64,000 nucleotides of DNA from Phycisphaerales bacterium (GTDB taxonomy: Bacteria > Planctomycetota > Phycisphaerae > UBA1845), in assembly GCA_020852275.1 (NCBI GenBank), contig JADZBE010000010.1, positions 62,001 through 126,000 on the forward strand, read 5' to 3'. How positions within the stretch are numbered: the first letter of the stretch is position 1; each line of letters starts with the position of its first letter. The notes under the pieces are model-generated. The model was not told the origin of the DNA. It made no database searches and saw only the letters and a list, made by a program, of their open reading frames with translations. Positions 1-64,000 of this stretch are shown here, one piece after another. Made by a program: the position numbers and the translations under genes.

Positions 1-1
1 G

Positions 2-211
2 GCGCAACATCAGGAGCACGCACGGCTGGAATCGTGCTTCGATCTTCCGGAAGAGGTCATCCCGTTCCTGTCACGCTCCCAGCCGATCGCCCCGATCGGC
101 GAGGGCGGGCTGCTCCTCCACGGCCGGCACGAATGGGGCATGGACTGGTACGAGACCACCTGCCTTGTGCTGTACGGGGAGATTCCGCCGGAATACAGAA
201 GCGGAACATGA
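2..211 (+). CDS. C-terminal fragment of an unidentified protein
   Basis: The frame is open from base 2 to the TGA at 209-211, giving the last 69 residues of a protein whose start lies outside the window. The sequence is mixed acidic and hydrophobic (for example EEVIPFL, HEWGMDWYETTCLVLYG), which looks like real protein, but I recognise no family. It converges on the minus-strand ABC ATPase gene, with a small GC hairpin between them. An overlapping minus-strand frame exists here but has a poor, Ser/Arg-rich composition. Confidence 0.45.
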   Translation, partial: AQHQEHARLESCFDLPEEVIPFLSRSQPIAPIGEGGLLLHGRHEWGMDWYETTCLVLYGEIPPEYRSGT

Positions 212-226
212 CGACAACACGATTCG

Positions 227-242
227 CCCGCCGAAGGGCGGG
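227..242. terminator. GC hairpin between convergent genes
   Basis: CCCGCC (227-232) and GGCGGG (237-242) form a 6-bp stem with a 4-base loop, between the end of the partial plus-strand gene and the end of the minus-strand ABC gene. There is no T-run, so a terminator role rests on position only. Confidence 0.3.
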
Positions 243-282
243 ACCCGCCCCCCAGACGATTCCGCAACCGCGCCCGGCCGCG

Positions 283-1260
283 TCACGTCTCCCCCGCGAA
301 CACGCGCTTGATCACGTCTTCGATCGGCGGGTCCTCGATCGTCAGGTCCAGCACCGGCAGGTCGGCCAGCAGGCGCGTCGTGGCGGCGGCGGCGTCGGCC
401 TTGGCGACGCGCAGCGTGATCTTGCGACCTTCGCGCGCGAGCACGCTGCCGACGCGCGCGAAGTCGTACCCGTCGATGTCCTGGTTGAGGTCCACGGCGA
501 TGACCTTGAACGGCGCCAGCCGCTTCGACAGATCCGCCAGCCGCCCGTCGAACAGCAGCCTGCCCTTGTCGATGACGATGATCCGGCGGCACAGCGCCGT
601 CACGTCGGCCATGTAGTGTGAGGTGAGGATGATCGTCGCGCCGTGCGCGCGGTTGTATTCGGCGATGAACGCGCGGATGCGCGCCTGCATGGTGATGTCC
701 AGCCCCAGCGTGGGCTCGTCGAGGAACAGCACGGACGGCTTGTGCAGCAGCGACGTGCACAGCTCGCACTTCATCCGCTCCCCCAGCGACAGCGTGCGCA
801 CCGGCTTTTTCAGCACGTCGCCGATTTCCAGAAGCTCGACCAGCACGTCCAACGTCGCCCGCCCCTGCGCCTTGTCCACCTGATAGACCGCCAGGTGCAC
901 GAGGAAGGAGTCCGCCGGCGGCAGGTCCCAGGCGAGCTGGCTGCGCTGCCCCATCACCATGCTGATGCGGCGAAGAAAATCATGCTCGCGCTTCCAGGGC
1001 GTGAACCCCATCACCGTCGCGTTTCCCGACGTGGGGTGCAGCAATCCGGCGAGCATTTTGAGGGTCGTCGTCTTGCCGGCCCCGTTGGGACCGAGGAAGC
1101 CGACGATCTCGCCCGCGTCGATGGAGGCGTCGATCTGATCCACGGCCCGCACTTCGCGATGCGTGCGGCGCACGAGGCTGCGCAGCGCCGCGCCGAACCC
1201 GCCCTCGCGCTGCGGTACCTTGAACACTTTGGACAACCCCCGGACCTCGATCTGCGGCAT
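283..1260 (-). CDS. ABC transporter ATP-binding protein (ABC-2 export type)
   Basis: ATPase subunit of an ABC exporter; it would sit on the inner face of the membrane and power a separate permease. Visible motifs are Walker A GPNGAGKT (residues 57-64), the signature LSLGERM (157-163), Walker B VLFLDEPT (177-184) and the switch His in TSHYMADV. Length is 325 residues. The extended segment HREVRAVDQIDASIDAGEIV before Walker A and the overall style resemble the ATPases that pair with ABC-2 permeases of the uncharacterised COG4586 group. The frame extends further upstream, but MPQIEVRG at 1260 is the natural start. No permease gene is visible: the downstream neighbour is on the other strand, so the partner is elsewhere. 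Substrate unknown. Confidence 0.9.
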   Translation of the reverse strand: MPQIEVRGLSKVFKVPQREGGFGAALRSLVRRTHREVRAVDQIDASIDAGEIVGFLGPNGAGKTTTLKMLAGLLHPTSGNATVMGFTPWKREHDFLRRISMVMGQRSQLAWDLPPADSFLVHLAVYQVDKAQGRATLDVLVELLEIGDVLKKPVRTLSLGERMKCELCTSLLHKPSVLFLDEPTLGLDITMQARIRAFIAEYNRAHGATIILTSHYMADVTALCRRIIVIDKGRLLFDGRLADLSKRLAPFKVIAVDLNQDIDGYDFARVGSVLAREGRKITLRVAKADAAAATTRLLADLPVLDLTIEDPPIEDVIKRVFAGET

Positions 1261-1469
1261 GGCACGTAGTGTACGCCCGGCTTGCGGCGGCATGAAGGAG
1301 GCCGGGAAAGGCACGAGAACCTGCCGGCTTGGTCCGCCGCCCACTGCGGAGTAGAATGTCCCTTGGTCCCGGCGAGGGGGGAAGCGGCGCGCGTCGCTTC
1401 CGCCGGGACCCGCCGGAGAGGAACGGGGGGATCGACAACAACCCGCACACGCGGAAGGAGACCCAGATC

Positions 1470-2225
1470 ATGTTGAAGCGATCATTCATGGTGTTGGCCT
1501 TTGGGTGGATGGCAACGGCGGCGCTGGGGAGCGAGTACATCGAGGGGGTGAACGACAACTTGCCCGTGGAAGGCGGGTGGACCGCGTCGGGCGGCAACGA
1601 GATCGCCTACCGCTGGACCGCCCAGAACTCCTTCGACCTGACGGAGATTCGCTGGCACACATCTCGCATTCCGGCCGGCACGATCCGGCTGCGCGAGGAC
1701 ACCGGCGCTGCGCCGGGCGCCGTGCTGCGTTCCGTGAACTTCAGCGCCACCGACACCGGCTGGCACGGCGCGCCGTTCACCGAGTCCTACGCGATCGAGG
1801 CCGGGCAGACGTATTTTGTGACGTTCTACGGCTCCAGCGATTACACGGACTACCTCGCCCAGGGCGGCGTGCATCTGACGTACTACTGGACGCCGAACGG
1901 GCAGCAGAACTGGAACGGTCCGTTCGATTGGGCGGGGCACCGCATGATCCAGTTCTGGGGCGACCGCGACAGCGGCGACTGCACCGGCGCGGAAACGCTC
2001 AAGGCAGGCTGCCGCGTCAAGGGCTGCGGCAACATGGTCAAGGGCGTGATGAAGAACGGCGTGCCCGGCGCCTCGGTCACCTTCCGACTCGACGGCGGCA
2101 GCGACCAGGTCGTCGTGGTCAACGCCAACGGCAAGGCCAAGGCTAAATGGTGCCCGGCCTCCTCCGGCAGCCATACCGTCAGCGTCGTCGAGTGCCCGCT
2201 GTCGCAGAGCACGAGCTGCCCGTAG
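1470..2225 (+). CDS. Exported protein with the shared Cys-rich C-terminal module
   Basis: 251 residues. The start ATG at 1470 follows the strong ribosome-binding site GGAAGGAG (1453-1460). The N-terminus (MLKRSFMVLAFGWMATAALG) is a signal peptide. Residues about 20-165 form a Trp- and Tyr-rich beta-type domain with no family I can name (RWTAQNSFDLTEIRWHTS and similar). From Cys171 (DNA 1980-2222) runs the 81-residue C-terminal module also found in the genes at 12871, 50185 and 57245: Cys-x9-Cys, a DGG turn, GKAKAKW, SHTVSVVECP, then an end in TSCP. The module suggests sorting or surface attachment (inference). The gene diverges from the ABC ATPase gene. Confidence 0.8.
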   Translation: MLKRSFMVLAFGWMATAALGSEYIEGVNDNLPVEGGWTASGGNEIAYRWTAQNSFDLTEIRWHTSRIPAGTIRLREDTGAAPGAVLRSVNFSATDTGWHGAPFTESYAIEAGQTYFVTFYGSSDYTDYLAQGGVHLTYYWTPNGQQNWNGPFDWAGHRMIQFWGDRDSGDCTGAETLKAGCRVKGCGNMVKGVMKNGVPGASVTFRLDGGSDQVVVVNANGKAKAKWCPASSGSHTVSVVECPLSQSTSCP

Positions 2226-2358
2226 CGGGGCGTCGCGGAACGCGGGACCGCACGTCGCACGGTCGCGCCCGCAACTTCGTCGCGCCGGCTACCTCGTTGC
2301 GAGTGGAATCTCCTCACTCCCGCGCGGGCGGCGGTCCATGGCGCAACGGCAAACCTCT

Positions 2359-2384
2359 GGATTCCCGCCTGGGCGGGAATGACG
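2359..2384. repeat. Palindromic repeat, family R (TTCCCGCnnnGCGGGAA)
   Basis: Arms ATTCCCGCC and GGCGGGAAT around a short centre, followed by GACG. The same unit recurs at 6233, 10554, 10585, 14351, 20563, 29783, 59701, 62162, 62208 and 63852-63943, always between genes. Confidence 0.85.
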
Positions 2385-2429
2385 TGCCTTGCCGACCGAC
2401 CATCAAAAGAGGTCTCGATGGCGAATCGA

Positions 2430-2464
2430 ACAGGCCCGATCGGTCCATGACCGGTCGGGCCTGT
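2430..2464. terminator. 16-bp perfect-stem hairpin
   Basis: ACAGGCCCGA (2430-2439) pairs with TCGGGCCTGT (2455-2464), and inside it CGGTC (2441-2445) pairs with GACCG (2449-2453) with a T.G pair between, leaving a CAT loop. It lies between convergent genes, so it could stop transcription in both directions, but no T-run follows. A protein-binding palindrome is an alternative. Confidence 0.4.
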
Positions 2465-2813
2465 GTCATGACCGGTGGTCCTCCTGCGTGCGGATTAACA
2501 TCTATGAAGCAGTGCTTGTGCAGCCGCCGGGGCAAGGAGTTCTTGGAGGAGGTCCGCGCGCGTTCCCTCTCGCCGTCGGCGTCGGTTGATTTGCCCAGTA
2601 CGGCGGTCGCCGGCAAGTCCTGTCGCGCCTTCCTCCGCGCATTCTCTTGAGCCCGAAGCGGCGAGAATTGCTCCTCCCTGAAGTCTTGTCGACTTCGACC
2701 GAAGTCGCGGCGACGGCGATGGAAGTTGTCTTGCGCCCTGCGGTGATGCAATCTTCGGTATGCGGCTGCCTTGCAGAAGTCGGCGCGGAAGTCGTCAGCA
2801 CGCCCGGCTCCGC

Positions 2814-4259
2814 TCAATCTTCCGGAGGATCAACGGGGGTGATGCGCTCCTTCGGGAGCATCTGCTCAAGCCGTTCCGCGCTTCCCGGCGGCGCCTGGTC
2901 CGCGGAGATCACGCGCAGAGGTCCGATCGTGTGCTCGCCGCCCCAGATTTCATACACGTCCAGCGAGGTTCGCACCAGGTCCGGGTTCGGACGCAGAATC
3001 AGCGCGACCTCGCGCTCCGGCGGAAGCGGGAAACGCTGCATCGGCCCCAGCGTCGTTCCTTCGCGGTTGATGACCAAGTGCCCGGCAAGGTGCTCGCCCA
3101 GCGAGCTGCGGGCGACGACATCCACGGCGACGGTGCTGCCGCGGCGCTCGTGGGGCAGTACGAACCGCTTGTTGAACAGCACCGCGCATTCGAGCGTGCC
3201 CGACTCGACCACCATCACATCGCCCTCGCCGATCACGTACGAGAGAATGTGCGGCATGAAGGAATCCGGGGCGAAGTCGATCGGATCAGGCGAACCGGCG
3301 GACAGAACATGAAACGTCCCCTCGACCGTCAGCCTCTTCGACCAGAACGCTTCGCTCGCCTTGAAACCCGACGCGGCCGGGAAGACAAAAAGGCTGAACG
3401 TCCAGGAGACCGTGTGGTCGCCCGGTGGGGAGGGTGCGGAGTACCATTCCGTGGGAAGGCACTCGGACTCGTCGTCCTCCTGAGTCGTGGGAATCACGCC
3501 TCCGCTGCCCAGGGGATGGACGGGCATCGGCGGCAAACCCAGGCTCTTGCCGTCAAGGCAGCGCTCCTCCAGTTGAACGCCGTACCCGTACGGGAGCATG
3601 GAGGCGCCGCGATCCACGCAGCGCAGCTCCACTGCGACCGGCTCCCCTTCGCGCACGCGCCGACGCATGCGCAGACTCACCGGGAGCATTTGCTCGAAAA
3701 ACCGCTCGCGGTCCTCCTTCGTCAGCCAACCCTTCAGTTCCATCTCCGCGAGAAAAGCGCTCCAGTAGAAGCGATGGCGGGTCGCATCCGTCACCGTGTT
3801 GTGCGGGAGGGAGACGGCCGCGAGGCGCCGGCGTTCGCCTTCGGATAGCCCGCTTGAGGTCAATCGCCGCAGGAGGGCCTTGAGCGCATCCTGCTCATCC
3901 CGATCGGCGAGGGTGATGAGCCACGACGCGGGGTAATAGTCGTACACGTTAATCGCGCGGTAGCGCGCCACGACGAGAAACGTCAGACCGGCCAGGGCGG
4001 GGGTCGTCAAGGTCATCCCGAGAGCGAGCAGCCCTCTCCGCCGGCGTCGCAGCCCGCGGCGGACGGTTCGCGGCGAGCGCTCGACGCCGCATTCCGGGCA
4101 GCGCGGATCATCCAGCCCTGTGAGGTTGTATCCGCAGCCGCGGCAATGCGGCGCGTCCCCCACGCGACGACCGATCAGCGCCAGCGTCACCAGCACCAGC
4201 CCGGTCAGCAGGCCAGTCAGGCACAGCAGCAAAGTCAGGTTGGAACCCACACCCGCCAT
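2814..4259 (-). CDS. Membrane protein with N-terminal zinc ribbon, function unknown
   Basis: 481 residues. The first transmembrane segment is at about residues 8-30. It is followed by a four-Cys zinc ribbon with Cys39, Cys42, Cys54 and Cys57 (CRGCGYNLTGL then CPECG), a basic stretch RRGLRRRRRG, and a second transmembrane segment at about 76-98. The remaining 380 residues are probably outside the cytoplasm and match nothing I know. The ribbon arrangement is common in planctomycete membrane proteins of unknown role. The gene stands alone between convergent and divergent neighbours. Confidence 0.75.
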   Translation of the reverse strand: MAGVGSNLTLLLCLTGLLTGLVLVTLALIGRRVGDAPHCRGCGYNLTGLDDPRCPECGVERSPRTVRRGLRRRRRGLLALGMTLTTPALAGLTFLVVARYRAINVYDYYPASWLITLADRDEQDALKALLRRLTSSGLSEGERRRLAAVSLPHNTVTDATRHRFYWSAFLAEMELKGWLTKEDRERFFEQMLPVSLRMRRRVREGEPVAVELRCVDRGASMLPYGYGVQLEERCLDGKSLGLPPMPVHPLGSGGVIPTTQEDDESECLPTEWYSAPSPPGDHTVSWTFSLFVFPAASGFKASEAFWSKRLTVEGTFHVLSAGSPDPIDFAPDSFMPHILSYVIGEGDVMVVESGTLECAVLFNKRFVLPHERRGSTVAVDVVARSSLGEHLAGHLVINREGTTLGPMQRFPLPPEREVALILRPNPDLVRTSLDVYEIWGGEHTIGPLRVISADQAPPGSAERLEQMLPKERITPVDPPED

Positions 4260-4433
4260 GTGTTCTCGCAGCGGCTGAACGTTGACTCCGTCGTCGGGAC
4301 GGGCTCCATCGTCGCGCCATGCGTCGTCGCCGCGAGCTTTCGCTTTGGGCGACCCGGCAGCGGCACGGCTGGAGCGGTCCAGTCAAACCGCTGTATCCGC
4401 GCATGTTAGCGTGAAGGTTGCACGGAGGCAGCC

Positions 4434-6173
4434 TTGCCTTACGCTTGCCCGCCAATGACTGAAACGTATGTGCAACTCGTTCAACATCTGGCGCCGATTC
4501 TGCATGAGGACGCCGCCGTGGCCGCGGTCAGCAAGCCGGCGGGCATCGACGTGGGTCGGCTGGCGGGATTCGACTCGGCGGGGCTGACGGAACTTCTGCC
4601 GCGCATTTATCCGGGCGCGGATTTCGGCGAGCCGGTCAACCGGCTGAGCCGCTTCGAGTCCGGCGTGCTGGTTTTCGTGCGCGACGAAGCCCTCCGCGAG
4701 CGGCTGCGGGCGCTGTGGAACGCGGGCAAGGTGAAGCAGGAGGTCGAGGTCGTGGCGCGCGGGCGGATGAAGCGACCCAGCCTGGTGCTGACGCCGGCGG
4801 ATGCCGCCGAGAAAGAAGCGCAGTCCAAGCCGCCGGCGGGGCAGCGCGGCCCGCGGGCGGGGCGTCCCGCCGCGAAAGTGAAAGCTCGGCGCCCCAAGGC
4901 CGCGCCCGCGATGTCGCCCGACGCCACGAAAGTGCAGCAGGTCCATGAGGGCTCGCATCGCGTCGTGGTGCGCTGCCGCACGACGGCGAAATCCACGCAC
5001 GCGCTCAAGGCGGTGCTGCGCTCTGCGGGGCTGCACGTGCTGGGGGACACGCGCGGCGGATCGCGCGGGCTGCGCGATCGGCCGGAGCGCACGTGCCTGC
5101 ATGTCCGGCGCGTGGCCATCACGCATCCCGTCACGGGCAAGCCGGTCACCTTCACGGCCCCGCCGTCGGAGGGGTTTACGCAGGCGGCGGACGAGTGCGA
5201 GCCGCTGGACCGCGTTCTTTCCAAGGCGCTGGCGCGGCGCATGGAGTGCCTGCTGGATGACACCACCGACGCCTTCCGCCTCCTGAGCGGAGACGCGGAG
5301 GGCGTGCCCGGCGTCAACGTGGACAAGTACGGCGACGTGCTGGTCATGCACCTGCTCGACGGGCGCAACGTGCCCCACCGCGCGGAGCGGCTGACCCTCG
5401 CCCGCTCGCTGATGCGCACCTTCCGCGCGACCGCCGTGTATCAGAAGATCGACCCCAAGGACCGTTCGTCGCTGTCGCCGCACGAGGCGGAGATGCTCGT
5501 GACGGATCGTCCGCTCGCCGGGCGCGAAGTCGAGCCGGTGGTCGTCGTGAGCGAACGCGGGCTGAAGTTCGAGACGCATCCGCTCGATCCGCTGGCCGCG
5601 GGGCTTTACCTCGATCATCGCGAAAACCGCGCTCGGGTCCGCGCGATGGCGCAGGGTCGGCACGTGCTGAACCTGTTCGCGTACACCTGCGGTTTCTCCG
5701 TGGCCGCGGCGGCGGGTGGCGCGGAAAGCGTCGTCAGCGTGGACCAATCGAAGCGCGCGCTGGAGTGGGGCAAAGTCAACTTCGACCTCAACGCGCTGCC
5801 GGTCGCGTCCCATGCTTTCTACCCTGATGAAGTGTTTGATTTCCTTCGGCGGGCGGATCGCCGGGAGCGGCGCTTCGACCTCATCATCCTGGATCCGCCG
5901 ACGTTTGCGCGCATGAAGAAGCCGAAACGCACCTTCCACGTTGCGGAGGATCTTCCCGATCTGGTCCGCGCGACGCTGCCGCTGCTGGCGCCGCGGGGCA
6001 TCATGCTCGTGGCTACGAATTTCCGGACGCTGCCGGCCTCCAAGTTCACCGATCTGATCCGCAAGAACCGTTCAGGGCGGAAGCTGCGCGTGCTGGAAAC
6101 ACCGCCCCTTCCAGCGGATTTCGCCGCCGATCCTCATCACCACAAGGCCGTGTTCCTGCAGGCGGAGGATTGA
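4434..6173 (+). CDS. RluA-like domain fused to RlmI/RlmK-type RNA methyltransferase
   Basis: 579 residues with two parts. Residues about 15-250 follow the RluA pseudouridine synthase pattern (AAVSKPAGID; VNRLSRFESGVLVF; AGLHVLGDTRGG; CLHVRRVAITHPVTGKPVTFTAPP). The catalytic Asp of the usual HRLDxxTSG motif is Ser72 here, so this half is probably not an active synthase and may only bind RNA. Residues about 255-579 are a class I SAM methyltransferase of the COG1092 type: DKYGD, LYLDHRENR, the SAM loop NLFAYTCGFSVAAAAGGA and the catalytic ILDPPTFAR. The likely product is an rRNA m5C or related base (inference). The start is TTG at 4434 because GGAGG (4424-4428) sits 5 bases upstream; the ATG at 4455 has no such site. 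Confidence 0.85.
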   Translation: MPYACPPMTETYVQLVQHLAPILHEDAAVAAVSKPAGIDVGRLAGFDSAGLTELLPRIYPGADFGEPVNRLSRFESGVLVFVRDEALRERLRALWNAGKVKQEVEVVARGRMKRPSLVLTPADAAEKEAQSKPPAGQRGPRAGRPAAKVKARRPKAAPAMSPDATKVQQVHEGSHRVVVRCRTTAKSTHALKAVLRSAGLHVLGDTRGGSRGLRDRPERTCLHVRRVAITHPVTGKPVTFTAPPSEGFTQAADECEPLDRVLSKALARRMECLLDDTTDAFRLLSGDAEGVPGVNVDKYGDVLVMHLLDGRNVPHRAERLTLARSLMRTFRATAVYQKIDPKDRSSLSPHEAEMLVTDRPLAGREVEPVVVVSERGLKFETHPLDPLAAGLYLDHRENRARVRAMAQGRHVLNLFAYTCGFSVAAAAGGAESVVSVDQSKRALEWGKVNFDLNALPVASHAFYPDEVFDFLRRADRRERRFDLIILDPPTFARMKKPKRTFHVAEDLPDLVRATLPLLAPRGIMLVATNFRTLPASKFTDLIRKNRSGRKLRVLETPPLPADFAADPHHHKAVFLQAED

Positions 6174-6589
6174 CGCGGAACAAGCCCAAGCGCTTGAAGT
6201 TGAGCGCGCACTCCGTGGTGAAAGGCGACGCACGTCATTCCCGCGCAGGCGGGAATCCGGCCGGTGTCTTGCGAGGTCATACGAATCCAGCCGTCTTCCC
6301 GGGCGGAATGCCCCCCCATCCGCGCGACGTGACGGAAGGAGAGGCGGCGTTGCGCGTCGCGCATGAGCCCCATGCTCACGCGGAGTACCGCGAGAGCATG
6401 CCACCCGACCGCGGGTACGTCGCGCGCCGCGTCCGAGTATTCCTTCATTCCCCATAATCCATCCATTCCGAACGACGGCGCGCGGCTGATCGAGCCGCGA
6501 GCGTCAAGCCGATCGCCTACGCTTCCGAAGAGCAGGTTGCGGTCTGTGCCGTGGTACGCGTGCAACCTGGGTCGGCAGGATCCCTGAAG
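6174..6589. other. Intergenic region with two repeat families
   Basis: 416 bases. It contains a family R palindrome (6233-6258) and a family T palindrome (6371-6406). No gene or clear promoter seen. Confidence 0.6.
6371..6406. repeat. Palindromic repeat, family T (CATGCTC...GAGCATGCCACCC)
   Basis: CATGCTCACGCGG and CCGCGAGAGCATG form an imperfect inverted repeat followed by CCACCC. Related copies are at 45422-45457 and 62415-62450. Confidence 0.8.
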
Positions 6590-7600
6590 ATGGCCCATCC
6601 GATCTTCGAGCGAATCAAGGAACACCCGGACCTGCCATCGCCGAAGGGCGTGGCGCTGGAGGTGCTGCGCCTTGCCCGCCGCGACGATACGAGCCTGCAC
6701 GAGATCACGAAAGTCCTCCAGACCGACCCCGCCCTGGCCACGCGCCTTCTGAAAGCCGTGAACTCGCCCGCGTTGGGGCTGGGGCGACCTGTCGCCGCGC
6801 TGCGCCAGGCCGCGTCGCTCCTGGGTCTGCGCGCGGTGACGCAACTGACGTTGGGCTTCTCGTTGCTCAGCGAGCATCGTTCAGGGCGCTGTGCGGGCTT
6901 CGACTTTCAGCGGTTCTGGTCCGCCTCGCTGGGTCGCGCGGTGACGATGCGGCGGCTGGCGCAAGTCCACGGGGAGCCGTGCCCCGAGGAGGCGTTCACC
7001 TGCGGGCTGCTCAGCCAGGTCGGGCAGCTCGCGCTGACGTGCGTGTTCGCCGAGCGCTACGGTGAGCTCCTGCGGCTGCACGAACGCCAGCCGGAGAAAA
7101 GCATCCTCGAACTCGAGCGAGCCTCGCTGGGCATCGATCACATTCTCCTGACGGCGGACATGATGGCCGACTGGCGCATTCCGGGCGAGTTCTGCGAAGC
7201 CGTTCGCGCGCTGGCGCACCGCCGGTCCACGCGCGTGCTGGAGGATCACGCGACGCCGAACCTGCTGGCCTCGCAACTGGCGCTGGCCGTGGACGTGGCG
7301 GAAATCCTGGCGCGGAAAGCGGCGCCGCGAGGGACGCTCTCCGGCGTGATTCATCAGGCGCAGGCCACCGGCATCGAGCCGCTGGACTTCATCGAGTTGT
7401 TTGACGGCATCTGCGAGGACTGGCTGGCGGCGGGCACCGTCTTCTCCGTGGCGGCGCACAAGACGCCGTCGCTGCCGCAGATGTATGCCGAGGCGCGTGC
7501 GCTGCGCGAAGCCGATCCATCCCGGGCGGCTGGGTCCCGCGCGCCTGCCCCGCGCGGCGGTGCTGAACCCGCGGTCGCGGCGTCGCCGGCAAGGTGGTAA
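6590..7600 (+). CDS. HDOD-domain protein
   Basis: 336 residues from the ATG at 6590 (MAHPIFERIKEHPDLPSPKG). The HDOD fold is shown by DLPSPKGVALEVLRLARRD, the helix DPALATRLLKAVNSPALGLGRPVAALRQA, and LLGLRAVTQLTLGFSLL. It lacks the paired His-Asp of true HD hydrolases, as is normal for HDOD. Such domains occur in bacterial signalling proteins with or without receiver or GGDEF domains; none is attached here. The Pro/Ala-rich tail (about the last 30 residues) looks disordered. It is a single-gene unit, and its partner is unknown. Confidence 0.9.
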   Translation: MAHPIFERIKEHPDLPSPKGVALEVLRLARRDDTSLHEITKVLQTDPALATRLLKAVNSPALGLGRPVAALRQAASLLGLRAVTQLTLGFSLLSEHRSGRCAGFDFQRFWSASLGRAVTMRRLAQVHGEPCPEEAFTCGLLSQVGQLALTCVFAERYGELLRLHERQPEKSILELERASLGIDHILLTADMMADWRIPGEFCEAVRALAHRRSTRVLEDHATPNLLASQLALAVDVAEILARKAAPRGTLSGVIHQAQATGIEPLDFIELFDGICEDWLAAGTVFSVAAHKTPSLPQMYAEARALREADPSRAAGSRAPAPRGGAEPAVAASPARW

Positions 7601-7601
7601 G

Positions 7602-7685
7602 TCACGCCGTCTGAATCAGCACGTCGATTAAACCGAACAGCACCGCCAGCACCAGTCCCGCCACCGCTAAAATCACTCCTTGCAC
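7602..7685 (-). CDS. 27-residue hydrophobic peptide, copy 2 of a tandem pair
   Basis: A GTG start (7683-7685) has GGAGG (7693-7697 on the complement) 7 bases upstream. The 27-residue product is a single membrane helix (GVILAVAGLVLAVLFGLI) ending DVLIQTA. The gene 100 bases upstream encodes another peptide of exactly 27 residues with the same kind of helix and the ending GGLVQTA. Equal length, matched ribosome sites and a shared C-terminus argue for real paralogous small membrane proteins. The stop lies two bases past the end of the convergent HDOD gene. Function unknown. Confidence 0.6.
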   Translation of the reverse strand: MQGVILAVAGLVLAVLFGLIDVLIQTA

Positions 7686-7785
7686 GTCGCATCCTCCGCG
7701 AAAACAAACCATCAATCGTCGATCAGCATAGGCGCCGAGCGCCTGCGCGTCTGCTTGAGGGCCGCCACCGGTCATCAAAACCTTC

Positions 7786-7869
7786 TCAGGCCGTCTGGAC
7801 CAGCCCGCCAATGAACAGGAAGTAGATCAGCGTCAGGACCGTGGCGACCGTCGCAATGAAACCAAACAT
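7786..7869 (-). CDS. 27-residue hydrophobic peptide, copy 1 of a tandem pair
   Basis: An ATG start (7867-7869) has GGAGG (7876-7880 on the complement) 6 bases upstream. The peptide starts MFGFIATVATVLTLIYFLFI and ends GGLVQTA, one membrane-spanning helix. It is the same length as the second peptide, whose gene lies 100 bases further along the strand. The two share hydrophobic pattern and the QTA ending rather than strict identity. No larger gene accompanies them on this strand. The pattern would fit small membrane-protein regulators or subunits, but also a hydrophobic toxin pair. Confidence 0.6.
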   Translation of the reverse strand: MFGFIATVATVLTLIYFLFIGGLVQTA

Positions 7870-8235
7870 CTCGCGCCTCCGTTAAACAGCACCGCTCGAT
7901 GGGGTGCATCGTTGTTTTATCGGATGTCGCAACGGGATTCCATCCGTCAATTCCCGATTCCGTGCGATTCGGGCGATCCTCGCCGGATGGACGAGCCCGG
8001 CGCGCGGGCCGGACGCACAGGTGGAGCCAGCAGGGACCCAGGAAGGATCGGTTCCTCGAGATCGCCGCGCGCCAGGATCCAACCGCGTCCCACACCTCCA
8101 CGGGTCCGCTGCTGCGGACCCGTGCCACCCGCCAAGGGGCATTCGCGCAGCGTTCCTGCGGATCACCGGGGAGTACCTGCTGTCAGCGCGGATCGGCCGC
8201 CAGGGCGGATCGGCCGCCGAAGCGTAACGGAAGCC
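7870..8235. other. Intergenic region with family P palindrome
   Basis: 366 bases upstream of the small-peptide pair and downstream of the SGNH gene. It holds the palindrome at 8100-8123 and no recognisable gene. A promoter for the peptides should lie here, but I see no convincing hexamers. Confidence 0.5.
8100..8123. repeat. Palindromic repeat, family P (ACGGGTCCGC-n4-GCGGACCCGT)
   Basis: Perfect 10-bp arms with loop TGCT. Other copies are at 12725-12754 (13-bp arms), 50023-50051 and 51844-51873, with a half copy at 62008-62027. Confidence 0.9.
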
Positions 8236-9345
8236 TCAACCGGCGGGACCTGCGCGGGAAGCTCCTGAACTGCCCGGCGCGGCGCGATCGGAATAGAACG
8301 CGGAGAGAATCGCCTCGGTCGCAAGCTGGTGCGCCCGCGCGCTGGGGTGGGCGTCCTGCGAACTGACCACCAGCGAAGGGGTTGGGTTCCTGGTGAGCGT
8401 CGATCGGAGATCGAGCACGTCGAGATTCCGCGACGCGGCCCATTCCACGTGCTGCCGCGCGATCTGCTCCGCGTTGAATCGCTCGCCCCCCGTGCGAAGA
8501 AATGGAAACAACACCACGCGGAACGTCACCCCATGCGCGCGACACGCCTCCGCCAGCGCCGTCAGCCGAGACTGCTGCCGCTCCCAGATCGCGGCATCCG
8601 CGTATCCGTCCGCCAGCCAGTCGTGGAAGCCCCGCACGGTCGGAACGCGCGGCAGGTAGAGAAAGTAGTACATCCACTCGCCCAGCGCCGACCCGTCGGT
8701 GTTGAACCAGCGGCAGCGCGGCGGGCGCTTCGGGTCGAAGTCGCCTCGCGCCGGCAGCAGCCGCTCGATATCGTTGGGCACGTGGATCAGCACCACCTCG
8801 TCCACGCGGTAGCCGTCGAGCAGCGCCGAAAGCGGCCCAAGCTGATCGCCCGTGTCCCAGCCGGGCTGCGCGAGGGTGATGGACTCGACGGGTCGACCCT
8901 GCCGCGTGGACAGCGCCGCGACGACTCGTTCGCTGAGCCGATCCTCGACCCGCTCCACGCCCCAGCCGTAGAGGAAGGAATCCCCAACGAACGCGATGCG
9001 ATACACGTTGGCCGGCGGGCGCGGCAGCCATTCCCGGTCACGGCAGCCCCACGAATTGAGAGACACGTATCGCTCGAACCAGCGTCGCGCGGAGAGCGTG
9101 ACGCCGAAGGAATCCGTGCCGACGCGGACGAAGCGGCAGTACGTCTCGCCGATCCAGAACACGCCGCCCAGCAGCGTCAGGAACATCAGCGCGTTGCCCA
9201 GCGCCCATCCCCATCGAGGATGCCGCGCCCGCGGAAACAGCTTGAAGAACGCGTACGTCAGCGCGGGCAGTGTCGCGGCCACGAATGACCAGAGCAGATA
9301 ATCCGCGATGTAGCCGAATCGTCCGGCGGTCAGCCAATCCCACAT
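8236..9345 (-). CDS. Membrane-anchored SGNH/GDSL-family protein
   Basis: 369 residues. Two membrane segments lie at the N-terminus (about 15-35 and 48-68). The SGNH fold then starts at RIAFVGDSFLYGWGV with the nucleophile Ser in GDS. PNDI matches the block with the catalytic Asn, and DAHPSARAH matches the DxxH block near the C-terminus. Such proteins hydrolyse or transfer acyl groups on lipids or polysaccharides; membrane anchoring suggests an outer-face substrate. It resembles the SGNH protein at 19268 only in fold. No operon partner is seen. Confidence 0.8.
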   Translation of the reverse strand: MWDWLTAGRFGYIADYLLWSFVAATLPALTYAFFKLFPRARHPRWGWALGNALMFLTLLGGVFWIGETYCRFVRVGTDSFGVTLSARRWFERYVSLNSWGCRDREWLPRPPANVYRIAFVGDSFLYGWGVERVEDRLSERVVAALSTRQGRPVESITLAQPGWDTGDQLGPLSALLDGYRVDEVVLIHVPNDIERLLPARGDFDPKRPPRCRWFNTDGSALGEWMYYFLYLPRVPTVRGFHDWLADGYADAAIWERQQSRLTALAEACRAHGVTFRVVLFPFLRTGGERFNAEQIARQHVEWAASRNLDVLDLRSTLTRNPTPSLVVSSQDAHPSARAHQLATEAILSAFYSDRAAPGSSGASRAGPAG

Positions 9346-9389
9346 GCTCGCTGCTTCCTGTTCCGCTTACGCGGGTCCGATCTCCCTTT

Positions 9390-9413
9390 CCGAACCCGAA
9401 GCGCCAGCGAGGA
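9390..9413. repeat. Repeat family S (AACCCGAAGCGCnAGCGAGG)
   Basis: Single unit reading CCGAACCCGAAGCGCCAGCG. Related units occur as inverted pairs at 31350-31432 and 37558-37655. Confidence 0.75.
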
Positions 9414-9595
9414 CCGGGCAGCCCGTGGCAAACTCCGGATCACATGTTTCGGCACATGCTCTTCCCGGGAAAAGCACGTCCCGGAGGTCCGTGCCACCCC
9501 GCCTGCACGGAAATGACGAGACGGTGTTCTTACCCGCGCGGGAGTGACGCTCATTGCCCTTCACCCCGGGCTGGCAGCGCGATCCCTGAACGCGC

Positions 9596-10483
9596 TCATT
9601 CGATCCGTTCCAGCGACAGGTCCATCGCCGGCGCCGAGTGCGTCAGCGCTCCGACGGAAATCCGCTCCACGCCCGTTTCCGCAATCGCACGGACGGTCTG
9701 AAGATTCACGCCGCCCGATGCCTCCAGCTCGACTTTGCCCTTCAGGCCCCAATCATCGCGCAGCCGCACGGCCTCTGCGAGTTCCCCGATCCTGAAATTG
9801 TCCAGCAGCACGACGTGAATGCCCACGACCTTCAGCAGCTCCTGTGCCTGCGCGAAGTCCTGGGCCTCGACCTCGACGAACACCGGCGGCTGCGTCAGCG
9901 CGCCGAGCCGGTTGAGCATCCCGAACACCTCGCCCGCGAGCCGCGCCGTGGGGATGCCCGCCAGGTGGTTGTCCTTCAGCAGCACGGCGTCGTACAGACC
10001 GCTGCGGTGGCTGCACCCGCCCCCGCAGCGCACGGCGTGCTTCTCGATCAGCCGCCACCCCGGCGTGGTCTTGCGCGTATCGAGGATTCGCGCCCGCGTG
10101 CCCGCCACGGCGTCACAGTATTTCCGCGTCAGCGTCGCAACGCCGGACAGCCGCTGGAGGAAGTTGAGCATCACGCGCTCCGCCGCGAGCAGGCTGTTCA
10201 ACGGACCGCTCAGCAGGGCGAGGCGCGCCGACGGGAGCTTCACCGCCGAGCCATCGTACCCTTGCATCGTCCACTCGATGCCCAGTCGCTTGTCATAGGC
10301 GGCAAGGACGGCCTCGGCGACCGCGCGCCCGGCGAACACGCCCGGCTGCTTGGCAACCAGCTCGAAGCGCGACGGTCGATCGGGAGAATCGAGCAAGGCC
10401 GTGGTCACGTCGCCGTCGCCGAGGTCTTCGCGCCGCGCCGCGTCGATCAGCTCGTGCATCGCCTTGTCCAGGACCAGTTCCAT
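9596..10483 (-). CDS. nadC: Nicotinate-nucleotide pyrophosphorylase (carboxylating)
   Basis: Makes nicotinate mononucleotide, CO2 and pyrophosphate from quinolinate and PRPP, in NAD synthesis. The 295-residue product has the family's normal length. Diagnostic segments are REDLGDGDVTT, LNFLQRLSGVATLT, the substrate-binding DTRKTTPGWRLIEKHAV followed by RCGGGCSHR, AVLLKDNH, VEVEAQD, and ELEASGGVNLQTVRAIAETGVERISVGALTHS. The frame runs 22 codons further upstream, but MELVLDKAMHELI at 10483 matches known starts. nadA and nadB are not in the window. Confidence 0.95.
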   Translation of the reverse strand: MELVLDKAMHELIDAARREDLGDGDVTTALLDSPDRPSRFELVAKQPGVFAGRAVAEAVLAAYDKRLGIEWTMQGYDGSAVKLPSARLALLSGPLNSLLAAERVMLNFLQRLSGVATLTRKYCDAVAGTRARILDTRKTTPGWRLIEKHAVRCGGGCSHRSGLYDAVLLKDNHLAGIPTARLAGEVFGMLNRLGALTQPPVFVEVEAQDFAQAQELLKVVGIHVVLLDNFRIGELAEAVRLRDDWGLKGKVELEASGGVNLQTVRAIAETGVERISVGALTHSAPAMDLSLERIE

Positions 10484-10553
10484 GATGCGATGCGCCCCGG
10501 CCGCGTCAACCACCGAGCGGCACGCATGACAGTGCGTTGCGAAGAGCAACGCC

Positions 10554-10610
10554 CGTCATTCCCGCGCAGGCAAAAACACAGCCTCGTCATTCCCGCGCAG
10601 GCGGAAATCC
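10554..10610. repeat. Two family R repeats
   Basis: Two copies, 10554-10571 (truncated) and 10585-10610 (nearly full: CGTCATTCCCGCGCAGGCGG), lie in the 223-base gap upstream of nadC. Confidence 0.8.
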
Positions 10611-10706
10611 AGCGGCCCGGCGAGTCGCTCCGTATCCATCCCTGCGCCTGGACCCCCGCCGGCGCGGGGGAGACGGAAAAAAAGCACGCGAACCGGAGAT
10701 GCGCGC

Positions 10707-12527
10707 CTACTCCTCCGACTCCGGCCGGCCCGCATTGTCATCCGGGCCGAACATCTCGGCGAGATTCGCCTCCTCCAGGTCAAACTGCGCGTCGATGCTG
10801 GCGCTGCTGCACAGCGTGTAAAGCGCGTGGACAACCGTGGTGTAGTCCAGCCCCAATCCGGTCACGTTGCCGCGGACCTCGGCCGCGTCCTCGCCGAGCA
10901 GCGTGATCAGCGGCGTTACGTCGGGCTTCGCAAGGATGGGCGGGGACGTGTGACCGCTCGCGGGGACCGTGCGCAGCAGCGTCAACTGATCGGTCTGCGA
11001 TTCGGCGTTGATGAGCAGGACGCCATCGGGCGAGCGGTAGAAGACGGGCGTGCGGCAGTGAAGGGCGTCGCCGATGACCGCGATGCGCCGCTCGCCGGAG
11101 CGGCGGGCGTGGATGATCGGCGGCTGCGAACTGCCGACGACGTCCAGGACGAAGTTGTCGCCGCCCACGATGGAGCGGTCCAGCGCTGGGTCGCCGCGCC
11201 GCGCAAGCTCCTCGTAGGCCTCGATGCGCACGCGCGGGTCCGGATCGTCCAGCAGCTTGCGCAGCGGCGTGGCGGCGTCGCGGACTTTCCCGGCCGCCCC
11301 GAGCGCGCGAATCGCTTGGAAGCGGAACGGGCTGTCCTTGTCGCCCGCAAGCCGGGCGAGCGGCTGAACGGCCACGTCGTCGCCCAGGCGCAGGCCCGCG
11401 GCGGCGGCGTGAAACGAGACGTAATCCTGCTTGTGAGCGTACAGCGGCGTGAGGAACGGCAGCGACGCGTCGCCGATGGCCTCGAACGCCAGCGCGATCG
11501 CCACGTGCGGCGCGCCCGGCTGGACCATTTCCTGCGCCAGCTCCGCGCTGCGCTGGGCGGGGAAGCCGTCCTGGTTGGGCAGGTAGAGATGCTGGACGAG
11601 GAGCAGAAAGTGCGTCGCGTCGTCCTTGAACTCCTCGGGGATGGTCAGTTGCACGAACGCGGGGGCGATGGCGTCGGCGACCTTGCCCTTCTTCGAGAAC
11701 TTGGTGTTGATGCGGTCCTCGATCTGCATGGCCACGCTCGGCGACGGCTCCGTCAGCACGAGCCGAAGGCGCCGGCTCTCGGTGACGACGCCCCCGCCGA
11801 GGATCATGCCTTGCTTCGGATTGCTCTCCGTGGCCGCGCCTTCGTCGCGGGTGAACGGGTTCATGAACACCGGGCCCGCGCTGAAGGCGAGGGTGCGCCC
11901 GGAGAGCATGATAGCATCCGTCGAATCGTCCTGAACGCGGACGCCGTATTCGAGCTCGCTGGTGAAGAGCCGCCCGCCGCGAAGCGACGTGGTCTCCGTT
12001 TCAGGCAGCGCGCTGACGAACACGTCGAAGTGTGTGCCCTCCGCGGCGGCGCCCGGGATCACGCCCTCGACCAGCACCACGGCCGTGTCCGCGTCGCGGA
12101 TGAGTTGCTCCGGCGTGAGGCTGACGTTGCTGACGCGCGTGGACTTCAGCGGGTAGCGCTTCTCAATCTGCTGCACCAGCCGGTTGAGGACGTGCGGCGG
12201 GCAGTCCGTGCTGCCGTTCTTTCCCAGACCGACCACCAGCCCGTACCCGCGCACCTTCATCGGCGCCAGTCCCTGAAAGGTCGCGCGCTCGCCGATCGTG
12301 TCGCGGTAGCTCGCGGACGAGGCCGCCGCCGTCTTGCGCGGGTCCACGCCGAGCGCGTGCTTGCGATAGTCCTCCGTCTCCCATGTGCAGGATGCGAAGA
12401 AGAGGCAGCCGCACAAAGCCGCAGACAGGAGCGCGCCGCGGCGCAAACGCGACCCTGAGGCCGCGCGCACCCTGATGCGGGCAGGCGGAAGCGACGTCCC
12501 GGCGCGGTCGTCAAGCTGTTTCAACAT
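10707..12527 (-). CDS. FlgI-like lipoprotein with HEAT-type repeats
   Basis: 606 residues from the ATG at 12527 (a TTG at 12596 is in frame but less likely). A lipobox FFASC follows a hydrophobic segment. Residues about 75-330 resemble flagellar P-ring protein FlgI: VRGYGLVVGLGKNGST, NVSLTPEQLIRDADTAVVLV, GTHFDVFVSALPETETTSLR followed by GGRLFTSEL. After this come HEAT-like helices (PFRFQAIRALGAAGKVRDAA; DPDPRVRIEAYEELARRGDP) and a beta-rich, acidic C-terminus. No other flagellar gene is present, and true FlgI is neither lipidated nor this long, so the domain probably serves another envelope structure (inference). Confidence 0.75.
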   Translation of the reverse strand: MLKQLDDRAGTSLPPARIRVRAASGSRLRRGALLSAALCGCLFFASCTWETEDYRKHALGVDPRKTAAASSASYRDTIGERATFQGLAPMKVRGYGLVVGLGKNGSTDCPPHVLNRLVQQIEKRYPLKSTRVSNVSLTPEQLIRDADTAVVLVEGVIPGAAAEGTHFDVFVSALPETETTSLRGGRLFTSELEYGVRVQDDSTDAIMLSGRTLAFSAGPVFMNPFTRDEGAATESNPKQGMILGGGVVTESRRLRLVLTEPSPSVAMQIEDRINTKFSKKGKVADAIAPAFVQLTIPEEFKDDATHFLLLVQHLYLPNQDGFPAQRSAELAQEMVQPGAPHVAIALAFEAIGDASLPFLTPLYAHKQDYVSFHAAAAGLRLGDDVAVQPLARLAGDKDSPFRFQAIRALGAAGKVRDAATPLRKLLDDPDPRVRIEAYEELARRGDPALDRSIVGGDNFVLDVVGSSQPPIIHARRSGERRIAVIGDALHCRTPVFYRSPDGVLLINAESQTDQLTLLRTVPASGHTSPPILAKPDVTPLITLLGEDAAEVRGNVTGLGLDYTTVVHALYTLCSSASIDAQFDLEEANLAEMFGPDDNAGRPESEE

Positions 12528-12870
12528 GCCACGTGTTCCCGAAGTCTGATGGTGAAAGAAACCCAAGTTCGACCGGGAATGGATGGATAATCCCAAGTGG
12601 ATAAGGGTAGCGTTGAGGGGCGGGCGCGGTCAAGTTGGCGCGCAGCCTCGGCGCGCTTGTCATCAGGACCATGGCGTCCTGGACGTGACGCGAACCATGA
12701 GCGAGCGCCATGGCACCGCCGGGTGGCACGGGTCCGCTGCTGCGGACCCGTGCCAGACGGTGAACGGTCCCCCCCAATCCATCACGGCCTGACGAGCGCG
12801 CCAGACCGGGCCGGCGGAGCGTACCACCGGTCGGTGATGAGATACGCTCGGTGCGCCCTGGCGTTCCTCG
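12528..12870. other. Intergenic region with family P palindrome
   Basis: 343 bases between the end of the M28 peptidase gene and the start of the FlgI-like gene. Apart from the palindrome at 12725-12754, nothing was recognised. Confidence 0.5.
12725..12754. repeat. Palindromic repeat, family P, longest copy
   Basis: GGCACGGGTCCGC (12725-12737) and GCGGACCCGTGCC (12742-12754) are perfect 13-bp arms around TGCT. Confidence 0.9.
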
Positions 12871-14001
12871 CTACGGACAGGTTGTCGTCAACGGCGAGAC
12901 GCACGCGGGCGGGTCGAGGACCGCGACCTCGTGCGGGCCGTTGTAGCAGCAGACGGCCAGCTTGGCGCGGCGGTCGATGATCACCGCGTCGAACGGCTGC
13001 GAGCCGTCGATCTCGAACGTGATCGTCTGCCCGTTGTTCTCGGGGGTGCGCATCACGACCTTGGCTTTGATGACGCCGGCGTTGTTGCACCGAACCACGA
13101 ACTTCTTCATGTTGCTGCAGCGCGTATCGCTGCCGGGCAGCCCGGCCTGCTCGGCGAGCCAGCCGATCGCGCCGCGCAGCATCATGGCGGCATAGTCGTA
13201 GTCGATGTAGTTGCTCGTATCGACCGAGTCACACGCGCTGTGGTAGCAGGGATTGCTGCCCCATTCCTCAATCAGCAGGCAAGCCGGTTTTCCGCGCCAC
13301 TCGAACGGAGCGTGATCGCTGGCATCGAACGCCCCTCCCACGATGGGCGTAAGCCCGCCGCTGTATTGGACGATCGCGCCGGCAAGCGCGGTCTTGACGA
13401 AGTTCGATGCTCCGCTGCCGTAGATGTTGCAGGTCATCGTTCCGGAGTTGTAGGCGATCATGTCCAGCGAGATCATGCCGCGGATGTCGTCGGTGCGATG
13501 CTCCCATGAGTAGGCGTCGCTGCCGATCAGACCCTGCTCCTCGCGGTCGAAGGCGATGAAGATGATCGTGGACTCGAAGTCGTACTGCGAGGCGATCCGC
13601 GCGATCTCCATGACGCCCGCAGTCCCGGAGCCGTTGTCGTCGGCGCCGGGGTTGTCCACGGAGTCGTAGTGCGCGCCGATGATGTACTGCACGTCGGGCG
13701 TAAGCGTGCCTTCATGCACGCCGACGACGTTGTAGTACGTCCGCCCGCTGTAGGTGAACGGGTGCAGATACGTCTCCAGCCCGAAGCTGGTGAACGTGTC
13801 GCGGATGTTGGCGCGGGCGAGGTCGTGCTCGGCGCCGAATCCGCGGTTGTCGCCGTTGTGCGTGTACAGCAGGTCGTCGAGGTAATGGCGATAACTGTCC
13901 GCGTCGATCTGCTCGACAAGCTCGACAGGCCCGGACTGGGCCATCGCGGGGATGGCGGCAGGCAGCAGGGCGAAGATCCCAATAAATAAGCAACGTCTCA
14001 T
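12871..14001 (-). CDS. Secreted M28-family metallopeptidase with the shared C-terminal module
   Basis: 376 residues with a clear signal peptide (MRRCLFIGIFALLPAAIPAMA, cleavage near AMA-Q). The start is preceded by GAGGAGG. The peptidase domain carries the two-zinc ligands of family M28: His and Asp in IIGAHYDSVDNPGADDNGSG, the catalytic and ligand Glu pair in DREEQGLIGSD, Asp in SLDMIAYN, and the last His in YHSACDSVDT. It is probably an aminopeptidase acting outside the cell. From Cys295 to the end (DNA 12874-13119) is the 82-residue module shared with the genes at 1470, 50185 and 57245: Cys-x9-Cys, FEIDGSQ, HEVAV, final TTCP. It is a single-gene unit. Confidence 0.92.
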   Translation of the reverse strand: MRRCLFIGIFALLPAAIPAMAQSGPVELVEQIDADSYRHYLDDLLYTHNGDNRGFGAEHDLARANIRDTFTSFGLETYLHPFTYSGRTYYNVVGVHEGTLTPDVQYIIGAHYDSVDNPGADDNGSGTAGVMEIARIASQYDFESTIIFIAFDREEQGLIGSDAYSWEHRTDDIRGMISLDMIAYNSGTMTCNIYGSGASNFVKTALAGAIVQYSGGLTPIVGGAFDASDHAPFEWRGKPACLLIEEWGSNPCYHSACDSVDTSNYIDYDYAAMMLRGAIGWLAEQAGLPGSDTRCSNMKKFVVRCNNAGVIKAKVVMRTPENNGQTITFEIDGSQPFDAVIIDRRAKLAVCCYNGPHEVAVLDPPACVSPLTTTCP

Positions 14002-14438
14002 GGCCGGTTCCTCCTCAGGAAGGGTTCCACCTCGCCGCGCCCCTCACGCCGAGGCGCGCAGCCTGTCTCCTCCTCCGGCCCGCGGACGTCAGATTCCCGG
14101 CAACAGGCTGCATGATCGATGCCAAAGGAACTGCGCCCCTGCAGAATCCAAGGTTCAAGTGCCACAAGCCCCGTGGTCGGATGCGCCACGTCGCCTCACT
14201 TGCGCTCAGTGGGTTGCGGCGCCCATGAAGGGGCTTGCGGCCGGCATCAAACCTGGGTGTGACGGACGCCCGCCGTGCAACAGGATTTGGAAAGCGATTC
14301 TCAGGATCGGGAATGGAGCCTTGCCTTCGCGTGGTGAAAGGGGAAACCCGGCATTCACGCGCAAGCGGGAATCCAGCCTGCAGCCCGCGAAGAGGCAATA
14401 GCCCCGCGGCTCTACGCTACGACTCACTCCCGCACGAC
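14002..14438. other. Intergenic region with family R repeat
   Basis: 437 bases. One diverged family R copy at 14351-14375 (GCATTCACGCGCAAGCGGGA); otherwise no gene or signal seen beyond the ribosome site of the M28 gene. Confidence 0.5.
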
Positions 14439-16652
14439 CTATTCCCCCGCCGGGCGTCCGCCCTTGCCGGGGTCGCACGCGCCCAGCCAGCCGTTCGGCT
14501 CGCGAAGGATCAGTTGCACCATCGCGCCGCGGTGCTCGTCGCTGATGGTGTGCCCTCTCGCCTTGAGCATCTCGATCAGCGCGGGCGGTGCGGCACGATC
14601 GAAGAACACCTCGTCGGGCTGCCACTGGTGATGCAGGCGCGGGGCGGTCATGGCCTCCTGCGGCGGCAATCCATAATCCAGCAGGTTGACCATGACGTTG
14701 AGCACCCCGCTGATGATGCGCGGGCCGCCGGAAGCGCCGAGGGCGAGCACCGGACGGTCGTCCTTCAGCACGATCGTCGGGCACATGCTCGACAGCGGGC
14801 GCTTGCCCGGCTCGACGCGGTTACGGTCGGACTGCACCAGTCCGAAGGCGTTCGCTCCGCCCGGCTGCGTCGCGAAGTCATCCATCTGGTTGTTGAGCAC
14901 CACGCCCCACTCGTCCACCGCAGCCAGTGAGCCGAACGACGTGTTGATCGTCTCCGTGCTGACGACGACCGTGCCCGCGGCGTCCGCAATGCAGAAGTGG
15001 CTGGTGCCTTTGTCCTCGGGAAGCTGCGGCAGGATGGGGGTCTCGGTCCGCGGCGCGTCCGGCGTCTTGATCGGCGGCACATCGGGCGTCTCCATCTGCG
15101 GCGAGCCATACGTCTCGATGGGCAGCGTGCCCGGCAGCGACTTCTGAATGCGGATGGCGAACTTGCGGACGTAGGCCTTGGACGTGAGCTGCTCGACGGG
15201 AACGCTCGAAAAATCCGTGTCCGCCAGGTAGCGCGAGCGGTCCGCGAAGGCGTGTTTCATCGCTTCGATGAGCAGGTGCGGGCCGGGGCGCACGTCGTTG
15301 TCGCGCAGATCGGGCATGGGGAAGATTTCGAGGATGTGAAGCGCTTCGAGCAGCGCGACGCCGCCCGACGAGGGGGGGGGCATGGCAATGACGGTGAAGT
15401 CTCGATACGTGCCGACCAGCGGCGTGCGATCCTTGACGGCGTATCCCGCAAGGTCGGCCGCGGTCATGACGCCGCCGGTCCGCATGTGCTGCCCAAGCGC
15501 CTGCGCGAACTCGCCTTTGTAGAAGAAGTCGCCGCCCTGCTCGGCGAGGCGCTTCAGAAACCGGGCAAGCTCCGGCTGCTTGAGCACGTGCCCGACGGGC
15601 ATCGGCGTGCCGCCTCCGAGAAAAGTCCGATAGACGAAGGCGCATCGCTCCTTCAACGATGGATTGGCTTCGTATTCCTTCAGAGCTTCCTTCGCCGCCG
15701 CGGCATACGCTTCGTCGATCGCAAACCCCTCTTCCGCCAGGCGGATCGCCGGCGCCAGCACGCGCGACAGCGGCAGCGTGCCCCAGCGCTTCAGCGCCTC
15801 GCATCGCCCGGCCACCAGCCCAGGCACGCCCGCGGCGAGCAGCCCATTGCGGCTCGCGTCCTTGGGCGGCGTCGCGGCGCCCTCGCGCGCGAGAAACATG
15901 TCGGGCGAGGACGCTGCCGGCGCGACTTCACGAAAGTCCAGCGCGACGGTCCTCCCGTCGGCGAAACGCGCGAGCATGAACCCGCCGCCGCCCACGCCCG
16001 TGCTCTCCGGACGCACCACGGCGAGCGCGAACGAGACGGCCGCTGCGGCGTCGAAAGCGTTGCCGCCCGCGCGGAGGATCTCCAGACCGGCCTGCGAAGC
16101 GTGAGCCGAGTCCGCTGCCACCATCATGCGGCGTCCGCGCGCGATCCAGTCCGGGGCCGGCGCGGCGCTGCTCGCGCCGTCCGCAGCCGCAACCGCCCCC
16201 GCGTGAGGCACACCGGCGGCGCGATGCAGAAACTCCGTAAGCGCCCCGGGCTCCTGCACGCCGACCGTCCGCGCCAGCACCACACCCGCGGCATCCGTCA
16301 CGACGAACGTGGGGAAGCTGTCCACGCCGTACTGGGCGGCGGCAGCCTTGTTCTCCAGAGGGTCCACTCGGACGGGCACGAAGGACGCCAGCGCGCATCG
16401 AACCGCCCGGTCGCCCAGCACGCCTTCCATCTTCCGGCAGCCGCCGCAACGCGGGGTGGTGAAGGCAACAAACACGCGGCGCTGCCCGGTCGAGGCCTCG
16501 CGCTGCGCGGCAGGGAGATCGTCGCCCCAGGTCACCGCCGCGTCAGAGGATCGCGCCGTCAGGAACAGCGCGCCCCCGCCAATAAGCAGCGCGCCCCCAA
16601 GCAGCACGCCGGCGAACACGCCCCATCGAGCCTGTCCCGATCTACGCGGCAT
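14439..16652 (-). CDS. Thioredoxin-like domain fused to gamma-glutamyltransferase
   Basis: 737 residues from the ATG at 16652 (an in-frame ATG at 16682 is also possible). A membrane anchor lies at about residues 10-32. Next comes a thioredoxin-like domain at about 40-145 with VAFTTPRCGGC (Cys69, Cys72) and the cis-Pro loop VDSFPTFVV. From about 170 the protein is a gamma-glutamyltransferase: HASQAGLEILRAGGNAFDAA, STGVGGGGFML, GTSHFCIAD with the self-processing nucleophile Thr550, LNNQMDDF, and RPLSSMCPTIV. The usual TTHYS is TSHFC here, keeping the nucleophile. It should cleave or transfer gamma-glutamyl groups, for example from glutathione, outside the cytoplasm; the CxxC domain suggests coupling to thiol chemistry (inference). 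Confidence 0.88.
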   Translation of the reverse strand: MPRRSGQARWGVFAGVLLGGALLIGGGALFLTARSSDAAVTWGDDLPAAQREASTGQRRVFVAFTTPRCGGCRKMEGVLGDRAVRCALASFVPVRVDPLENKAAAAQYGVDSFPTFVVTDAAGVVLARTVGVQEPGALTEFLHRAAGVPHAGAVAAADGASSAAPAPDWIARGRRMMVAADSAHASQAGLEILRAGGNAFDAAAAVSFALAVVRPESTGVGGGGFMLARFADGRTVALDFREVAPAASSPDMFLAREGAATPPKDASRNGLLAAGVPGLVAGRCEALKRWGTLPLSRVLAPAIRLAEEGFAIDEAYAAAAKEALKEYEANPSLKERCAFVYRTFLGGGTPMPVGHVLKQPELARFLKRLAEQGGDFFYKGEFAQALGQHMRTGGVMTAADLAGYAVKDRTPLVGTYRDFTVIAMPPPSSGGVALLEALHILEIFPMPDLRDNDVRPGPHLLIEAMKHAFADRSRYLADTDFSSVPVEQLTSKAYVRKFAIRIQKSLPGTLPIETYGSPQMETPDVPPIKTPDAPRTETPILPQLPEDKGTSHFCIADAAGTVVVSTETINTSFGSLAAVDEWGVVLNNQMDDFATQPGGANAFGLVQSDRNRVEPGKRPLSSMCPTIVLKDDRPVLALGASGGPRIISGVLNVMVNLLDYGLPPQEAMTAPRLHHQWQPDEVFFDRAAPPALIEMLKARGHTISDEHRGAMVQLILREPNGWLGACDPGKGGRPAGE

Positions 16653-16883
16653 GGATTTCGCCTTCACCCAAGAAAGCCCCATCCGCTTAACTGTATGAAC
16701 GCCCGCCTGATTCCGCCAATCCGGCCTGTCGCCAGGGGACGCGGTGGCCCCGGGATGTGTGTGCCATCGCAGGCGAGCGTCTATGGAACCAGGCCTGGAT
16801 CGCCGGGGCCGGACAATCGTCCGCGCAAGCTGCGGTGCGCCTGGGGATCAGAACAGGGGCGCAGCTCGCGATGCGCGGGTGCA

Positions 16884-17483
16884 TCAAAGCAGGGGCTGAA
16901 ACGCGGCGCGAACGGCCGCGAGGTCCAGCACAAAGCCGGTCACCGCTTCGCTCGTGAAGGCATCGCCCTGAACGGGGATATCGACGAATCGACCGTCAAC
17001 CAGCCGAAAGAAAGTGAACGCTTCGAGCTGTGGCTCGATGATCCAATATTCACGCACGCCGTGGCGCTCGTAGTCCGCCTTCTTCGTTTCCCGGTCGAAG
17101 CGGCGCGATTCGGGCGACACGACTTCGACCACAAGGTCCGGCGCCGTCCGGATGCGCCGCCAGTTCGCGCGAACCAACTCCGTTCGCAGGAACACAAGCT
17201 CCGGGCGATAAACGAGTCCGGGGGAAAGGTGAATGTCCGTCTCACGGTAAACCGCGCCGACCCGGTGACCCCGAAGGAAGGTCTTGAGTTGAAAGAGGAT
17301 TTCGTCCGCGACTTGCTGATGCCCCGGCGTCGGACTTGGGGACCTGATCGTCACTCCGTCCACCAGTTCGTACTTGAATCCGTCGTCTTCCAGCGAGAAG
17401 AACTCGTCGGCGGACATGCGCAGCCCCACATGGGCCGGCGCGCGAAGGACAGGATCAAGCGTAGATGCCGCGGTCGTGGGCAT
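16884..17483 (-). CDS. Uma2-family protein (DUF820, PD-(D/E)XK fold)
   Basis: 199 residues from the ATG at 17483. It follows the Uma2 pattern: MSADEFFSLEDDGFKYELVDG, HQQVADEILFQLKTFL, then RPELVFL, the core PDLVVEVVSPESRRFDRETK with Asp, Glu and Lys positions of a nuclease fold, and YERHGVREYWIIEP. These proteins are abundant in planctomycetes and cyanobacteria; the activity is unproven. The frame continues 30 codons upstream, but without a typical N-terminus. Confidence 0.9.
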   Translation of the reverse strand: MPTTAASTLDPVLRAPAHVGLRMSADEFFSLEDDGFKYELVDGVTIRSPSPTPGHQQVADEILFQLKTFLRGHRVGAVYRETDIHLSPGLVYRPELVFLRTELVRANWRRIRTAPDLVVEVVSPESRRFDRETKKADYERHGVREYWIIEPQLEAFTFFRLVDGRFVDIPVQGDAFTSEAVTGFVLDLAAVRAAFQPLL

Positions 17484-17927
17484 GACGCTCGATTGTAGCC
17501 CGCGTCGGTCGAACGCGGCAAGCAATGAACGGGGTGCCACCTGCATCGCGGGGCCGGGACTTCCCGAATTCACCGCCGACGCGGAAATCCCGCGCGATGC
17601 GTGGGTGTGATGCGTGCCACTGCTCAGCGAGCAGTGCCCTCCGATCCGTGACCTGGCTTACACAGCTGAGTTGCGAGCTGCCCATGCAATGCGATCTGCC
17701 ACAGGTTCCGTCGCGGCGCGACGGGCTGCTCAGGAGGACCATTTCAAGCCGGGCGCCGTTTCATGATCGTATCCCCGTGGGCACCGAGAAATCCTGGAGG
17801 CAACGGCGCCGAAGCGGTCGATCTGAGCGGGGTGTGGCGCCGGAGCGACCGGGCGGCCTGTTGTCCGCACGCAGGAATCTGCCACAATGCCTCCTCGGGC
17901 GACCGGACGCGGCGCGGGGTCACGCAT
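17484..17927. other. Intergenic region with a short hairpin
   Basis: 444 bases between the divergent Uma2 and glycosyltransferase genes. CACTGCTC (17618-17625) and GAGCAGTG (17629-17636) form an 8-bp hairpin with a 3-base loop. An in-frame extension of the glycosyltransferase runs through part of this region but has unlikely composition. Confidence 0.45.
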
Positions 17928-19229
17928 TTGTCCACGGCGTTCAACATCTGGTACGGGCTGGCGGGCTTCATCGCTTTCACATGGATGTTGCGCTGGTACG
18001 TCGTCGAGCATTACCGCCGGCGCGAGCGCATGCTCGGCCCGGATTCCTACGCGGGACATCCCACGCCGCCTCCGCGTGTTTCCGTCCTCGTAGCCGGCAA
18101 GGATGAGGAGAACTACATCGAGACCTGCGTGCGCTCGTTGATGACGCAGGATTACCCCAACTACCAGGTCATCGCGGTGAACGATCGCAGCACGGACGCC
18201 ACGCCGCGCATCCTCGATCGCCTCAAGCTGGAGTTCGGCGATCGGCTCCACGTGATCCACGTCGAGCATCTTCCTGGCGACTGGTTCGGCAAGCATCACG
18301 CCATGCACCTCGGCGTGCAGGCGGCCGACGGGGCGTGGCTGCTGTTCACCGACGCGGATTGCCGCCAGACGTCGCCGCGGACGATCAGCGTGGCGATGCA
18401 CGAAGCGATCAAGCGCAAGGTGGATTTCCTCTCCGTCATTCCCATCATGGAGAACCGCAAGCCGTGGGAATCCTGGCTCCAACCGGTGTGCTCGGCCGTG
18501 CTGCTGCTGTGGTTTCAGCCGCGGAAGGTGAACAAGTCGCACAAGAAGGTGGCGTACGCCAACGGCGCGTTCATGCTGCTTCGCCGCGGGTGCTACGACG
18601 CCATCGGCGGGCACCCGGCGTTCCGCAACATGGCCAACGAAGACATCCACATGGCCCGGCGGACGAAGGAGCTGGGTCTGCGGCTGAAGGTCATCATGAA
18701 CGAAGGGCTCTACGTCACGCACATGTACCGCAACTTCCGCGAGGCGTGGCGCGGCTGGGGGCGCATCTTCTTCGGCTGCCTGGTGAAGCGGTGGAAAATC
18801 GCCCTGGCCATGGGCTTTCTGCTGTTTTTCTCGCTGTTTCCCTGGGTCAGTGCGATGGCGGCGGCCGCCGGGTGGGCGCTGGACGACGCGGCCAGGGCGC
18901 CGATGTGGCGGACGGCGCTGCTCGTGTGGATGGGCGCCATCGCGGTGAAGCAGTGGGCGCTGATCTCGTGGTACCGCATCATCAAGACGCCGGTGAAGTA
19001 TTCGATCGGCTATGTCATCGGCTCGGTGATCGCGCTGGGCATGTTGATCCACGCATTCCTGCAGGCCGGGGGACGGGCGAAGACGAGCTGGCGCGGCACG
19101 TCGTACCGCGCGGGCGTGCGCGTGGATGCACCCGCGCCTGCGCCGGTCGCGTCGCCACCGCAGACGATCCCGGTGGAGACGGTGCTTCCCGTTGCGGCCG
19201 TGGAGCTGGCGCCGAAGGACGTTGCTTGA
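17928..19229 (+). CDS. Membrane glycosyltransferase, family 2
   Basis: About 433 residues if the TTG at 17928 is the start; the frame is open back to 17763, so the start is uncertain. An N-terminal membrane segment (NIWYGLAGFIAFTWML) is followed by a GT-A domain: VSVLVAGKDEENYIETCVRS, VNDRSTDATPRIL, the metal-binding FTDADCR, the acceptor-site NEDIHMARR, then about three C-terminal membrane segments. It adds a sugar to a lipid or polysaccharide at the membrane; substrate unknown. The SGNH gene starts 38 bases downstream, so the two probably form an operon that builds and acyl-modifies one glycan (inference). Confidence 0.88.
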   Translation: MSTAFNIWYGLAGFIAFTWMLRWYVVEHYRRRERMLGPDSYAGHPTPPPRVSVLVAGKDEENYIETCVRSLMTQDYPNYQVIAVNDRSTDATPRILDRLKLEFGDRLHVIHVEHLPGDWFGKHHAMHLGVQAADGAWLLFTDADCRQTSPRTISVAMHEAIKRKVDFLSVIPIMENRKPWESWLQPVCSAVLLLWFQPRKVNKSHKKVAYANGAFMLLRRGCYDAIGGHPAFRNMANEDIHMARRTKELGLRLKVIMNEGLYVTHMYRNFREAWRGWGRIFFGCLVKRWKIALAMGFLLFFSLFPWVSAMAAAAGWALDDAARAPMWRTALLVWMGAIAVKQWALISWYRIIKTPVKYSIGYVIGSVIALGMLIHAFLQAGGRAKTSWRGTSYRAGVRVDAPAPAPVASPPQTIPVETVLPVAAVELAPKDVA

Positions 19230-19267
19230 TTGCGATCGCTTGGCTGCACCGCGGACCTTGACTACGC

Positions 19268-20509
19268 GTGACCTCCTCGTCCATGCCACGACCTGCTGAC
19301 CCAACGGTTCCGAAGCCCGGCTCAATCCGCGGCCGCCGGCGCGTGCCGCGGTGGGCGATCGGCGTCGCGGTGGCGCTGGCGACGTTGATCCTCGCCGATT
19401 GCGTTGCCGGATGGCTGCTGATCCGCGACCACCGCTTTCGAGGTCGCCCCGCGCCTCCGTACAACCTGACCTTCAACGACGCGCAGCGCCGGCACCTGGC
19501 AGAGATGGATGAGCACTGGGATCCCTACACGCAGTTCGATCCCGTGCTGGGCTGGTCCATCCGGCCTCTTGGCGTTTCGGCGGACGGGCGCTTTCGCGCC
19601 AACGCAGCGGGCCTGCGCGCGGATCGCGAGTACGCGCCCGTCCCGCCGGAAGGAAAGATCCGCGTGGCGGCGTTCGGCGACTCGTTTACCCACGGCGCTA
19701 CGACGAACAGCGACACGTGGTGCGCGCAGTTGGAAGCGCTGGATGATCGCCTTGAAGTGATGAACTTCGGCGTCAACGGTTACGGACCGGACCAGGCGCT
19801 GCTGCGATACCAGACGGGCGGGGGGGCGGCAGCGCGTCCGCGCATCGTGCTGATCGGGCTGATGGTGGAGAACATCCTGCGCAGCGTGTCGGTGTACCGG
19901 CCCGCGTATTACCACGAGACCAACTCGGCGGTCGCAAAGCCGCGTTGCAGGATCGGCGAGGACGGCGATCTGGAGTGGGTGCGCCTCACCGCGCGCGACC
20001 CGAGGGAGCTGAAGCAGGAGGTGGAGACCGGGGTGATGCTCGAGAACCTGCGCCGAACGGACTACTGGGTGCAGCGGCTTCCGCGGGCTTACGAGGGATC
20101 CGCGCTGTACGGGTCCTCCCTGATGAGGATGCTGGACAGCGTCCGGGAGAACTCGGGGCGCGAACCATGCGAGTACTATCTCGACGCGCAGAGCGAACCG
20201 TATCGCGTCAGCCGCGCCATCCTCAAGCGATTTGCTGAGGACGCCCGGCGGAACGGCTCGGGTCGCGTCGTTGTGCTGTTCTTTCCCGACGAATCGACCT
20301 TGTACAGCGTAAGCGCCGGGCAGGCTCCGTGCTGGAGCGAGTTTCTCCGCGATCTAGGCGGCGAGGGCCTTGAAGTCCTGGATTTGACGGACGTGCTTCT
20401 GCAGGCGTTTCGCCTCATGGGACCGCGAGCGCTGTTCGCCGACAACCACTACTCCGCCAGGGGGAATGCGATCGTGGCTGAAGCGGTTCACCGGCGCCTG
20501 TTTCCCTGA
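19268..20509 (+). CDS. Signal-anchored SGNH-family hydrolase/acyltransferase
   Basis: 413 residues from a GTG at 19268 (an ATG at 19283 is an alternative). A membrane anchor lies at about residues 29-50 (AIGVAVALATLILADCVAGW). SGNH blocks: VAAFGDSFTHGAT (nucleophile Ser), NFGVNGYGPDQ (Gly block), GLMVENIL (position of the Asn block), and FADNHYSARGN carrying the Asp-x2-His pair. It resembles the group that removes or transfers acyl groups on cell-surface polysaccharides. It follows the glycosyltransferase closely on the same strand. Confidence 0.82.
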   Translation: MTSSSMPRPADPTVPKPGSIRGRRRVPRWAIGVAVALATLILADCVAGWLLIRDHRFRGRPAPPYNLTFNDAQRRHLAEMDEHWDPYTQFDPVLGWSIRPLGVSADGRFRANAAGLRADREYAPVPPEGKIRVAAFGDSFTHGATTNSDTWCAQLEALDDRLEVMNFGVNGYGPDQALLRYQTGGGAAARPRIVLIGLMVENILRSVSVYRPAYYHETNSAVAKPRCRIGEDGDLEWVRLTARDPRELKQEVETGVMLENLRRTDYWVQRLPRAYEGSALYGSSLMRMLDSVRENSGREPCEYYLDAQSEPYRVSRAILKRFAEDARRNGSGRVVVLFFPDESTLYSVSAGQAPCWSEFLRDLGGEGLEVLDLTDVLLQAFRLMGPRALFADNHYSARGNAIVAEAVHRRLFP

Positions 20510-20562
20510 TGGCGAAAGAGCGGCAGCAGTTCGCGTATCCTCCCGCGATGGGAGGCCATGCT

Positions 20563-20590
20563 CGTCAATCCCGTGCAGGCGGGAATCCAG
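20563..20590. repeat. Family R repeat
   Basis: CGTCAATCCCGTGCAGGCGG, continuing GAATCCAG, between the convergent SGNH and glycosidase-like genes. Confidence 0.8.
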
Positions 20591-20650
20591 CGACCATGCA
20601 GGGTTGCGATCGGCGTCCTTGCTGCGTGGGAGTGCGACAGCGGCCGGCCC

Positions 20651-23416
20651 TCAAGGCAGGATCAGCGTACCCAGCGTGATCGGATCATACGCGTTGCCGG
20701 ACGCGCCGGACCACGTGCTGAACTCCTCCTCCGCTTCATCGAAGCGCGCCACGTTGAACCCGAGGATCGCCCGCCCGCCCGGCACCACGCCCAGCGATGC
20801 GAGCGGAATGCGCGTCTCGATGACCCAGACGCCGTCCTTCTCCCGCATCTGCCAGCGCACATCCACGGGCCAGGAACGCGCCGCGGCGAGCGACTCGCCC
20901 AGCGGCACGCCGCGCTCGGCGACGTGGCCACCCGTGCGCAGCAGGACAAGATGATACAGGTCGGACGGAAACCTGTTCCCGTCGCAGCTCGCGTCGAAGA
21001 GGAGTTCCACGCGGTCGATGCCGCGCGGGATCAGGTCGTCATACGCGTATGCATTGCCCCTGGGCTGGTCGGTCGCGGAGCGCGCGACTTCGCAGCGCAG
21101 CGCGACGTACAGGTTTGCCCCGTCGCGCGCGGTGAACACCATGGTGCGCCGGCGAGGCCGGTCGGCCGCGTCGCGCTCGCTTCCCACCGCGCGTTTCGCG
21201 CTGATGAGCAGGAAATCGCCGGCGGAATTGCCCTCGACCACCGGCCAGTCGGACAGGTCGGCGTCGAGCGTGATGGGCGTCGTCAGCACGCCGCAAGTCA
21301 GCAGCGCGAGGCGCGCCGATGTCTCGGCCATCAGACGGTCCTCATCCACATCGTGGAGGCGGACCTGAACGTCGACCGCGCCATCCGCCAGCGCCGCGGC
21401 GCCTCTTCCGGCGCCTTTCAAGGTCAGCAGTTGCATCGTCTCGGGCGGCACCGGACCCACGTGCCGGGGGTCCAGCGCGGTCCACGGCGCGGGCAGCCCT
21501 TCCAGGCTCAGCAAGCCCGCCACCGGCGTGCGCCGGTGATTCTCGACGCGGGTGAGGCATTCCAATTCCAGTCGTCCAGCCGCCGGGTCGCTGGACGGCT
21601 TGGCGCGCAGTCCTTCCACGTCGATGCGCACCGCGCGGGCGGCCTGCATGAAGCGCCGCCACTGGATGTCCGCGACCATCGGGTCCGGATCGCCGCCGCC
21701 GAGCTTGCGCGTCAGTTCCGCCGTCATGATGGCGCGAGCAGTTTCCCACAACGCCGGTTCGCCGGACCAGCCCGAAGGACGACCATCCGCCAGGTGCGCG
21801 CCGTACGCCTCCGCCCCGGCGCGTTGCACGAGCGACGCCGCCAGCGTATCGGCTATGTGCGACAACTCGTGCGCTTCGAGCAGCCGCAGATAAGCCATGT
21901 CCTGCTGCCCGCGCTGGAGCATCTTGAGGCGGACCGAGGGCACAGGCTCACTCAGCCCGAACGCGCCTCCGGGGTAGATCAACGAGGAGGCGTCAAACGC
22001 CGCGCATGCACTGGGGTCGGCGGTCTCATGCTTTGCGGGCCAGGCGTTCGCCACGCCGAGATGGACCACGGCGACGTGCAACCGTCGAGCCTGCCACGGG
22101 ATCGCGCGAGCATCGGCGCCCGATCCCGCCAGCGCAAGCGTGCCGGAGAACGGCGGGCGATCCACCCGCATCCACGTCCGCCGGCCCTGCGCGCGTTCGC
22201 CGTCCATCGCCTGAGGATCGAAAAACTGCGCGCGAGGCATCCACACGTCCACCTGCCACGCGCGGGGATCGCCTTGCCGAAGGGTGGCCGAGCCGACCGT
22301 GGACGGGTCTTGCGGAAACAAGGTGGAGAGAACTTCGAGCCGATCATCCGCCTGCCGGCACAGTCGAGACAGGAGGTCGAACGTCTGGACCTGCGCGGGC
22401 TGTGTGGGATCCTCGCCTTCGATGCGCACAAAGGCGCGATCCAGCCAGCCGCGCTGCTCGAAGTGCTCCGCGCACGCTCGCAGGTACTGCCTTACCACGT
22501 CGGCGAACGCGGCGGACCCGATCACACCCGACTCCGGCCGCGGAGGAAACAACTCATCGAAGGGCATCGGCCAGACCGCCGCCGGTCGGCCGTCCGCAAA
22601 GCCGTGACCGTCCAAGTAGGGCTCGACGGTTTGGTCATATTCATCCCAGGTCACGCGCAAGCGCCGCTGGACGTCCAGTTTTACGGCGGGATGGATACCC
22701 ATGAGCACCGGGGCAACTCCATGCTCGGCCAGCATGCGCATCGCGGCAGGGATCGCGCCGGCGTCGCCCGCGCGCCGCAGGCCCGCATCCACGTCCGCCA
22801 TCAGCTCCACCTCCCGTTCCGCGGGAAGGTCGAAGGGATGCACGAGCAGGTCGATCGGCACGGTTCCAAGCGTGCGCGCGCCGTCGGACACGTCGAGCCG
22901 CCCGCTGTACAGCCCCGGCGGGCTTCCCCGAGGGATGGCGATTTCGACCCACAGGTGAATCTCACGCGACTGCTGATCCAGTCCGCGCAGACCCCCTTGG
23001 GGCGCATCCACAGGGATCAGCGCGTCCAGCGGGTAGCGCTCCCGCTCCGCGGGTCGAACCTCTTTGAGGTGCCAGCCGGGCCAGTCGGGAACGCGCACGG
23101 GGTGCATGCGATACGCGCGAACCGCCGAGGCTGGAACCATGCCGGTGGTCGAATCCAGGAGGGATGCGCGCAGCGAGAGCGCTGGCACGCCCCGCGGCGC
23201 TTCCGGAATGGAGAACCTGAAACTCACCGTCTCGCCTCCCGCGCCCGCCAGCACGGCGCGTCTAGCGTCCCATGCGGCGTCAGCGGCGCGGCCCGGCGAT
23301 CCGGTCACGCTGGGCGCGGTTTCCGTGAAGGGTCGGAATTGCAAGGTCGGGACGCTTCGAGGGGAGCAGCCGATCAGGAGCGGCAGCGTGGCGAAGATGG
23401 CGCCGCGTCGGGCCAT
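20651..23416 (-). CDS. Large lipoprotein, DUF4091-like glycosidase with C-terminal CBM9-like domain
   Basis: 921 residues starting at MARRGAIFATLPLLIGC (lipobox LIGC), which sets the start at 23416 although the frame continues upstream. The N-terminal third is beta-rich (HLWVEIAIPRGSPPGLYSG, the kind of Ig-like domain found before DUF4091 catalytic regions). The middle is a TIM-barrel-like region (EHGVAPVLMGIHP; DRAFVRIEGEDPTQPAQVQT). The last 220 residues look like a CBM9/DOMON-like module: ITLDADLSDWPVVEG, RVELLFDASCDG, WVIETRIPLASLG and a final ITLGTLIL. Probably a cell-surface enzyme for plant or algal sugars. Family assignment is from pattern only. Confidence 0.7.
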   Translation of the reverse strand: MARRGAIFATLPLLIGCSPRSVPTLQFRPFTETAPSVTGSPGRAADAAWDARRAVLAGAGGETVSFRFSIPEAPRGVPALSLRASLLDSTTGMVPASAVRAYRMHPVRVPDWPGWHLKEVRPAERERYPLDALIPVDAPQGGLRGLDQQSREIHLWVEIAIPRGSPPGLYSGRLDVSDGARTLGTVPIDLLVHPFDLPAEREVELMADVDAGLRRAGDAGAIPAAMRMLAEHGVAPVLMGIHPAVKLDVQRRLRVTWDEYDQTVEPYLDGHGFADGRPAAVWPMPFDELFPPRPESGVIGSAAFADVVRQYLRACAEHFEQRGWLDRAFVRIEGEDPTQPAQVQTFDLLSRLCRQADDRLEVLSTLFPQDPSTVGSATLRQGDPRAWQVDVWMPRAQFFDPQAMDGERAQGRRTWMRVDRPPFSGTLALAGSGADARAIPWQARRLHVAVVHLGVANAWPAKHETADPSACAAFDASSLIYPGGAFGLSEPVPSVRLKMLQRGQQDMAYLRLLEAHELSHIADTLAASLVQRAGAEAYGAHLADGRPSGWSGEPALWETARAIMTAELTRKLGGGDPDPMVADIQWRRFMQAARAVRIDVEGLRAKPSSDPAAGRLELECLTRVENHRRTPVAGLLSLEGLPAPWTALDPRHVGPVPPETMQLLTLKGAGRGAAALADGAVDVQVRLHDVDEDRLMAETSARLALLTCGVLTTPITLDADLSDWPVVEGNSAGDFLLISAKRAVGSERDAADRPRRRTMVFTARDGANLYVALRCEVARSATDQPRGNAYAYDDLIPRGIDRVELLFDASCDGNRFPSDLYHLVLLRTGGHVAERGVPLGESLAAARSWPVDVRWQMREKDGVWVIETRIPLASLGVVPGGRAILGFNVARFDEAEEEFSTWSGASGNAYDPITLGTLILP

Positions 23417-23544
23417 GGCATTCGTAGTTCCCTGCCGCGCGAGACCGGCTTCGACCAGACGTCGACTCGCGGCGCCCCAAACGGCTCGAAGTGGCGGGGC
23501 GGGGCTGCATCCTGCCGAATACGACCGGCGGCGGCCAACACTCG

Positions 23545-24378
23545 TCACGGCGGCGGTTGCGGCGGATTCTGGGTGGGCTTCTCCGGCTTCGCGGCAGCGT
23601 CGCCGCCGGCGGCCGGCGCCGCACCGGCTTCGGGCTTGGCCGTCGCATCAGGCTTGGCGGCGGCATCCGGGTTGGCGGCCGCGCCAGGATCGCCCGCGGT
23701 TCCGCCATCCACCTTCGGCGGCTCAGGCTTGGGGAGCGGCGGCGCGAAGGTCACCGGCTTGAACACCTCGTCAAGCGTGGTCAGCCGCGTGATCGCCTGG
23801 TTCTTCATCGGCGTGGCGTTCAGCTCCGGATCGTTGGCGACCTGTTCCAGGTACCGCTTGGCCACGTCTTTCTGCGCAGCGTCTCCCGTCAGGGCGAAGC
23901 GATTTTCCGCGACCGTCGCCAGTCCGCAGATCGCCACGCCGCGGGCGAGCGCCCTCGTGCCGCCGTATTGATCGCGCAGCAGGGTGAACGCCTGCTCCGC
24001 CTGATCGGTGAACGCCTTGGCTTCGGCGTCGTCCTTCGCCTCGATCGCCAGCCGCAGACCCTCCTGGCCGCATTGCCCCAGGATGCGAATCGCCAGCGCG
24101 GAGTCCTTGGTTTTCCCACCGAGGTCCAGCAGATCGTTGAGGCCAGTGGACCAGCCCGTCGTCTCCACCGTCGAGGCGATTTCGGTGTAGCGAGCCCAGT
24201 CGCGCATGGTGGCCTGCGAGCTGGAGCGGATGATGAACCACACGAGCAGAATGATGACCACGATGCCGCCGCCGGTCAGCAGGAGCCTCTGCCCGTGCGA
24301 CTGGGTATAGGCGCGCAGGTCGTGCAACGCGTGGACGAGGTCGTTTTCCTTCAGTTCGTGGCGACGTTCAGCTTTCAT
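23545..24378 (-). CDS. Membrane-anchored helical-repeat protein with Pro/Ala-rich tail
   Basis: 277 residues from the ATG at 24378. A cytoplasmic N-terminus of about 30 residues is followed by one membrane segment (LLLTGGGIVVIILLVWFII) and a TPR-like helical domain (residues about 60-205), similar in plan to YfgM-type periplasmic proteins. The tail repeats Ala-Lys-Pro and Asp-Ala-Ala units (about the last 70 residues) and is probably disordered. The start codon overlaps the stop of the lipoprotein gene before it (ATGA at 24375-24378), so the two are translationally coupled. Confidence 0.7.
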   Translation of the reverse strand: MKAERRHELKENDLVHALHDLRAYTQSHGQRLLLTGGGIVVIILLVWFIIRSSSQATMRDWARYTEIASTVETTGWSTGLNDLLDLGGKTKDSALAIRILGQCGQEGLRLAIEAKDDAEAKAFTDQAEQAFTLLRDQYGGTRALARGVAICGLATVAENRFALTGDAAQKDVAKRYLEQVANDPELNATPMKNQAITRLTTLDEVFKPVTFAPPLPKPEPPKVDGGTAGDPGAAANPDAAAKPDATAKPEAGAAPAAGGDAAAKPEKPTQNPPQPPP

Positions 24379-24863
24379 GGAACACGTTTCAGGTTGGCCC
24401 CCTCCGGCAGGCCGGGCGCGACGCACACGTCCACGACCACGTTGCCCAAGGGTGAATTCTCAAGATCGTCAATGATGAGCGTACAGTAATCCTCGCCCTT
24501 CTGGAACTGCATCGTAACGCGGCTCTTCAAACTGAAATCCCGCATCGGCGTCCAACGCGCCAGCGGCATCTGATCGCGGTAAAACGTCCGCACCGTGATT
24601 TTCGGCGCCGATCCCACATAGCGATGCCGCACGAACACCCGCTTGCCGCCCTGCCGGTAGTCCTCGCTGACGTCTTCGACGATGCGAAAGCCCGTCGGCA
24701 CCGGGATATCGGACTCGAACGGCCTGGGCGCCGCCACCAATTGCGCATGCGGCTTCGCTTCCGGCGTCTGAAACATCTCGCAGCCGCCGATCCACAGCAG
24801 TGCCGCGGTCGGCACCAGCCGCGAAACGACCCGCGGGCCTCCCCGTAACCTGCGAGGACGCAT
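24375..24863 (-). CDS. Small lipoprotein of unknown function
   Basis: 162 residues from the ATG at 24863. A basic N-terminus is followed by LVPTAALLWIGGC, a lipobox ending at Cys. The mature part has alternating strands (FRIVEDVSEDYRQGGKRVFV; KITVRTFYRDQMPL; RVTMQFQKGEDYCTLII) and could fold like small envelope proteins with a compact alpha-beta core. Its stop overlaps the start of the next gene by four bases, so it is the first gene of an operon with the helical-repeat protein. Upstream, the frame runs through the 21-bp tandem repeat as a Pro/Lys-rich stretch that I do not regard as coding. Confidence 0.7.
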   Translation of the reverse strand: MRPRRLRGGPRVVSRLVPTAALLWIGGCEMFQTPEAKPHAQLVAAPRPFESDIPVPTGFRIVEDVSEDYRQGGKRVFVRHRYVGSAPKITVRTFYRDQMPLARWTPMRDFSLKSRVTMQFQKGEDYCTLIIDDLENSPLGNVVVDVCVAPGLPEGANLKRVP

Positions 24864-25020
24864 CGGGAAGTTTCGATGTCGACGAAGCCACGCCACCGGA
24901 CAGCGCCCTCCGTGCCAAGCCCAAACAACCAAGCACCGCACGATATGTCCTTTCGAGAGTCGAGTCAATTCCGGCCGCGACCGCGTGAATCCCAAGGGTG
25001 TGACCACCGATCTTGGCGAA

Positions 25021-25125
25021 CCGGGTGGCATGGCTTGGCGACTGGGTGGCTTGTCTTGGCGACCGGGTGGCTTGTCTTGGCGACTGGGTGGCTTGTCTTG
25101 GCGACTGGGTGGCATGGCCTGGCGG
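25021..25125. repeat. Tandem repeat, five 21-bp units
   Basis: Five adjoining units of 21 bases, the middle ones reading CTGGGTGGCTTGTCTTGGCG plus A, with few substitutions. It lies about 160 bases upstream of the lipoprotein start at 24863. Confidence 0.95.
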
Positions 25126-25225
25126 TCGCTCCGCTGAACTTGACTCGCCGGCGAATCACCCCGCGACCGCCTGGCCATGCGGGGCACATTCGCCCGGCAC
25201 CGCCAAGAACGATGGCCACGCCCTA

Positions 25226-25315
25226 ACCCCGAAGGGGATCAACGCGAGCAGCCGCGGGCGCAGCCCACGGGACCCCGCTCATAACGTAGTTCCCCTTCGG
25301 GAAACGGATCGGTAG
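25226..25315. repeat. Family Q repeat element
   Basis: Contains ACCCCGAAGGGGATCAACG, then GCCGCGGGCGCAGCCCACGG, then GTTCCCCTTCGGGAAACGGA. The blocks CCCCGAAGGGG, CCGCGGGCGCAGCCC and TTCCCCTTCGGG recur at 31651-31880 and 60955-61200. Confidence 0.85.
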
Positions 25316-25533
25316 GCGCTGCCACGGCCCGGTCGCGCTCGAGCGGACTGTCAGCGCCCCCTCGGATGTTCACGAGAATCCGGTCGTTTGTGGCAGGAGG
25401 ACTTCTCCCCTGCCTGGATGACGATCGGGGAACTGAACTCATGCATCCGGTTCAATCCGTTGCGCGTCACGCCGGTTCCCGGATGCTCGGAATGTCGACC
25501 TTCGTGAAGCTCTGTTTCGTAGGACGCGTAGCG

Positions 25534-26937
25534 TCAAGGTTCCTTCGTGGTGGCGAGGGATGAGGCGCTCCTCACCGTCAGCGGCAGGGTGGTCTCGTTG
25601 AACTTGCCGGCGAGCTTGTCCTCCAGGGTGACCTTCAGCAGGTACTCCCCCGCGGGAATCGTCGCCGGGAACGAGATGCGCTGGGCGATGAAGAAGTCGG
25701 TGCGCCGGCTCGTGCAGCGGTCCTCGATCGAAGGTTCTTCCTGCTTCCACACCGAATCTCCGGAGGGCGTCAGCAGCTCCGCGCGCCCGCTGAACTTGCT
25801 GCGAAACTCGCCGTTCTCTTCGTGCGAAACGAAGTTGCGCACTTCGCAGTAGAGGATCGTCTGGTTGACGCGCCCGGCCACGAACCGGTCGGAGGGCATC
25901 GGCTCGTACACGCCGAAGGTCATGACGCGGCCGCACAGGGCGGTGCGGGGAATGGTCAGGTCGGACATTTCCTGCAGCGCGGCGTGCAGGCGATCCACGT
26001 CCTCGAGCGCTTCGCACGCGGACGCCACGGGATCTCGCAGCACGCGACGCACGGCGCGGACGGCATCCAGCGAGGCATCGAGCACGTCCTGCTGCGACGG
26101 CGTCAAGCGATCCACGCGGGAGGAGTTTTGTGAGGGGCGCCCCAGCGTGATCTCGAGGAGTCGCGCCCGCCATGCGGCCTCGACAGGATCCAACTGCGTC
26201 TCCCCTTGCTGGAGAGCCGTGAGGTATTCCTCAACCGAGAGCTTGTTCTCCGCAGGCGCGGCGTCGGCGGGCGCGTTGGCGAGACCCGTCTGGGTTGGCG
26301 TCGCGCGCGTGACAGAGGCAGGCTCCTCCTCAACGGAGATCGCCAAAACGATCGGCAGCGCGGCGGGCGCACCGGAGGGCGGGTCCGTCTGCGAACCGTG
26401 ACCGTCGCCCCTCTCCACCTCTGGACCCTCAGCAGACAGGGAGGCGTTGGCGATCACCTTGCGCTCACCGCCAGGCTCCGCCGCGACGCCGCCCGCGGAT
26501 GACTCGTGTCTGCCGGGCGTGGCGTGTGCGGCCGCTTGATCCGGCTTGTGCTCGTTCGACGGGTCGGGAGAGGAGCTGCCCGAGGCGTCCGATCGCGCGT
26601 CCTGCAGCGAGGCGATGAAGCGATCGACCTCGGACATGACATCGTCGCTCCCTTCGGCGGGTTTGGCGGGAGGCTGCACCTGGGAGTCCCACGAATCCGC
26701 AGGCGGCGCTTGCGCAGCGGCGGGACCGGGCTTGGCGAAGAAAGACTGGTTGCATCCGCCGGCGGCGATGCAGAGGAGGATCCCCGGCATGGCAAAGCCC
26801 GATGCGACGCGGCTGAAGACCGGCGCCACGGGGCGAGCCCGCGTGATGCGCGCTGAGCCGGAGACTCCCGCGCTCGCGTGACGGCAGGATCGAACGGGGC
26901 CGAAAACGTCCATGTCTTCGTGGTGCATCATGAACAT
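25534..26937 (-). CDS. Lipoprotein of unknown function, third gene of the holA cluster
   Basis: 467 residues from the ATG at 26937. The only hydrophobic segment, AMPGILLCIAAGGC (lipobox AGGC), begins about residue 50, so a later start at the ATG at 26790 would give a normal lipoprotein signal and may be correct. After the Cys is a long low-complexity, Pro/Ala/Ser-rich stretch, then a helical region (LSVEEYLTALQQGETQLDPV) and a C-terminal beta domain (ILYCEVRNFVSHEENGEFRS; EYLLKVTLEDKLAGKFNETT). It follows holA by 48 bases. Function unknown. Confidence 0.65.
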   Translation of the reverse strand: MFMMHHEDMDVFGPVRSCRHASAGVSGSARITRARPVAPVFSRVASGFAMPGILLCIAAGGCNQSFFAKPGPAAAQAPPADSWDSQVQPPAKPAEGSDDVMSEVDRFIASLQDARSDASGSSSPDPSNEHKPDQAAAHATPGRHESSAGGVAAEPGGERKVIANASLSAEGPEVERGDGHGSQTDPPSGAPAALPIVLAISVEEEPASVTRATPTQTGLANAPADAAPAENKLSVEEYLTALQQGETQLDPVEAAWRARLLEITLGRPSQNSSRVDRLTPSQQDVLDASLDAVRAVRRVLRDPVASACEALEDVDRLHAALQEMSDLTIPRTALCGRVMTFGVYEPMPSDRFVAGRVNQTILYCEVRNFVSHEENGEFRSKFSGRAELLTPSGDSVWKQEEPSIEDRCTSRRTDFFIAQRISFPATIPAGEYLLKVTLEDKLAGKFNETTLPLTVRSASSLATTKEP

Positions 26938-26985
26938 CCTGTTCAAGTCGGTCGGGTTGCGCGGCGCGCCGCGCCGCAGGCTGCC

Positions 26986-27996
26986 TCATCTCCTGGCGGA
27001 TTGCATGCGTCGCTCGTCCGCCGCCGCTGATCGCAGCGTGTGCTTGATGATCCACTTCTCGACGGACGAGGCGATCGTTCCCCCGCCGCTCTTGCCTGCC
27101 AGGTCCACGGCGAGCAGATCGCACATGCGCTCCTCAAGCTGCCGCGGCGACGTGCGGCGCAGCCGATGCTCCAGCCGGCCCGCGTCGGTCCACATCTTCC
27201 GCGCCAGGACGCCGATGGAGTCGCCGCGTCCGTAGGCCCGATGGGCCTCCATCAGCCGCCTCACGCCCCACGCCAATCCCCCGACGGCCCGTTCCTTCGC
27301 GGCCGGGTCCGTGGCGATCACCTGATGCCAGCGCTCCAGCGCCGTCTTCGCATCGCCGTCGTTCATCGCGTCGAGCAGGGCGAAGACGTTTTCCTCGCGG
27401 CACTCGCCGACAAGCTGGTCCACGTCGGCAGCGGAGATTTCCGCTCGTGCGCCGACATACGTCGCCAGCTTCGCCAGCTCCATGTCGATGATCCCCTGAT
27501 CATCTCCGATCAGGTCGTGGATCATCTCCGCCGCCTGCTGCCCCAGCGTCTTGCCGTAGCGGTCTTTCGCCCAGCGGATGATCCACCCGGGCACGGTATA
27601 ACTCTTCAGCGGTTCGCACTCGATGATCGCGCCCGCCGCATGGAGCGCCTTGTACAGCCTCGTTCCCTTGTGGAGGGACTGGCACAGCAGGATCAGCGTG
27701 CCGGTGTCCGACGGCGCCAGCACGTAACGCTCCAGCCCGTCCCGATGCCGCGTGATCAGCGCTTCCGCCTCATCGACCACGACCACCCGTCGCTGCGAGA
27801 ACATCGAGAACGTGCGCACCTCGTCGAGCACCTCGGCCAGTTCGGCGCGCTTCCCCTCGACGGTGGTGACCTGCCCCGCTTCGCCGGTTTCCTTGCGAAC
27901 GGCTGCGAGGATGCGATCCAGCGACTCCCTGCGCTGAAAGAGGTTCTCGCCGACGAGGGCGTAGACGGGCTTGACCGGCTCTTTCGAAGACGCCAC
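26986..27996 (-). CDS. holA: DNA polymerase III delta subunit
   Basis: 336 residues, the usual length of the clamp-loader delta subunit that opens the sliding clamp. Family features: PVYALVGENLFQRRESLDRIL at the N-terminus, RRVVVVDEAEALI, a TGTLILLC strand, the Walker-less AAA+ core, and the helical C-terminal collar (ENVFALLDAMNDGDAKTALE; YGRGDSIGVLARKM). The tail is basic. It is the middle gene of a three-gene cluster: the TPR gene ends 16 bases upstream and the lipoprotein gene begins 48 bases downstream. Confidence 0.92.
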   Translation of the reverse strand: MASSKEPVKPVYALVGENLFQRRESLDRILAAVRKETGEAGQVTTVEGKRAELAEVLDEVRTFSMFSQRRVVVVDEAEALITRHRDGLERYVLAPSDTGTLILLCQSLHKGTRLYKALHAAGAIIECEPLKSYTVPGWIIRWAKDRYGKTLGQQAAEMIHDLIGDDQGIIDMELAKLATYVGARAEISAADVDQLVGECREENVFALLDAMNDGDAKTALERWHQVIATDPAAKERAVGGLAWGVRRLMEAHRAYGRGDSIGVLARKMWTDAGRLEHRLRRTSPRQLEERMCDLLAVDLAGKSGGGTIASSVEKWIIKHTLRSAAADERRMQSARR

Positions 27997-28012
27997 GTTC
28001 GACAGGCTCCAC

Positions 28013-29239
28013 TTACGGGGAAGGCGCGGACGGGCGATACCGCCGGCTCAGCGCCTCCATGTTTTCCAGACGTTTCTGCACGGCGACAACGACCTCCACC
28101 GCCGTCGGGTCCACGGTGGCGGCGCGGTGGTAACACTCGCGCGCCCGGATCTCGTCCCCCTGCTTGAGGGCGATGTCGCCCAGGTTCATCCACGTTGGCG
28201 CGCTGTTCGGGTGCTTGCGGACCACGCGCTCAAGCAACTCGCCCGCCGAAGCAAACTCGCCGCGTTGCATGTGCACCCGCGCCATCCCTTCCAGCGCCGC
28301 AGGCCAGTCCGGATCCTGCTTCAGCGCCAGCCCGAACGTCTCCCGCGCACGGTCGAAATCACGCATATCGTAGAGACCGGCGCCCAGCTCGGCAATCGCC
28401 TCGGCGCCCGTCGGATTGAGCCGAACGGCCGTTCGCAACCGCTGCAGCGCGCCGCTGTTGTCGCCGGCGGCACGGAGTGAGCGGGCCTCGCGCAGGAGCT
28501 TGGTGACCTCCGCGTCGCTGCCGGGAAACACAGGCGCGGACTGCGTTCCGGTCAGTGCGGCGGCCGTTTCAGGCTTCGGAGCTTCTATCGGATCCGCCAG
28601 AGCGAGCACTTCGCTGACGGCTTCGGTGGAGTTGCCCGCCTGGTCGTGAACCAGGATGCGCACCTGCACCGCGCCGGTCAGATCGTCGCTCAGTCGCCAG
28701 TCGAACTGTCCGGAGTTCGTCTGCCGCTCCTCGACCACGGGCCGGTACTCGGCGGACGGCTCGACCCGGTACGCCAGTTCGACGGGGCGGGGCGTCAGAT
28801 GCTTGTCCGCGGCTGACCAGCGGATCTGCACGACGCGCCGCCCCGCTGCGCGAATCGCCCGCAGGGGATGACACTGCACAGTCGGTGGCGAGTAGTCCAC
28901 AAAGACCCAGAGTTGCGGCGCCGTGGTTGGAGTCGGCGGCAAGCTTGACGGGCCCGTGCCATTGGTCAGCACCATGTACAAGCCGTAGCGGCCCTCATCC
29001 GGTGCGGTGAAGGGCAGGGGCGACTGGCGGTCGTCGTCCGTCCCGTAGCGATGCCACGCCTGCTCCTTGTCCTGCGTGTACCAAAGCTCGACCTGCGAGA
29101 GCGGCAGGGCGTCGTCGTTGGCTCGGTAGTGGATTTGGAATGCACGCGCGCGCACGGTCGAGGTCAGAGCCTGCAGCTGCTCATCCTGGAAAGCTAACCA
29201 GACTACCGAACTCAGCACTAGCAGAGTGGTTTGCAGCAT
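28013..29239 (-). CDS. Exported or membrane-tethered TPR protein with Ig-like regions
   Basis: 408 residues from the ATG at 29239, with AAGGTGG just upstream. The N-terminus MLQTTLLVLSSVVWLAF is a signal peptide or anchor. Residues about 30-220 are two beta-sandwich-like regions (FQIHYRANDDALPLSQVELW; VVQIRWSAADKHLTPRPVEL; VQVRILVHDQAGNSTEAVSE). Residues about 250-400 hold three to four TPR units (AGDNSGALQRLRTAVRLNPT; RDFDRARETFGLALKQDPDW; PTWMNLGDIALKQGDEIRAR). It is the first gene of the holA cluster and diverges from the Hc1 gene. Confidence 0.78.
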   Translation of the reverse strand: MLQTTLLVLSSVVWLAFQDEQLQALTSTVRARAFQIHYRANDDALPLSQVELWYTQDKEQAWHRYGTDDDRQSPLPFTAPDEGRYGLYMVLTNGTGPSSLPPTPTTAPQLWVFVDYSPPTVQCHPLRAIRAAGRRVVQIRWSAADKHLTPRPVELAYRVEPSAEYRPVVEERQTNSGQFDWRLSDDLTGAVQVRILVHDQAGNSTEAVSEVLALADPIEAPKPETAAALTGTQSAPVFPGSDAEVTKLLREARSLRAAGDNSGALQRLRTAVRLNPTGAEAIAELGAGLYDMRDFDRARETFGLALKQDPDWPAALEGMARVHMQRGEFASAGELLERVVRKHPNSAPTWMNLGDIALKQGDEIRARECYHRAATVDPTAVEVVVAVQKRLENMEALSRRYRPSAPSP

Positions 29240-29369
29240 TCCTAGCCACCTTAAATTACAGTCAAAATTCAATATCGCCGACGCGCGAACTTCGCTTGGC
29301 TTATCGGATCATCGGCCGATTCGGCTTCAGGCGTGCGGCGGAAGCCTTCGGTTGAGTCCCCAATCGCGT

Positions 29370-29398
29370 TTGCTCGGATCCGCTTCGCCGATTAGACT
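29370..29398 (+). promoter_or_regulatory. Sigma-70-like promoter of the Hc1 gene
   Basis: TTGCTC (29370-29375), 17-base spacer, TAGACT (29393-29398), about 70 bases before the Hc1 start. The same -10 hexamer and spacer appear upstream of the HU gene. A small hairpin AGGGCG-TTTT-CGCCCT lies in the leader at 29431-29446. Confidence 0.55.
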
Positions 29399-29469
29399 CG
29401 TCAGGCGATCCCCAAAGAGCCGATAAGTAGAGGGCGTTTTCGCCCTGTCAGGAAGGAGATTATCCGACC

Positions 29470-29667
29470 ATGCCGATGCCGGAATTCGATACACTCAAAC
29501 AGCTTGTGGAAGAAGCGGAAGAGGATGTCGCCAAGGCTGTCGGCGGCAACAAGGCCGCCGGGACCCGCGTCCGCAAGAAGATGCAGGACATCAAGAACGC
29601 GGCCCAGGAAGTGCGGAAGCGGATTCTGGAAGACCGCTCCTCCGATGCAGCGACGCCGGAAAGCTGA
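29470..29667 (+). CDS. Hc1-type histone H1-like protein
   Basis: 65 residues with the strong ribosome site GGAAGGAG upstream. The sequence has an acidic first helix (DTLKQLVEEAEEDVAKAV), then GGNKAAGTRVRKKMQDIKN, the hallmark of the short Hc1-like proteins related to chlamydial histone H1 and common in planctomycetes. It is likely a nucleoid-associated protein. It lacks the long Lys/Ala-rich tail of chlamydial Hc1. It is monocistronic with its own promoter. Confidence 0.88.
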   Translation: MPMPEFDTLKQLVEEAEEDVAKAVGGNKAAGTRVRKKMQDIKNAAQEVRKRILEDRSSDAATPES

Positions 29668-30041
29668 ACCCGCAACCCCTCTCTGCCGCGCAGGAGTTGC
29701 CGGTGGGTGCGGTCGTGAGCACCTGCGCGCGGGCGGGCACGCTTGGGAGACCGGGGTGTGACCCGAAGCCGGGCGCGGGGACCGTCACCCCCCCGCACGC
29801 GGGGGTCCAGCCCGCCCAAGGATGCCGCCGGATTCGCCCCTCGCCGCAAGCCTCCGTCTGGAGTTCCGCCTTCCCGGGAATGACGAGCGTCGCCCTTCAC
29901 CTCAGACTGCCAAAGGCTCGGCGCTCTTGACGTTTCGGCGCTCCTGCCGCGAAATCCATTCCCGCAGAGGGGGCAGCGTGCCCGGAAGCCTGTAGGCTCC
30001 CGCGCTAGCCGCCCCTTGGCAGGACGGATCGAAGCGGTTGT
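29668..30041. other. Intergenic region with diverged family R repeats
   Basis: 374 bases between the Hc1 and dprA genes. A diverged family R unit lies at 29783-29810 (CGTCACCCCCCCGCACGCGG), and TTCCCGGGAATGACGAGCG at 29872-29890 looks like a half unit. No gene seen. Confidence 0.55.
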
Positions 30042-31265
30042 ATGTCCACTCTGTTCGACCAGCCCCCGTCGCAACCACGCCCCGAGGCTGCGGCACCTGT
30101 CATCTCTTCCGTGGGGCGATCCTACCTCCGCCTGCACCTCACGCCGGAAGTCGGCCCGATCCGCGCGCGGAACCTGTTGCAGCGGTTCGGCGACGTGGAG
30201 GCCGTGTTCGCCGCTTCGATCCGCGAGCTGGAACAGACCGAAAACGTGGGCCGGAAGGTCGCCGAGGCCGTGTTCACCGCGCGCGACGACGACCGGGTGA
30301 ACGGGGAGATCGAGCAGGCGGCGTCGCGGGGGGTGCGAATCCTGTGCTGGGCGGATCCGGAGTATCCCGCGCTGCTGAAGCGCATCAACGATCCGCCCGT
30401 GTGCCTCTACATCCGCGGAAGACTGGAGCCGGAGGACGGCGTAGCGGTGGCGATTGTCGGATCGCGCAAGTGCTCACACTACGGACTCGAGCAGGCGCGA
30501 CGGTTCGCGGAGGGGCTCGCGCGCGCGGGCCTGACGGTGGTGTCCGGCTTGGCGCGAGGGATCGACGGGGTGGCGCATCACGGCGCGACGATCGCGGGCG
30601 GGCGCACGCTGGCCGTGCTGGGAAACGGGTTGAATCATGTATATCCGCCGGAGCACTTGGAGCTGTCACAGCGCGTGATCGAGCATGGGGCGCTGATCAG
30701 CGAGCTGGCGATGGACACGGCGCCGGACGCGAAGAACTTCCCGCCGCGCAACCGGATCATCATCGGACTGGCGCTGGGTGTGCTGGTGGTCGAAGCGAGT
30801 CACCGCAGCGGCGCGCTGATCACGGCGCGGCTGGCGGGCGATTACAACCGCGAGTCGTTCGCGCTGCCGGGGCGCGTGGACCAGCCGCAGTACTGCGCCG
30901 GGACGAACGCCCTGATCCGCGACGGCAAGGCGCAGCTCGTGACTTGCGTGGAGGACGTCCTCGACGGGCTTTCCGAAGTCGGGCGGATCATGAAGGGCGA
31001 ACTGACGGCGGCGGCGCAAGCGGGGGGTCCGGAGGATCCTGCCCCGGCGCCCGGCGAGTCGCCGCCGGCGCAGGTCCTGGCGGAACTCTCGGCGGAAGAA
31101 GCCCGCGTGCTGAAGGCCATGACGGTCGAGCCGGCCGGCGTGGCTTCGCTTCAGGCGCAGACGGAGCTGGACCCGGGCCGGCTGCTCTCTCTGCTCACGT
31201 CGCTGCAGATGAAAGGCGCGGTGAGGCAACTTCCGGGGAGCCTTTTTGTGCGCAAGAACGGGTGA
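30042..31265 (+). CDS. dprA: DNA-processing protein A
   Basis: Loads RecA on incoming single-stranded DNA in transformation. 407 residues. A helical N-terminal part (TPEVGPIRARNLLQRFGDVE) with helix-hairpin-helix character is followed by the Rossmann-type core: VAIVGSRKCSHYGLEQARRF, TVVSGLARGIDGVAHHGA, VLGNGLNHVYPPEH, NRIIIGLALGVLVVEASHRS, GDYNRESFALPGRVD. The C-terminal winged helix (residues about 340-400) is also present (SAEEARVLKAMTVEPAGVAS). Other competence genes are not in the window; addB follows after a repeat-rich gap. Confidence 0.95.
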   Translation: MSTLFDQPPSQPRPEAAAPVISSVGRSYLRLHLTPEVGPIRARNLLQRFGDVEAVFAASIRELEQTENVGRKVAEAVFTARDDDRVNGEIEQAASRGVRILCWADPEYPALLKRINDPPVCLYIRGRLEPEDGVAVAIVGSRKCSHYGLEQARRFAEGLARAGLTVVSGLARGIDGVAHHGATIAGGRTLAVLGNGLNHVYPPEHLELSQRVIEHGALISELAMDTAPDAKNFPPRNRIIIGLALGVLVVEASHRSGALITARLAGDYNRESFALPGRVDQPQYCAGTNALIRDGKAQLVTCVEDVLDGLSEVGRIMKGELTAAAQAGGPEDPAPAPGESPPAQVLAELSAEEARVLKAMTVEPAGVASLQAQTELDPGRLLSLLTSLQMKGAVRQLPGSLFVRKNG

Positions 31266-31349
31266 ACCCTCGTGGCCACCCGGGCAACGCCGGCTCCCGG
31301 ACAAGGCCGGCTCCCGGGCACAGCCGCCTCCCGGGAATCGCGCCGCCCT

Positions 31350-31432
31350 TCCGAACCCGTAGGGCCAGCGAGGGCAAGCCGGATGCTTGTGCCGCGCGGA
31401 CGTGACGCCCTCGCGTGCGCTACGGGTTCAGA
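31350..31432. repeat. Family S element with inverted ends
   Basis: Left end CCGAACCCGTAGGGCCAGCG (from 31350), right end CCCTCGCGTGCGCTACGGGT (31408-31427) in inverse orientation, about 35 bases apart. Confidence 0.75.
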
Positions 31433-31650
31433 CCTGCGAACGCCGCTCCGGGTTTGCCTGCCTGACCGGATATGGCTGTTCTTATCGGCAAGCCGCTCCT
31501 AAAAGGTATGAAAGTCTGGATTTCGAGGAACGATCGGAATCGGGCATCGGTAAGGATGGACCGCAGGCCCGTCCTCAAGAGATCACACCTACAACGAACG
31601 ACCCGCTCGTGAATTAGATGCAGCCGCCGGCTGTTCCTGGGACTCGCCGA

Positions 31651-31880
31651 TCGATCCTTTCCCCGAAGGGGAAACACGTAACTAGCCGCGGGTTCAGCCC
31701 GCGGGAATCTCGCCCCCCCCTCCAGCATTCGACCCTGAAGGGGTCGTACCCTCGGCTTCCGTCCGCGCGCCGGAATCGCAACAGACGTACAACCCTGTTC
31801 GGGGTTGCCTGACCCCCACGTGCCGGATTCCGTGGGTTGCGCCCACGGCTACTCACATGGATCCCCTACGGGGATCAGGC
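31651..31880. repeat. Two family Q elements in opposite orientation
   Basis: First element: TTTCCCCGAAGGGGAAACAC then AGCCGCGGGTTCAGCCCGCG. Second: CGTGGGTTGCGCCCACGGCT then ATCCCCTACGGGGATCAG. They are arranged roughly head to head around GACCCTGAAGGGGTCGTAC. Confidence 0.8.
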
Positions 31881-32132
31881 CGACGCGGCTGCTGGAATCA
31901 GGCTGACGCGCTTGCGGAGATCAGACTGGCTTTGCTGCGGAGATCGAGCTGGGTCGGCTTCGGAGATCGAGTCGGCTCGACCTCGCGGAACAGGCCAAGT
32001 CACCCTGGACGAACTCGAACCCGGGCGCAGCTCGAAACTGAAATGCCAACAAACCGTGGCCAGACCCCGCGCTGGTCGACCGCGGCGCCGGCCAGGTGCC
32101 GGACATGCGCGTTGCGGGTACATTGAGCCTCG

Positions 32133-35100
32133 ATGCCCGTTCGATTTCTGCTTGGCCGTGCAGGGGCGGGGAAGACACACGCGTGTCTGGAGGGCATCCG
32201 CGCGCACCTGCGCGAAGACGCTGTGGGCGGGGGTCGGCTGCTCTTTCTGGTTCCGGAGCAGGCGGCGCTGCAGATGGAGCGGGCGCTGCTTGCACCGTCG
32301 GACCTTCGCGTCGCGCACCGGGCGGAGGTGCTGTCGTTCACGCGATTGGCGCACCGGATTCTCGAACACGCCGGACCGCTGCACGCGCGGGCGATCTCCG
32401 AATCCGCGCGGGCGATGGTCCTGCGCCGACTTATCGAGCAGCACCGCACCCGGCTGAAGTATTACGGGCGCTGCTCGCGCCTCGTCGGGCTGACGAAGCA
32501 GATGGGGCGGGCGTTCGCCGAGCTGCTCAGCGAGATGGTGCTGCCGGCGGACCTGACGCCGACGCCGTCAAGCGCGGCCGCCCTGGCCGAGACCGACGAA
32601 ATCGCCGCGGACAGCGCACACCCGGCCAAGCTGCAAGACCTCAGCCTGCTCTTCGAGGCGTATCTGGAGTACCTCGGGACGCAGCGGCTCGATCCTTCGC
32701 AGCACTTGCACGCGGCGCGCCGGTGTCTGCCGCAGTGTTCGTGGCTTGAGGGCGCGGAGCTGTGGGTGGACGGGTTCGCCACGATGGGCGGGCAGGAAAA
32801 GGGTCTGCTCGTGGACTTGGCGCGGCGATGCCGCGAGACGACGCTGAGCCTGCTGGTGGATCCGGCGCAGCTCCGCGCGGGGTCCCCCCCCCCGGCGGAC
32901 GAGGATCGCGGGCTGTTTGCGCTGACCGCGCAGACGCTGCGCGACTGGGAAAGCCTGTTCCGACGCGCGGGGCTGGAGGTGGCGGCGCCGGTCATCCTGG
33001 AGGCGTCGCCGCTGCCACGATACCGCCATGCGCCGCGGCTCGCTGCGCTGGAGGCGTCGATTTTCGACGCGGGAAGCGCCGCCGCCGCGCAGCCGTCTGT
33101 CGTTGATGAAATCCGCGCCGTGGTGCTGCCGGATCGGCGGCTGGAGGTGGAGTACGCGGTGTCGCAGCTTCTTGCCTGGGTGCGCGACGCCTCGCCGCCC
33201 TGCCGCTTCCGTGACATCGCCGTCATTGCGCGGGACCTTGCGCCGTATCACGACCTGCTCGCCGCGGCGCTGACGGCGCGCGGCGTGCCATACTTCATCG
33301 ACCGTCGCCGGCCCATCGCGCATCATCCGCTCATCGAGCTGCTCCGGGCGCTGACCGCGATGGCGGCCGAGCCGTACCGCCTGGAGTGGATGCGGTTGCT
33401 GCTGAAAACGGGGCTGGCGGAGCTAACGGTGGAGGCCGCGGATGAACTTGAGAACTTTCTCATCGAGCACGGTCTAACAGGCGCCGCGGCGTGGCGCGGC
33501 GAGGACTGGCGTCATGCGCCCCGATCGCGGCGCGAGGCGGCGGAGCCGGCAGAGTACGAAGCGATGCGCCTGCGTCGCGTCAACGCGGCGCGCCGCACGC
33601 TCATGGAGCGGCTCGATCCGTGGCTCAAAGCGGCGTCCGCCGCCGGACGCGGCAACGGAATGGACTGGTCGGAAAAACTCGCCGCAGCGCTCGATGGGTG
33701 GAAGGCGTTCGATCAACTGGAGCAATGGGCGCAGGATGCGGAATCATCCGGGCGAATCGCGGAGGCGCAGGAGCATCGGCAGGTGATGGCGGAGGTTTCC
33801 GCGTTCCTGGAGGATCTGGGCTTTGCCTTCGCGGACGCGGAGTTGGGCGCTGCGGAGCTGAGCGAGTTGATCGAGACGGGGCTTTCGGACCTGACGATGG
33901 GGCTGGCGCCGCCGACGCTGGACCAGGTGCTCGTCGGCTCGATCGAGCGCAGCCGCCACCCGGAGCTTAAGTGCGTCATCCTGATCGGCTTCAACGACGG
34001 GCAGTTCCCCGCGCGCCATGCGGAGGAACCGATCCTGAGCGACGAGGACCGCGACCGCCTCGCGCGCCGGGGCGTCGAGCTTTCGCGCTCGCGGCGGGAG
34101 CGCATCCTCGACGAGCGGCTGCTGGCGTACATCGCACTGACACGCCCTTCGCGGCGGCTGCTTATCTCCTGCGCCGCCGCGGACGAGAGCGGCAAGGAGC
34201 TGCGCCCGTCGCCGTATTTCAGCGACCTGGCGGCGCTGCTGCCCGGCGGCGAACCCGTGGCTGTCGTCGATCCCGCGACGGCGCGGCAGACCTGGGATGT
34301 GCAGACGGCGCGTGATCTTGCGGGACGAGTCGCGCGGGAGTTCCGCACGCGGCCTGCGCCGGCGGTGGATGATCCCGTCGTGCGGACGCGGTGGAACACG
34401 CTGTACGCGGCGGCGCGTGCGAATGGCGCCTTCGCCGCAGCGGCGCGCAAGCCGCTGATCTCACTGTCGCCGCCGAGGGAAGACCGCCTTTCGGACGACA
34501 TCGCGCGTCGACTTCTGGGTCCGCCGCTGCGCACCAGCGTGACGGCGCTGGAGACGTTCGCATCGTGTCCGTTCCGGTTCCTGGCGCGGCATGGGCTGCG
34601 GCTCACGCAGCGCGCGGAGTCAGGCCTGGAGCCGATGGACGTCGGGGCGATTCACCATGCGATTCTGGAGGATTTCGTATCCACGGCCGCGGCGGAGGGT
34701 CGTGAGGTGACCGACCTGGCCGGGGATCAGATCGGCGCGCACCTGGAAGCAAGCTGGCATCGCGTGTGTGCGCGGCTCGCGCCCGCGCTGGAAGAGACCG
34801 CCGCGCGCGACGCCTATGCGATACACCGCGCGCAGGAAACCGTCGAGCGAAGCTGGCGCGTGCAGCGCGCCGCGGCGGCCGCGGGGCGCGCGCGCCCGCG
34901 GAGGGCGGAGGCCCCGTTTGGCTTCGACGCGCCCGGCTCGATGCCCGCGTGGACGTGGACCACGCCGAAGGGGCGCGAGGTGCGCCTGCGCGGATACATC
35001 GACCGCGTGGACCTGGCCGAGTGGCTGGACGAAACGCTGGGCGTGGTGATCGACTACAAGTCAGGCGAGAAGAAGCTCGACCTGAGCCGCGCGTGGCACG

Positions 35101-35672
35101 GGCTTTCGCTGCAGTTGATCGCGTACCTGCTGGTGCTGGCGGAGCATGGGGAAACGCTGGCGGGGCGCCGCGTGCGTCCGCTGGCGTCGTTGTATGTAAA
35201 CCTCAGGCCGGGCTACGAGCGCGTCCAGCATCCCCGCGAAGCGAAATCCGCGGAGGACGGCGTGCGCGGAGAGCAGAAAGCGAGAGGCCTAATTCATGCC
35301 GCGCTTGCCGATGCGCTGGAAGCGGTGCCGCCCGGAGCGCGGGCGAAGTACTACAGCCTTCACGTCAAGCAGGACGGTTCGCTGGGCCGTCCGGACAGCA
35401 ATGACGCGCTGGAAGACGACGACTTTCAGGCCGTTTTGAGCCACACGCGAAGGCGGATGGGCGAGCTGGCCGACGGAATCCTCGACGGCGACGCGGGGGT
35501 GCGCCCGTGCCGTCTGCGGCAGTATTCGCCCTGCTCGTTCTGCGAGTACAGCAGCGTGTGCCGGTATGAGATGGGCATCAGCCGGACGCGATTTCTCGAC
35601 GGGATGCGGCGCATGGAGGCGGTGTCACGGATGCGCGAGTCGCAGGGCGCGCCGCCGTCCGGCGCGTTGTAG
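32133..35672 (+). CDS. addB: AddB-type helicase-nuclease subunit
   Basis: 1179 residues. The Walker A motif is at the very N-terminus (GRAGAGKT, residues 8-15), as in the UvrD-like but degenerate AddB. The C-terminal RecB-type nuclease shows DVGAIHHAILEDFV, RGYIDRVDLAEW, the catalytic VIDYKSGEKK (about residue 973) and LQLIAYLLVL. Iron-sulfur ligands fit the AddB scheme: one Cys before the nuclease (FASCPFRF, about residue 810) and three near the end (PCSFCEYSSVC with an upstream Cys in RPCRLRQ). It would process double-strand breaks with AddA, whose gene is not in the window. It follows dprA on the same strand but is 867 bases away. Confidence 0.9.
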   Translation: MPVRFLLGRAGAGKTHACLEGIRAHLREDAVGGGRLLFLVPEQAALQMERALLAPSDLRVAHRAEVLSFTRLAHRILEHAGPLHARAISESARAMVLRRLIEQHRTRLKYYGRCSRLVGLTKQMGRAFAELLSEMVLPADLTPTPSSAAALAETDEIAADSAHPAKLQDLSLLFEAYLEYLGTQRLDPSQHLHAARRCLPQCSWLEGAELWVDGFATMGGQEKGLLVDLARRCRETTLSLLVDPAQLRAGSPPPADEDRGLFALTAQTLRDWESLFRRAGLEVAAPVILEASPLPRYRHAPRLAALEASIFDAGSAAAAQPSVVDEIRAVVLPDRRLEVEYAVSQLLAWVRDASPPCRFRDIAVIARDLAPYHDLLAAALTARGVPYFIDRRRPIAHHPLIELLRALTAMAAEPYRLEWMRLLLKTGLAELTVEAADELENFLIEHGLTGAAAWRGEDWRHAPRSRREAAEPAEYEAMRLRRVNAARRTLMERLDPWLKAASAAGRGNGMDWSEKLAAALDGWKAFDQLEQWAQDAESSGRIAEAQEHRQVMAEVSAFLEDLGFAFADAELGAAELSELIETGLSDLTMGLAPPTLDQVLVGSIERSRHPELKCVILIGFNDGQFPARHAEEPILSDEDRDRLARRGVELSRSRRERILDERLLAYIALTRPSRRLLISCAAADESGKELRPSPYFSDLAALLPGGEPVAVVDPATARQTWDVQTARDLAGRVAREFRTRPAPAVDDPVVRTRWNTLYAAARANGAFAAAARKPLISLSPPREDRLSDDIARRLLGPPLRTSVTALETFASCPFRFLARHGLRLTQRAESGLEPMDVGAIHHAILEDFVSTAAAEGREVTDLAGDQIGAHLEASWHRVCARLAPALEETAARDAYAIHRAQETVERSWRVQRAAAAAGRARPRRAEAPFGFDAPGSMPAWTWTTPKGREVRLRGYIDRVDLAEWLDETLGVVIDYKSGEKKLDLSRAWHGLSLQLIAYLLVLAEHGETLAGRRVRPLASLYVNLRPGYERVQHPREAKSAEDGVRGEQKARGLIHAALADALEAVPPGARAKYYSLHVKQDGSLGRPDSNDALEDDDFQAVLSHTRRRMGELADGILDGDAGVRPCRLRQYSPCSFCEYSSVCRYEMGISRTRFLDGMRRMEAVSRMRESQGAPPSGAL

Positions 35673-35708
35673 GCTCAAGCTCGACGTCCAAGCCTCGTGG
35701 ATGCACCG

Positions 35709-36191
35709 CTACGCTCGCGCCGGCAATGCGACCGCTTCGCCCGCGCGGAAACCGTCGAGTGCCATGACGTTGTCACCCACGCGGATCGTGCCGGCACGGA
35801 GGATGCGGCCATGAACGCCCGCGCGGCAGTCGGGGACCAGCGCCGCGCGCAGACCGGCGTGCTGGTCGTCCATCATGCCGCAGGGCTTCGTTTCGCCGAG
35901 GATTTCGAGTTCGACTTCGCCAAGGCGGATCGTGCGCCCGATGAGGCCGCCAAGCTCATGGCAATCAATCAAGACGTTGGCGCGGCGGATGTGCCAGGGG
36001 AGCTCCGCGGAAAGCTCGCGGCAGACCTGCGACCAGTGACCCGAGGCGAGCAGCGTGACGCCGCGATGCGGCTTGGGTGGAACATCGCCGGCAAGGCCCG
36101 CGCCTTCGATGGCTTCGACCTGTGAAACTTCGCGCATGGGCGCGCCCACCCCGGTCTTGATGGCCAGCCCGATCACTTTCCCGATATTCAT
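35709..36191 (-). CDS. MOSC-domain protein
   Basis: 160 residues. MOSC domains bind a sulfur atom or molybdenum cofactor through a conserved Cys, here in ETKPCGMMDDQHAGLR. Other family features are GAGLAGDVPPKPHRGVTLL near the N-terminus and HGRILRAGTIRVGD near the end. The gene begins only 14 bases after the fumarylacetoacetase stop, so the two are cotranscribed. The metabolic link is unknown. Confidence 0.9.
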   Translation of the reverse strand: MNIGKVIGLAIKTGVGAPMREVSQVEAIEGAGLAGDVPPKPHRGVTLLASGHWSQVCRELSAELPWHIRRANVLIDCHELGGLIGRTIRLGEVELEILGETKPCGMMDDQHAGLRAALVPDCRAGVHGRILRAGTIRVGDNVMALDGFRAGEAVALPARA

Positions 36192-36205
36192 GTTTGCCCC
36201 CGCCG

Positions 36206-37486
36206 TCAGTCGCTCCGCGCGGGCAACACCTTCGCGCTGACTTCGCCGAAACCCACGCGATACCCGTCGCCCTGGCAGCCGCCGCGCATCACGACCGCGT
36301 CGCCATCCTGAAGAAAACTACGCATTTCGCCGCCGGGCAGATGCACGGGCTTCGTCCCCTTCCACGAGAGTTCGAGCAGGCAGCCGCGCGAATCCTCCGC
36401 CTCGCCGGAGATCGTGCCCGTGCCGCACAGGTCGCCGGTGCGCAGGGGCGTGCCGTTGCTGGTGTGATGCGCCAGCATCTGCACGATGCTCCAGTACATC
36501 GTGCGGAAGTTGACGCGGCTGACGCGCGCCGGCTCGCGCATGGCGGCGGACTTGAGCAGCACCTCCAGCTCGATGTCCATTGCCCAGGGCGCGTCGGAGC
36601 GAAGATGCGGCAGCGGCGTGGGCGACTGCGCCGGGCCTTCGACGCGAAACGGCGCCAGCGCGTCCAGCGGCACCACCCACGGGCTGATCGACGTGGCGAA
36701 CGATTTGCCCAGAAACGGGCCCAGCGGCACGTACTCCCATCGCTGAATGTCGCGCGCGCTCCAGTCATTCAGAAGCACCATGCCGAAAATGTGGTCGGCC
36801 GCCCGGTCGATCGGGATCGGCTGCCCCGGCTCGTTGCCCGTACCCACGAAGAAACCCAGCTCCAGCTCGTAGTCCAGCCCCCGCGTCGGACCGAACGTCG
36901 GCGCAGGCGCGTCGTCGGCCTTCGTCTGACCACACGGGCGGCGCACGTCCACCCCGGAGACGAACACCGAGCCGGCGCGACCGTGATAGCCGATGGGCAT
37001 GTGCACCCAGTTGGGCGTCAGCGGGTTGGCCGGGTCGCGGAACATGCTGCCGACGTTGGAGGCGTGGTGTTTCGAGGCGTAGAAATCGGTGAAGTCGCCG
37101 ATCTCGACGGGCAGCTTCATGCGAACCTGCGCCTGCGGGATGAGGAGGCGCTTCCGCAGCGCGGCGTCGTCGCGCAGCGTGGGGTTGTCCGTTGAGAGCA
37201 GCGAGGTCAGCCAGTGCCGCACGCCGCTCCATGCGTGCCGCCCCAGCGCCATGAACGCGTTGAGACTCCCTCGGTCGAAGACGTTGTCACGCGCCACGAC
37301 CGTCGCGTCGAACAGCCCGGCGTCGTGCGCGGCCTTGAGATCGAACACGAACTCGCCGATGGCCACGCCGACGCGCGCCGGGCAGTCATTCTCGAAGACG
37401 CCGTAGGGCAGGTTCTGGATGGGGAAGTCGTGGTCGGGCGGAACGTCGATCCACGAGCGCAACGGCGATGTCCTGGCTGAGTTCAT
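36206..37486 (-). CDS. fahA: Fumarylacetoacetase
   Basis: Last enzyme of tyrosine/homogentisate breakdown: splits fumarylacetoacetate to fumarate and acetoacetate. 426 residues, as usual. N-terminal segment FPIQNLPYGVFE; metal and active-site blocks EIGDFTDFYASKHHASNVG, PIGYHGRAGSVFVSG, LDYELELGFFVG, LLNDWSARDIQRWEYVPLGP, LGKSFATSISPWVVPLDAL and GDLCGTGTISGE. Other genes of the pathway are not in the window. The MOSC gene follows 14 bases downstream. Confidence 0.96.
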   Translation of the reverse strand: MNSARTSPLRSWIDVPPDHDFPIQNLPYGVFENDCPARVGVAIGEFVFDLKAAHDAGLFDATVVARDNVFDRGSLNAFMALGRHAWSGVRHWLTSLLSTDNPTLRDDAALRKRLLIPQAQVRMKLPVEIGDFTDFYASKHHASNVGSMFRDPANPLTPNWVHMPIGYHGRAGSVFVSGVDVRRPCGQTKADDAPAPTFGPTRGLDYELELGFFVGTGNEPGQPIPIDRAADHIFGMVLLNDWSARDIQRWEYVPLGPFLGKSFATSISPWVVPLDALAPFRVEGPAQSPTPLPHLRSDAPWAMDIELEVLLKSAAMREPARVSRVNFRTMYWSIVQMLAHHTSNGTPLRTGDLCGTGTISGEAEDSRGCLLELSWKGTKPVHLPGGEMRSFLQDGDAVVMRGGCQGDGYRVGFGEVSAKVLPARSD

Positions 37487-37557
37487 CGCGTCGGCTTATA
37501 CGGCAGTCGCCGTGCGGTTTCAACGCCGGAGGGGGGTGCAGCGGCTCGCGCAGGCTT

Positions 37558-37655
37558 TCAGAACCCGAAGCGCAAGCGAGGGCGAAACCGCTGCTGCCCC
37601 GAGCATCCACCAGCCCCTCGCGGATAAGCCCCTTGCCGGCGCTACGGGTTCGGAA
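37558..37655. repeat. Family S element with inverted ends
   Basis: Left end TCAGAACCCGAAGCGCAAGC (from 37558), right end CTTGCCGGCGCTACGGGTTC inverse, ending near 37655. The centre (about 45 bases) differs from the copy at 31350. Confidence 0.75.
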
Positions 37656-37763
37656 GGGCTGCAGCAGGCGCCGCGCGGCGGCACCGATGGACGGCCTCGC
37701 CCGGCTGTGCGGTACAACAGCTTTGGCAGGCTTCCCTCTGCAGCAGCCTCGGCAGCCTGCACG

Positions 37764-38741
37764 TCACAGCAGTCCCAAGCTCTGCAGGTCCTCGATCGGC
37801 TCCATGAGGCTGCAGCTTCCAAAGGATATCGCAAAGTGCCGCCTCGCCGCGCGGAGGTCATCGAGACCGATGGCTTGCCTGCCCCAGCGCATGGCCTCCG
37901 CGGTCACTGAGAAATCGCGGGAATCCTCGCGCTCCAGCAACGCGGCGATTTCAAGCTCGGCGAGGTTTGCGCTGTGGGCGAGTGCGGCGGCCGCGAAGAC
38001 GTTGAGGAAGCCGTGCATTTTCGCGCCGATCTCGCGGGAGTTGTGTCGCAGCGGATGGTGCAGCCCGGCGGTGGCCTTGAAGGGGACGCCCGCGTCGCGG
38101 CAGGCGGCGATGAAGAACGCGACCTGCTCGACGGCGGGAATCTGATGCGCTTCGACGCCGCCGGTGCGGATTTTCAGGGCGAGCATCGGATGCGTCTTGC
38201 GCACCGCGGACGCCTGCAGAATCACGTTCGCTGCCTCGCGCCGCCAGTCGGCAGAGAACGGAACCTCAAGGAACAGCGAGGACGACGGTCGAGCGGGGGC
38301 GGCCGAGAACTCGCTCCATGCCGTCGCGGCCGACTGGATGCACTGCCGCAGTTCCTCCGCGCCGGCGGCGACGACAGCCGGCGGAAGCCGCGTCTCGAGG
38401 ACGTCCATCACGATGCGACCGCCGAGGCGTTGATGCAGTTCGGCGGCGGCCTGAAGGTCGGCGCCGAACCCGTCGAGGAATGCTCGCGCCGTTTCACCGC
38501 CGCGCCCAAGCCCCGAAAAGCGCCAGACCGGCTCATCGGCTTGCGCGAGCTTCAGGTAAATCGCATCGACCTCCCCAAGGCGCGACGCCGGGCAGACGAA
38601 TCGCGCCAGCATCCAGGCGTGCGGGCCGCGAAGATACGCCGCGTATCCGCGCAGCGCTTCCGGCAGCGGCAGCTTCGCCGGCGGGAACAGCCCGGCGTAG
38701 TCCAGCACCTCGTGCAGCAGCGCCTGCAGGGATTCTCTCAT
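37764..38741 (-). CDS. Conserved-looking protein of unknown function
   Basis: 325 residues from the ATG at 38741, whose first bases overlap the stop of the M23 gene (ATGA, 38738-38741). Segments such as HEVLDYAGLFPPAKLPLPEA, VMDVLETRLPP, LFLEVPFSADW, LALKIRTGGVEAHQIPAVEQ, VPFKATAGLHHPLRH and FLNVFAAAALAHSANLAELE alternate strands and helices in the manner of a TIM barrel, but I know no characterised family. It is the last gene of the five-gene cluster starting at 43475; fahA follows after 277 bases with a repeat. Confidence 0.72.
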   Translation of the reverse strand: MRESLQALLHEVLDYAGLFPPAKLPLPEALRGYAAYLRGPHAWMLARFVCPASRLGEVDAIYLKLAQADEPVWRFSGLGRGGETARAFLDGFGADLQAAAELHQRLGGRIVMDVLETRLPPAVVAAGAEELRQCIQSAATAWSEFSAAPARPSSSLFLEVPFSADWRREAANVILQASAVRKTHPMLALKIRTGGVEAHQIPAVEQVAFFIAACRDAGVPFKATAGLHHPLRHNSREIGAKMHGFLNVFAAAALAHSANLAELEIAALLEREDSRDFSVTAEAMRWGRQAIGLDDLRAARRHFAISFGSCSLMEPIEDLQSLGLL

Positions 38742-39784
38742 GGGAGGTTTGTTCCAGCAGTCCGGCTCGTGGCGGGACGCTTGCAGCCCGCCCACTCGCC
38801 GGTGAACTTTCCGCACGCGGCGCGCTTGCGGAGGCTCGCGGGAGCGATCGTGCGATTGCGCGACCGGAGCATGTCGCCCTCTTCCGCGACGCCGTCGGGG
38901 CGCGGCGATTCCGCCAGGCCGGTGGCGTAAGGCGAGCCATCGGCGCGACGCGTCTCGAAGTGCAGGTGCGGCTCGAAGGACAAGCCTGAATTTCCGCTCA
39001 GCGCAATGACCTGCCCGAGCACAACCGAATCACCGATCTCCGCGAGCACGCCCATTTCATCAAGGTGAACATACCGGGTCAGAAGCCCGTCCCCGTGATC
39101 CAGCATGACGAAATTGGCCGGACCTTCCGCAACGGGGTCATCGGGATCATGGCTGGGCTGATCCTCGCGCAGGTCCACGACGACACCGCTCCGCGCGGCC
39201 AGCACGGACGTGCCCACCGGCATCCTGAAATCCCACGCATACTCGTCGCCGTGCGTGTACGGCCCGAACGGACCCTGCAGGACGACGGCGCTCACCGCGG
39301 CGGGGAAGGGCGCGAGCATCTGCGGCAAGTCGCTTTCGCGGATGCGCTCAAAGGTGGCGGTGACGCGGGAATCCTCTTCAAGTCGAATGGCGAGGTCGGG
39401 AGCGAGCGAGTCCGCGTCGCCGGTGAAGCCGGCAAACATCCACCCTTCATCCGCCACCGCCAGCAACTCCACGCTCGCCCCAACGTCGTGGCAGGAGCGC
39501 CCGTCAAGGGTGCGCGCGGCGTCGGAGCGCTCGACCGTGCCGCGACCTTGAACGACGACGTCCAAGGCAAGCTGCCCGCGGACCGCGCAGTTCAGCAGAA
39601 TCCGCCCCGGCTCGTCGCCCGCAGGGGTCCATGCGCCGAAGTCGAGGCCGCCGTCCGAGCATGAAGCGAGCAGCAGCGCCGCCGTGGTGCACAGCAGCCT
39701 GGCCGAAGCGCGCAGCAGGCCCGCCAAGGCGCATATCGCGGCTTTCGCGCCGCCGCGCGGTTTGAACGCGGGCGAGCCGCTCAA
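38738..39784 (-). CDS. M23-family (LytM-type) peptidase lipoprotein
   Basis: 348 residues. The start is TTG at 39784, chosen because AAGGAG lies 8 bases upstream and the codon overlaps the preceding stop (TTGA, 39781-39784). A lipobox LLLASC anchors it. Residues about 85-165 form an InlB-B-repeat-like domain (RGTVERSDAARTLDG; GWMFAGFTGDADSLAPDLAI). The peptidase domain has THGDEYAWDF with zinc ligands His and Asp, YVHLDEMG, and PHLHFE with the catalytic and ligand His. It probably cuts peptide crosslinks in peptidoglycan or other envelope substrates. Its stop overlaps the start of the next gene. Confidence 0.9.
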   Translation of the reverse strand: MSGSPAFKPRGGAKAAICALAGLLRASARLLCTTAALLLASCSDGGLDFGAWTPAGDEPGRILLNCAVRGQLALDVVVQGRGTVERSDAARTLDGRSCHDVGASVELLAVADEGWMFAGFTGDADSLAPDLAIRLEEDSRVTATFERIRESDLPQMLAPFPAAVSAVVLQGPFGPYTHGDEYAWDFRMPVGTSVLAARSGVVVDLREDQPSHDPDDPVAEGPANFVMLDHGDGLLTRYVHLDEMGVLAEIGDSVVLGQVIALSGNSGLSFEPHLHFETRRADGSPYATGLAESPRPDGVAEEGDMLRSRNRTIAPASLRKRAACGKFTGEWAGCKRPATSRTAGTNLP

Positions 39785-41535
39785 GGCTTCGGCTCCTTGC
39801 TGCCGGCGGCGGATTGATCTTCCGGCGGCGAGTCCTTGCCGGTCGATTCGCCCTTGCCGGATGGCGCACCCTTCCCGGCCGAGCCACCCTTGTCTTCGGA
39901 AGGCTCCTCGTCGTCGCGATAGCCCAAGGCCTTGAGCGCTCGGCGCTGCGCCTTTTCTTCCGCCGAAAGCTCCTCAACCTTGACCGGTTCAAGGTCTTTC
40001 AAGTCGAACGCGTAGCCAAGCTGATCGCGGAAGAACACCAGCCCGTTGTTCTCCGCGATCGTGCGGTCTTCGCGCACTCGACGGATCAGCTCGTCAAAGG
40101 TCGTGCGGATCGCTTCCTCCGCCGCGACCGCGAACGCGTCCAGCTCCGCGGACAGGCCCGCGCCTTGCGACGCGTTCATGGCCGCGCCGTCTGCAAGGCG
40201 GATCAACTGCGGCCCCAGCGGCAGGTGCTTGCCGTTGCTCGTCGGGCTGACTTTCCAGATCGGGCTTTCCGGCGGTCGGCGGTCCGCGCGGTAGTACATC
40301 CCGTTCATCACGACGCCGCGCTGGGAGAAGCTTTCGCAGAAGACGGGTTTCTCAGGGAGCTCGGCCTCGCCGCGGAGGACGGCCGACAGCGAGCGCCCGG
40401 TCGCCTTCGCGCCGGCCTGTACACCCAGCGCCTCCGTCATCGTGGCGAAGACATCGACCGCGCCGACCGGCGCTTTGACCAAGCCGTTCGATCGACATCC
40501 CGCGCCGGCGACGGCCAACGGGACATGCACCTGGTCGAGTCCCACCGAATGCGAGTGCGCGAAGTAGAACTGATCCTCGGAGAACGCCTCGCCGTGGTCC
40601 GACGTGAGCACGATCAGCGTGTTGTCGTACAGGAGGAGCTTCTCGAAGCGGTCGAAGAGGGCCTGAATCTGGCGGTCGAGATACAGAATCTCGTTGTCAT
40701 ATCGCAGCGAGTACTGCGACACCGCGCGCTCCGCGTCCATGACCTGGTACGTGGGGATCGACTTGTAGCCGGAGGTGTCCGTGCCGACGTCGAGGAGCGT
40801 GTCGCGCTCGCCGGGGATGGGCGGCTCGCCGAAAGTCTGGAGCTCGATAGGCGGGGAGTAGGGTCCGTGCGGATCCTGGTAATGAATCCACATGAAGAAC
40901 GGAGCGTCGTGGATCTGGTCAAGTATTTCGATCGCTTCCTGCGTGGTGATGGAGGCGTCCTTGGGCAGGTAGCGCTCGTGGGCGCGGTCGAACTGAAGAT
41001 CGGAGTAGATGGGGAAACCCTGATGCAGGCCGAGCCGACGGTTGAGAGTCGGGTTGCTCACCACGGCTGCGGTGCGCATGCCTTTGTCGCGGCACAGCTC
41101 GGCGAGCGTGGTCGTCTTGCCGGACAGCTTGAAGAAGCGTCCGTTGTCGAGCATGACGGACGTGAAGCTCGGATACAGCCCGGTCATCAAGGAGATATGC
41201 GAGGGCGCCGTGTACGAGGCCGAGGAGAACGCCCACTCGAAGCGGACGCCCCGGGCCATGAAGCGGTCCATATTCGGCGACGTCGGGCGGCGGTAGCCGT
41301 AAGCGGAGAGTCGGTCGGCGCGGAGCGTGTCGATCGTGATGAGAATGAGGTTCTTTGCGGAGACCGCGCCGGTGGCGGGCGAGGCTTGCGGATGCAACTC
41401 CGCGTCAACGGAGAGCGGCGCGGCGGCTGCGACGGTCAGCGCGGCGGCGGTGACGGTCGCCGTGGCAGCGAGCATCGTCCCACACGCGATCAGCATGGCG
41501 ACCCAGCCCGTTTCATGTCGAGGGTTTAATGTCAT
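39781..41535 (-). CDS. Exported sulfatase-fold enzyme with Thr at the nucleophile position
   Basis: 584 residues. An N-terminal Ala-rich hydrophobic segment (signal or anchor) precedes the alkaline phosphatase/sulfatase fold: LILITIDTLRADRLSAYGYR with metal-binding Asp, the nucleophile block YTAPSHISLMTGLYP, FFMWIHYQDPHGPYSPP, and LTSDHGEAFSEDQ. A true sulfatase has Cys or Ser in CxPSR for conversion to formylglycine; here the position is Thr (TAPSH), as in phosphoglycerol and phosphoethanolamine transferases. It may be a phosphoester transferase or hydrolase rather than a sulfatase (inference). The C-terminus is low-complexity (Lys/Ser/Gly/Glu). The stop overlaps the M23 start. Confidence 0.85.
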   Translation of the reverse strand: MTLNPRHETGWVAMLIACGTMLAATATVTAAALTVAAAAPLSVDAELHPQASPATGAVSAKNLILITIDTLRADRLSAYGYRRPTSPNMDRFMARGVRFEWAFSSASYTAPSHISLMTGLYPSFTSVMLDNGRFFKLSGKTTTLAELCRDKGMRTAAVVSNPTLNRRLGLHQGFPIYSDLQFDRAHERYLPKDASITTQEAIEILDQIHDAPFFMWIHYQDPHGPYSPPIELQTFGEPPIPGERDTLLDVGTDTSGYKSIPTYQVMDAERAVSQYSLRYDNEILYLDRQIQALFDRFEKLLLYDNTLIVLTSDHGEAFSEDQFYFAHSHSVGLDQVHVPLAVAGAGCRSNGLVKAPVGAVDVFATMTEALGVQAGAKATGRSLSAVLRGEAELPEKPVFCESFSQRGVVMNGMYYRADRRPPESPIWKVSPTSNGKHLPLGPQLIRLADGAAMNASQGAGLSAELDAFAVAAEEAIRTTFDELIRRVREDRTIAENNGLVFFRDQLGYAFDLKDLEPVKVEELSAEEKAQRRALKALGYRDDEEPSEDKGGSAGKGAPSGKGESTGKDSPPEDQSAAGSKEPKP

Positions 41536-41583
41536 TCCAGCGGTCCGTGGTGATTCTTCCGCGCGATCGCATGCGAGTTGCGG

Positions 41584-42621
41584 TCAGCGCGGAATGCTGA
41601 CCGGCCCACCAGTTTGCAGGCTTTCCCGCTCCGCCTCAAGCATCCGCGTCACGCCGATCGCGTCGTCCAGCGTGGAGCGTGCCGCCTCGCGGTCTTGCGA
41701 GATGCACTCGACGAAGTATCGCACCTCGGCCTCGTAACCGGTTTCCGCCGGCAAGTCCACGCTTGCGCTGCGACCCTCCACATGCAGCACGAGCGGCGCC
41801 GCGCGGGCGAGATCGAACTCCGCCGTCGCGCGCTCAAACCTGACGACATACGTCATCCTGAACCCGAATCCCGGAGCATGCCGCCAGCCCGCCTCCGCGA
41901 CGACGTGCGCCGGGCCAAGCGGAAAGCGATACAGGGCGGTCAGATGATCGAGGTCCCCGGCGGCGCACACGGCATCCGGATCGCCGAAGCACCCGCGGAC
42001 CACGTCCGCGTCGTGCAGATGCAGGTCGAAGAGCGCGCCGCCCGTCTGCTCACTCTGCTCGTAAAACTCCGGCGCCCAGTTCGGCGCGCTGCCCAGCCGG
42101 CGGAACACGGCGCTGAGCACGCGCCCGTAAGTCCGTGATTCGATCGTCTCCTTCAGCCATGTCCACCCCGGCCAGAAGCGCATGCACATCGCCGGCATGA
42201 CGATGTGCCCCGCGCCCCGCGCCGCGCGCGCCAGTCGCTCGACCTCCGCGCGGCACAGTGCCACCGGCTTCTCCACAAGCACGTGCTTGCCCGCCGCGAT
42301 GGCCGCCAGCGCCAGCTCGACGTGCGTCGGCGTGTGCGTGCAGATGCTCACGGCGTGGACATCCGCGTCGCGCAGCATCTCGCCCGCCTCCGCATACGCC
42401 CGCACCCTCGAGGCATCAAACAATCCTGCAACGGACGCGCCGGTCGAGAGATTCCCGGCGGATTTCGCGCGTCCCTCGCGGCGGACCGGGTCCCGGTCGC
42501 ACACGGCCACGAGCCGGCACGCAAGCCCGGCGGCCGCGGCTCTGGCATACGCCTGCACGTGCGTGCGGCCCATGAAGCCCAGTCCGATCACGCCGATGCC
42601 CAGCGTCCGCGGCGCGCTCAT
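41584..42621 (-). CDS. Gfo/Idh/MocA-family oxidoreductase
   Basis: 345 residues. The NAD(P)-binding segment is GIGVIGLGFMGRTHVQAYAR; the core follows with DVHAVSICTHTPTHVELALA and the family's AGKHVLVEKPVALCRAEVE (EKP motif). HDADVVRGCFGD continues the sugar-binding half. It oxidises or reduces a sugar or inositol derivative. Its start overlaps the stop of the TIM-barrel isomerase gene (ATGA, 42618-42621), so the two are translated together and probably act on the same sugar. Confidence 0.93.
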   Translation of the reverse strand: MSAPRTLGIGVIGLGFMGRTHVQAYARAAAAGLACRLVAVCDRDPVRREGRAKSAGNLSTGASVAGLFDASRVRAYAEAGEMLRDADVHAVSICTHTPTHVELALAAIAAGKHVLVEKPVALCRAEVERLARAARGAGHIVMPAMCMRFWPGWTWLKETIESRTYGRVLSAVFRRLGSAPNWAPEFYEQSEQTGGALFDLHLHDADVVRGCFGDPDAVCAAGDLDHLTALYRFPLGPAHVVAEAGWRHAPGFGFRMTYVVRFERATAEFDLARAAPLVLHVEGRSASVDLPAETGYEAEVRYFVECISQDREAARSTLDDAIGVTRMLEAERESLQTGGPVSIPR

Positions 42622-43475
42622 GTGCGTGACTCCGGCGCCGATTGAACGGGTCGAGCCTGCAGCATGGACTGCACGCACTGCACGGCATGACGCACGTCCG
42701 CAACGCGATCCTCACCCGACTCCCGCTCGATGACCCAGTCGCCGTGCACGCGTTCGCGGCGCAGCACGTCAAGGAAGCTCGGCCAGTCCACCGCGCCGTC
42801 GCCGAATCGCGTTTCTTCACCCCATGTGCCCGGCGTCGGCGAGGGTCGCGCGTCCTTGATATGAATCCCAACGACCCGCGGCGCGAGTTGTTGCACGGCG
42901 GAAACCGGGTCGCCCATGCCGTAGAGGATCATGTTCGCCGGGTCGAAATTGACGCCCAGCGTGGGGCAGGCGATTTCGTCCAGCACGTCGAGCAGCGTCG
43001 CGGCCGTCTCCTGGCCCGTCTCGAAACCCACGCGGATGCCGCGCGCGGCGAACGCTTCCACCACGCGCCGCAGGCGGTCGATCATGCGTTGACGAAGAGG
43101 ATCGTGTCGATCGTGAGGCAGGAAACCGGCGTGGAAGGTCACCAGCGGAATGCCCAGACGCGCGGCGAGGGCGGCGTTCTCGCGAGCTGCCCGGAGATTC
43201 TCCTCCCAGTGCTCGTCGAGTCGCACGCCGCCGGTGCGACGAATGGAATCCAGCGACGTGTAATCCTCGGCGCGCATGGCCATCATGCCGGAGATGATCT
43301 CTACGTCTCCCCTTTCCAGCGCGGCGACCGTTGCCTCCATGGGCCAATCGCCGCGACGGAGAGGGTCCAGCGCGAGCTGCAGGAAGCAAACGCCGGCGGA
43401 CTGAACCTTACCCGCCAAGTCCGTCGCGGACGCGGGTTGCAGCGACCATGAGCACACGCCCAGATGCGGCATCAT
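42618..43475 (-). CDS. Sugar phosphate isomerase/epimerase-like TIM-barrel protein
   Basis: 285 residues from the ATG at 43475 (MMPHLGVCSWSLQPA); the frame is open further upstream but that stretch has poor composition. AP-endonuclease-2-like TIM barrel: IPLVTFHAGFLP, IRVGFETGQETAATLLDVLD, LGVNFDPANMILYGMGDP, VVGIHIKDARPS and GDGAVDWPSFLDVLRR, with the usual Glu, Asp, His and Glu metal positions (FETGQ, NFDPAN, HIKDA, VIERESG). The first gene of a tightly packed five-gene cluster. Confidence 0.9.
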   Translation of the reverse strand: MMPHLGVCSWSLQPASATDLAGKVQSAGVCFLQLALDPLRRGDWPMEATVAALERGDVEIISGMMAMRAEDYTSLDSIRRTGGVRLDEHWEENLRAARENAALAARLGIPLVTFHAGFLPHDRHDPLRQRMIDRLRRVVEAFAARGIRVGFETGQETAATLLDVLDEIACPTLGVNFDPANMILYGMGDPVSAVQQLAPRVVGIHIKDARPSPTPGTWGEETRFGDGAVDWPSFLDVLRRERVHGDWVIERESGEDRVADVRHAVQCVQSMLQARPVQSAPESRT

Positions 43476-43675
43476 GTCGGCGAGTTGTACGGGTAAACGC
43501 GCCCGCGGCAAACCGTACAGGGCGATCCCATCAAGGCAGCGCCGAACCGGGACGGTAAGCCCGCTCGCCCGTCGCTGCGCGACGGGAGCGCCGCGCAGGT
43601 TGGCAGTCACTCCGCGACGTGCGCCTCGCGCAGCAGCGACGCACCGTCTGGAATGACGTGGAATCAAGACACGCA

Positions 43676-44389
43676 TCACGCCGGTGCCGGCGCTGCCTCA
43701 ACCAGCAGCGGGTCGGAAATCGACGCGGCGCGAAAGCCCTCGTATCGGGCGCGACACGATTCGCATCGTCCACAAGCACGGGCCGACTGCGTCCCGCACG
43801 ACCACGTGTGCTCCAGCGGCACTTCGAACCGCTGCCCCAGCCGAACGATGTCCGCGTAGCTTTCGTCGATGAGCGGCGCTTCGACGCGGATGCACCGGAC
43901 GGACGGCAGCGCCGTCGCCAACATGCAGTTGTACGCATGAAGAAACTCGCGGCGGCGATCGGGGCGACCCTGGTCATACGGCACGCCAAGCTGGGCTTCA
44001 TCCGCCGCCTGGCTTGCGCCGGTGACAATCCGATCCGCTCCGCTTCGGGCGGCGAGTTGAACGCCCATCGACAGCAGCGCCGGCAGAATACCCAGCGAGC
44101 CGCCGGGTCCGTCGGGTTCGGCATCCAACTGCCAGCGCGACCGGCTGTCCGGTCGGGCGTGACGCGGCGTCGCTCCCTGAGGCGCCTCGGATGCCGCGGT
44201 CCACATGAAGCGCACGCACCGGGCCTGCGGCCAGGCCGCGAAGAGGTTGTCCAATGCGGCGAGTCTGCGCTGGGCGGGTTCAGCGCCGATGCCCACGCAA
44301 AGGAACGTTACCGGGCCGCCCCCCCAACCGCCCGCGCCGACGGCGGCGGCGACCGCGGCCTTGAGACCCCCGTTGCTGAGAATCACCAT
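43676..44389 (-). CDS. QueC-like protein with altered ATP loop
   Basis: 237 residues from the ATG at 44389, with GGAGGG about 16 bases upstream. Homology to 7-cyano-7-deazaguanine synthase is plain in the middle and end: LGILPALLSMGVQLAARSGA, RIVTGASQAADEAQLG, DRRREFLHAYNCMLATAL and the zinc site HTWSCG-x-CGRCESCRARYEGF. But the N-terminal pyrophosphatase loop, SGGxDS in QueC, reads LSNGGLKAAVAAA. It lacks the Asp-Ser, so it may not activate the acid with ATP in the usual way. queD, queE and queF are not seen nearby. Either a decayed enzyme or a relative with a new activity. Confidence 0.75.
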   Translation of the reverse strand: MVILSNGGLKAAVAAAVGAGGWGGGPVTFLCVGIGAEPAQRRLAALDNLFAAWPQARCVRFMWTAASEAPQGATPRHARPDSRSRWQLDAEPDGPGGSLGILPALLSMGVQLAARSGADRIVTGASQAADEAQLGVPYDQGRPDRRREFLHAYNCMLATALPSVRCIRVEAPLIDESYADIVRLGQRFEVPLEHTWSCGTQSARACGRCESCRARYEGFRAASISDPLLVEAAPAPA

Positions 44390-44543
44390 GCCCGACACGA
44401 GTTCCCTCCGGCAACCTGGCCGGCTGCGCGCCACCCAGTGCGCAAACACCCGGCGAACGCCGCATGGCACACTGCATGAAACGCCGCATCTTGAATCGGC
44501 TCGGATTGGAAAAAGTCTTGAAGCGCTGCCGAATCGCGCGAGA

Positions 44544-45281
44544 TCAGGCGGACCCGGCGGCGTCGCGGGCCAGGACGTAGATCGTCCAAGGTGGCGTCGT
44601 TGTTTCGCTGACCCAGGCGCAAGGCTCGTCCGGGCGACCGAGCGGCCGGTGTACGTCGAGCACCCGCAGCCCGGCGGCGGCGTACACGTCGCGGTAGGCG
44701 TCATCCGGCCAGAGGATGTCCACGCACGCGCGGGGGTCCGTCAGCGCGGTGTTGATGATCTCCACCGGGTCGCCGCACCTCGCCTGGCGGTTCCGCGGAA
44801 AGTCCTTGGTGCTGAACGAGGCCCACTCGTGCCAGTAGATTTCGGGCGAGGACACGAGGTTGATGAGGCGTCCGTTTGGGCGAAGCACGCGGTGCAGTTG
44901 CGTGAACAGCGCGAGCTTCTTGTCGCGCGTCGGCACATTGTCGAAGGTGAACGCCGAGAGGATCAGGTCAAAGGACTCCTCGGCGAACTGACGCAGCTCG
45001 CCATCGGCGACGAGCCGGTAATCCCCCTGCGGGTGGGTCGATTGCGCCCGCGACACCATGGCCGGCGAGATGTCCACGCCGATCGCGTCGAAGCCATGGC
45101 GCGTCAGGAATCGCGTCGAGCGTCCCGCTCCGCAGCCGAAGTCCAGTGCCCGGCGCCCTTGAGCGTGCCGGGAAAACAAGCCCGGAAGGTCTCGAAACGC
45201 CAGGTAGTAAGTTCCGGGAAACTCCAGCTTCTCATACGCAGCGGCGTAGGCGTCGTCCTCGTAGCAATTGCGGAAATCCAT
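44544..45281 (-). CDS. Class I SAM-dependent methyltransferase
   Basis: 245 residues. The SAM-binding loop is RALDFGCGAGRSTRFL, followed by GFDAIGVDISPAMVSRAQ (acidic end of strand 2), SFDLILSAFTFDNVP (motif post-I to IV) and HRVLRPNGRLINLVSSPEIY. A small-molecule or lipid methyltransferase of the UbiE/Methyltransf_11 type; the substrate cannot be told. It lies 154 bases upstream of the QueC-like gene on the same strand. Confidence 0.9.
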   Translation of the reverse strand: MDFRNCYEDDAYAAAYEKLEFPGTYYLAFRDLPGLFSRHAQGRRALDFGCGAGRSTRFLTRHGFDAIGVDISPAMVSRAQSTHPQGDYRLVADGELRQFAEESFDLILSAFTFDNVPTRDKKLALFTQLHRVLRPNGRLINLVSSPEIYWHEWASFSTKDFPRNRQARCGDPVEIINTALTDPRACVDILWPDDAYRDVYAAAGLRVLDVHRPLGRPDEPCAWVSETTTPPWTIYVLARDAAGSA

Positions 45282-45421
45282 CCCAACACTCTAACTCGTG
45301 CGCCGGCGCTCAAACAAGCGCAACCCGGCTCCAACACGCCGGGAGCGGCCCAAGGTCGGGTGGCATGGCTTCACGCGCAGCGGGTAGCCATGCTGAGGCG
45401 CAGAGGCACGAGGGGAACCCT

Positions 45422-45457
45422 CATGCTCACGCCGATTACGGCGAGAGCATGCCACCC
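45422..45457. repeat. Palindromic repeat, family T
   Basis: CATGCTCACGCCG and CGGCGAGAGCATG around ATTA, then CCACCCACC. It lies in the 200-base gap between the XRE-S24 and methyltransferase genes. Confidence 0.8.
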
Positions 45458-45481
45458 ACCGTGGCGCGAGACGTCCCTGCG

Positions 45482-46162
45482 CTACAAGTCCCGGCTGACG
45501 AGGCGCAGCACAATGCCTTGGATGGAGAAGGGCGTGCGGGCGTCCACCAGCGCGGGCGGCAGCCGCGGGTTGTCGCCGCGCAGAATGACGACGCGGTCGC
45601 CGTCGCGATGCTCGACGCTGACGCGCTTCAGGGTGGGCTGACCATCGACGAGGCACGCGCAGATGCGCCCCTGCACGTGCTCGGCCTCGACGCCGGGGCG
45701 GTACTGCACCAGCACGATGTCGCCGGGCTTCAGCGTCGGCTCCATGCTGTCGAACGCGAGCCGCAGACAGTAATGGTCCCTGGCCCACAGGTGCCGCAGC
45801 ACGGGAAACATCTCAAGCTGCTCCTGCGACGTGGAGGGCGGTCCGGCCGGGATCGCACCGAACAGCGGCAGCTCGCGCGCCGCCAGCGGCTGCGGCGCAT
45901 CATGTTCCGCCCCCCCCCCGATGAGCACGCCCTGCGGCACACCCAGACCCACCGCCAGGGCGTCCAGCATCCGCGGGGAAGGAGTCTTGCGATCGCGCTC
46001 GATCTGCGAGAGGAAGCCCTGATTGAGATTGACCTTCGCGGCCAGCTCCGTCTGAGTCAGCCCCAGCGCCCGGCGATATCGGCAGACGCGCTGCCCGAGC
46101 GTCTCCCGGGCGCGTCGCGCAATCTGATCAGCAAGACGCAAGTTCGAGGCCATATTGCCCAT
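45482..46162 (-). CDS. XRE-family regulator with S24 (LexA-like) peptidase domain
   Basis: About 226 residues from the ATG at 46162; an in-frame ATG at 46153 is equally good. An N-terminal helix-turn-helix (RRALGLTQTELAAKVNLNQG, FLSQIERDRKTPS) is followed by a linker and an S24 domain with the catalytic Ser in AFDSMEPTLKPGDIVLV and the Lys in GQPTLKRVSV. Such proteins repress genes until self-cleavage or act as stress regulators. The gene start overlaps three GGGYAAYAW-like units that could be its own operator. The expected Ala-Gly cleavage pair before the domain is probably in GAIPAG, close to but not identical to LexA. Confidence 0.88.
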   Translation of the reverse strand: MGNMASNLRLADQIARRARETLGQRVCRYRRALGLTQTELAAKVNLNQGFLSQIERDRKTPSPRMLDALAVGLGVPQGVLIGGGAEHDAPQPLAARELPLFGAIPAGPPSTSQEQLEMFPVLRHLWARDHYCLRLAFDSMEPTLKPGDIVLVQYRPGVEAEHVQGRICACLVDGQPTLKRVSVEHRDGDRVVILRGDNPRLPPALVDARTPFSIQGIVLRLVSRDL

Positions 46163-46183
46163 TATTACCCGGCGATGTTGCCC
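46148..46183 (-). promoter_or_regulatory. Candidate operator of the XRE-S24 gene
   Basis: On the minus strand three units follow one another: GGGCAACAT (46183-46175), GGGTAATAA (46170-46162), GGGCAATAT (46160-46152); the outer two extend to GGGCAACATCGCC and GGGCAATATGGCC. They cover the start codon, where a self-binding repressor would act. Confidence 0.35.
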
Positions 46184-46189
46184 TGACCA

Positions 46190-47098
46190 CTCTGCCCACG
46201 ATGCCGGGGACCGCGAGAGAATCGGCGGCCCCACCGAGCTTGGGATTCTCTCCTTGAGGCGTGTGATCTATGAGGAATCATGCAAGCCCCGGCGCTTTTT
46301 CCGGGATTGGATATGAGGTTGTCGGCGCCGGCGGCGATCCGGACGTTGAAGAATCGGGTCCGATCCGGCGTGGAGCGGAAGTCCCTCGAGTTGCTGCGGA
46401 AGTAATTCGCGATATTTCGTGCGCCGGCACGTTGTAGGCTGCTGCGCCAGGACATCGTGGAGCGCTGGGAATTGGGGGTCTGCCCGGCAGCGCGGGACCG
46501 GGGTTGGGGCATCGCCGCGGGGTTGGGACATGGGTTCGGGACCGACCCAGGCCATGGGAAAAAACCTGACACTGCGCCTCGAGCGTCCGGGCATGAAGTG
46601 GGACGCCGACCCTGCCGCAGACCTGATGAACCTCCTCGCCTTGGACGAGAGTCGAGCCGGGTCAACGGACTGGGACACCCCAGGATTGGCGAAACGCCCG
46701 AAAACGCGGCCAGACTGCTTCCGAACGGGCGTGGCCAGTCTTGCTGGCATCCGATGTGTGCGCTGCGCCCGGACGCTCATTTGCCGGGGGGCGTCTCGCC
46801 CGGAGGACGCGCGATCGCTGCCAGGGACTTGCGGTCCTTGGCGGGAAGCGCGTCTCACTCTCTTGCGCCCGGAAGTCGCGCGGAGCCTTCGTTCGCCCTC
46901 CGGGCGATGAGAACCGGGATGAACCCTCTCCAGGGGCTTCAAACCCCTCGCAACCCTCGTGCGCCCTGCGGGCGAACTGCCGGTGCCAGAATCTTCGGCC
47001 AGGCTGCTTCCGAACCCCCGATTCTCCAAGCACTTGCGTTCCGCGCCTTTCCCGTCCAACATGTCCCGGTTCGGATCGGAGGGCTGTGAGGTTTTTCC
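46190..47098. other. Long gene-poor region upstream of the HU gene
   Basis: About 900 bases. Open frames here are Arg/Ser/Pro-rich and unconvincing. It contains a diverged direct repeat (GGCCAGACTGCTTCCGAAC near 46710 and GGCCAGGCTGCTTCCGAAC near 46997) and three closely spaced hairpins (46893-46907, 46932-46948, 46961-46974), the outer two nearly identical (GCCCTCCGGGC, GCCCTGCGGGC). It could hold a structured RNA or a decayed gene. Confidence 0.4.
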
Positions 47099-47127
47099 TT
47101 GAAGGTCCGGGAACCTTGGGCTAGACT
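47099..47127 (+). promoter_or_regulatory. Sigma-70-like promoter of the HU gene
   Basis: TTGAAG (47099-47104), 17-base spacer, TAGACT (47122-47127), 69 bases before the HU start codon. Same -10 and spacing as the Hc1 promoter. Confidence 0.6.
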
Positions 47128-47196
47128 GGGTTCTCGAAGCGGCGCCAAGGCCGAAACAGGTTTCCGGATCCCCCTGTCAAGTCTCCGGGAGCGGTG

Positions 47197-47574
47197 ATGG
47201 CAACGGTAACGAAGAAAGAACTGATCGACCGGATCTCCGAGCAGACCCGGACGAAGCGGACGATTGTCAAGCAGATCATCCAAGGCTTCCTCGACGAGCT
47301 GATCGCCGAGCTGGGGAAGGGGAACCGGCTGGAGTTCCGCGACTTCGGCGTCTTCGAGAGCCGCGTCCGCAAGGCTCGCGTCGCTCAGAATCCCAAGACG
47401 CTCGACAAGGTTCCCGTGCCGCCCAAACGCACGGTCAAATTCAAGATCGGACGCCTCATGCGCGAGCGCCTCGGCGAACTGGCGCCCACCGTGGACGCCG
47501 CCACCGGGCTGCCGCTCGAGTCCAGCGGCAGCGGCGCACGAGCGCGAGCAAGCGCCCGCGCTGCGAGGGCTTAG
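47197..47574 (+). CDS. HU/IHF-family DNA-binding protein
   Basis: 125 residues. The ATG at 47197 follows GGGAG by 5-6 bases. A complete HU domain: ATVTKKELIDRISEQTRTKR, IVKQIIQGFLDELIAELGKG, RLEFRDFGVFESRVRKARVA, the DNA-intercalating arm region QNPKTLDKVPVPPKRTVKFK (arm Pro present) and IGRLMRERL. A C-terminal extension of about 30 residues (LESSGSGARARASARAARA) is Ala/Arg/Ser-rich and may add DNA contacts. It bends and compacts DNA in the nucleoid. Confidence 0.93.
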   Translation: MATVTKKELIDRISEQTRTKRTIVKQIIQGFLDELIAELGKGNRLEFRDFGVFESRVRKARVAQNPKTLDKVPVPPKRTVKFKIGRLMRERLGELAPTVDAATGLPLESSGSGARARASARAARA

Positions 47575-47724
47575 CGACCGCCTGCGCGGTGCAAGGGCAG
47601 CGAGCGGTGTCGTCAAGGTCGCCTTGCATTCGCACCTCTCGGATGCCGGCGAGAGTGCCCTTCCCGTTCCCACTTCCTGTGGCGCGTGGCGCTGAACGGC
47701 ACGGGCGCCGCGGCGCGAAGCACC

Positions 47725-49326
47725 ATGTTAGATCGAACCGGCGACACCATCGTGGCCATCTCGTCCGCGCCGGGCGCGGCGCCGAGGGGCATCGTGCGCG
47801 TGGACGGGCCTGCGGCGGTGGAGGTCGCGGAGCGCATGATTCGGCTTGAGGACGGCCGGGGACTTGCGACTATCCCCGGACATCAGCGGGTCTTTGGCTC
47901 CGTCTGCTTCGACGCGGATCTTGCCGCGCCGGCCGTGTGCTACGTCTTTCGCGCGCCGCGCAGCTACACGCGCAACGACCTGATCGAAATCCACACCGCG
48001 GGCGCGCCGGCGCTTTTGCGGATGATCGTGCGCCGGGCGGTCGAATGCAGCGCGCGGCAGTCCGAGCCGGGAGAGTTCACCGCCCGCGCCTTCTTGAACG
48101 GCGCCATGGACCTTTCCCGAGCCGAGGCGGTGGCCGGGGTGATCCGCGCGCGGGACGATCGACAGCTCGCCGCCGCGCGGCAGCTTCGATCGGGTCGGCT
48201 CGCGCGGCGCGTCGAGCGGGTCATCGAGGCGCTGGCGGACCTGACGGCGCTGGTCGAGGCCGGCATCGACTTCGCCGATGAGCCGATCGAGTTCATCACG
48301 CCCGCCGCCCTGACGGCGCGCGTGGACCGTCTGGACGCGGAGCTTGACGAACTTGCGTCGCGCGCCCTGCCCGCCGAGCGGCTTGCGGAAACGCCGCGCG
48401 TCCTGCTCATCGGTCGCCCCAATGCCGGGAAAAGCACGCTGATGAACGCTCTTTCCGGCGAGTCCCGCGCCATCTGCTCCGACACCGCGGGCACCACCCG
48501 CGACATCCTGAGTGCACGGATTCGCTGCGGCTCGATGGACGTCGCGCTTCTCGACGCCGCCGGGATCGACGACGCTTTCCAAGCCGCGCCCGACCAAGCC
48601 GCGCCCGACCGAGCCGCGCCCGTAAGGAAGCGCTTTCCTATCCCCCGACCGCGGGCGCGCAAACGTGACGCGCCCCCGCCGCCGGACGGTCGTGCCGCTC
48701 ACGAGGCAAGTTCAGCCCACTCGGACGCCAACCTCGGCGCGCTCGCGGACGCGGGCCGCGCCGCCCTTGAGCACATCGGCGTCGTGGATGCCGTGCTTCT
48801 CGTGTGCGACGTTGTGGAAGGCGTGGACGGCGCGCTGCTTTCGACAGTGCAGTCGCGCTGCGGCGTTCCGCTCCTGCTGGTGCTGAACAAATGCGATTTG
48901 CTCCCCAAGTCTGAAGCAGACGACGGCCCCGCAGGCGCTGAAAGAAAGGGCGCCGCCGCGACGCGCCGCGGGTTGGAGATGACATGCGGCGGGCCAAGCG
49001 CGATCCGCGTCAGCGCTCGGCACGGCGACGGTCTCGACGAGCTGCGAACCCGGATCGCGGCGATGCTCGCGGATCCGTTCCGACCCGACGCCGCGGGCGC
49101 GGCGCTGCTGATGACCGCGCGCCACCGGCAGGCCGTCGCGGAAGCGCGCGAGGCTTTGGCGCGTGCGCGGCAGGTCATCGGCGAGTCCTTCTGCGTTCAC
49201 GAAGTCGCCGAGCTGATCGCCTTCGAGCTGCGCGACGCCCTTGACGCCCTCGGCACGATCACCGGCGCTGTAACATCCGAGGACCTGCTCGGCCGGATCT
49301 TCGCGGGCTTTTGCATTGGAAAGTGA
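47725..49326 (+). CDS. mnmE: tRNA uridine-5-carboxymethylaminomethyl GTPase
   Basis: With MnmG, modifies U34 of tRNA. About 533 residues from the ATG at 47725; the frame is open from 47686. N-terminal folate-binding domain: TIVAISSAPGAAPRGIVRVD, RSYTRNDLIEIHTAGAPALL, PGEFTARAFLNGAMDLSRAE. G domain: G1 GRPNAGKSTLMNAL, switch I TAGTTRD, G3 LLDAAG (usual DTAG), G4 LNKCDL. C-terminal FCIGK, with the Cys, is intact. Unusual is an insertion of roughly 55 residues after G3, opening with QAAPDQAAPDRAAPVRKRF, which lies in the switch II region and resembles in-frame repeat DNA. Confidence 0.95.
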   Translation: MLDRTGDTIVAISSAPGAAPRGIVRVDGPAAVEVAERMIRLEDGRGLATIPGHQRVFGSVCFDADLAAPAVCYVFRAPRSYTRNDLIEIHTAGAPALLRMIVRRAVECSARQSEPGEFTARAFLNGAMDLSRAEAVAGVIRARDDRQLAAARQLRSGRLARRVERVIEALADLTALVEAGIDFADEPIEFITPAALTARVDRLDAELDELASRALPAERLAETPRVLLIGRPNAGKSTLMNALSGESRAICSDTAGTTRDILSARIRCGSMDVALLDAAGIDDAFQAAPDQAAPDRAAPVRKRFPIPRPRARKRDAPPPPDGRAAHEASSAHSDANLGALADAGRAALEHIGVVDAVLLVCDVVEGVDGALLSTVQSRCGVPLLLVLNKCDLLPKSEADDGPAGAERKGAAATRRGLEMTCGGPSAIRVSARHGDGLDELRTRIAAMLADPFRPDAAGAALLMTARHRQAVAEAREALARARQVIGESFCVHEVAELIAFELRDALDALGTITGAVTSEDLLGRIFAGFCIGK

Positions 49327-49586
49327 CTCTACGCCGCCACCGACCCCTGCAGCCCGACTTGCCGCGAAATCCGAGGCGCACGCTGAAGCTGCGCAGCCGT
49401 GCCTCCCGGCGCCCGGTCGCCTACGCCTGCTCGCCACAGAACCGGCGCGCCGCACGCCGCCGCTGACCCTGTTGGGTTCGGATCAGTCCCCGCCTAGAAT
49501 CCTCATGGGCGTGCCGCGTGCGATTTGTTCCAGCTTCTTCCGAGAAGGTAATCGCCTTGCGGCGCGGCAATCGCCAGGAGCATTCC

Positions 49587-49958
49587 ATGCCAAAGCAGTT
49601 CCGGATCGGTCACGCATCACTCCTGATCGCTATCGGGCTTGCCGCCTGCGGAATGCCGTTCGGGTGCGACGAAAAAAAGGACAAGCCCAACGTCGTGCCG
49701 CTCACCGGCAAGGTGATCGCCGTGGACCTGAAGAAGAACGACATCACCGTCGAGTACCAGCTTCCGAAGCGCCAGGACAAGGCCGTGGACACCGCCAAGG
49801 TCACGGAGGCGACGGAAATCCAGATCAACGGCGTGGTGGGCAAGCTGTCGGACATCAAGGTCGGCGAGCACATTCGCGGGGACGTGCTCGTGGAGGGCAA
49901 GGGCGAAAGTCGCGTGCTCACCGTGCTGCGCATCTACGTGGACCGTGCCGCGCCGTAA
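49587..49958 (+). CDS. Small lipoprotein with OB-like domain
   Basis: 123 residues. The ATG at 49587 is preceded by AGGAG (49576-49580). Lipobox GLAAC, then GMPFGCDEKKDKPN. The mature part (VVPLTGKVIAVDLKKNDITV; TEIQINGVVGKLSDIKVGEH; RVLTVLRIYVD) is a five-strand OB-like fold similar to the DUF5666-type domains. It stands 260 bases after mnmE on the same strand. Confidence 0.75.
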   Translation: MPKQFRIGHASLLIAIGLAACGMPFGCDEKKDKPNVVPLTGKVIAVDLKKNDITVEYQLPKRQDKAVDTAKVTEATEIQINGVVGKLSDIKVGEHIRGDVLVEGKGESRVLTVLRIYVDRAAP

Positions 49959-50022
49959 CCGCGCGGGTCAACCCCAGCGCGGCGCAAGTTTGCCCCGGTG
50001 GATCACAGGATCGCCGCAGGGT

Positions 50023-50051
50023 GGCACGGATCCGCAGCAGCGGACCCGTGT
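50023..50051. repeat. Palindromic repeat, family P
   Basis: GGCACGGATCCGC and GCGGACCCGTGTC around AGCA, with two mismatches to perfect arms. Confidence 0.85.
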
Positions 50052-50184
50052 CGGCATTCCGATCGATATTCTCATCCCAAGCTCCGCTTTTGCATTGATC
50101 CGCCAAGCCCGATTCGGTACCCTCAAAACGGGCGGATTTTCCGCTCCTGCGGGCATCGGGGGTTTCAGAACAAGGGAGGAAGCC

Positions 50185-51735
50185 ATGCAAACTCGGAACA
50201 GGTTGATGAAGCTCTGGATTGTCGTCGCCGCAGGGGCGATGACTGTTGGCGCTGTTGCCGCCGAGCGCCGTGCGTTTCCGCTGCGAACCGTCGGCGCGAC
50301 CGACGGGAGCGGCGTGACGCGACTGACGTTCGACCGCGCGAGCTATGACGCCCTCAAGACGGCGGAGGACATCGTGCTTGCCGGCGTGCCGCTGGACGAC
50401 CGCAACTCGGTGGACGTCGCCGTGCATCGCGTCGAGGTCTTCACCGAAGACGCGATGATCGCAACCGCGCTCAACGGGCGCGACGTGCCCACGGCCCGTC
50501 CGGATGTCCTGCTGCTTTCCGGCACGGTGACGGGGCGGGAGGGATCGCGCGTGTTCATGGGGCTGTCGCCGCACGGCTGCAACGCCATGATCGAGTTGGA
50601 CGGGCAGACGCACATCATCTCCGCAGGCCCGGCGTCGGGCGGCGGCCCGGCCGTGTACAACCTGACCACCCTGCCGGAAGGCGTGATCGCATGGGCGCCG
50701 TTCCAGTGCGGGTCGGACCTGTTGGCGCTTCCCAAGCACGAGCCGCGCACCGCGCCGGCTTCGGGCGGCTCCTCACCGGCGGGCGATCCGCCGTGCCGCG
50801 TGGTCGATGTGGCGATCGAGACAGACTACGAGTACACGCGCGACATCTTCGGCGGAAACACGGACGCCTCGGCCGCTTATGTGGCGACGCTGATCGGGGC
50901 GGTGAGCGAGACGACTCTGCGCGACCTCAACGTGCATCTGAAGGTCGCCTACCTGCGCGTCTGGGCGGACGACAGCGACCCGTACACCGCGACCAACAGT
51001 TGGGACCGCTTCTTCCAGTATCAGGATCACTGGAACGCCAACATGCGGCACATCGTCCGCGACAATGTGCACATGCTCTCGGCGCTGCGCGACGGGTCGA
51101 TCGGCGGGCTGGCCTATCTGCCGGGCGTCTGCCAGCTCGACTACGATTACGCCTACTCATCGTATCTCAACGGGTTCTTCCCCTATCCGCTTGAAGACCA
51201 CCGCGACGAAAACTGGGACGTCTTCGTCGTCGGTCACGAAGAGGGGCACAACCTGGGCGCGCCGCACTCGCACGATCACTCGCCGCCCATCGACGGCTGC
51301 GGGCTGGGCGATTGCACCGAAGCCTACGGCGGAACGTACATGAGCTACTGCCACACCTGCTCCGGCGGCATGACCAACATCGTGCTGCGGTATCACGAGC
51401 GCACGATCAGCGAGGCCATCCTGCCGTATCTGAACGAAGCACCGTGCGACCTGACGCATGATCCCGAATGCACCGGCGGCGTGGACTGCAACCTCATCAC
51501 GCAACTGAAGACCGTCTGCCGCGACGGCAGCTTCAAGTTCAAGGCCGTGGTGAAGTCCGGTCTCGCCGAGGGCACCGCGCTGACGCTGACGCGCGATGGG
51601 TCGGATTCGCAAAGCGTCACGGTAAGCAGCACCGGCAAGGCCAAGGCGATCTGGAAAGGCGTCGGCGGCGGTTCGCACACGGTCTGCATCGACGAATGCC
51701 CGTCGATCTGCGGGGCGACGAGTTGCAATCCGTGA
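50185..51735 (+). CDS. Secreted metzincin metallopeptidase with the shared C-terminal module
   Basis: 516 residues. The ATG at 50185 follows AGGGAGGA. Signal peptide MQTRNRLMKLWIVVAAGAMT, cleavage after about VAA. A prodomain-like region runs to about residue 200, then a catalytic domain (CRVVDVAIETDYEYTRDIFG; LIGAVSETTLRDLNVHLKVA) with the zinc motif HEEGHNLGAPHSHD and the Met-turn GGTYMSYCH, typical of reprolysin-like (M12B-type) enzymes. From Cys435 to the end (51487-51732) is the 82-residue module also found at 1470, 12871 and 57245: Cys-x9-Cys, GTALTLTRDGS, GKAKAIW, SHTVCIDECP, end in TSCNP. Confidence 0.92.
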   Translation: MQTRNRLMKLWIVVAAGAMTVGAVAAERRAFPLRTVGATDGSGVTRLTFDRASYDALKTAEDIVLAGVPLDDRNSVDVAVHRVEVFTEDAMIATALNGRDVPTARPDVLLLSGTVTGREGSRVFMGLSPHGCNAMIELDGQTHIISAGPASGGGPAVYNLTTLPEGVIAWAPFQCGSDLLALPKHEPRTAPASGGSSPAGDPPCRVVDVAIETDYEYTRDIFGGNTDASAAYVATLIGAVSETTLRDLNVHLKVAYLRVWADDSDPYTATNSWDRFFQYQDHWNANMRHIVRDNVHMLSALRDGSIGGLAYLPGVCQLDYDYAYSSYLNGFFPYPLEDHRDENWDVFVVGHEEGHNLGAPHSHDHSPPIDGCGLGDCTEAYGGTYMSYCHTCSGGMTNIVLRYHERTISEAILPYLNEAPCDLTHDPECTGGVDCNLITQLKTVCRDGSFKFKAVVKSGLAEGTALTLTRDGSDSQSVTVSSTGKAKAIWKGVGGGSHTVCIDECPSICGATSCNP

Positions 51736-52086
51736 CGAAGTGCAAGTCGAAACGAGCCGCAAGCCGCGTCGTACGTCCATCCGGGAGCGGGCGGCTGCAT
51801 GGGAACGCCGGATGAGCGACTGACGGCGGGTGGCACGGCGGGTGACACGTGTCCGCAGCAGCGGACGCGTGCCGCCCGCCGAACGTCACTCCCGCGCCGG
51901 AGAGGGCACCTACTCCACGGTCGCACCGGGCGCGGCAGACGGCAGCGCACTTATCAGCAGCCACGGTTACCAGCCCGGGCGCTTGGTCCCCCGGAAATTG
52001 CACAGGATCCGTCCTGGGGAGGCTCAGGCATGCGCGGTGCTTGGAGAAGCTGCCGCGCGCCCTGCACGGCTTAACACCCGTCAGAC
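51736..52086. other. Intergenic region with family P palindrome
   Basis: 351 bases; a diverged family P copy at 51844-51873 (GACACGTGTCCGC, GCGGACGCGTGCC) and nothing else recognised. Confidence 0.55.
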
Positions 52087-52287
52087 TCACGCGGTCTGGC
52101 GTCGGGCGAGCAGGGCGCGGACCTCGGGCACAAGCTCCGACGGAACGGCAACGAGCGTCACGGCCTTCTCGTCAAGCGCCGCCTCTATCTCCGCGAATTG
52201 CTCGTCTTCCGACTGGGCTTCGTAGTGTTCAAGCACCTCGCGTATCCGCTTCTCGTCCCAGCCGGGTGGAAACTTCTGATTGCTCAT
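52087..52287 (-). CDS. Antitoxin-like protein of a toxin-antitoxin pair
   Basis: 66 residues: MSNQKFPPGWDEKRIREVLE at the start, an acidic middle, and VPSELVPEVRALLARRQTA at the end. The PPGWDEKR-HYE pattern is typical of small proteins encoded directly after DUF4258/BrnT-like toxins. Its start overlaps the toxin stop (ATGA, 52284-52287). Toxin first, antitoxin second is the order here. It lacks an obvious DNA-binding motif. Confidence 0.72.
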   Translation of the reverse strand: MSNQKFPPGWDEKRIREVLEHYEAQSEDEQFAEIEAALDEKAVTLVAVPSELVPEVRALLARRQTA

Positions 52288-52568
52288 CGCCGGTTTCTCC
52301 GCTGCCTCCGCCGGAACGCCGTTTTGGCCTTGCCCTTCAGCTCATACGCGGTAATCACGAAAACGCTGTCCGGGTTTTCGTCAGGAACATAGACTACTTG
52401 CAGCAGTCGCCCGGCCGGTGACGATCCCAGCTTCATCCGTGAACCCTGTCGAGCCGGAAGATCCTCGCCGGCGCCGCTCAAGACTGCCTCAACCTCGGCC
52501 TCAGTGACGCCGTGCCGGAATATGTGAGGCAGGTCGGTGTCGGGATCAACGTAATAGCGAACCTCCAT
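52284..52568 (-). CDS. DUF4258/BrnT-like toxin
   Basis: 94 residues: VRYYVDPDTDLPHIFRHGVT, EAEVEAVLSGAGEDLPARQG, RLLQVVYVPDENPDSVFVIT and a basic end (AKTAFRRRQRRNRR). This is the pattern of DUF4258-type RelE-superfamily-like proteins that are thought to be RNases in toxin-antitoxin pairs. It is coupled to the antitoxin gene by a 4-base overlap. Confidence 0.75.
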   Translation of the reverse strand: MEVRYYVDPDTDLPHIFRHGVTEAEVEAVLSGAGEDLPARQGSRMKLGSSPAGRLLQVVYVPDENPDSVFVITAYELKGKAKTAFRRRQRRNRR

Positions 52569-52667
52569 AACCGCCCGCCTGTTTCCCGCCTATCGCGTCC
52601 AGACGCTGATTATACCGAGGTTCACCGGGACTCGTCCACGATCAGACGACCGGGTGCCGTCAACGTG

Positions 52668-53321
52668 TCACACTGAGCGCCGCGACTCAATCAGTCGCTT
52701 CAAAGCTCCACCATCGTCCCTGGAGGGATCCCTCACCTTCAGGACTTGGCCAACCGTGCGGTGGCCTGTTGAGCCGGCAACGATGTCGTAGATCGAAATC
52801 CTGACGACTTCGAAGCCGCAAATCAGCGGGTGCAGATCCTTCAGGAAATCATAAAACGCCCGCTGCTTCCAGCGCGGCGATCCACCGGAATCCAAGTCGC
52901 CTTTCTCACCGGCGGGGCCGAATTGCCGCTCACAACTGCTGTTCGTCCACCACCCTCCGTATCCTGCCTTGCTGAGGCAGTCGCGTTCGCGGTCGGCGCA
53001 ATACTCCCTCCAAAGGTTAAGGGGAAAAAGGGGCAGGGCTTGGTAAATCGCGGAGTCGAGGGTCGTCCGTCGAGAGCGGTTGAAATGTTGCGCTTCGTCC
53101 AGCTCGATGACGAATCCATCGCACTCAAGATCCCATTTCCCTCGTCGAGTTGGGAACGCCTCGAGCAGACCGCCAAGTTTACGATAAACTCGGTGTACCT
53201 CGGCTTTGAGTTCTGCCTCGATCTGAATAGCCGCCTGTCCCAGCTTCTTCGAGACCCCGCGGCCCTCGCCCAATCCCGCAGCTCTCAAGCAGGCTTGCAG
53301 TTGTTTTTGGATTTTTCCCAT
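52668..53321 (-). CDS. Unrecognised protein, possible nuclease
   Basis: 217 residues from ATG 53321. A Lys/Arg-rich N-terminus, then GKWDLECDGFVIELDEAQHF, where the Asp and Glu-Leu-Asp spacing weakly recalls PD-(D/E)XK nucleases (as in Vsr-like vIELDG-QH), a Trp/Cys-rich middle (YCADRERDCLSKAGYGGWWT) and CGFEVVRISIYD. I cannot name a family. It lies 99 bases upstream of the toxin-antitoxin pair on the same strand, a setting that would fit a small defence-type cluster. Confidence 0.6.
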   Translation of the reverse strand: MGKIQKQLQACLRAAGLGEGRGVSKKLGQAAIQIEAELKAEVHRVYRKLGGLLEAFPTRRGKWDLECDGFVIELDEAQHFNRSRRTTLDSAIYQALPLFPLNLWREYCADRERDCLSKAGYGGWWTNSSCERQFGPAGEKGDLDSGGSPRWKQRAFYDFLKDLHPLICGFEVVRISIYDIVAGSTGHRTVGQVLKVRDPSRDDGGALKRLIESRRSV

Positions 53322-53398
53322 GGAAGCCTACGGTTCGACTTGGCGCTGGGTTGCGCGAGTCGACCCGCAGATCGCGTGCTCAAAACCCCTTGGGGATC

Positions 53399-55492
53399 CT
53401 ACTTCGCCGCCTGCTTGGCTTTCTGGGCGGCCTCGACGATTTCGGTCTGCACGGCGGCGGGGACCTTGCGGTAGGAGTGGAACTCCATCGAAAACGACGC
53501 CTGCCCCTGGGTCATGGAGCGCAGGTCGGTCGAATAGCCGAACATGTTGGCCAGCGGCACCTCGGCCTCGATGATCGTGGACGATCCCTTCGCCTCGGTG
53601 TTGGTGATCAGCCCGCGGCGCTGGGCGATGTTCCCGGTGACCGGACCCTGAAAGTTCGTCGGCACTTCGACTTCGACCTTCATGATCGGCTCGAGGATGA
53701 CCGGGTTGGCGCGGCGGACCGCGTCCTTGAACGCGTCGCGACCGCACACCTGGAACGCCAGGTCCGACGAGTCCACCGCGTGATACGTGCCGTCCTCGAG
53801 CACCATCTTCACGCCGACGACCTCATATCCCGCCAGCGGACCCTTCGCCCGGGCCATCTGAAAACCCTTGTCCACCGACGGAATGTACTCCGTCGGAATG
53901 CGCCCGCCGCTCACCGCGTTCTCGAATTCGTAGTCCTCCTCGGCTTCCGGCGGAAGCGGAACGAGCCGGCCGATCACGTGCGCGTACTGTCCGGAACCGC
54001 CCGTCTGGCGCTTGTGGCGGTGGTCAAACTCGACCTCCTTCGTCGGATACTCGCGGTAGCTGACATTGGGCTTGCCCACCACGACGCCGGCCTTGTACTC
54101 GCGGCGCATGCGCTCGACATATACATCGAGGTGCAGCTCGCCCATGCCGGAGATGATGGTCTGCCCCGCGTCTTCGTCGAAGCGCGCGTGAAACGTCGGA
54201 TCTTCTTTCATGAAGCGGTTCAGCGCCGCGGAGATCGCGTCGCGGTCCTGCGTGCGCTCCGGCTCGATGGCCATCGAGATCACCGGCTCCATGATGTGCA
54301 GGCTCTCCAGCGACAGGTTCACGTCCGGGTGACACAGCGTGTCGCCGGAGACGAGGTCCACGCCCATCACCGCGACGATGTCTCCGGCGCGGGCGGCGGG
54401 CACGTCCTCACGCTTGTCGGCGTGAATGCGGAAGACGCGCCCCACGCGCTGCGTCTTGCCCGTGCGCGGGATCAGATACGCTTGGCCTTTCTTAAGCTCG
54501 CCTTGGTACACGCGCGTGTACGTCACCTGCCCGAATGGTTCGTCCACGATCTTGAACGCCATCGCCACCAGCGCCGCGGACGGGTCGGCCGTGACCGCGA
54601 CTTCAGCGCCTTCGTTGGTGTTGTCGCAGGCGTATGCCATGCGATCCAGCGGAGACGGCAGGTAGCGCGTCACCGCGTCGAGCAGCATCTGCACGCCCTT
54701 GTTCTTGTAGGCGGTGCCCAGCATGACCGGCGTGATCTCGCGCGCGATCGTCGCGCGGCGGATCGCGGGCATGATCTGCTCCGGCGTCGCGTGCTCGTGC
54801 TCGAGCATGATTTCCATCAGCGTGTCGTCGTACAGGCTCAGCACGTCGAGCAGACCGGCGCGGGCGCGGACGGCTTCCTCCTGCAACGCGGCGGGAATGT
54901 CCACTTCCTTAAGCGTCTCGCCGTTCTTGCCCTCGTTGTAGATGGCCTTCATGGTGATGAGGTCGATGACGCCCTCGAACGACTCGCCCTCGCCGATCGG
55001 CAGTTGCAGCGGCAGGGCGACGATGCCGAGCTTGGTTTCCAATTCGCTGATGACGCGGCTGGGGTCCGCGCCGGTGCGGTCCATCTTGTTGATGAACGCG
55101 ATGCGCGGCACGCGGTATCGCTTCATCTGTCGATCGACCGTCAGCGTCTGCGACTGCACGCCGCCCACGGCGCACAGCACGAGCACGGCCCCGTCCAGCA
55201 CGCGCAGCGAACGCTCCACCTCGATCGTGAAGTCCACGTGACCCGGCGTGTCGATCAGGTTGATGTCGCAGCCCTTCCAGTGGACGGTCGTGGCCGCGGA
55301 GGTGATGGTGATTCCGCGCTCGCGCTCCAGCTCCATGAAGTCCATGGTGGCGCCCTGCCCGTCCTTGCCCTTGACCTCGTGGATTTTGTGGATGCGCCCG
55401 GCGTAAAACAGGATGCGCTCGGACAAGGTGGTCTTGCCGGAGTCGATGTGCGCTGAAATGCCAATGTTGCGGATGTTTGATAGCTCTTCCAT
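53399..55492 (-). CDS. fusA: Elongation factor G
   Basis: GTPase that moves tRNA and mRNA on the ribosome. 697 residues. G1 [15 protein letters not shown], switch [19 protein letters not shown]3 DTPGHVDF, G4 [10 protein letters not shown]; domains II-V follow in full (for example [17 protein letters not shown]). The insertion [20 protein letters not shown] is the style of the spirochaete/planctomycete and mitochondrial EF-G1 group rather than the usual HTGEVHDG type. It stands alone, not with rpsL, rpsG and tuf, as expected for that group. Confidence 0.97.
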
Positions 55493-55640
55493 GATCGTCG
55501 CGGCCCTGTCGCGGGCCTCCTCAATACCGGTTGCTCGAATCTCCCGACGTCCGTGTCCCTAAGTATGCACCATAAGCCGACCCGGCGAAGGCGGTCCCTC
55601 CCGCCCCGTTCGCCGACTTTCTCTTGCGCTCGTTAAGGTT

Positions 55641-55670
55641 CTAAAGGATAACGAGTTAAGGAGCTGTCAA
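55641..55670 (-). promoter_or_regulatory. Candidate fusA promoter
   Basis: On the minus strand, TTGACA (55670-55665) is a perfect -35. The best -10 candidates at 17-19 spacing (CTTTAG region, 55646-55641) are weak. Confidence 0.3.
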
Positions 55671-55726
55671 CGATGCACGATCCTGTCCGGACCGGCTCCC
55701 TTCATGGCGCAGTTGCACAAATATAG

Positions 55727-55755
55727 CAAAAGGCCGGGCTAAATCAAGCCCGGCC
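55727..55755 (-). terminator. Rho-independent terminator
   Basis: Read on the minus strand: GGCCGGGCT (55755-55747), loop TGATTT, AGCCCGGCC (55740-55732), then TTTTGCTATATTT. A perfect 9-bp GC stem with a T-rich tail, 84 bases after the BamE-like lipoprotein stop. Confidence 0.85.
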
Positions 55756-55838
55756 CCGTCCGAATTCTCCAAGTTATCACGGTTCCGACCGCTGCTTACG
55801 CAGGCAGGCGAGGTCAGAACTTCCAGAGAGGCAAGCGA

Positions 55839-56192
55839 TTACGGCTTGTTGATGCTCTGGATGCGCGTGCTCTTGTGAACGTCCCCGTCGCTTTCCGCGC
55901 CAGGAAGGTCTTCCACATACGTCCGGCCTTCGCCGACCCAGGACTTCGACGCGACCTTGCCCTCCTTGTCGAAGTGAACGAAGACCTCAAGCTGCCGGTC
56001 GCCGCGATACCAGCGCCAGTAATCCATGACCTTGTCGTTCGGCACGCCGATCGTGGCCTCGACCGCCGCCTGCGAGTCGCCGTTCTGAATGGTGTTGAAC
56101 CGCTCGATGGTGAGGTTGTCGCAACCCGCTGCAAAAAACAAGGTTACGGCTGCGAAGACACCCATCATCCGTACTGCGTATTGCCGAAGCAT
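55839..56192 (-). CDS. Small BamE/SmpA-like lipoprotein
   Basis: 117 residues from the ATG at 56192, chosen because AAGGAG lies 7 bases upstream; an ATG two codons earlier is too close to that site. Lipobox FFAAGC. The mature part begins NLTIERFNTIQNGDSQAAVE, then ATIGVPNDKVMDYWRWYRGD and LEVFVHFDKEGKVASKSWVG, the SmpA/BamE pattern of an IxxGxS..V...lG.P followed by two or three strands. Probably an outer-membrane-associated lipoprotein. Second gene after the lipoprotein at 56270, closed by the terminator. Confidence 0.75.
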   Translation of the reverse strand: MLRQYAVRMMGVFAAVTLFFAAGCDNLTIERFNTIQNGDSQAAVEATIGVPNDKVMDYWRWYRGDRQLEVFVHFDKEGKVASKSWVGEGRTYVEDLPGAESDGDVHKSTRIQSINKP

Positions 56193-56269
56193 GTGCATTC
56201 TCCTTACAACGACCAAGATTCGTCCGAGCCGGGCAGGGTTAGAGCTAGCCCACGCCTTTTCTGCTTTCC

Positions 56270-56839
56270 TTATCGACCTTTGGGCTGCGTCAACGTCACC
56301 CCTCCGGCGCTGCTGTGAAGGTCGAAGATGATCTCATCGGTGAGGTGCTGGCCCAGCGGCGTGTTGTACGCGACAGCCAGAACGTACTTCTCCGCGGGCG
56401 GGATCGCGCCGGCCTCGATGCCAAGTTGGAATTCGTACATCTGGATGACCGGGTTCCAGAACCGAAGCTGCTGCTCCTGCGTGTCCAGCGGCACTTCCCA
56501 GAGCGTGATCCGCGGACCCTTGTTGTTCGCGCTGGCAGGCTGGTATCCGAAAAGCTCGACCCTCACCTGCCCGACGAGCAGCGCCCCCGGGTTCTCCAGC
56601 AGCGTGTACCCGCGAACGAGCAGCTCGAGCACCTCCGGCTTGCCGGAGCCGGAGAGGCTGCGGACGCGCGTGGAGGGCTTGACGACTTCGATGCGCGTGG
56701 GCATCAGGAGGGTGAGCATCTGATCGGTCGTCGCGGCGCTGGTCGCCCGCGGGGGCGCCGTGCAACCGGCGGGAAGCAGCAGGAGGAAAGCGAGCGCAAA
56801 TAGAAGGCAGGCCGCCACCAGAACGGATGCGGCATCCAT
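56270..56839 (-). CDS. Lipoprotein of unknown function
   Basis: 189 residues from the ATG at 56839 (an ATG at 56866 is an alternative). Strong signal ASVLVAACLLFALAFLLLLP with lipobox PAGC. The mature protein is beta-rich (RIEVVKPSTRVRSLSGSGKP; ELLVRGYTLLENPGALLVGQ; RITLWEVPLDTQEQQLRFWN; YEFQLGIEAGAIPPAEKYVL). No family recognised. It precedes the BamE-like gene by 77 bases. Confidence 0.7.
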   Translation of the reverse strand: MDAASVLVAACLLFALAFLLLLPAGCTAPPRATSAATTDQMLTLLMPTRIEVVKPSTRVRSLSGSGKPEVLELLVRGYTLLENPGALLVGQVRVELFGYQPASANNKGPRITLWEVPLDTQEQQLRFWNPVIQMYEFQLGIEAGAIPPAEKYVLAVAYNTPLGQHLTDEIIFDLHSSAGGVTLTQPKGR

Positions 56840-57244
56840 GCGCTTGACTTTAGGCCCGCTGACCATGACGGAGTCCCGGCTGGTTCCCAACGCCGCGCGG
56901 CTCACCGACGCCTTGGCGAGATTTATCCACGGTTCTGGGGGTTGTCAAACCTCCGGCTTCGCAACGTTCCTGACGCTGGAGCACGGATTCACTCGCGGGA
57001 CGGGCGGGATTGCCGGGGGGTTTGCTCGTGGAGCATGAACAATCCTCCGGTCGCAGCGTAGTGCAATACGGTTCCACGGTGAGGCGTCGTGCGTAGTACG
57101 CTTCGATCTTACGGGTTGACAGGGTTTGCGTCGCGGGCTCTTCCTCTCAACTCCGCGAAGGAAAACCCGTTTTCGACGTCGTTGCTTTCCCATTCAGATG
57201 CCAAAAGAGCAACCGCTCATTGTGCTCGGAAAGGAAGGAGTCTC

Positions 57245-59500
57245 ATGATCAGGCAACGATCCGCCGCAGAATCGACGCGGAGTCGTCGAGCGACGGAGAA
57301 CCGGCTGTTCGTCACGGGTCTGCGTACCGCGATGGCACGGCTAGCACCGGTGCTGTGCATGGCCCTCTTCCCAGCAGCCGTTGCTGAGGATTGCTTCGTG
57401 CAGAACAGGGGCACACCGTCCTCACCCCCGAAGCAGCAGCTAAGCCCCGCTATGGCGTTCGACGCGGGCCGGGGGGTCACCGTCATGTACCCCAATGACA
57501 GCCAGGGGCTGATGTACGAATGGGATGGCGCCACTTGGGCGCGCAAGGACGCCGTGGGGCCAAGGAGGTTCAGCCGACCCGGTTTGGCATACGATTCGGC
57601 CCGAGGAGTCACCGTGCTTTTCGGCGGAAGCGGCCTTCAGACTCACGGAACGTGGGCTTGGGACGGTGAGGCCTGGTCAATGCTGACGGCGGAGGGGCCG
57701 TCGATTCGGGAAGATGTGGGGTTCACTTACGACTGCTTGCGAGGAGTATGCGTGCTGTTCGGCGGGAGCTCGTCTGGCTCAAAGTTTGGGGAGACGTGGG
57801 AGTGGAACGGCGAGTCGTGGAAACTGTGTTCCAATGAAGGACCCAGGCCGCGCAACCGACTCGCCATGGCATACAATTCCGCGCGGCGGATGACCATCAT
57901 GTTTGGCGGCGAGGTCGGTTCACACGAGAAAAGTGGTGAGACATGGGGATGGGATGGCGAGACGTGGACTCTTCTGGCCGAGACCGGTCCAAGCCCTCGG
58001 ACGGGGCACGGGATGGCGTTCGACAGTGCCCGCGAGCGGATCGTGCTCTTCGGCGGATGGGACGACCAGGAGCCGACCGACGAGACGTGGGAATGGGATG
58101 GTTCGCAGTGGCAGGAGCGCATCGTGCAATCCGGCCCATCAGGGCGCTACATGACGGGCATGGCTTACGATGACCGTCGTCAGGTCACGGTCCTGTTCGG
58201 GGGCTGGGATGTGGATTGCTGGGACTCACAAATATGGGAATGGAACGGCTCTGCTTGGACGATAGCTCAGCGGGCGCCGACACCGCTGGACCAGCTCCCG
58301 ATGGTTTATGACAACCGCCGCAACTCCCTCCTGCTCGTGCGATCCTGTGAAACCTGGGAATGGCGCGGGCTGTCGAGTGGCTGGGATCTGATCGACACAA
58401 GCAACCTGGCCGTTGGGGACGCCAATGCCATGGCCTACGACAGCGTCCGCGAGGTCGCCGTCATGTTCACGTGCGACGTCTACTCCAATCCACGCAAGCA
58501 GGCGACGAATGAATGGAATGGCGAGATGTGGGTTCGCCGCAGCTCCACCGGTCCCAGCAGTCGCACCGGCCACGCCATGGCTTTCGACAGCATTCGCGGC
58601 GTAACCGTGATGTTCGCCGGACTCTATGGCGGGAGCGACACTTGGGAATGGGACGGCAACACCTGGGTCCAGCGGAGCAATACCGGCCCATCGGCCCGCC
58701 GCCTCCACGCCATGGCTTTCGATGAGGTCCGAGGCGTGGTGGTCATGTTCGGGGGGTTCAACGAGAGAGAATTCCTCGGCGACACGTGGGAATGGGACGG
58801 CGTGGAGTGGGTCGAGCGAAGCGCACCCGGCCCCAGCCCGCGCGGGTACCACACGATGATGTACGATCCCGCGCGGCGCGTGACCGTTCTCCACGGAGGA
58901 GACACCGGCCCCGGCATGCCCAGCGATGAAGCGTGGGAGTGGGACGGACAGGTCTGGACGCCGGTGCTGTCCCCGGGGGTACCGCGCCGGCAGCACGCGA
59001 TGACGTTTGACAGCATTCGCGGCGTACGGGTTGCGCACGGAGGCGTGGATGAGAAGCTGCAGACAACCAGCGAGACATGGGAATGGTTCGCGGATTGCAA
59101 CTGCAACGATCGTCCTGACGGAGATGACGTTGACGCCGGCGCGCCGGACTGCAATGGCAACCGGGTTCCCGACGACTGTGACATCGAGCGCGGCCTTGCT
59201 CGCGACGCCGACGCCAACGGCGTGCCCGACACCTGTGAGCCTTGCTCTTTCCTTCGGCACCTCAAAGCCGACTGCCGTGCGAATGCGGACGGTTTCCAGA
59301 TTCGCGCCGTGCTCAAAGCGGACCTTCCGCCGGAAGCCAAGCTGACCATCTGCCTCGACCTCCTCGACTGCCAGACGGTCCGTTGGGGCGAGCGGGCTCG
59401 CCGTCGCGTCGTCTGGGCGATCCCTCAAGCCGACGAGCATGAGGTGTGCGTGGGCGACTGCTCCCAGGGCGAATGGTGCGCATCGGCGACCTGCCCCTGA
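57245..59500 (+). CDS. Secreted kelch-type repeat protein with dockerin-like linker and shared C-terminal module
   Basis: 751 residues. The ATG at 57245 follows GGAAGGAG by 4 bases. A long N-terminus carries a signal-like segment (LAPVLCMALFPAAVAEDC). Then come 12 kelch-like repeats of about 50 residues, each with M-[AT]-[YF]-[DN]-x2-R-x-V-x-[VI]-[ML]-[FY]-G-G and a TWEWDG strand, forming one or two beta-propellers. Next is a calcium-type linker (CNCNDRPDGDDVDAGAPDCN; DADANGVPDTCE) like dockerin or thrombospondin-3 repeats. From Cys667 (59243-59497) is the 85-residue module shared with 1470, 12871 and 50185, with Cys-x9-Cys, HEVCVGDCS and the end ATCP. A surface binding protein is likely. Confidence 0.88.
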   Translation: MIRQRSAAESTRSRRATENRLFVTGLRTAMARLAPVLCMALFPAAVAEDCFVQNRGTPSSPPKQQLSPAMAFDAGRGVTVMYPNDSQGLMYEWDGATWARKDAVGPRRFSRPGLAYDSARGVTVLFGGSGLQTHGTWAWDGEAWSMLTAEGPSIREDVGFTYDCLRGVCVLFGGSSSGSKFGETWEWNGESWKLCSNEGPRPRNRLAMAYNSARRMTIMFGGEVGSHEKSGETWGWDGETWTLLAETGPSPRTGHGMAFDSARERIVLFGGWDDQEPTDETWEWDGSQWQERIVQSGPSGRYMTGMAYDDRRQVTVLFGGWDVDCWDSQIWEWNGSAWTIAQRAPTPLDQLPMVYDNRRNSLLLVRSCETWEWRGLSSGWDLIDTSNLAVGDANAMAYDSVREVAVMFTCDVYSNPRKQATNEWNGEMWVRRSSTGPSSRTGHAMAFDSIRGVTVMFAGLYGGSDTWEWDGNTWVQRSNTGPSARRLHAMAFDEVRGVVVMFGGFNEREFLGDTWEWDGVEWVERSAPGPSPRGYHTMMYDPARRVTVLHGGDTGPGMPSDEAWEWDGQVWTPVLSPGVPRRQHAMTFDSIRGVRVAHGGVDEKLQTTSETWEWFADCNCNDRPDGDDVDAGAPDCNGNRVPDDCDIERGLARDADANGVPDTCEPCSFLRHLKADCRANADGFQIRAVLKADLPPEAKLTICLDLLDCQTVRWGERARRRVVWAIPQADEHEVCVGDCSQGEWCASATCP

Positions 59501-59958
59501 CCGCTCGTGTCGAATATCGAATCGTGTCACCTGAATTTCAGATGGACCCCTGTGTTGAGCCCGCGCCGGTGTTTGCGATTGCAGTCACCTTGCAGGGGTG
59601 ATGAGTTCTATCGTAGCCGGAGGGGCGCGGATGCTTGAGGTCCTGCAAACTCCGTACAGCCCGTGCGCTGCGCACGGGAGTGAGTTGGAAACCAGGCTCC
59701 CGTCATTTCTGCTGCGAGCGGGAATCCAGAGGTCCGCCGCCGCCCGCGCTGGGCGCGCCGGCGGCTCATGTGGCGGTGACGGCCCGGACGATCATAATGG
59801 TGCGCGTCAGTAGGCGCGAGTGAGTCTGCGGGGCGACACGTGGCGGGCTCCGCCTTCAGGCAGGCATGGGCCGAGGTTCACAGGCGGGCTGGCATGAACC
59901 GAGGTTCGCTTGCGGACCGATTGCGGCGGGGAATTACGGAAGTCTTCACGGAGCCGAC
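59501..59958. other. Intergenic region with family R repeat
   Basis: 458 bases. One family R copy at 59701-59729 (CGTCATTTCTGCTGCGAGCG). A frame upstream of the epimerase start is open from 59866 but not convincing. Confidence 0.5.
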
Positions 59959-60897
59959 ATGAGCATCTATCTGGTCACCGGCGGGGCGGGGTTCATCGGG
60001 TCGCATCTGGTTACGCGGCTGGTGGAGCTGGGGCGCAAGGTCCGCGTGCTGGACAACTTCTCGTCCGGTCGGCGCGGCAATCTGGCCCACGTCGAGGGGC
60101 GGTACGAGCTGATCGAGGGCGACATGCGCGACCCGGCCGTGTGCCAGCGCGCGTGCAGCGGCGTCGAGGTCGTCTTCCACGAAGCGGCGGTGCCCAGCGT
60201 GCCGCTTTCCGTCGAGAAGCCCGAGGACAGCCACACGGCCAACATCAACGGCACGTTCAACCTGCTGCTTGCGGCGAAGAACCGCGGCGTGCGGCGCTTC
60301 GTGTACGCGGCCAGCAGCAGCGCCTACGGCGACACGCCGGAGCTGCCGAAGCGCGAGTCCATGACGCCGAACCCGAAAAGCCCCTACGCGGTGCAGAAGC
60401 TCGTGGGCGAGCATTACGCCCGCGCGTTTCACGAATGCTACGGACTGGAGACGATCTCGCTGCGGTACTTCAACGTCTTCGGCCCGCGGCAGAACCCGAA
60501 GAGCCAGTACGCCGCGGCGATCCCCGCGTTCGTCACCGCGATCCTGCGCGATGAATCCCCCGTCGTGTACGGCGACGGCGAGCAGACGCGGGACTTTACC
60601 TACATCGACAACGTCGTCGAGGGCAACCTTCTGGCGGCCAGCGCGAAACGGACCTGCGGCGAAGCGGTGAACTTGGCCTGCGGCGACCGCATCAGCGTCA
60701 ACGAGGTGATCGCACGCATCAACGGCATCCTGGGCAAGCGCGTGCCCACGAAGCACCTCCCCGAACGCGCCGGCGACGTGAAGCACAGTTGCGCCGACAT
60801 CACGAGCGTCAGGGAACTGCTGGGCTTTGCGCCGATCGTCAGCTTCGAGGAAGGTCTGCGCCGCGCGATTCAGTTCTACCAGACATCCACGGGCTGA
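59959..60897 (+). CDS. NAD-dependent sugar-nucleotide epimerase/dehydratase
   Basis: 312 residues from the ATG at 59959. Extended short-chain dehydrogenase: YLVTGGAGFIGSHLVTRLVE (NAD loop GGAGFIG), VRRFVYAASSSAYGDTPELP (catalytic Ser), NPKSPYAVQKLVGEHYAR (YxxxK), ISLRYFNVFGPRQNP, and TRDFTYIDNVVEGNLLAA. Close to the UDP-glucose/UDP-GlcNAc 4-epimerase group (GalE/WbpP type); the exact substrate cannot be fixed. It makes sugar nucleotides for surface glycans. It is a single-gene unit. Confidence 0.92.
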   Translation: MSIYLVTGGAGFIGSHLVTRLVELGRKVRVLDNFSSGRRGNLAHVEGRYELIEGDMRDPAVCQRACSGVEVVFHEAAVPSVPLSVEKPEDSHTANINGTFNLLLAAKNRGVRRFVYAASSSAYGDTPELPKRESMTPNPKSPYAVQKLVGEHYARAFHECYGLETISLRYFNVFGPRQNPKSQYAAAIPAFVTAILRDESPVVYGDGEQTRDFTYIDNVVEGNLLAASAKRTCGEAVNLACGDRISVNEVIARINGILGKRVPTKHLPERAGDVKHSCADITSVRELLGFAPIVSFEEGLRRAIQFYQTSTG

Positions 60898-60954
60898 GGC
60901 CGTCGAGAAGCCGCGTCAACTCGATCCCCGAAGCCCAGTCCGCTCGATCTGCGA

Positions 60955-61200
60955 AGCTGGGTTCGCTCGATCCCCGAAGGGGATCAACGTGAGTAGCCGT
61001 GGGCGCAGCCCACGGCATCCCGTGCGTGTCAGAACCCAACCCCGAAAGGGGTTGTACCTCTGCTGCGATTCCGACGGATGCTGGGGAATTGATGGTGCGA
61101 CCCCTTTGGGGTCGAATCCAACGGGGGACACGTTCCCGCGGGCTGCGCCCGCGGCTATTCACGTATTTCCCTTTCGGGGAAAGGATCGGTCGGCGCCTCC
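60955..61200. repeat. Family Q element, longest in the window
   Basis: Two inverted halves: TCCCCGAAGGGGATCAACGT with GCCGTGGGCGCAGCCCACGG, and CGTTCCCGCGGGCTGCGCCC with TTTCCCTTTCGGGGAAAGGA, around ACCCCGAAAGGGGTTGTACC and CGACCCCTTTGGGGTCGAA. It fills much of the 533-base gap before the JAMM gene. Confidence 0.85.
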
Positions 61201-61430
61201 ATGGAACCGTCGGCGCTTCCATCTATTTTCACGGGTAGGTCGTCCGTTGTGGGTGCGCTCTCTTGAGGAGGGGCCCGCGGTCCATTCTTACCGACGCCCG
61301 ATTCCGATCGCTCTCTCGAGATCCCAACTTCCTTGCCTTGCACAGGCGGCGTTCGAAAATGAATGGACAACCCCGGGCGAAGCCGCGCGAGGGTTTTCCC
61401 CCCGGTCGATCCACGCTACACCTCGACACC

Positions 61431-61910
61431 ATGCCGAAGGAGGCCGCCTCCCCGGCAGCAGAGAACCGCAGAGCCATGCTGGTCAAGCTGGAACAAACCG
61501 ACATGAACATCATGCGCGACCACGCTCGCGCCTGTCATCCGGAAGAATGCTGCGGCGTCGTGCTGGGGCTGCTTGCGCGTGACGCCATCCAGATTACCGA
61601 CGTACTCTGCGCGCAGAACATCGCGGAGGGTGATCGCCGCCGCCGGTACCAGATCGAGTGGAGCGTACTCTTCCAAGCCTACCGCCAGGCTCGCGGAAGC
61701 GGGCACCGCGTCGTCGGCTTCTTCCACTCGCATCCCGACGGCACGCGCAGCCCCAGCGCGACGGATCAGGCCGAGGCGCTCCCCGACCACCTGTACCTCA
61801 TCCTGCCCGTCGATGACGCGGTCGCCGGCGACCCGTCGAGTTGGTTGGCACGTGGCGGCACGTTCGATCCGTGCCCGATGCTCGTGCAAGGCGGCCCGGT
61901 CGCAAGGTGA
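61431..61910 (+). CDS. M67-family (JAMM/MPN) metallopeptidase
   Basis: 159 residues from the ATG at 61431; the ATG at 61476 (MLVKLEQTD) is a good alternative. The JAMM zinc site is complete: Glu in CHPEECCGVVLGLL and HSHPDGTRSPSATDQAEA (His-x-His-x10-Asp). Bacterial relatives are often next to ThiS/MoaD-like sulfur carriers and cut their C-terminal tails; none is seen here. The frame continues upstream but runs into repeats. Confidence 0.9.
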   Translation: MPKEAASPAAENRRAMLVKLEQTDMNIMRDHARACHPEECCGVVLGLLARDAIQITDVLCAQNIAEGDRRRRYQIEWSVLFQAYRQARGSGHRVVGFFHSHPDGTRSPSATDQAEALPDHLYLILPVDDAVAGDPSSWLARGGTFDPCPMLVQGGPVAR

Positions 61911-62161
61911 GTGGGGAGAGGGGCATTACGGCCGGCGGCGCGCCGGAGCACGCGGCGAGCCGTGGAGGATCAGGCGCGATCGCTTACCGCTGCGCCGCCC
62001 GCGCGCGCTGCGGCGGACCCGTGCCACGCGCCCGCTGCGACCCATCCGCTGCACGCGCCAATCAGGCGCCCCTCGGAATGCGGTCGCCCTGATTCCATCG
62101 CGGCAAGGTTCGACGGAGGGCTGGAGGGACCGTGGTGGAGATTAGAACCGCGCATGACAGC

Positions 62162-62233
62162 CGTCGCCCCCGTGCAGGCGGGGGTCCAGGGCGCATCGCC
62201 TGACGGCTGGATTCCCGCCTGCGCGGAAATGAC
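62162..62233. repeat. Family R pair, inverted
   Basis: CGTCGCCCCCGTGCAGGCGG (from 62163) and ATTCCCGCCTGCGCGGAAAT (62211-62230) face each other. Confidence 0.8.
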
Positions 62234-62414
62234 AAGTGCCGCCTTTCAGTCAGGGCCTGTCAATGATCCTGATTCCCGGCAACGGGGATCGGCTCGTTCC
62301 TTCGTCTTCAAGCGACAAGCAAGCCCCGTCGACGCAGCGACCGAGAATGGGAAGGCCCTGTAGCCAAGCTCAGGATGGCGGCATCGCTTGGTCACCTGCC
62401 TGCGCATCCGGCGA

Positions 62415-62494
62415 CATGCTCGCGCTGAGTACAGCGAGAGCATGCCACCCCGGAGGCATGCCACCCCGGAGGCATGCCGCCCCGGAGGCATGCC
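62415..62494. repeat. Family T palindrome plus 16-bp tandem repeat
   Basis: CATGCTCGCGCTG and CAGCGAGAGCATG around AGTA, then GCATGCCACCCCGGAG repeated three times (62440-62487, third copy with one change) and a partial fourth. Confidence 0.85.
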
Positions 62495-62713
62495 TTCCGG
62501 CCGAAAATGGAATGGCCCTCGTCTTTCAGTCCGAGTTGTTAACAGAGCCGGCTCGGCGCGGTATGCTCCCCGCCAGGAAACGCCTTCAGAAGTTCACCGA
62601 TCTGGAATCGACGTGCCGCGAACCCGACCGCCGGATGGTGATCCTCTGAAGTCCGCTTCTGCACGGAACGTCAGCTTCTTCCACCGCGCAGGCATTGCTC
62701 GGAGACGCCGGCC

Positions 62714-63679
62714 ATGCCCACTCGATCGCCCGACCAGTCTGAATCGCGACGCATCCGCAAGCCCCTCGTGGCGGGGCAGTTCTATCCCGCCGATCCTGAA
62801 ACGTGCCGCAGGCAGATCGAGGTTTGCCTCGGCGCCGGCCCGTCCGGACAGGATTTCTCCGCGGAGCACGTGCGGGAGTCGCGCGTGGATGGGCTGATGT
62901 TGGGGGCGATCGTGCCGCACGCCGGATGGATGTGCAGCGGAGGCGTGGCTGGGCGCGCCTTCCGGGAGCTGCGCCGCGCGCCGTCGCCGGAGCGGGTGGT
63001 GCTGTTCGGCGGCGTGCATCGCTATCGCGGGCGCACGGCCGCGGTGTACGGTTCGGGAGAGTGGCTCACGCCGATCGGTCGGGCGCGTGTCGATGAGGCG
63101 TTTTGCACTCGCCTGCTGGACATGTCGGAGCTGTTCGCCGACGACCCGAGCGCCCATGACGGCGAGCACTCGATCGAGGTTCAACTCCCGTTTCTTGTTT
63201 CCCTGCTTCCGGACGCGCGGATCGTGCCGATCATGGTCCCCATCGCGCCTCAGGCCGTGCCGATCGGGGAAACGGTGGCCCGGTTGATCGCCGCATCGCG
63301 AGGCGGCGCGCTCGTCGTCGGCACGACGGATCTGACGCACTACGGACCCAACTACGGATTTACCCCTTGGGGAACGGGGAAAGAATCGCTGGCGCGCGCA
63401 AAGTTCAACGACGCGCGGTTCATCGAACTGATGTGCGCCCTGCGGGCGGGCGACCTCGTGCCGGAAGCGGCGACTCACCATAACGCATGTAATGCGGGAG
63501 CGGCCACGGCGACGGTGGCGTGTTGCGCGGCGCTGGGCGCGACGGGCGGGACGCTGCTCGAACACACAACGAGCCGTGAAGTGCTGCGCTGCGATTCGCC
63601 CGACAGCGTAGGGTACGCCGCGGTACTCTTCGCCGCGCCCAACCCCACCACGGTCGGCCGTTCCGGCCTTTTCCGCTGA
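62714..63679 (+). CDS. MEMO1-family protein (AmmeMemoRadiSam system protein B)
   Basis: 321 residues. MEMO1-like fold: RKPLVAGQFYPADPETCRRQ, GAIVPHAGWMCSGGVAGRAF (a metal-type His), HDGEHSIEVQLPFLV (His and Glu), TTDLTHYGPNYGF, and THHNACNAGAATATVACCAA with Cys. In bacteria this protein is usually encoded with an AMMECR1-domain protein and a radical SAM protein; neither is in the window, though the downstream edge is only 320 bases away. The function is a presumed iron-dependent oxygenase/redox activity, by family only. Confidence 0.9.
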   Translation: MPTRSPDQSESRRIRKPLVAGQFYPADPETCRRQIEVCLGAGPSGQDFSAEHVRESRVDGLMLGAIVPHAGWMCSGGVAGRAFRELRRAPSPERVVLFGGVHRYRGRTAAVYGSGEWLTPIGRARVDEAFCTRLLDMSELFADDPSAHDGEHSIEVQLPFLVSLLPDARIVPIMVPIAPQAVPIGETVARLIAASRGGALVVGTTDLTHYGPNYGFTPWGTGKESLARAKFNDARFIELMCALRAGDLVPEAATHHNACNAGAATATVACCAALGATGGTLLEHTTSREVLRCDSPDSVGYAAVLFAAPNPTTVGRSGLFR

Positions 63680-63701
63680 GGGGACCGGCGCGACCAAAGC
63701 G

Positions 63702-63810
63702 CGAAACGCCGAAACGCAGAAACGTCGGAACCCCGAAACGTCCCAACGTCGACACGTCGAAACGTCGAAACGTCGAAACGTCGCAACGTCGAAACGTCGC
63801 AACGTCGAAA
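63702..63810. repeat. 8-bp tandem repeat (CGTCGAAA)
   Basis: About 13 units of CGTCGAAA with variants (CGTCGCAA, CGTCCCAA, CGTCGACA), cleanest at 63755-63810. The 5' end shows degenerated copies (CGCCGAAA, CGCAGAAA). Confidence 0.9.
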
Positions 63811-63851
63811 TCAGCGCCGCGACCGTGGCACCCCGTGGGGGTAGGCGACGC

Positions 63852-63943
63852 GCGTCATTCCCGCGAAGGGGGGCATGCAACTTCGTCATTCCCGCGAAGG
63901 CGGGGATCCAGCTTCGTCCTTTTCGCGAAGGCGGGGAACCAGC
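63852..63943. repeat. Cluster of family R repeats
   Basis: Three units in the same direction: CGTCATTCCCGCGAAGGGGG, CGTCATTCCCGCGAAGGCGG and CGTCCTTTTCGCGAAGGCGG. Two carry the fuller form with GGATCCAG or GGAACCAG. Confidence 0.85.
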
Positions 63944-64000
63944 CGGTGGCCCATGAGGTCACAAAATCGAGAGGTTTTCCCGCGTATCCTGGACCCCCGC

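Follow-up and report, generated by a model that had tools for sequence, protein, structure and literature searches.

The gene with the probable extent 43676..44398 (minus strand) in the Phycisphaerales bacterium DNA analyzed in this study (64,000 nucleotides, positions 62,001 to 126,000 of contig JADZBE010000010.1; hereafter the window) encodes a member of the QueC sequence family that is predicted to adopt the QueC fold. With a probability of roughly 0.7, this protein, named pQueC, is a conserved pseudoenzyme with a QueC-type zinc site, representing a displaced ancestral QueC that was retained for another job.

The frame had been delimited in a preliminary description of the window as 43676-44389 (minus strand), with an ATG start at 44389 that would yield a protein of 237 amino acids. 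It is an open frame, and its translation includes MVILSNGGLKAAVAAA; the start, however, is more likely a GTG at 44398 (240 amino acids), since a GGAGG motif ends 6 nt upstream of this codon and the resulting length agrees with the N-terminus of the genus mates. In a named genome collection, the genus mates found were Phycisphaerae bacterium Bin_14R, Planctomycetota bacterium BroJett003, and Phycisphaerae bacterium MAG_25. The loop reported in that description, LSNGGLKAA in place of SGGxDS, was read in the open frame. The replacing motif NGGLKA spans 44357..44374 (minus strand; residues 6-11 of the window protein P0001) and carries Lys10 at the position of the Asp. This replacement is consistent with the proposal that activation of ATP is lost or altered, and a loss would be the natural reading of the sequence. 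The zinc-site cysteines C198, C206, C209, and C212 (43754..43798, minus strand) were all present as claimed, although their arrangement is C-x7-C-x2-C-x2-C, one residue below the published C-x8-C-x2-C-x2-C that had been described. The core, in contrast, had been called intact, and only one of nine catalytic-signature positions of canonical QueC is retained: I and L occupy the positions of R99 and N100 in VPxRN, R and R those of Y131 and C134 in YPDC (where D133 is kept), and the zinc-region Tyr Y189 is replaced by G.

The window protein matched the Pfam QueC family (PF06508) at an E-value of 5e-21 and 75.6 bits (cut-off 22), with the match confined to residues 105-221. PF06508 also matched 40 of 40 members of the A1 profile set. 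It scored 59.5 bits against a cut-off of 150.3 for the QueC equivalog TIGR00364, whose SGGxDS motif is replaced by NGGLKA, and in PADLOC it was recognized only by the generic QueC model PDLC00911 (38.2 bits). An AlphaFold2 model built from a 40-row alignment reached a pLDDT of 81.6 and a pTM of 0.80, with residues 81-96 poorly modelled. Its best structural match was the QueC of B. subtilis (3bl5; Z 20.7, rmsd 2.6, 186 aligned; VIA), followed by QueC 2pg3 (Z 19.5), Cap9 9nto (Z 18.8), and QatC 9y01 (Z 16.0), and Cap9 and QueC also took the top ranks in Foldseek. Hence pQueC has the sequence family, the predicted fold, and the Cys4 zinc site in common with QueC, but has lost the SGGxDS Asp, VPxRN, the YPDC Cys, and Y189.

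Paralogs of the same kind were found throughout the class Phycisphaerae. Among 60 relatives searched, the paralog sequence was read in 42 (the window, 40 loci, and genome G248), with a readable loop in 41. An enlarged set included 66 readable sequences from 66 genomes, all of this one class, distributed over the families f1, f4, f5, f82, f83, f85, f86, f88, f90, f92, and f101 (f-numbers are working family labels, as type A and type B below are our own labels for canonical QueC). As the class-wide A1 profile search, at an E-value of 1e-15, may miss members of the f4/f5 type, the class holds at least 66; the set leaves out G220 (locus L067, with the loop unreadable at a contig end), the intermediate L127, and a candidate in G230. 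A locus search with the window protein alone returned 30 stretches, none of which was confirmed. With a simple gene caller, the frame of the paralog survived at 25 of 41 loci and the long frame of the window did not, partly because N-terminally extended frames overlap neighbouring genes.

In two trees built from chosen subsets of the sequences, the paralogs were separated from canonical QueC. The 94-row tree placed 40 order-level paralogs and 54 canonical sequences on opposite sides of a branch with a support of 100/100, and the 74-row tree grouped 45 paralogs with a support of 100/99. Longer branches than those of canonical QueC, including long terminal ones, were observed for the paralogs in both trees, and mean column identity was 38% in the 40-row paralog alignment. 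The paralog was not found in the relatives G211, G213, G231, G236, G242, and G246, which indicates that the clade is dispensable. A separate canonical QueC lineage with SGGLDSTVLLY and VPNRN was also observed in f85 (L115 and L116, from G243 and G237).

The residues lost were compared in an alignment of 129 rows (66 paralogs, 46 type A, 16 type B, and one intermediate). The loop Asp was missing in 66 of 66 paralogs and retained in every type A and type B row. The preliminary description had proposed to check whether the homologues form a conserved clade; they do, and its refuting condition, a loop restored in the nearest relatives, was not observed in any of the 66. The position is occupied by N in 36 rows, K in 14, R in five, G and H in three each, A in two, and V, Q, and L in one each, in loops such as SGGINS, SGGIKS, GGGIKG, SGGLHS, SGGMRS, and NNGSINS, or NGGLRS in f5. 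Similarly, the Asn of VPxRN and the Cys of YPDC were missing in all 66. Other positions were kept sporadically: Y189 in 10, Y131 in 15, D133 in 30, and the Tyr of YxQ in 19 paralogs, with R99 aligned to R in three and K165 to K in one. Over the nine signature residues, 23 paralog rows keep none, 20 keep one, 13 keep two, eight keep three, and two keep four. Universal among the 66 are all four cysteines of the zinc site and the first Gly of the loop, along with a single Ala and a single Pro. The second loop Gly is present in 52 and the second loop Ser in 56, most f92 rows being without this Gly. The loop backbone is thus largely kept, and nucleotide binding may remain possible.

Published mutants and structures bear on these positions. 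In E. coli QueC, replacement of Y35, R99, Y131, or Y189 by alanine abolishes activity (PMC13329287), QatC holds the beta and gamma phosphates of ATP with S156, D160, and S161, and the Y129/D131 pair of QueC corresponds to the substrate-binding pair with which Cap9 holds deazaguanine (PMC13279940). Since most of the catalytic residues are gone, these data suggest that catalysis has been lost in the paralogs. One sequence, L127 (G262 in f93; ~10065-10769, minus strand), retains SGGIDS and has lost VPxRN and YPDC. It may represent an intermediate, in which case the active site would have been lost stepwise.

Two known groups of non-QueC proteins with the QueC fold were considered as homes for pQueC. 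QatC of the Qat anti-phage system has a remodelled pocket and has lost YPDC and VPxRN, as pQueC has, but it keeps SGGxDS, is about 400 amino acids long, and neighbours qatA and qatD (PMC13329287). Cap9 of type IV CBASS keeps the canonical catalytic core and lies adjacent to a CD-NTase gene (PMC13329287), whereas in pQueC that core is lost. PADLOC detected neither a Qat partner nor a CD-NTase in a scan of six window proteins. In a 2026 survey of the family, QatC, Cap9, LarE, GMPS, and the other clusters described in detail all carry SGGxDS, and three small archaeal clusters were left unanalysed (PMC13329287). The Planctomycetota paralogs may lie unseen inside the largest cluster of that survey. 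A literature search, conducted mostly outside subscription papers and preprints, returned no description of a QueC pseudoenzyme.

The comparison with QatC and Cap9 also bears on the main rival explanation, in which pQueC would still be a ligase that consumes ATP, with a protein or a small molecule as the substrate of its rebuilt pocket and Asn, Lys, or Arg instead of the Asp. Such substrates have been proposed for QatC and Cap9, and the QatC pocket is remodelled while its catalysis stays essential (PMC13279940). The universal first loop Gly, the frequent second loop Ser, and the prevalence of N at the Asp position are also compatible with a ligase. However, both QatC and Cap9 keep SGGxDS (PMC13329287), and the S156A/S161A change in QatC abolishes defence (PMC13279940). 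Moreover, nine different residues occupy the Asp position of the paralogs, unlike in a preserved active site, and the second loop Gly is also gone in most f92 rows. A ligase is therefore considered unlikely.

The host genome (5.05 Mb assembly, 97% complete) encodes a canonical QueC on another contig, with SGGLDS, VPARN, and YPDC and a score of 239 bits compared to 75 for pQueC. Hence the second, normal queC for which a check had been suggested does exist. QueD, QueF, TGT, QueA, and QueE (the last identified with a two-sequence profile at an E-value of 6.6e-18) are likewise all on contigs other than that of the window, so that for the genes searched the earlier observation holds that no other queuosine gene occurs in it. 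Linkage to queD and queE, frequent but not universal for QueC, is accordingly absent at pQueC. With these pathway genes and a normal QueC encoded elsewhere, pQueC is surplus to the queuosine pathway of its host.

In 12 genomes the paralog was present without a canonical QueC and without a QueE match (G240, G244, G248, G251, G254, G257, G363, G205, G374, G219, G250, and G247; in G363 and G374, the absence of canonical QueC holds among the matches listed in the A1 profile search). G240 and G244 are single-contig assemblies. Besides G363 and G374, the remaining ten all encode TGT and QueA, and nine of them had no above-cut-off match to QueF, the exception being G247. G208 (81% complete, with no QueA or QueD match) was excluded from this count. 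The retention of the paralog in these 12 genomes indicates that its job is independent of preQ0 synthesis. It also argues, together with the lack of any adjacent pathway gene, against the modified 7-deazapurine pathway that had been suggested for the gene. A DNA modification of the dpd type was considered and found no support, with a single TGT-family gene in the window genome. Genomes with TGT and QueA and without the synthesis genes suggest a salvage of preQ1. The gene set of this type (no QueC, no QueE, and no above-cut-off QueF) was observed in G240, G244, G248, G250, G251, G254, G257, G205, and G219. Separately, no QueE match was found in G278, an f96 genome with a type B QueC.

An alternative role in this salvage was accordingly weighed, in which pQueC would act alongside TGT on 7-deazaguanines obtained by salvage, either preQ1 or queuine. 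Besides the persistence of TGT and QueA in paralog-only genomes, it draws on the position of tgt, which lies 0.9-2.5 kb downstream of the paralog in G210 and G220 and about 0.9 kb downstream, at a contig end, in G228. A conserved protein of about 185 amino acids is encoded upstream of tgt in some genomes of the family (L064:9094-9648, L067:7181-7864, and L056:506-1120; also beside tgt in L170, L173, and L178), and two copies scanned against Pfam gave no match. This intervening gene also adjoins tgt at loci without a neighbouring paralog (three of the 12 further tgt loci), and tgt adjacency was therefore rejected as strong evidence. Additionally, f84 has TGT and no paralog, and the substrate-binding Tyr/Asp pair is lost in most paralogs for the Tyr and in more than half for the Asp. 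Participation in salvage appears improbable.

Co-occurrence of the paralog with canonical QueC in many f1, f82, and f85 genomes would be expected if pQueC were a regulatory or structural subunit of that enzyme, but the 12 genomes with neither QueC nor QueE largely refute this idea and leave it very little credence. Conversely, G236, G242, and G246 encode QueC, QueE, and QueF, and the paralog was not found in them. Taken together, the two patterns make a substitute QueC unlikely as well.

Selection was estimated as dN/dS by the Nei-Gojobori method for seven paralog pairs and three canonical pairs. For the paralog, the genus mates gave 0.21, 0.26, and 0.21, the f88 pair 0.063, the f92 pair 0.078, and two additional f1 pairs 0.126 and 0.191 (range 0.063-0.262). 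Canonical QueC from these three genus mates gave 0.15, 0.14, and 0.18 (range 0.142-0.175). In the paralog pairs compared, purifying selection thus acts on the clade. Decay, which had been raised as a possibility for the gene and for which the loss of most catalytic residues, the fast evolution, and the absence from several relatives could speak, is thus most improbable given an open frame without stops, dN/dS of 0.06-0.26 in relatives, the zinc cysteines in every paralog, and class-wide persistence.

The neighbours of the paralog vary by family, and none is conserved class-wide. Downstream of pQueC in the window lie, on the minus strand, a TIM-barrel isomerase-like gene (PF01261; 42618..43475, with the start estimated from a homologue match), a Gfo/Idh/MocA oxidoreductase gene (41584..42678), and a sulfatase-family gene (39781..41535), an order observed in four of four genomes of the genus. 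No Rfam match was found at window positions 41000-47000. Elsewhere on the minus strand, 45482-46234 encodes a protein with an HTH and an S24-peptidase domain, a LexA-like make-up that scored below the LexA cut-off (39 vs 111 bits), and 37764-38816 holds a 350-amino-acid open reading frame with no Pfam match at an E-value of 0.1.

The genomic position of canonical QueC in two families provided insights into the origin of the paralog. In the f96 and f89 genomes sampled, a single QueC was found among the matches listed, of type B and with all motifs. In six of six such loci, the genes for MurI, a HEAT-repeat protein, and a zinc-type dehydrogenase (ADH) lie upstream on the same strand, and YfiH is also present in the two f89 loci. 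The paralog occupies a similar place in other families: all four genes precede it in the one f101 locus, HEAT and MurI do so in two of two f90 loci (ADH in one of them), ADH in eight of 15 f92 loci, and ADH with YfiH in seven of seven f88 loci. The order MurI, HEAT, ADH, (YfiH), and QueC or paralog was seen across families in L126, L128, L129, L130, L131, L132, and L133. In f1, f82, and f85 the paralog is relocated. Its neighbour there is an aminotransferase gene in f82, an enolase-superfamily gene in f85, and, across much of f1, a divergent DUF1015 gene. ADH was also tried as an obligate partner and rejected: at an E-value of 1e-40 it was found in 28 of 38 genomes, including f84 without a paralog, and no ADH relative was found in G000, G200, G201, and G234, all of which have the paralog.

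Because it shares its operon position with the canonical QueC of two families, the paralog is probably the ancestral QueC of the class, still in its old operon place, which was displaced by type A and retained. The backbone of the 74-row tree runs from the paralogs through L127, the type B of f89 and f96, and the other type B to type A; the direction of displacement depends on where the root lies.

The pQueC lineage would thus descend from the ancestral QueC, on which two families continue to rely at that operon position. Its work would have passed to a second QueC lineage with its gene at another site, pQueC would have stopped making preQ0, and it may survive in a binding or scaffolding role without catalysis, through its zinc module and Rossmann-like core. 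Such a role is tentatively favoured, at somewhat less than even odds, because conservation is confined to the zinc module and a handful of structural positions, and the catalytic positions are variable. It is conceivable, though rather doubtful, that the ancestral QueC of Planctomycetota was already performing a second, non-catalytic job linked to the MurI/HEAT/ADH/YfiH operon, shed its active site once a second QueC lineage had assumed preQ0 synthesis, and persists through the class as a zinc-domain adaptor outside 7-deazaguanine chemistry.

In genome surveys, the paralogs score above the PF06508 threshold, and queuosine synthesis would be overcounted. For the family, a class-wide branch without SGGxDS, kept in genomes without preQ0 synthesis, would represent a natural example in which a homologue displaced an enzyme that was nevertheless retained for another role.

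Follow-up and report, generated by a model that had tools for sequence, protein, structure and literature searches.

A C-terminal module of about 80 residues ends a large and varied set of exported proteins in two genera of Phycisphaerae. We favour, with moderate confidence, reading it as an attachment tag peculiar to this lineage, an Ig/FN3-like domain with disulfide bonds that has come to stand where relatives have the dockerin. The module is read as an attachment tag replacing the dockerin because the M28 peptidases of relatives mostly carry a dockerin at the junction where the module begins, and because the genomes rich in the module hold few dockerins and cohesins. We infer further that it docks outside the cell, that its bearers share a receptor, and that it is functionally equivalent to a dockerin.

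The module was recognised in the window, the whole stretch of 64,000 nucleotides analysed here, by a sequence-only reading that placed it, as a segment of 81-85 residues, at the ends of four exported proteins whose N-terminal portions are unrelated (Table 1). All four copies are real: each translates as described and each reaches a stop codon, and a profile search finds no fifth copy in the 64-kb window. Among them, the copy on the M28 peptidase has diverged furthest. The window also encodes a predicted protein in which a flagellar P-ring (FlgI) domain is followed by HEAT repeats (10707-12593, minus strand), and a gamma-glutamyltranspeptidase with an N-terminal thioredoxin domain (14439-16679, minus strand).

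Table 1. Module-bearing proteins of the window and their C-terminal modules (positions are those of the window).
Feature	Position	Strand	Evidence or remark
Exported protein, unknown passenger then module; signal peptide MLKRSFMVLAFGWMATAALG	1470..2225	+	Passenger: weak DUF4082 / choice-of-anchor R match
C-terminal module, subtype II (CTGAETLKAGC...SCP)	1980..2222	+	Profile E 5.8e-24
Exported M28 peptidase; signal peptide MRRCLFIGIFALLPAAIPAMA	12871..14001	-	Peptidase_M28 E 1.1e-34
C-terminal module, subtype III (diverged)	12874..13119	-	Profile E 1.5e-17; AlphaFold2 model
Exported Reprolysin-like (M12B) metzincin; signal peptide MKLWIVVAAGAMTVGAVA	50206..51735	+	Metzincin passenger
C-terminal module, subtype I; Ig/FN3-like sandwich	51487..51732	+	Profile E 2.7e-28; pLDDT 92.9
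Exported kelch-repeat protein; signal peptide MARLAPVLCMALFPAAVA	57332..59500	+	Kelch repeats
C-terminal module, subtype I, preceded by NGVPDTCEP linker	59243..59497	+	Profile E 4.9e-23

Used as a single query, the metzincin copy has 72 matches in the genome, with a best non-self E-value of 5.5e-24, and a profile of 37 genome copies has 144 matches within its own 5.05 Mb genome, 134 of them at E<=1e-3. Because the profile was made from copies of the same genome, including those in the window, its E-values for the genome's own copies are optimistic; the single-copy query is free of this bias, its self-match excepted. Reading the DNA behind every profile match gives 143 copies in 139 open frames; among the ten or so weakest copies (E 0.002 to 0.6) there may be chance matches. 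These copies have several features in common. First, the module is tied to the C-terminus, as had been proposed, with 137 of the 143 copies placed there; of the other six, which are internal, four share their protein with a C-terminal copy, a fifth is followed by a tail of 96 residues, and the last comes straight after the signal peptide. Second, the stop codon falls 0-2 residues past the last cysteine in 128 of the 137 C-terminal copies (exactly one residue past it in 99), and 60 of the 137 have an exact Cys-Pro end. Third, the Cys-x9-Cys start, the GKAKAKW core and the terminal Cys described from the window hold for most genome copies, which fall into three sequence subtypes (I, II and III), some with an extra Cys pair; the sequences are divergent, and few residues besides the cysteines are near-invariant. 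Finally, the module is under purifying selection, with pN/pS of 0.08-0.53 in orthologous or near-orthologous pairs. Module fragments lacking a proper passenger lie just behind intact module genes at two places (G000:C7:11209-11463 and G000:C34:44759-44908) and are probably decayed duplicates, and tandem clusters of at least three module genes are kept across the genus (G000:C22:137480-142484; L136, L137 and L138).

As a rule the bearers of the module are exported rather than cytoplasmic. A signal peptide is present by a strict rule in 99 of 136 module frames, against 2 of 88 in the 120 codons directly upstream of the module, where none is expected, and by relaxed limits in 114 of 136; the rule is our own and no substitute for SignalP. 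Many of the remaining module genes have a plausible signal peptide from a start deeper inside the frame. The passengers are as unrelated across the genome as they appeared in the window: 129 passengers make up 62 similarity families, with 47 singletons, and the Pfam tally includes kelch propellers (10), subtilases (S8; 7), right-handed beta-helices (7), reprolysins (3), M14 carboxypeptidases (2) and many others, next to the M28 peptidase. By a rough regular-expression rule the larger passenger families combine different module subtypes, which suggests that module tails may have been exchanged among passengers.

AlphaFold2 models of the metzincin copy (subtype I) and of the diverged M28 copy (subtype III) are both all beta with seven strands, at mean pLDDT 92.9 and 92.5 respectively. 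Comparison with solved structures places both among Ig/FN3 sandwiches, the best VIA Z being 8.9 and 9.2 over 78-81 residues, middling values that indicate the fold class only; type IX secretion CTD and cohesin-like folds are absent among the fold matches listed, which excludes nothing. On these models the module is a seven-stranded Ig/FN3-like sandwich, and the close and the diverged copy agree on one fold. Four cysteine columns are near-invariant, and it had been suggested that they form two disulfides. In four of the five losses both C1 and C3 are gone (p 9e-7), and this co-loss supports a C1-C3 disulfide; C2-C4 is left over and would be the second core disulfide by elimination only. Two further columns have cysteines that always co-occur (21 of 21 cases), and those of another pair do so less strictly (15 of 22).

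The sequence-only reading recognised the module in no named family, and none is matched above cut-off. No Pfam or NCBIfam model matches the modules of the window proteins at its cut-off. Window copies match Big_3_5 and Big_1 below the curated cut-off (e.g. 16.9 of 35.5 bits), and among the 37 modules the best E-values are 3.1e-5 for Big_3_5 (PF16640) and 4e-4 for Big_1 (PF02369), over the beta core. The likeness to these two families is a weak profile similarity in that core and in the general fold, but neither has the frame of four cysteines or stops strictly at the C-terminus as the module does, and they are usually tandem and internal. A PDB sequence match to 'Bagel', a designed propeller (E 6.5e-8), is the sum of eight insignificant repeats and was discarded. 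A literature search found no published description of the module. Neither an Ig-like domain at the C-terminus nor a docking tag there is new in itself; an Ig-like tag standing in for the dockerin across an exported proteome would be.

As an abundant element the module is lineage-specific and restricted to two genera. Among 51 genomes of the family, from 32 genera, five are rich in it, with about 77-144 copies each: the genome of the window with three congeners (genus g1) and one g29 genome. The other 46, from 30 genera, have 0-4 copies each, and in a phylum-wide sample, with 14 candidates per genome scored, only 2 of 391 other genomes have a match, both weak. The relatives that bear names are Phycisphaerae MAGs (Bin_14R, BroJett003, MAG_25 and SURF_32).

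What the relatives carry instead is apparent from the M28 peptidase, whose sequence minus the module was searched against the genomes of the family. A homologue in G031, 67% identical, has the module at its end, as in the genome of the window (G000), and the better homologues of module-poor genomes are about 44-57% identical. Most of the latter have a dockerin at the module's junction, in several as the terminal domain. Six of the eight M28 junction tails scanned match Dockerin_1 (E 2e-5 to 1.5e-3, mostly just under the family cut-off), and two have no match. In a few homologues a different domain occupies the junction, with a dockerin downstream of it in some, and the tails of the remotest homologues are of other kinds; in many relatives further domains come after the dockerin, which is thus not always terminal there. 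The two module-bearing M28 peptidases form one clade with support of 100/99. Because this tree is unrooted, the direction of change, from dockerin to module, is drawn from how widely dockerins are spread. The metzincin offers a weaker parallel, its homologues in module-poor genomes ending in calcium-binding NGIPDECE (TSP3-like) repeats or dockerin-like tails. The GC-type dockerin (NF041540) was considered as the ancestral tag and rejected, its matches in the family being mostly weak and below cut-off; type I dockerin (PF00404) is the better counterpart.

The genomes as a whole show the same tendency. Dockerin_1 counts, taken among at most about 100 candidates per genome, are 18, 8, 6, 21 and 7 in the module-rich genomes versus a median of 42 in the 46 others (p 7e-4), and cohesin counts are 1, 0, 0, 0 and 1 versus a median of 2 (p 0.007); both p-values treat as independent genomes that are related, the rich set being two genera. 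When the 32 genera are ranked by dockerins, the two rich ones come 1st and 4th from the bottom. Counts equally low occur in some module-poor genera, and the rich genomes are depleted of dockerins, not devoid of them. The two rich genera are possibly sisters, so that the replacement may have been a single event. In G052, from another family of the same order, one protein (L057, G052:C31, residues about 404-658) has two tandem modules and then a terminal dockerin; this is perhaps the ancestral arrangement, and since both are found on one protein the two tags are not strict alternatives.

Module and type I dockerin are alike in being small, in occurring one per protein on exported peptidases and other Phycisphaerae proteins, and in sitting at the identical junction of the orthologous M28 peptidase. 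They are unlike in structure: the dockerin, a pair of EF-like loops, binds calcium and is mostly helical, whereas the module is an all-beta Ig-like sandwich with disulfides, and no cohesin-like partner is known for it. No match to PF00404 is listed among the 37 modules. Phycisphaerae have been proposed to display reprolysin-like (M12B) and M14 peptidases on their surface by cohesin-dockerin pairing, in a 'planctosome' that is itself hypothetical (Andrei et al., PMC6461901). The same peptidase kinds, reprolysin and M14, bear the module in this lineage. On the interpretation we favour, passengers would leave the cytoplasm by means of a conventional signal peptide at their N-terminus, the module would fold outside the cytoplasm with its cysteines closing into disulfides, and the folded module would hold passengers as varied as proteases, propellers and beta-helices to one shared partner, either on the cell surface or within the matrix. 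It would then do the job of the relatives' C-terminal dockerins, a planctosome-like display of peptidases having been rebuilt on a different tag. A bolder version, which we put forward only tentatively, is that of a new attachment system: the lineage would have dropped most of its calcium-dependent cohesin-dockerin pairing for an unrelated disulfide-bonded Ig-like tag on more than 100 exported proteins, with a receptor of its own and perhaps a contribution from the free C-terminal -Cys-Pro. If this is true, the C-terminal docking tag of a whole exported proteome can be exchanged inside a single bacterial family, and the lineage is a natural experiment on the role of dockerins outside cellulosomes. 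One profile is also a ready marker for the set of surface proteins in uncultured planctomycetes, and the module a possible orthogonal protein-display tag.

One secreted protein consists of a signal peptide and the module alone (G000:C12:18264-18482, L213 about 9247-9482; L217:6982-7281), and it is kept as a 105-residue frame in three congeners. Its conservation makes it probable that the module does something by itself. The gene adjoins another module gene and a two-component system, an NtrC-type response regulator with a histidine kinase; the regulator is NtrC-like and below the PrsR cut-off. A common sigma-54 promoter, which the NtrC-type neighbor suggested, was rejected, the -24/-12 pattern not being enriched upstream of 124 genes. 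A ResA/TlpA-like thiol-disulfide oxidoreductase lies near the module-only gene in G000. A search short of a full phylogenetic profile of gene families found no receptor or partner gene for the module, and the expected co-occurrence with a particular secretion or processing gene set did not emerge: exosortase (PF09721) is present in 51 of 51 family genomes, only five of which are module-rich.

The earlier proposal of a sorting or attachment system is partly supported. The C-terminal position, the export, the unrelated passengers and the shared fold of the two modelled copies agree with it, and neither of the findings that it named as refuting (a mainly internal or cytoplasmic module; predicted structures of unrelated fold) was obtained. 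The dockerin junction points towards attachment, and the comparison with PEP-CTERM and type IX sorting signals is not supported. PEP-CTERM regions are likewise short regions of C-terminal homology on many exported proteins within one genome, but the module is a folded domain without a transmembrane helix or basic tail: a TM-like 17-mer is present in one of 137 C-terminal tails, and no basic cluster, LPXTG or PEP motif was found in them. Exosortase-, sortase- and rhombosortase-type signals were rejected on this ground and on the universal presence of exosortase in the family. A signal of the type IX kind, a folded C-terminal domain read by an outer-membrane translocon or a processing enzyme and removed or modified on arrival, is unlikely, though it is the strongest of the alternatives. 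Type IX CTDs (TIGR04183, TIGR04131) share with the module the size of about 80 residues, the Ig-like beta fold and the C-terminal position on many unrelated exported proteins, and the very tight C-terminal end fits as well. However, the module has conserved cysteines and no sequence match to these CTDs. No type IX CTD model is among the NCBIfam matches of the 37 modules at E<=1, in a collection that presumably includes such models, and a search for the SprA/Sov translocon was negative in all of 12 genomes, with the control genomes equally silent. The module-only protein and the internal and N-terminal copies also stand against a sorting signal. So does the M28 peptidase of relatives, which has a signal peptide and, in most of them, a dockerin in the module's place; this points to a role in docking or attachment and away from an export signal that is cleaved off.

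Rather unlikely, and slightly more so, is a passive cap, that is, a robust disulfide-bonded Ig domain that has no specific partner and spread because it keeps proteases away from the C-terminus. It would accord with the stable predicted fold and the disulfides, with sequences in which little besides the cysteines is fixed, and with purifying selection of ordinary strength, but it leaves unexplained the depletion of dockerins and cohesins where the module is abundant, the fact that copies stop almost exactly at their last Cys, and the conserved module-only protein. Least probable is a domain for adhesion or for binding a substrate or glycan (CBM-like or intimin-like Ig), bringing enzymes to a common substrate such as the extracellular matrix, for although the fold neighbors of the models include CBM31, CBM56, intimin and bacterial adhesins, and a single terminal copy per protein is common among CBMs, these neighbors at Z 7-9 are generic Ig/FN3 matches, there is no conserved aromatic patch except the W/F after GKAK, and non-enzymes are among the passengers.

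Two observations in the relatives concern the module and its history. Single copies in module-poor genera are on one orthologous protein, about 49-52% identical (L054, L055 and L056, in G035, G016 and G025), which suggests that the module may have been on one protein before its expansion or have moved together with that protein. In addition, long dockerin-like tails in relatives (L152, L155, L157, L169-L171, L182 and L184) stop 1-2 residues past a Cys, often as Cys-Pro, as the module does.
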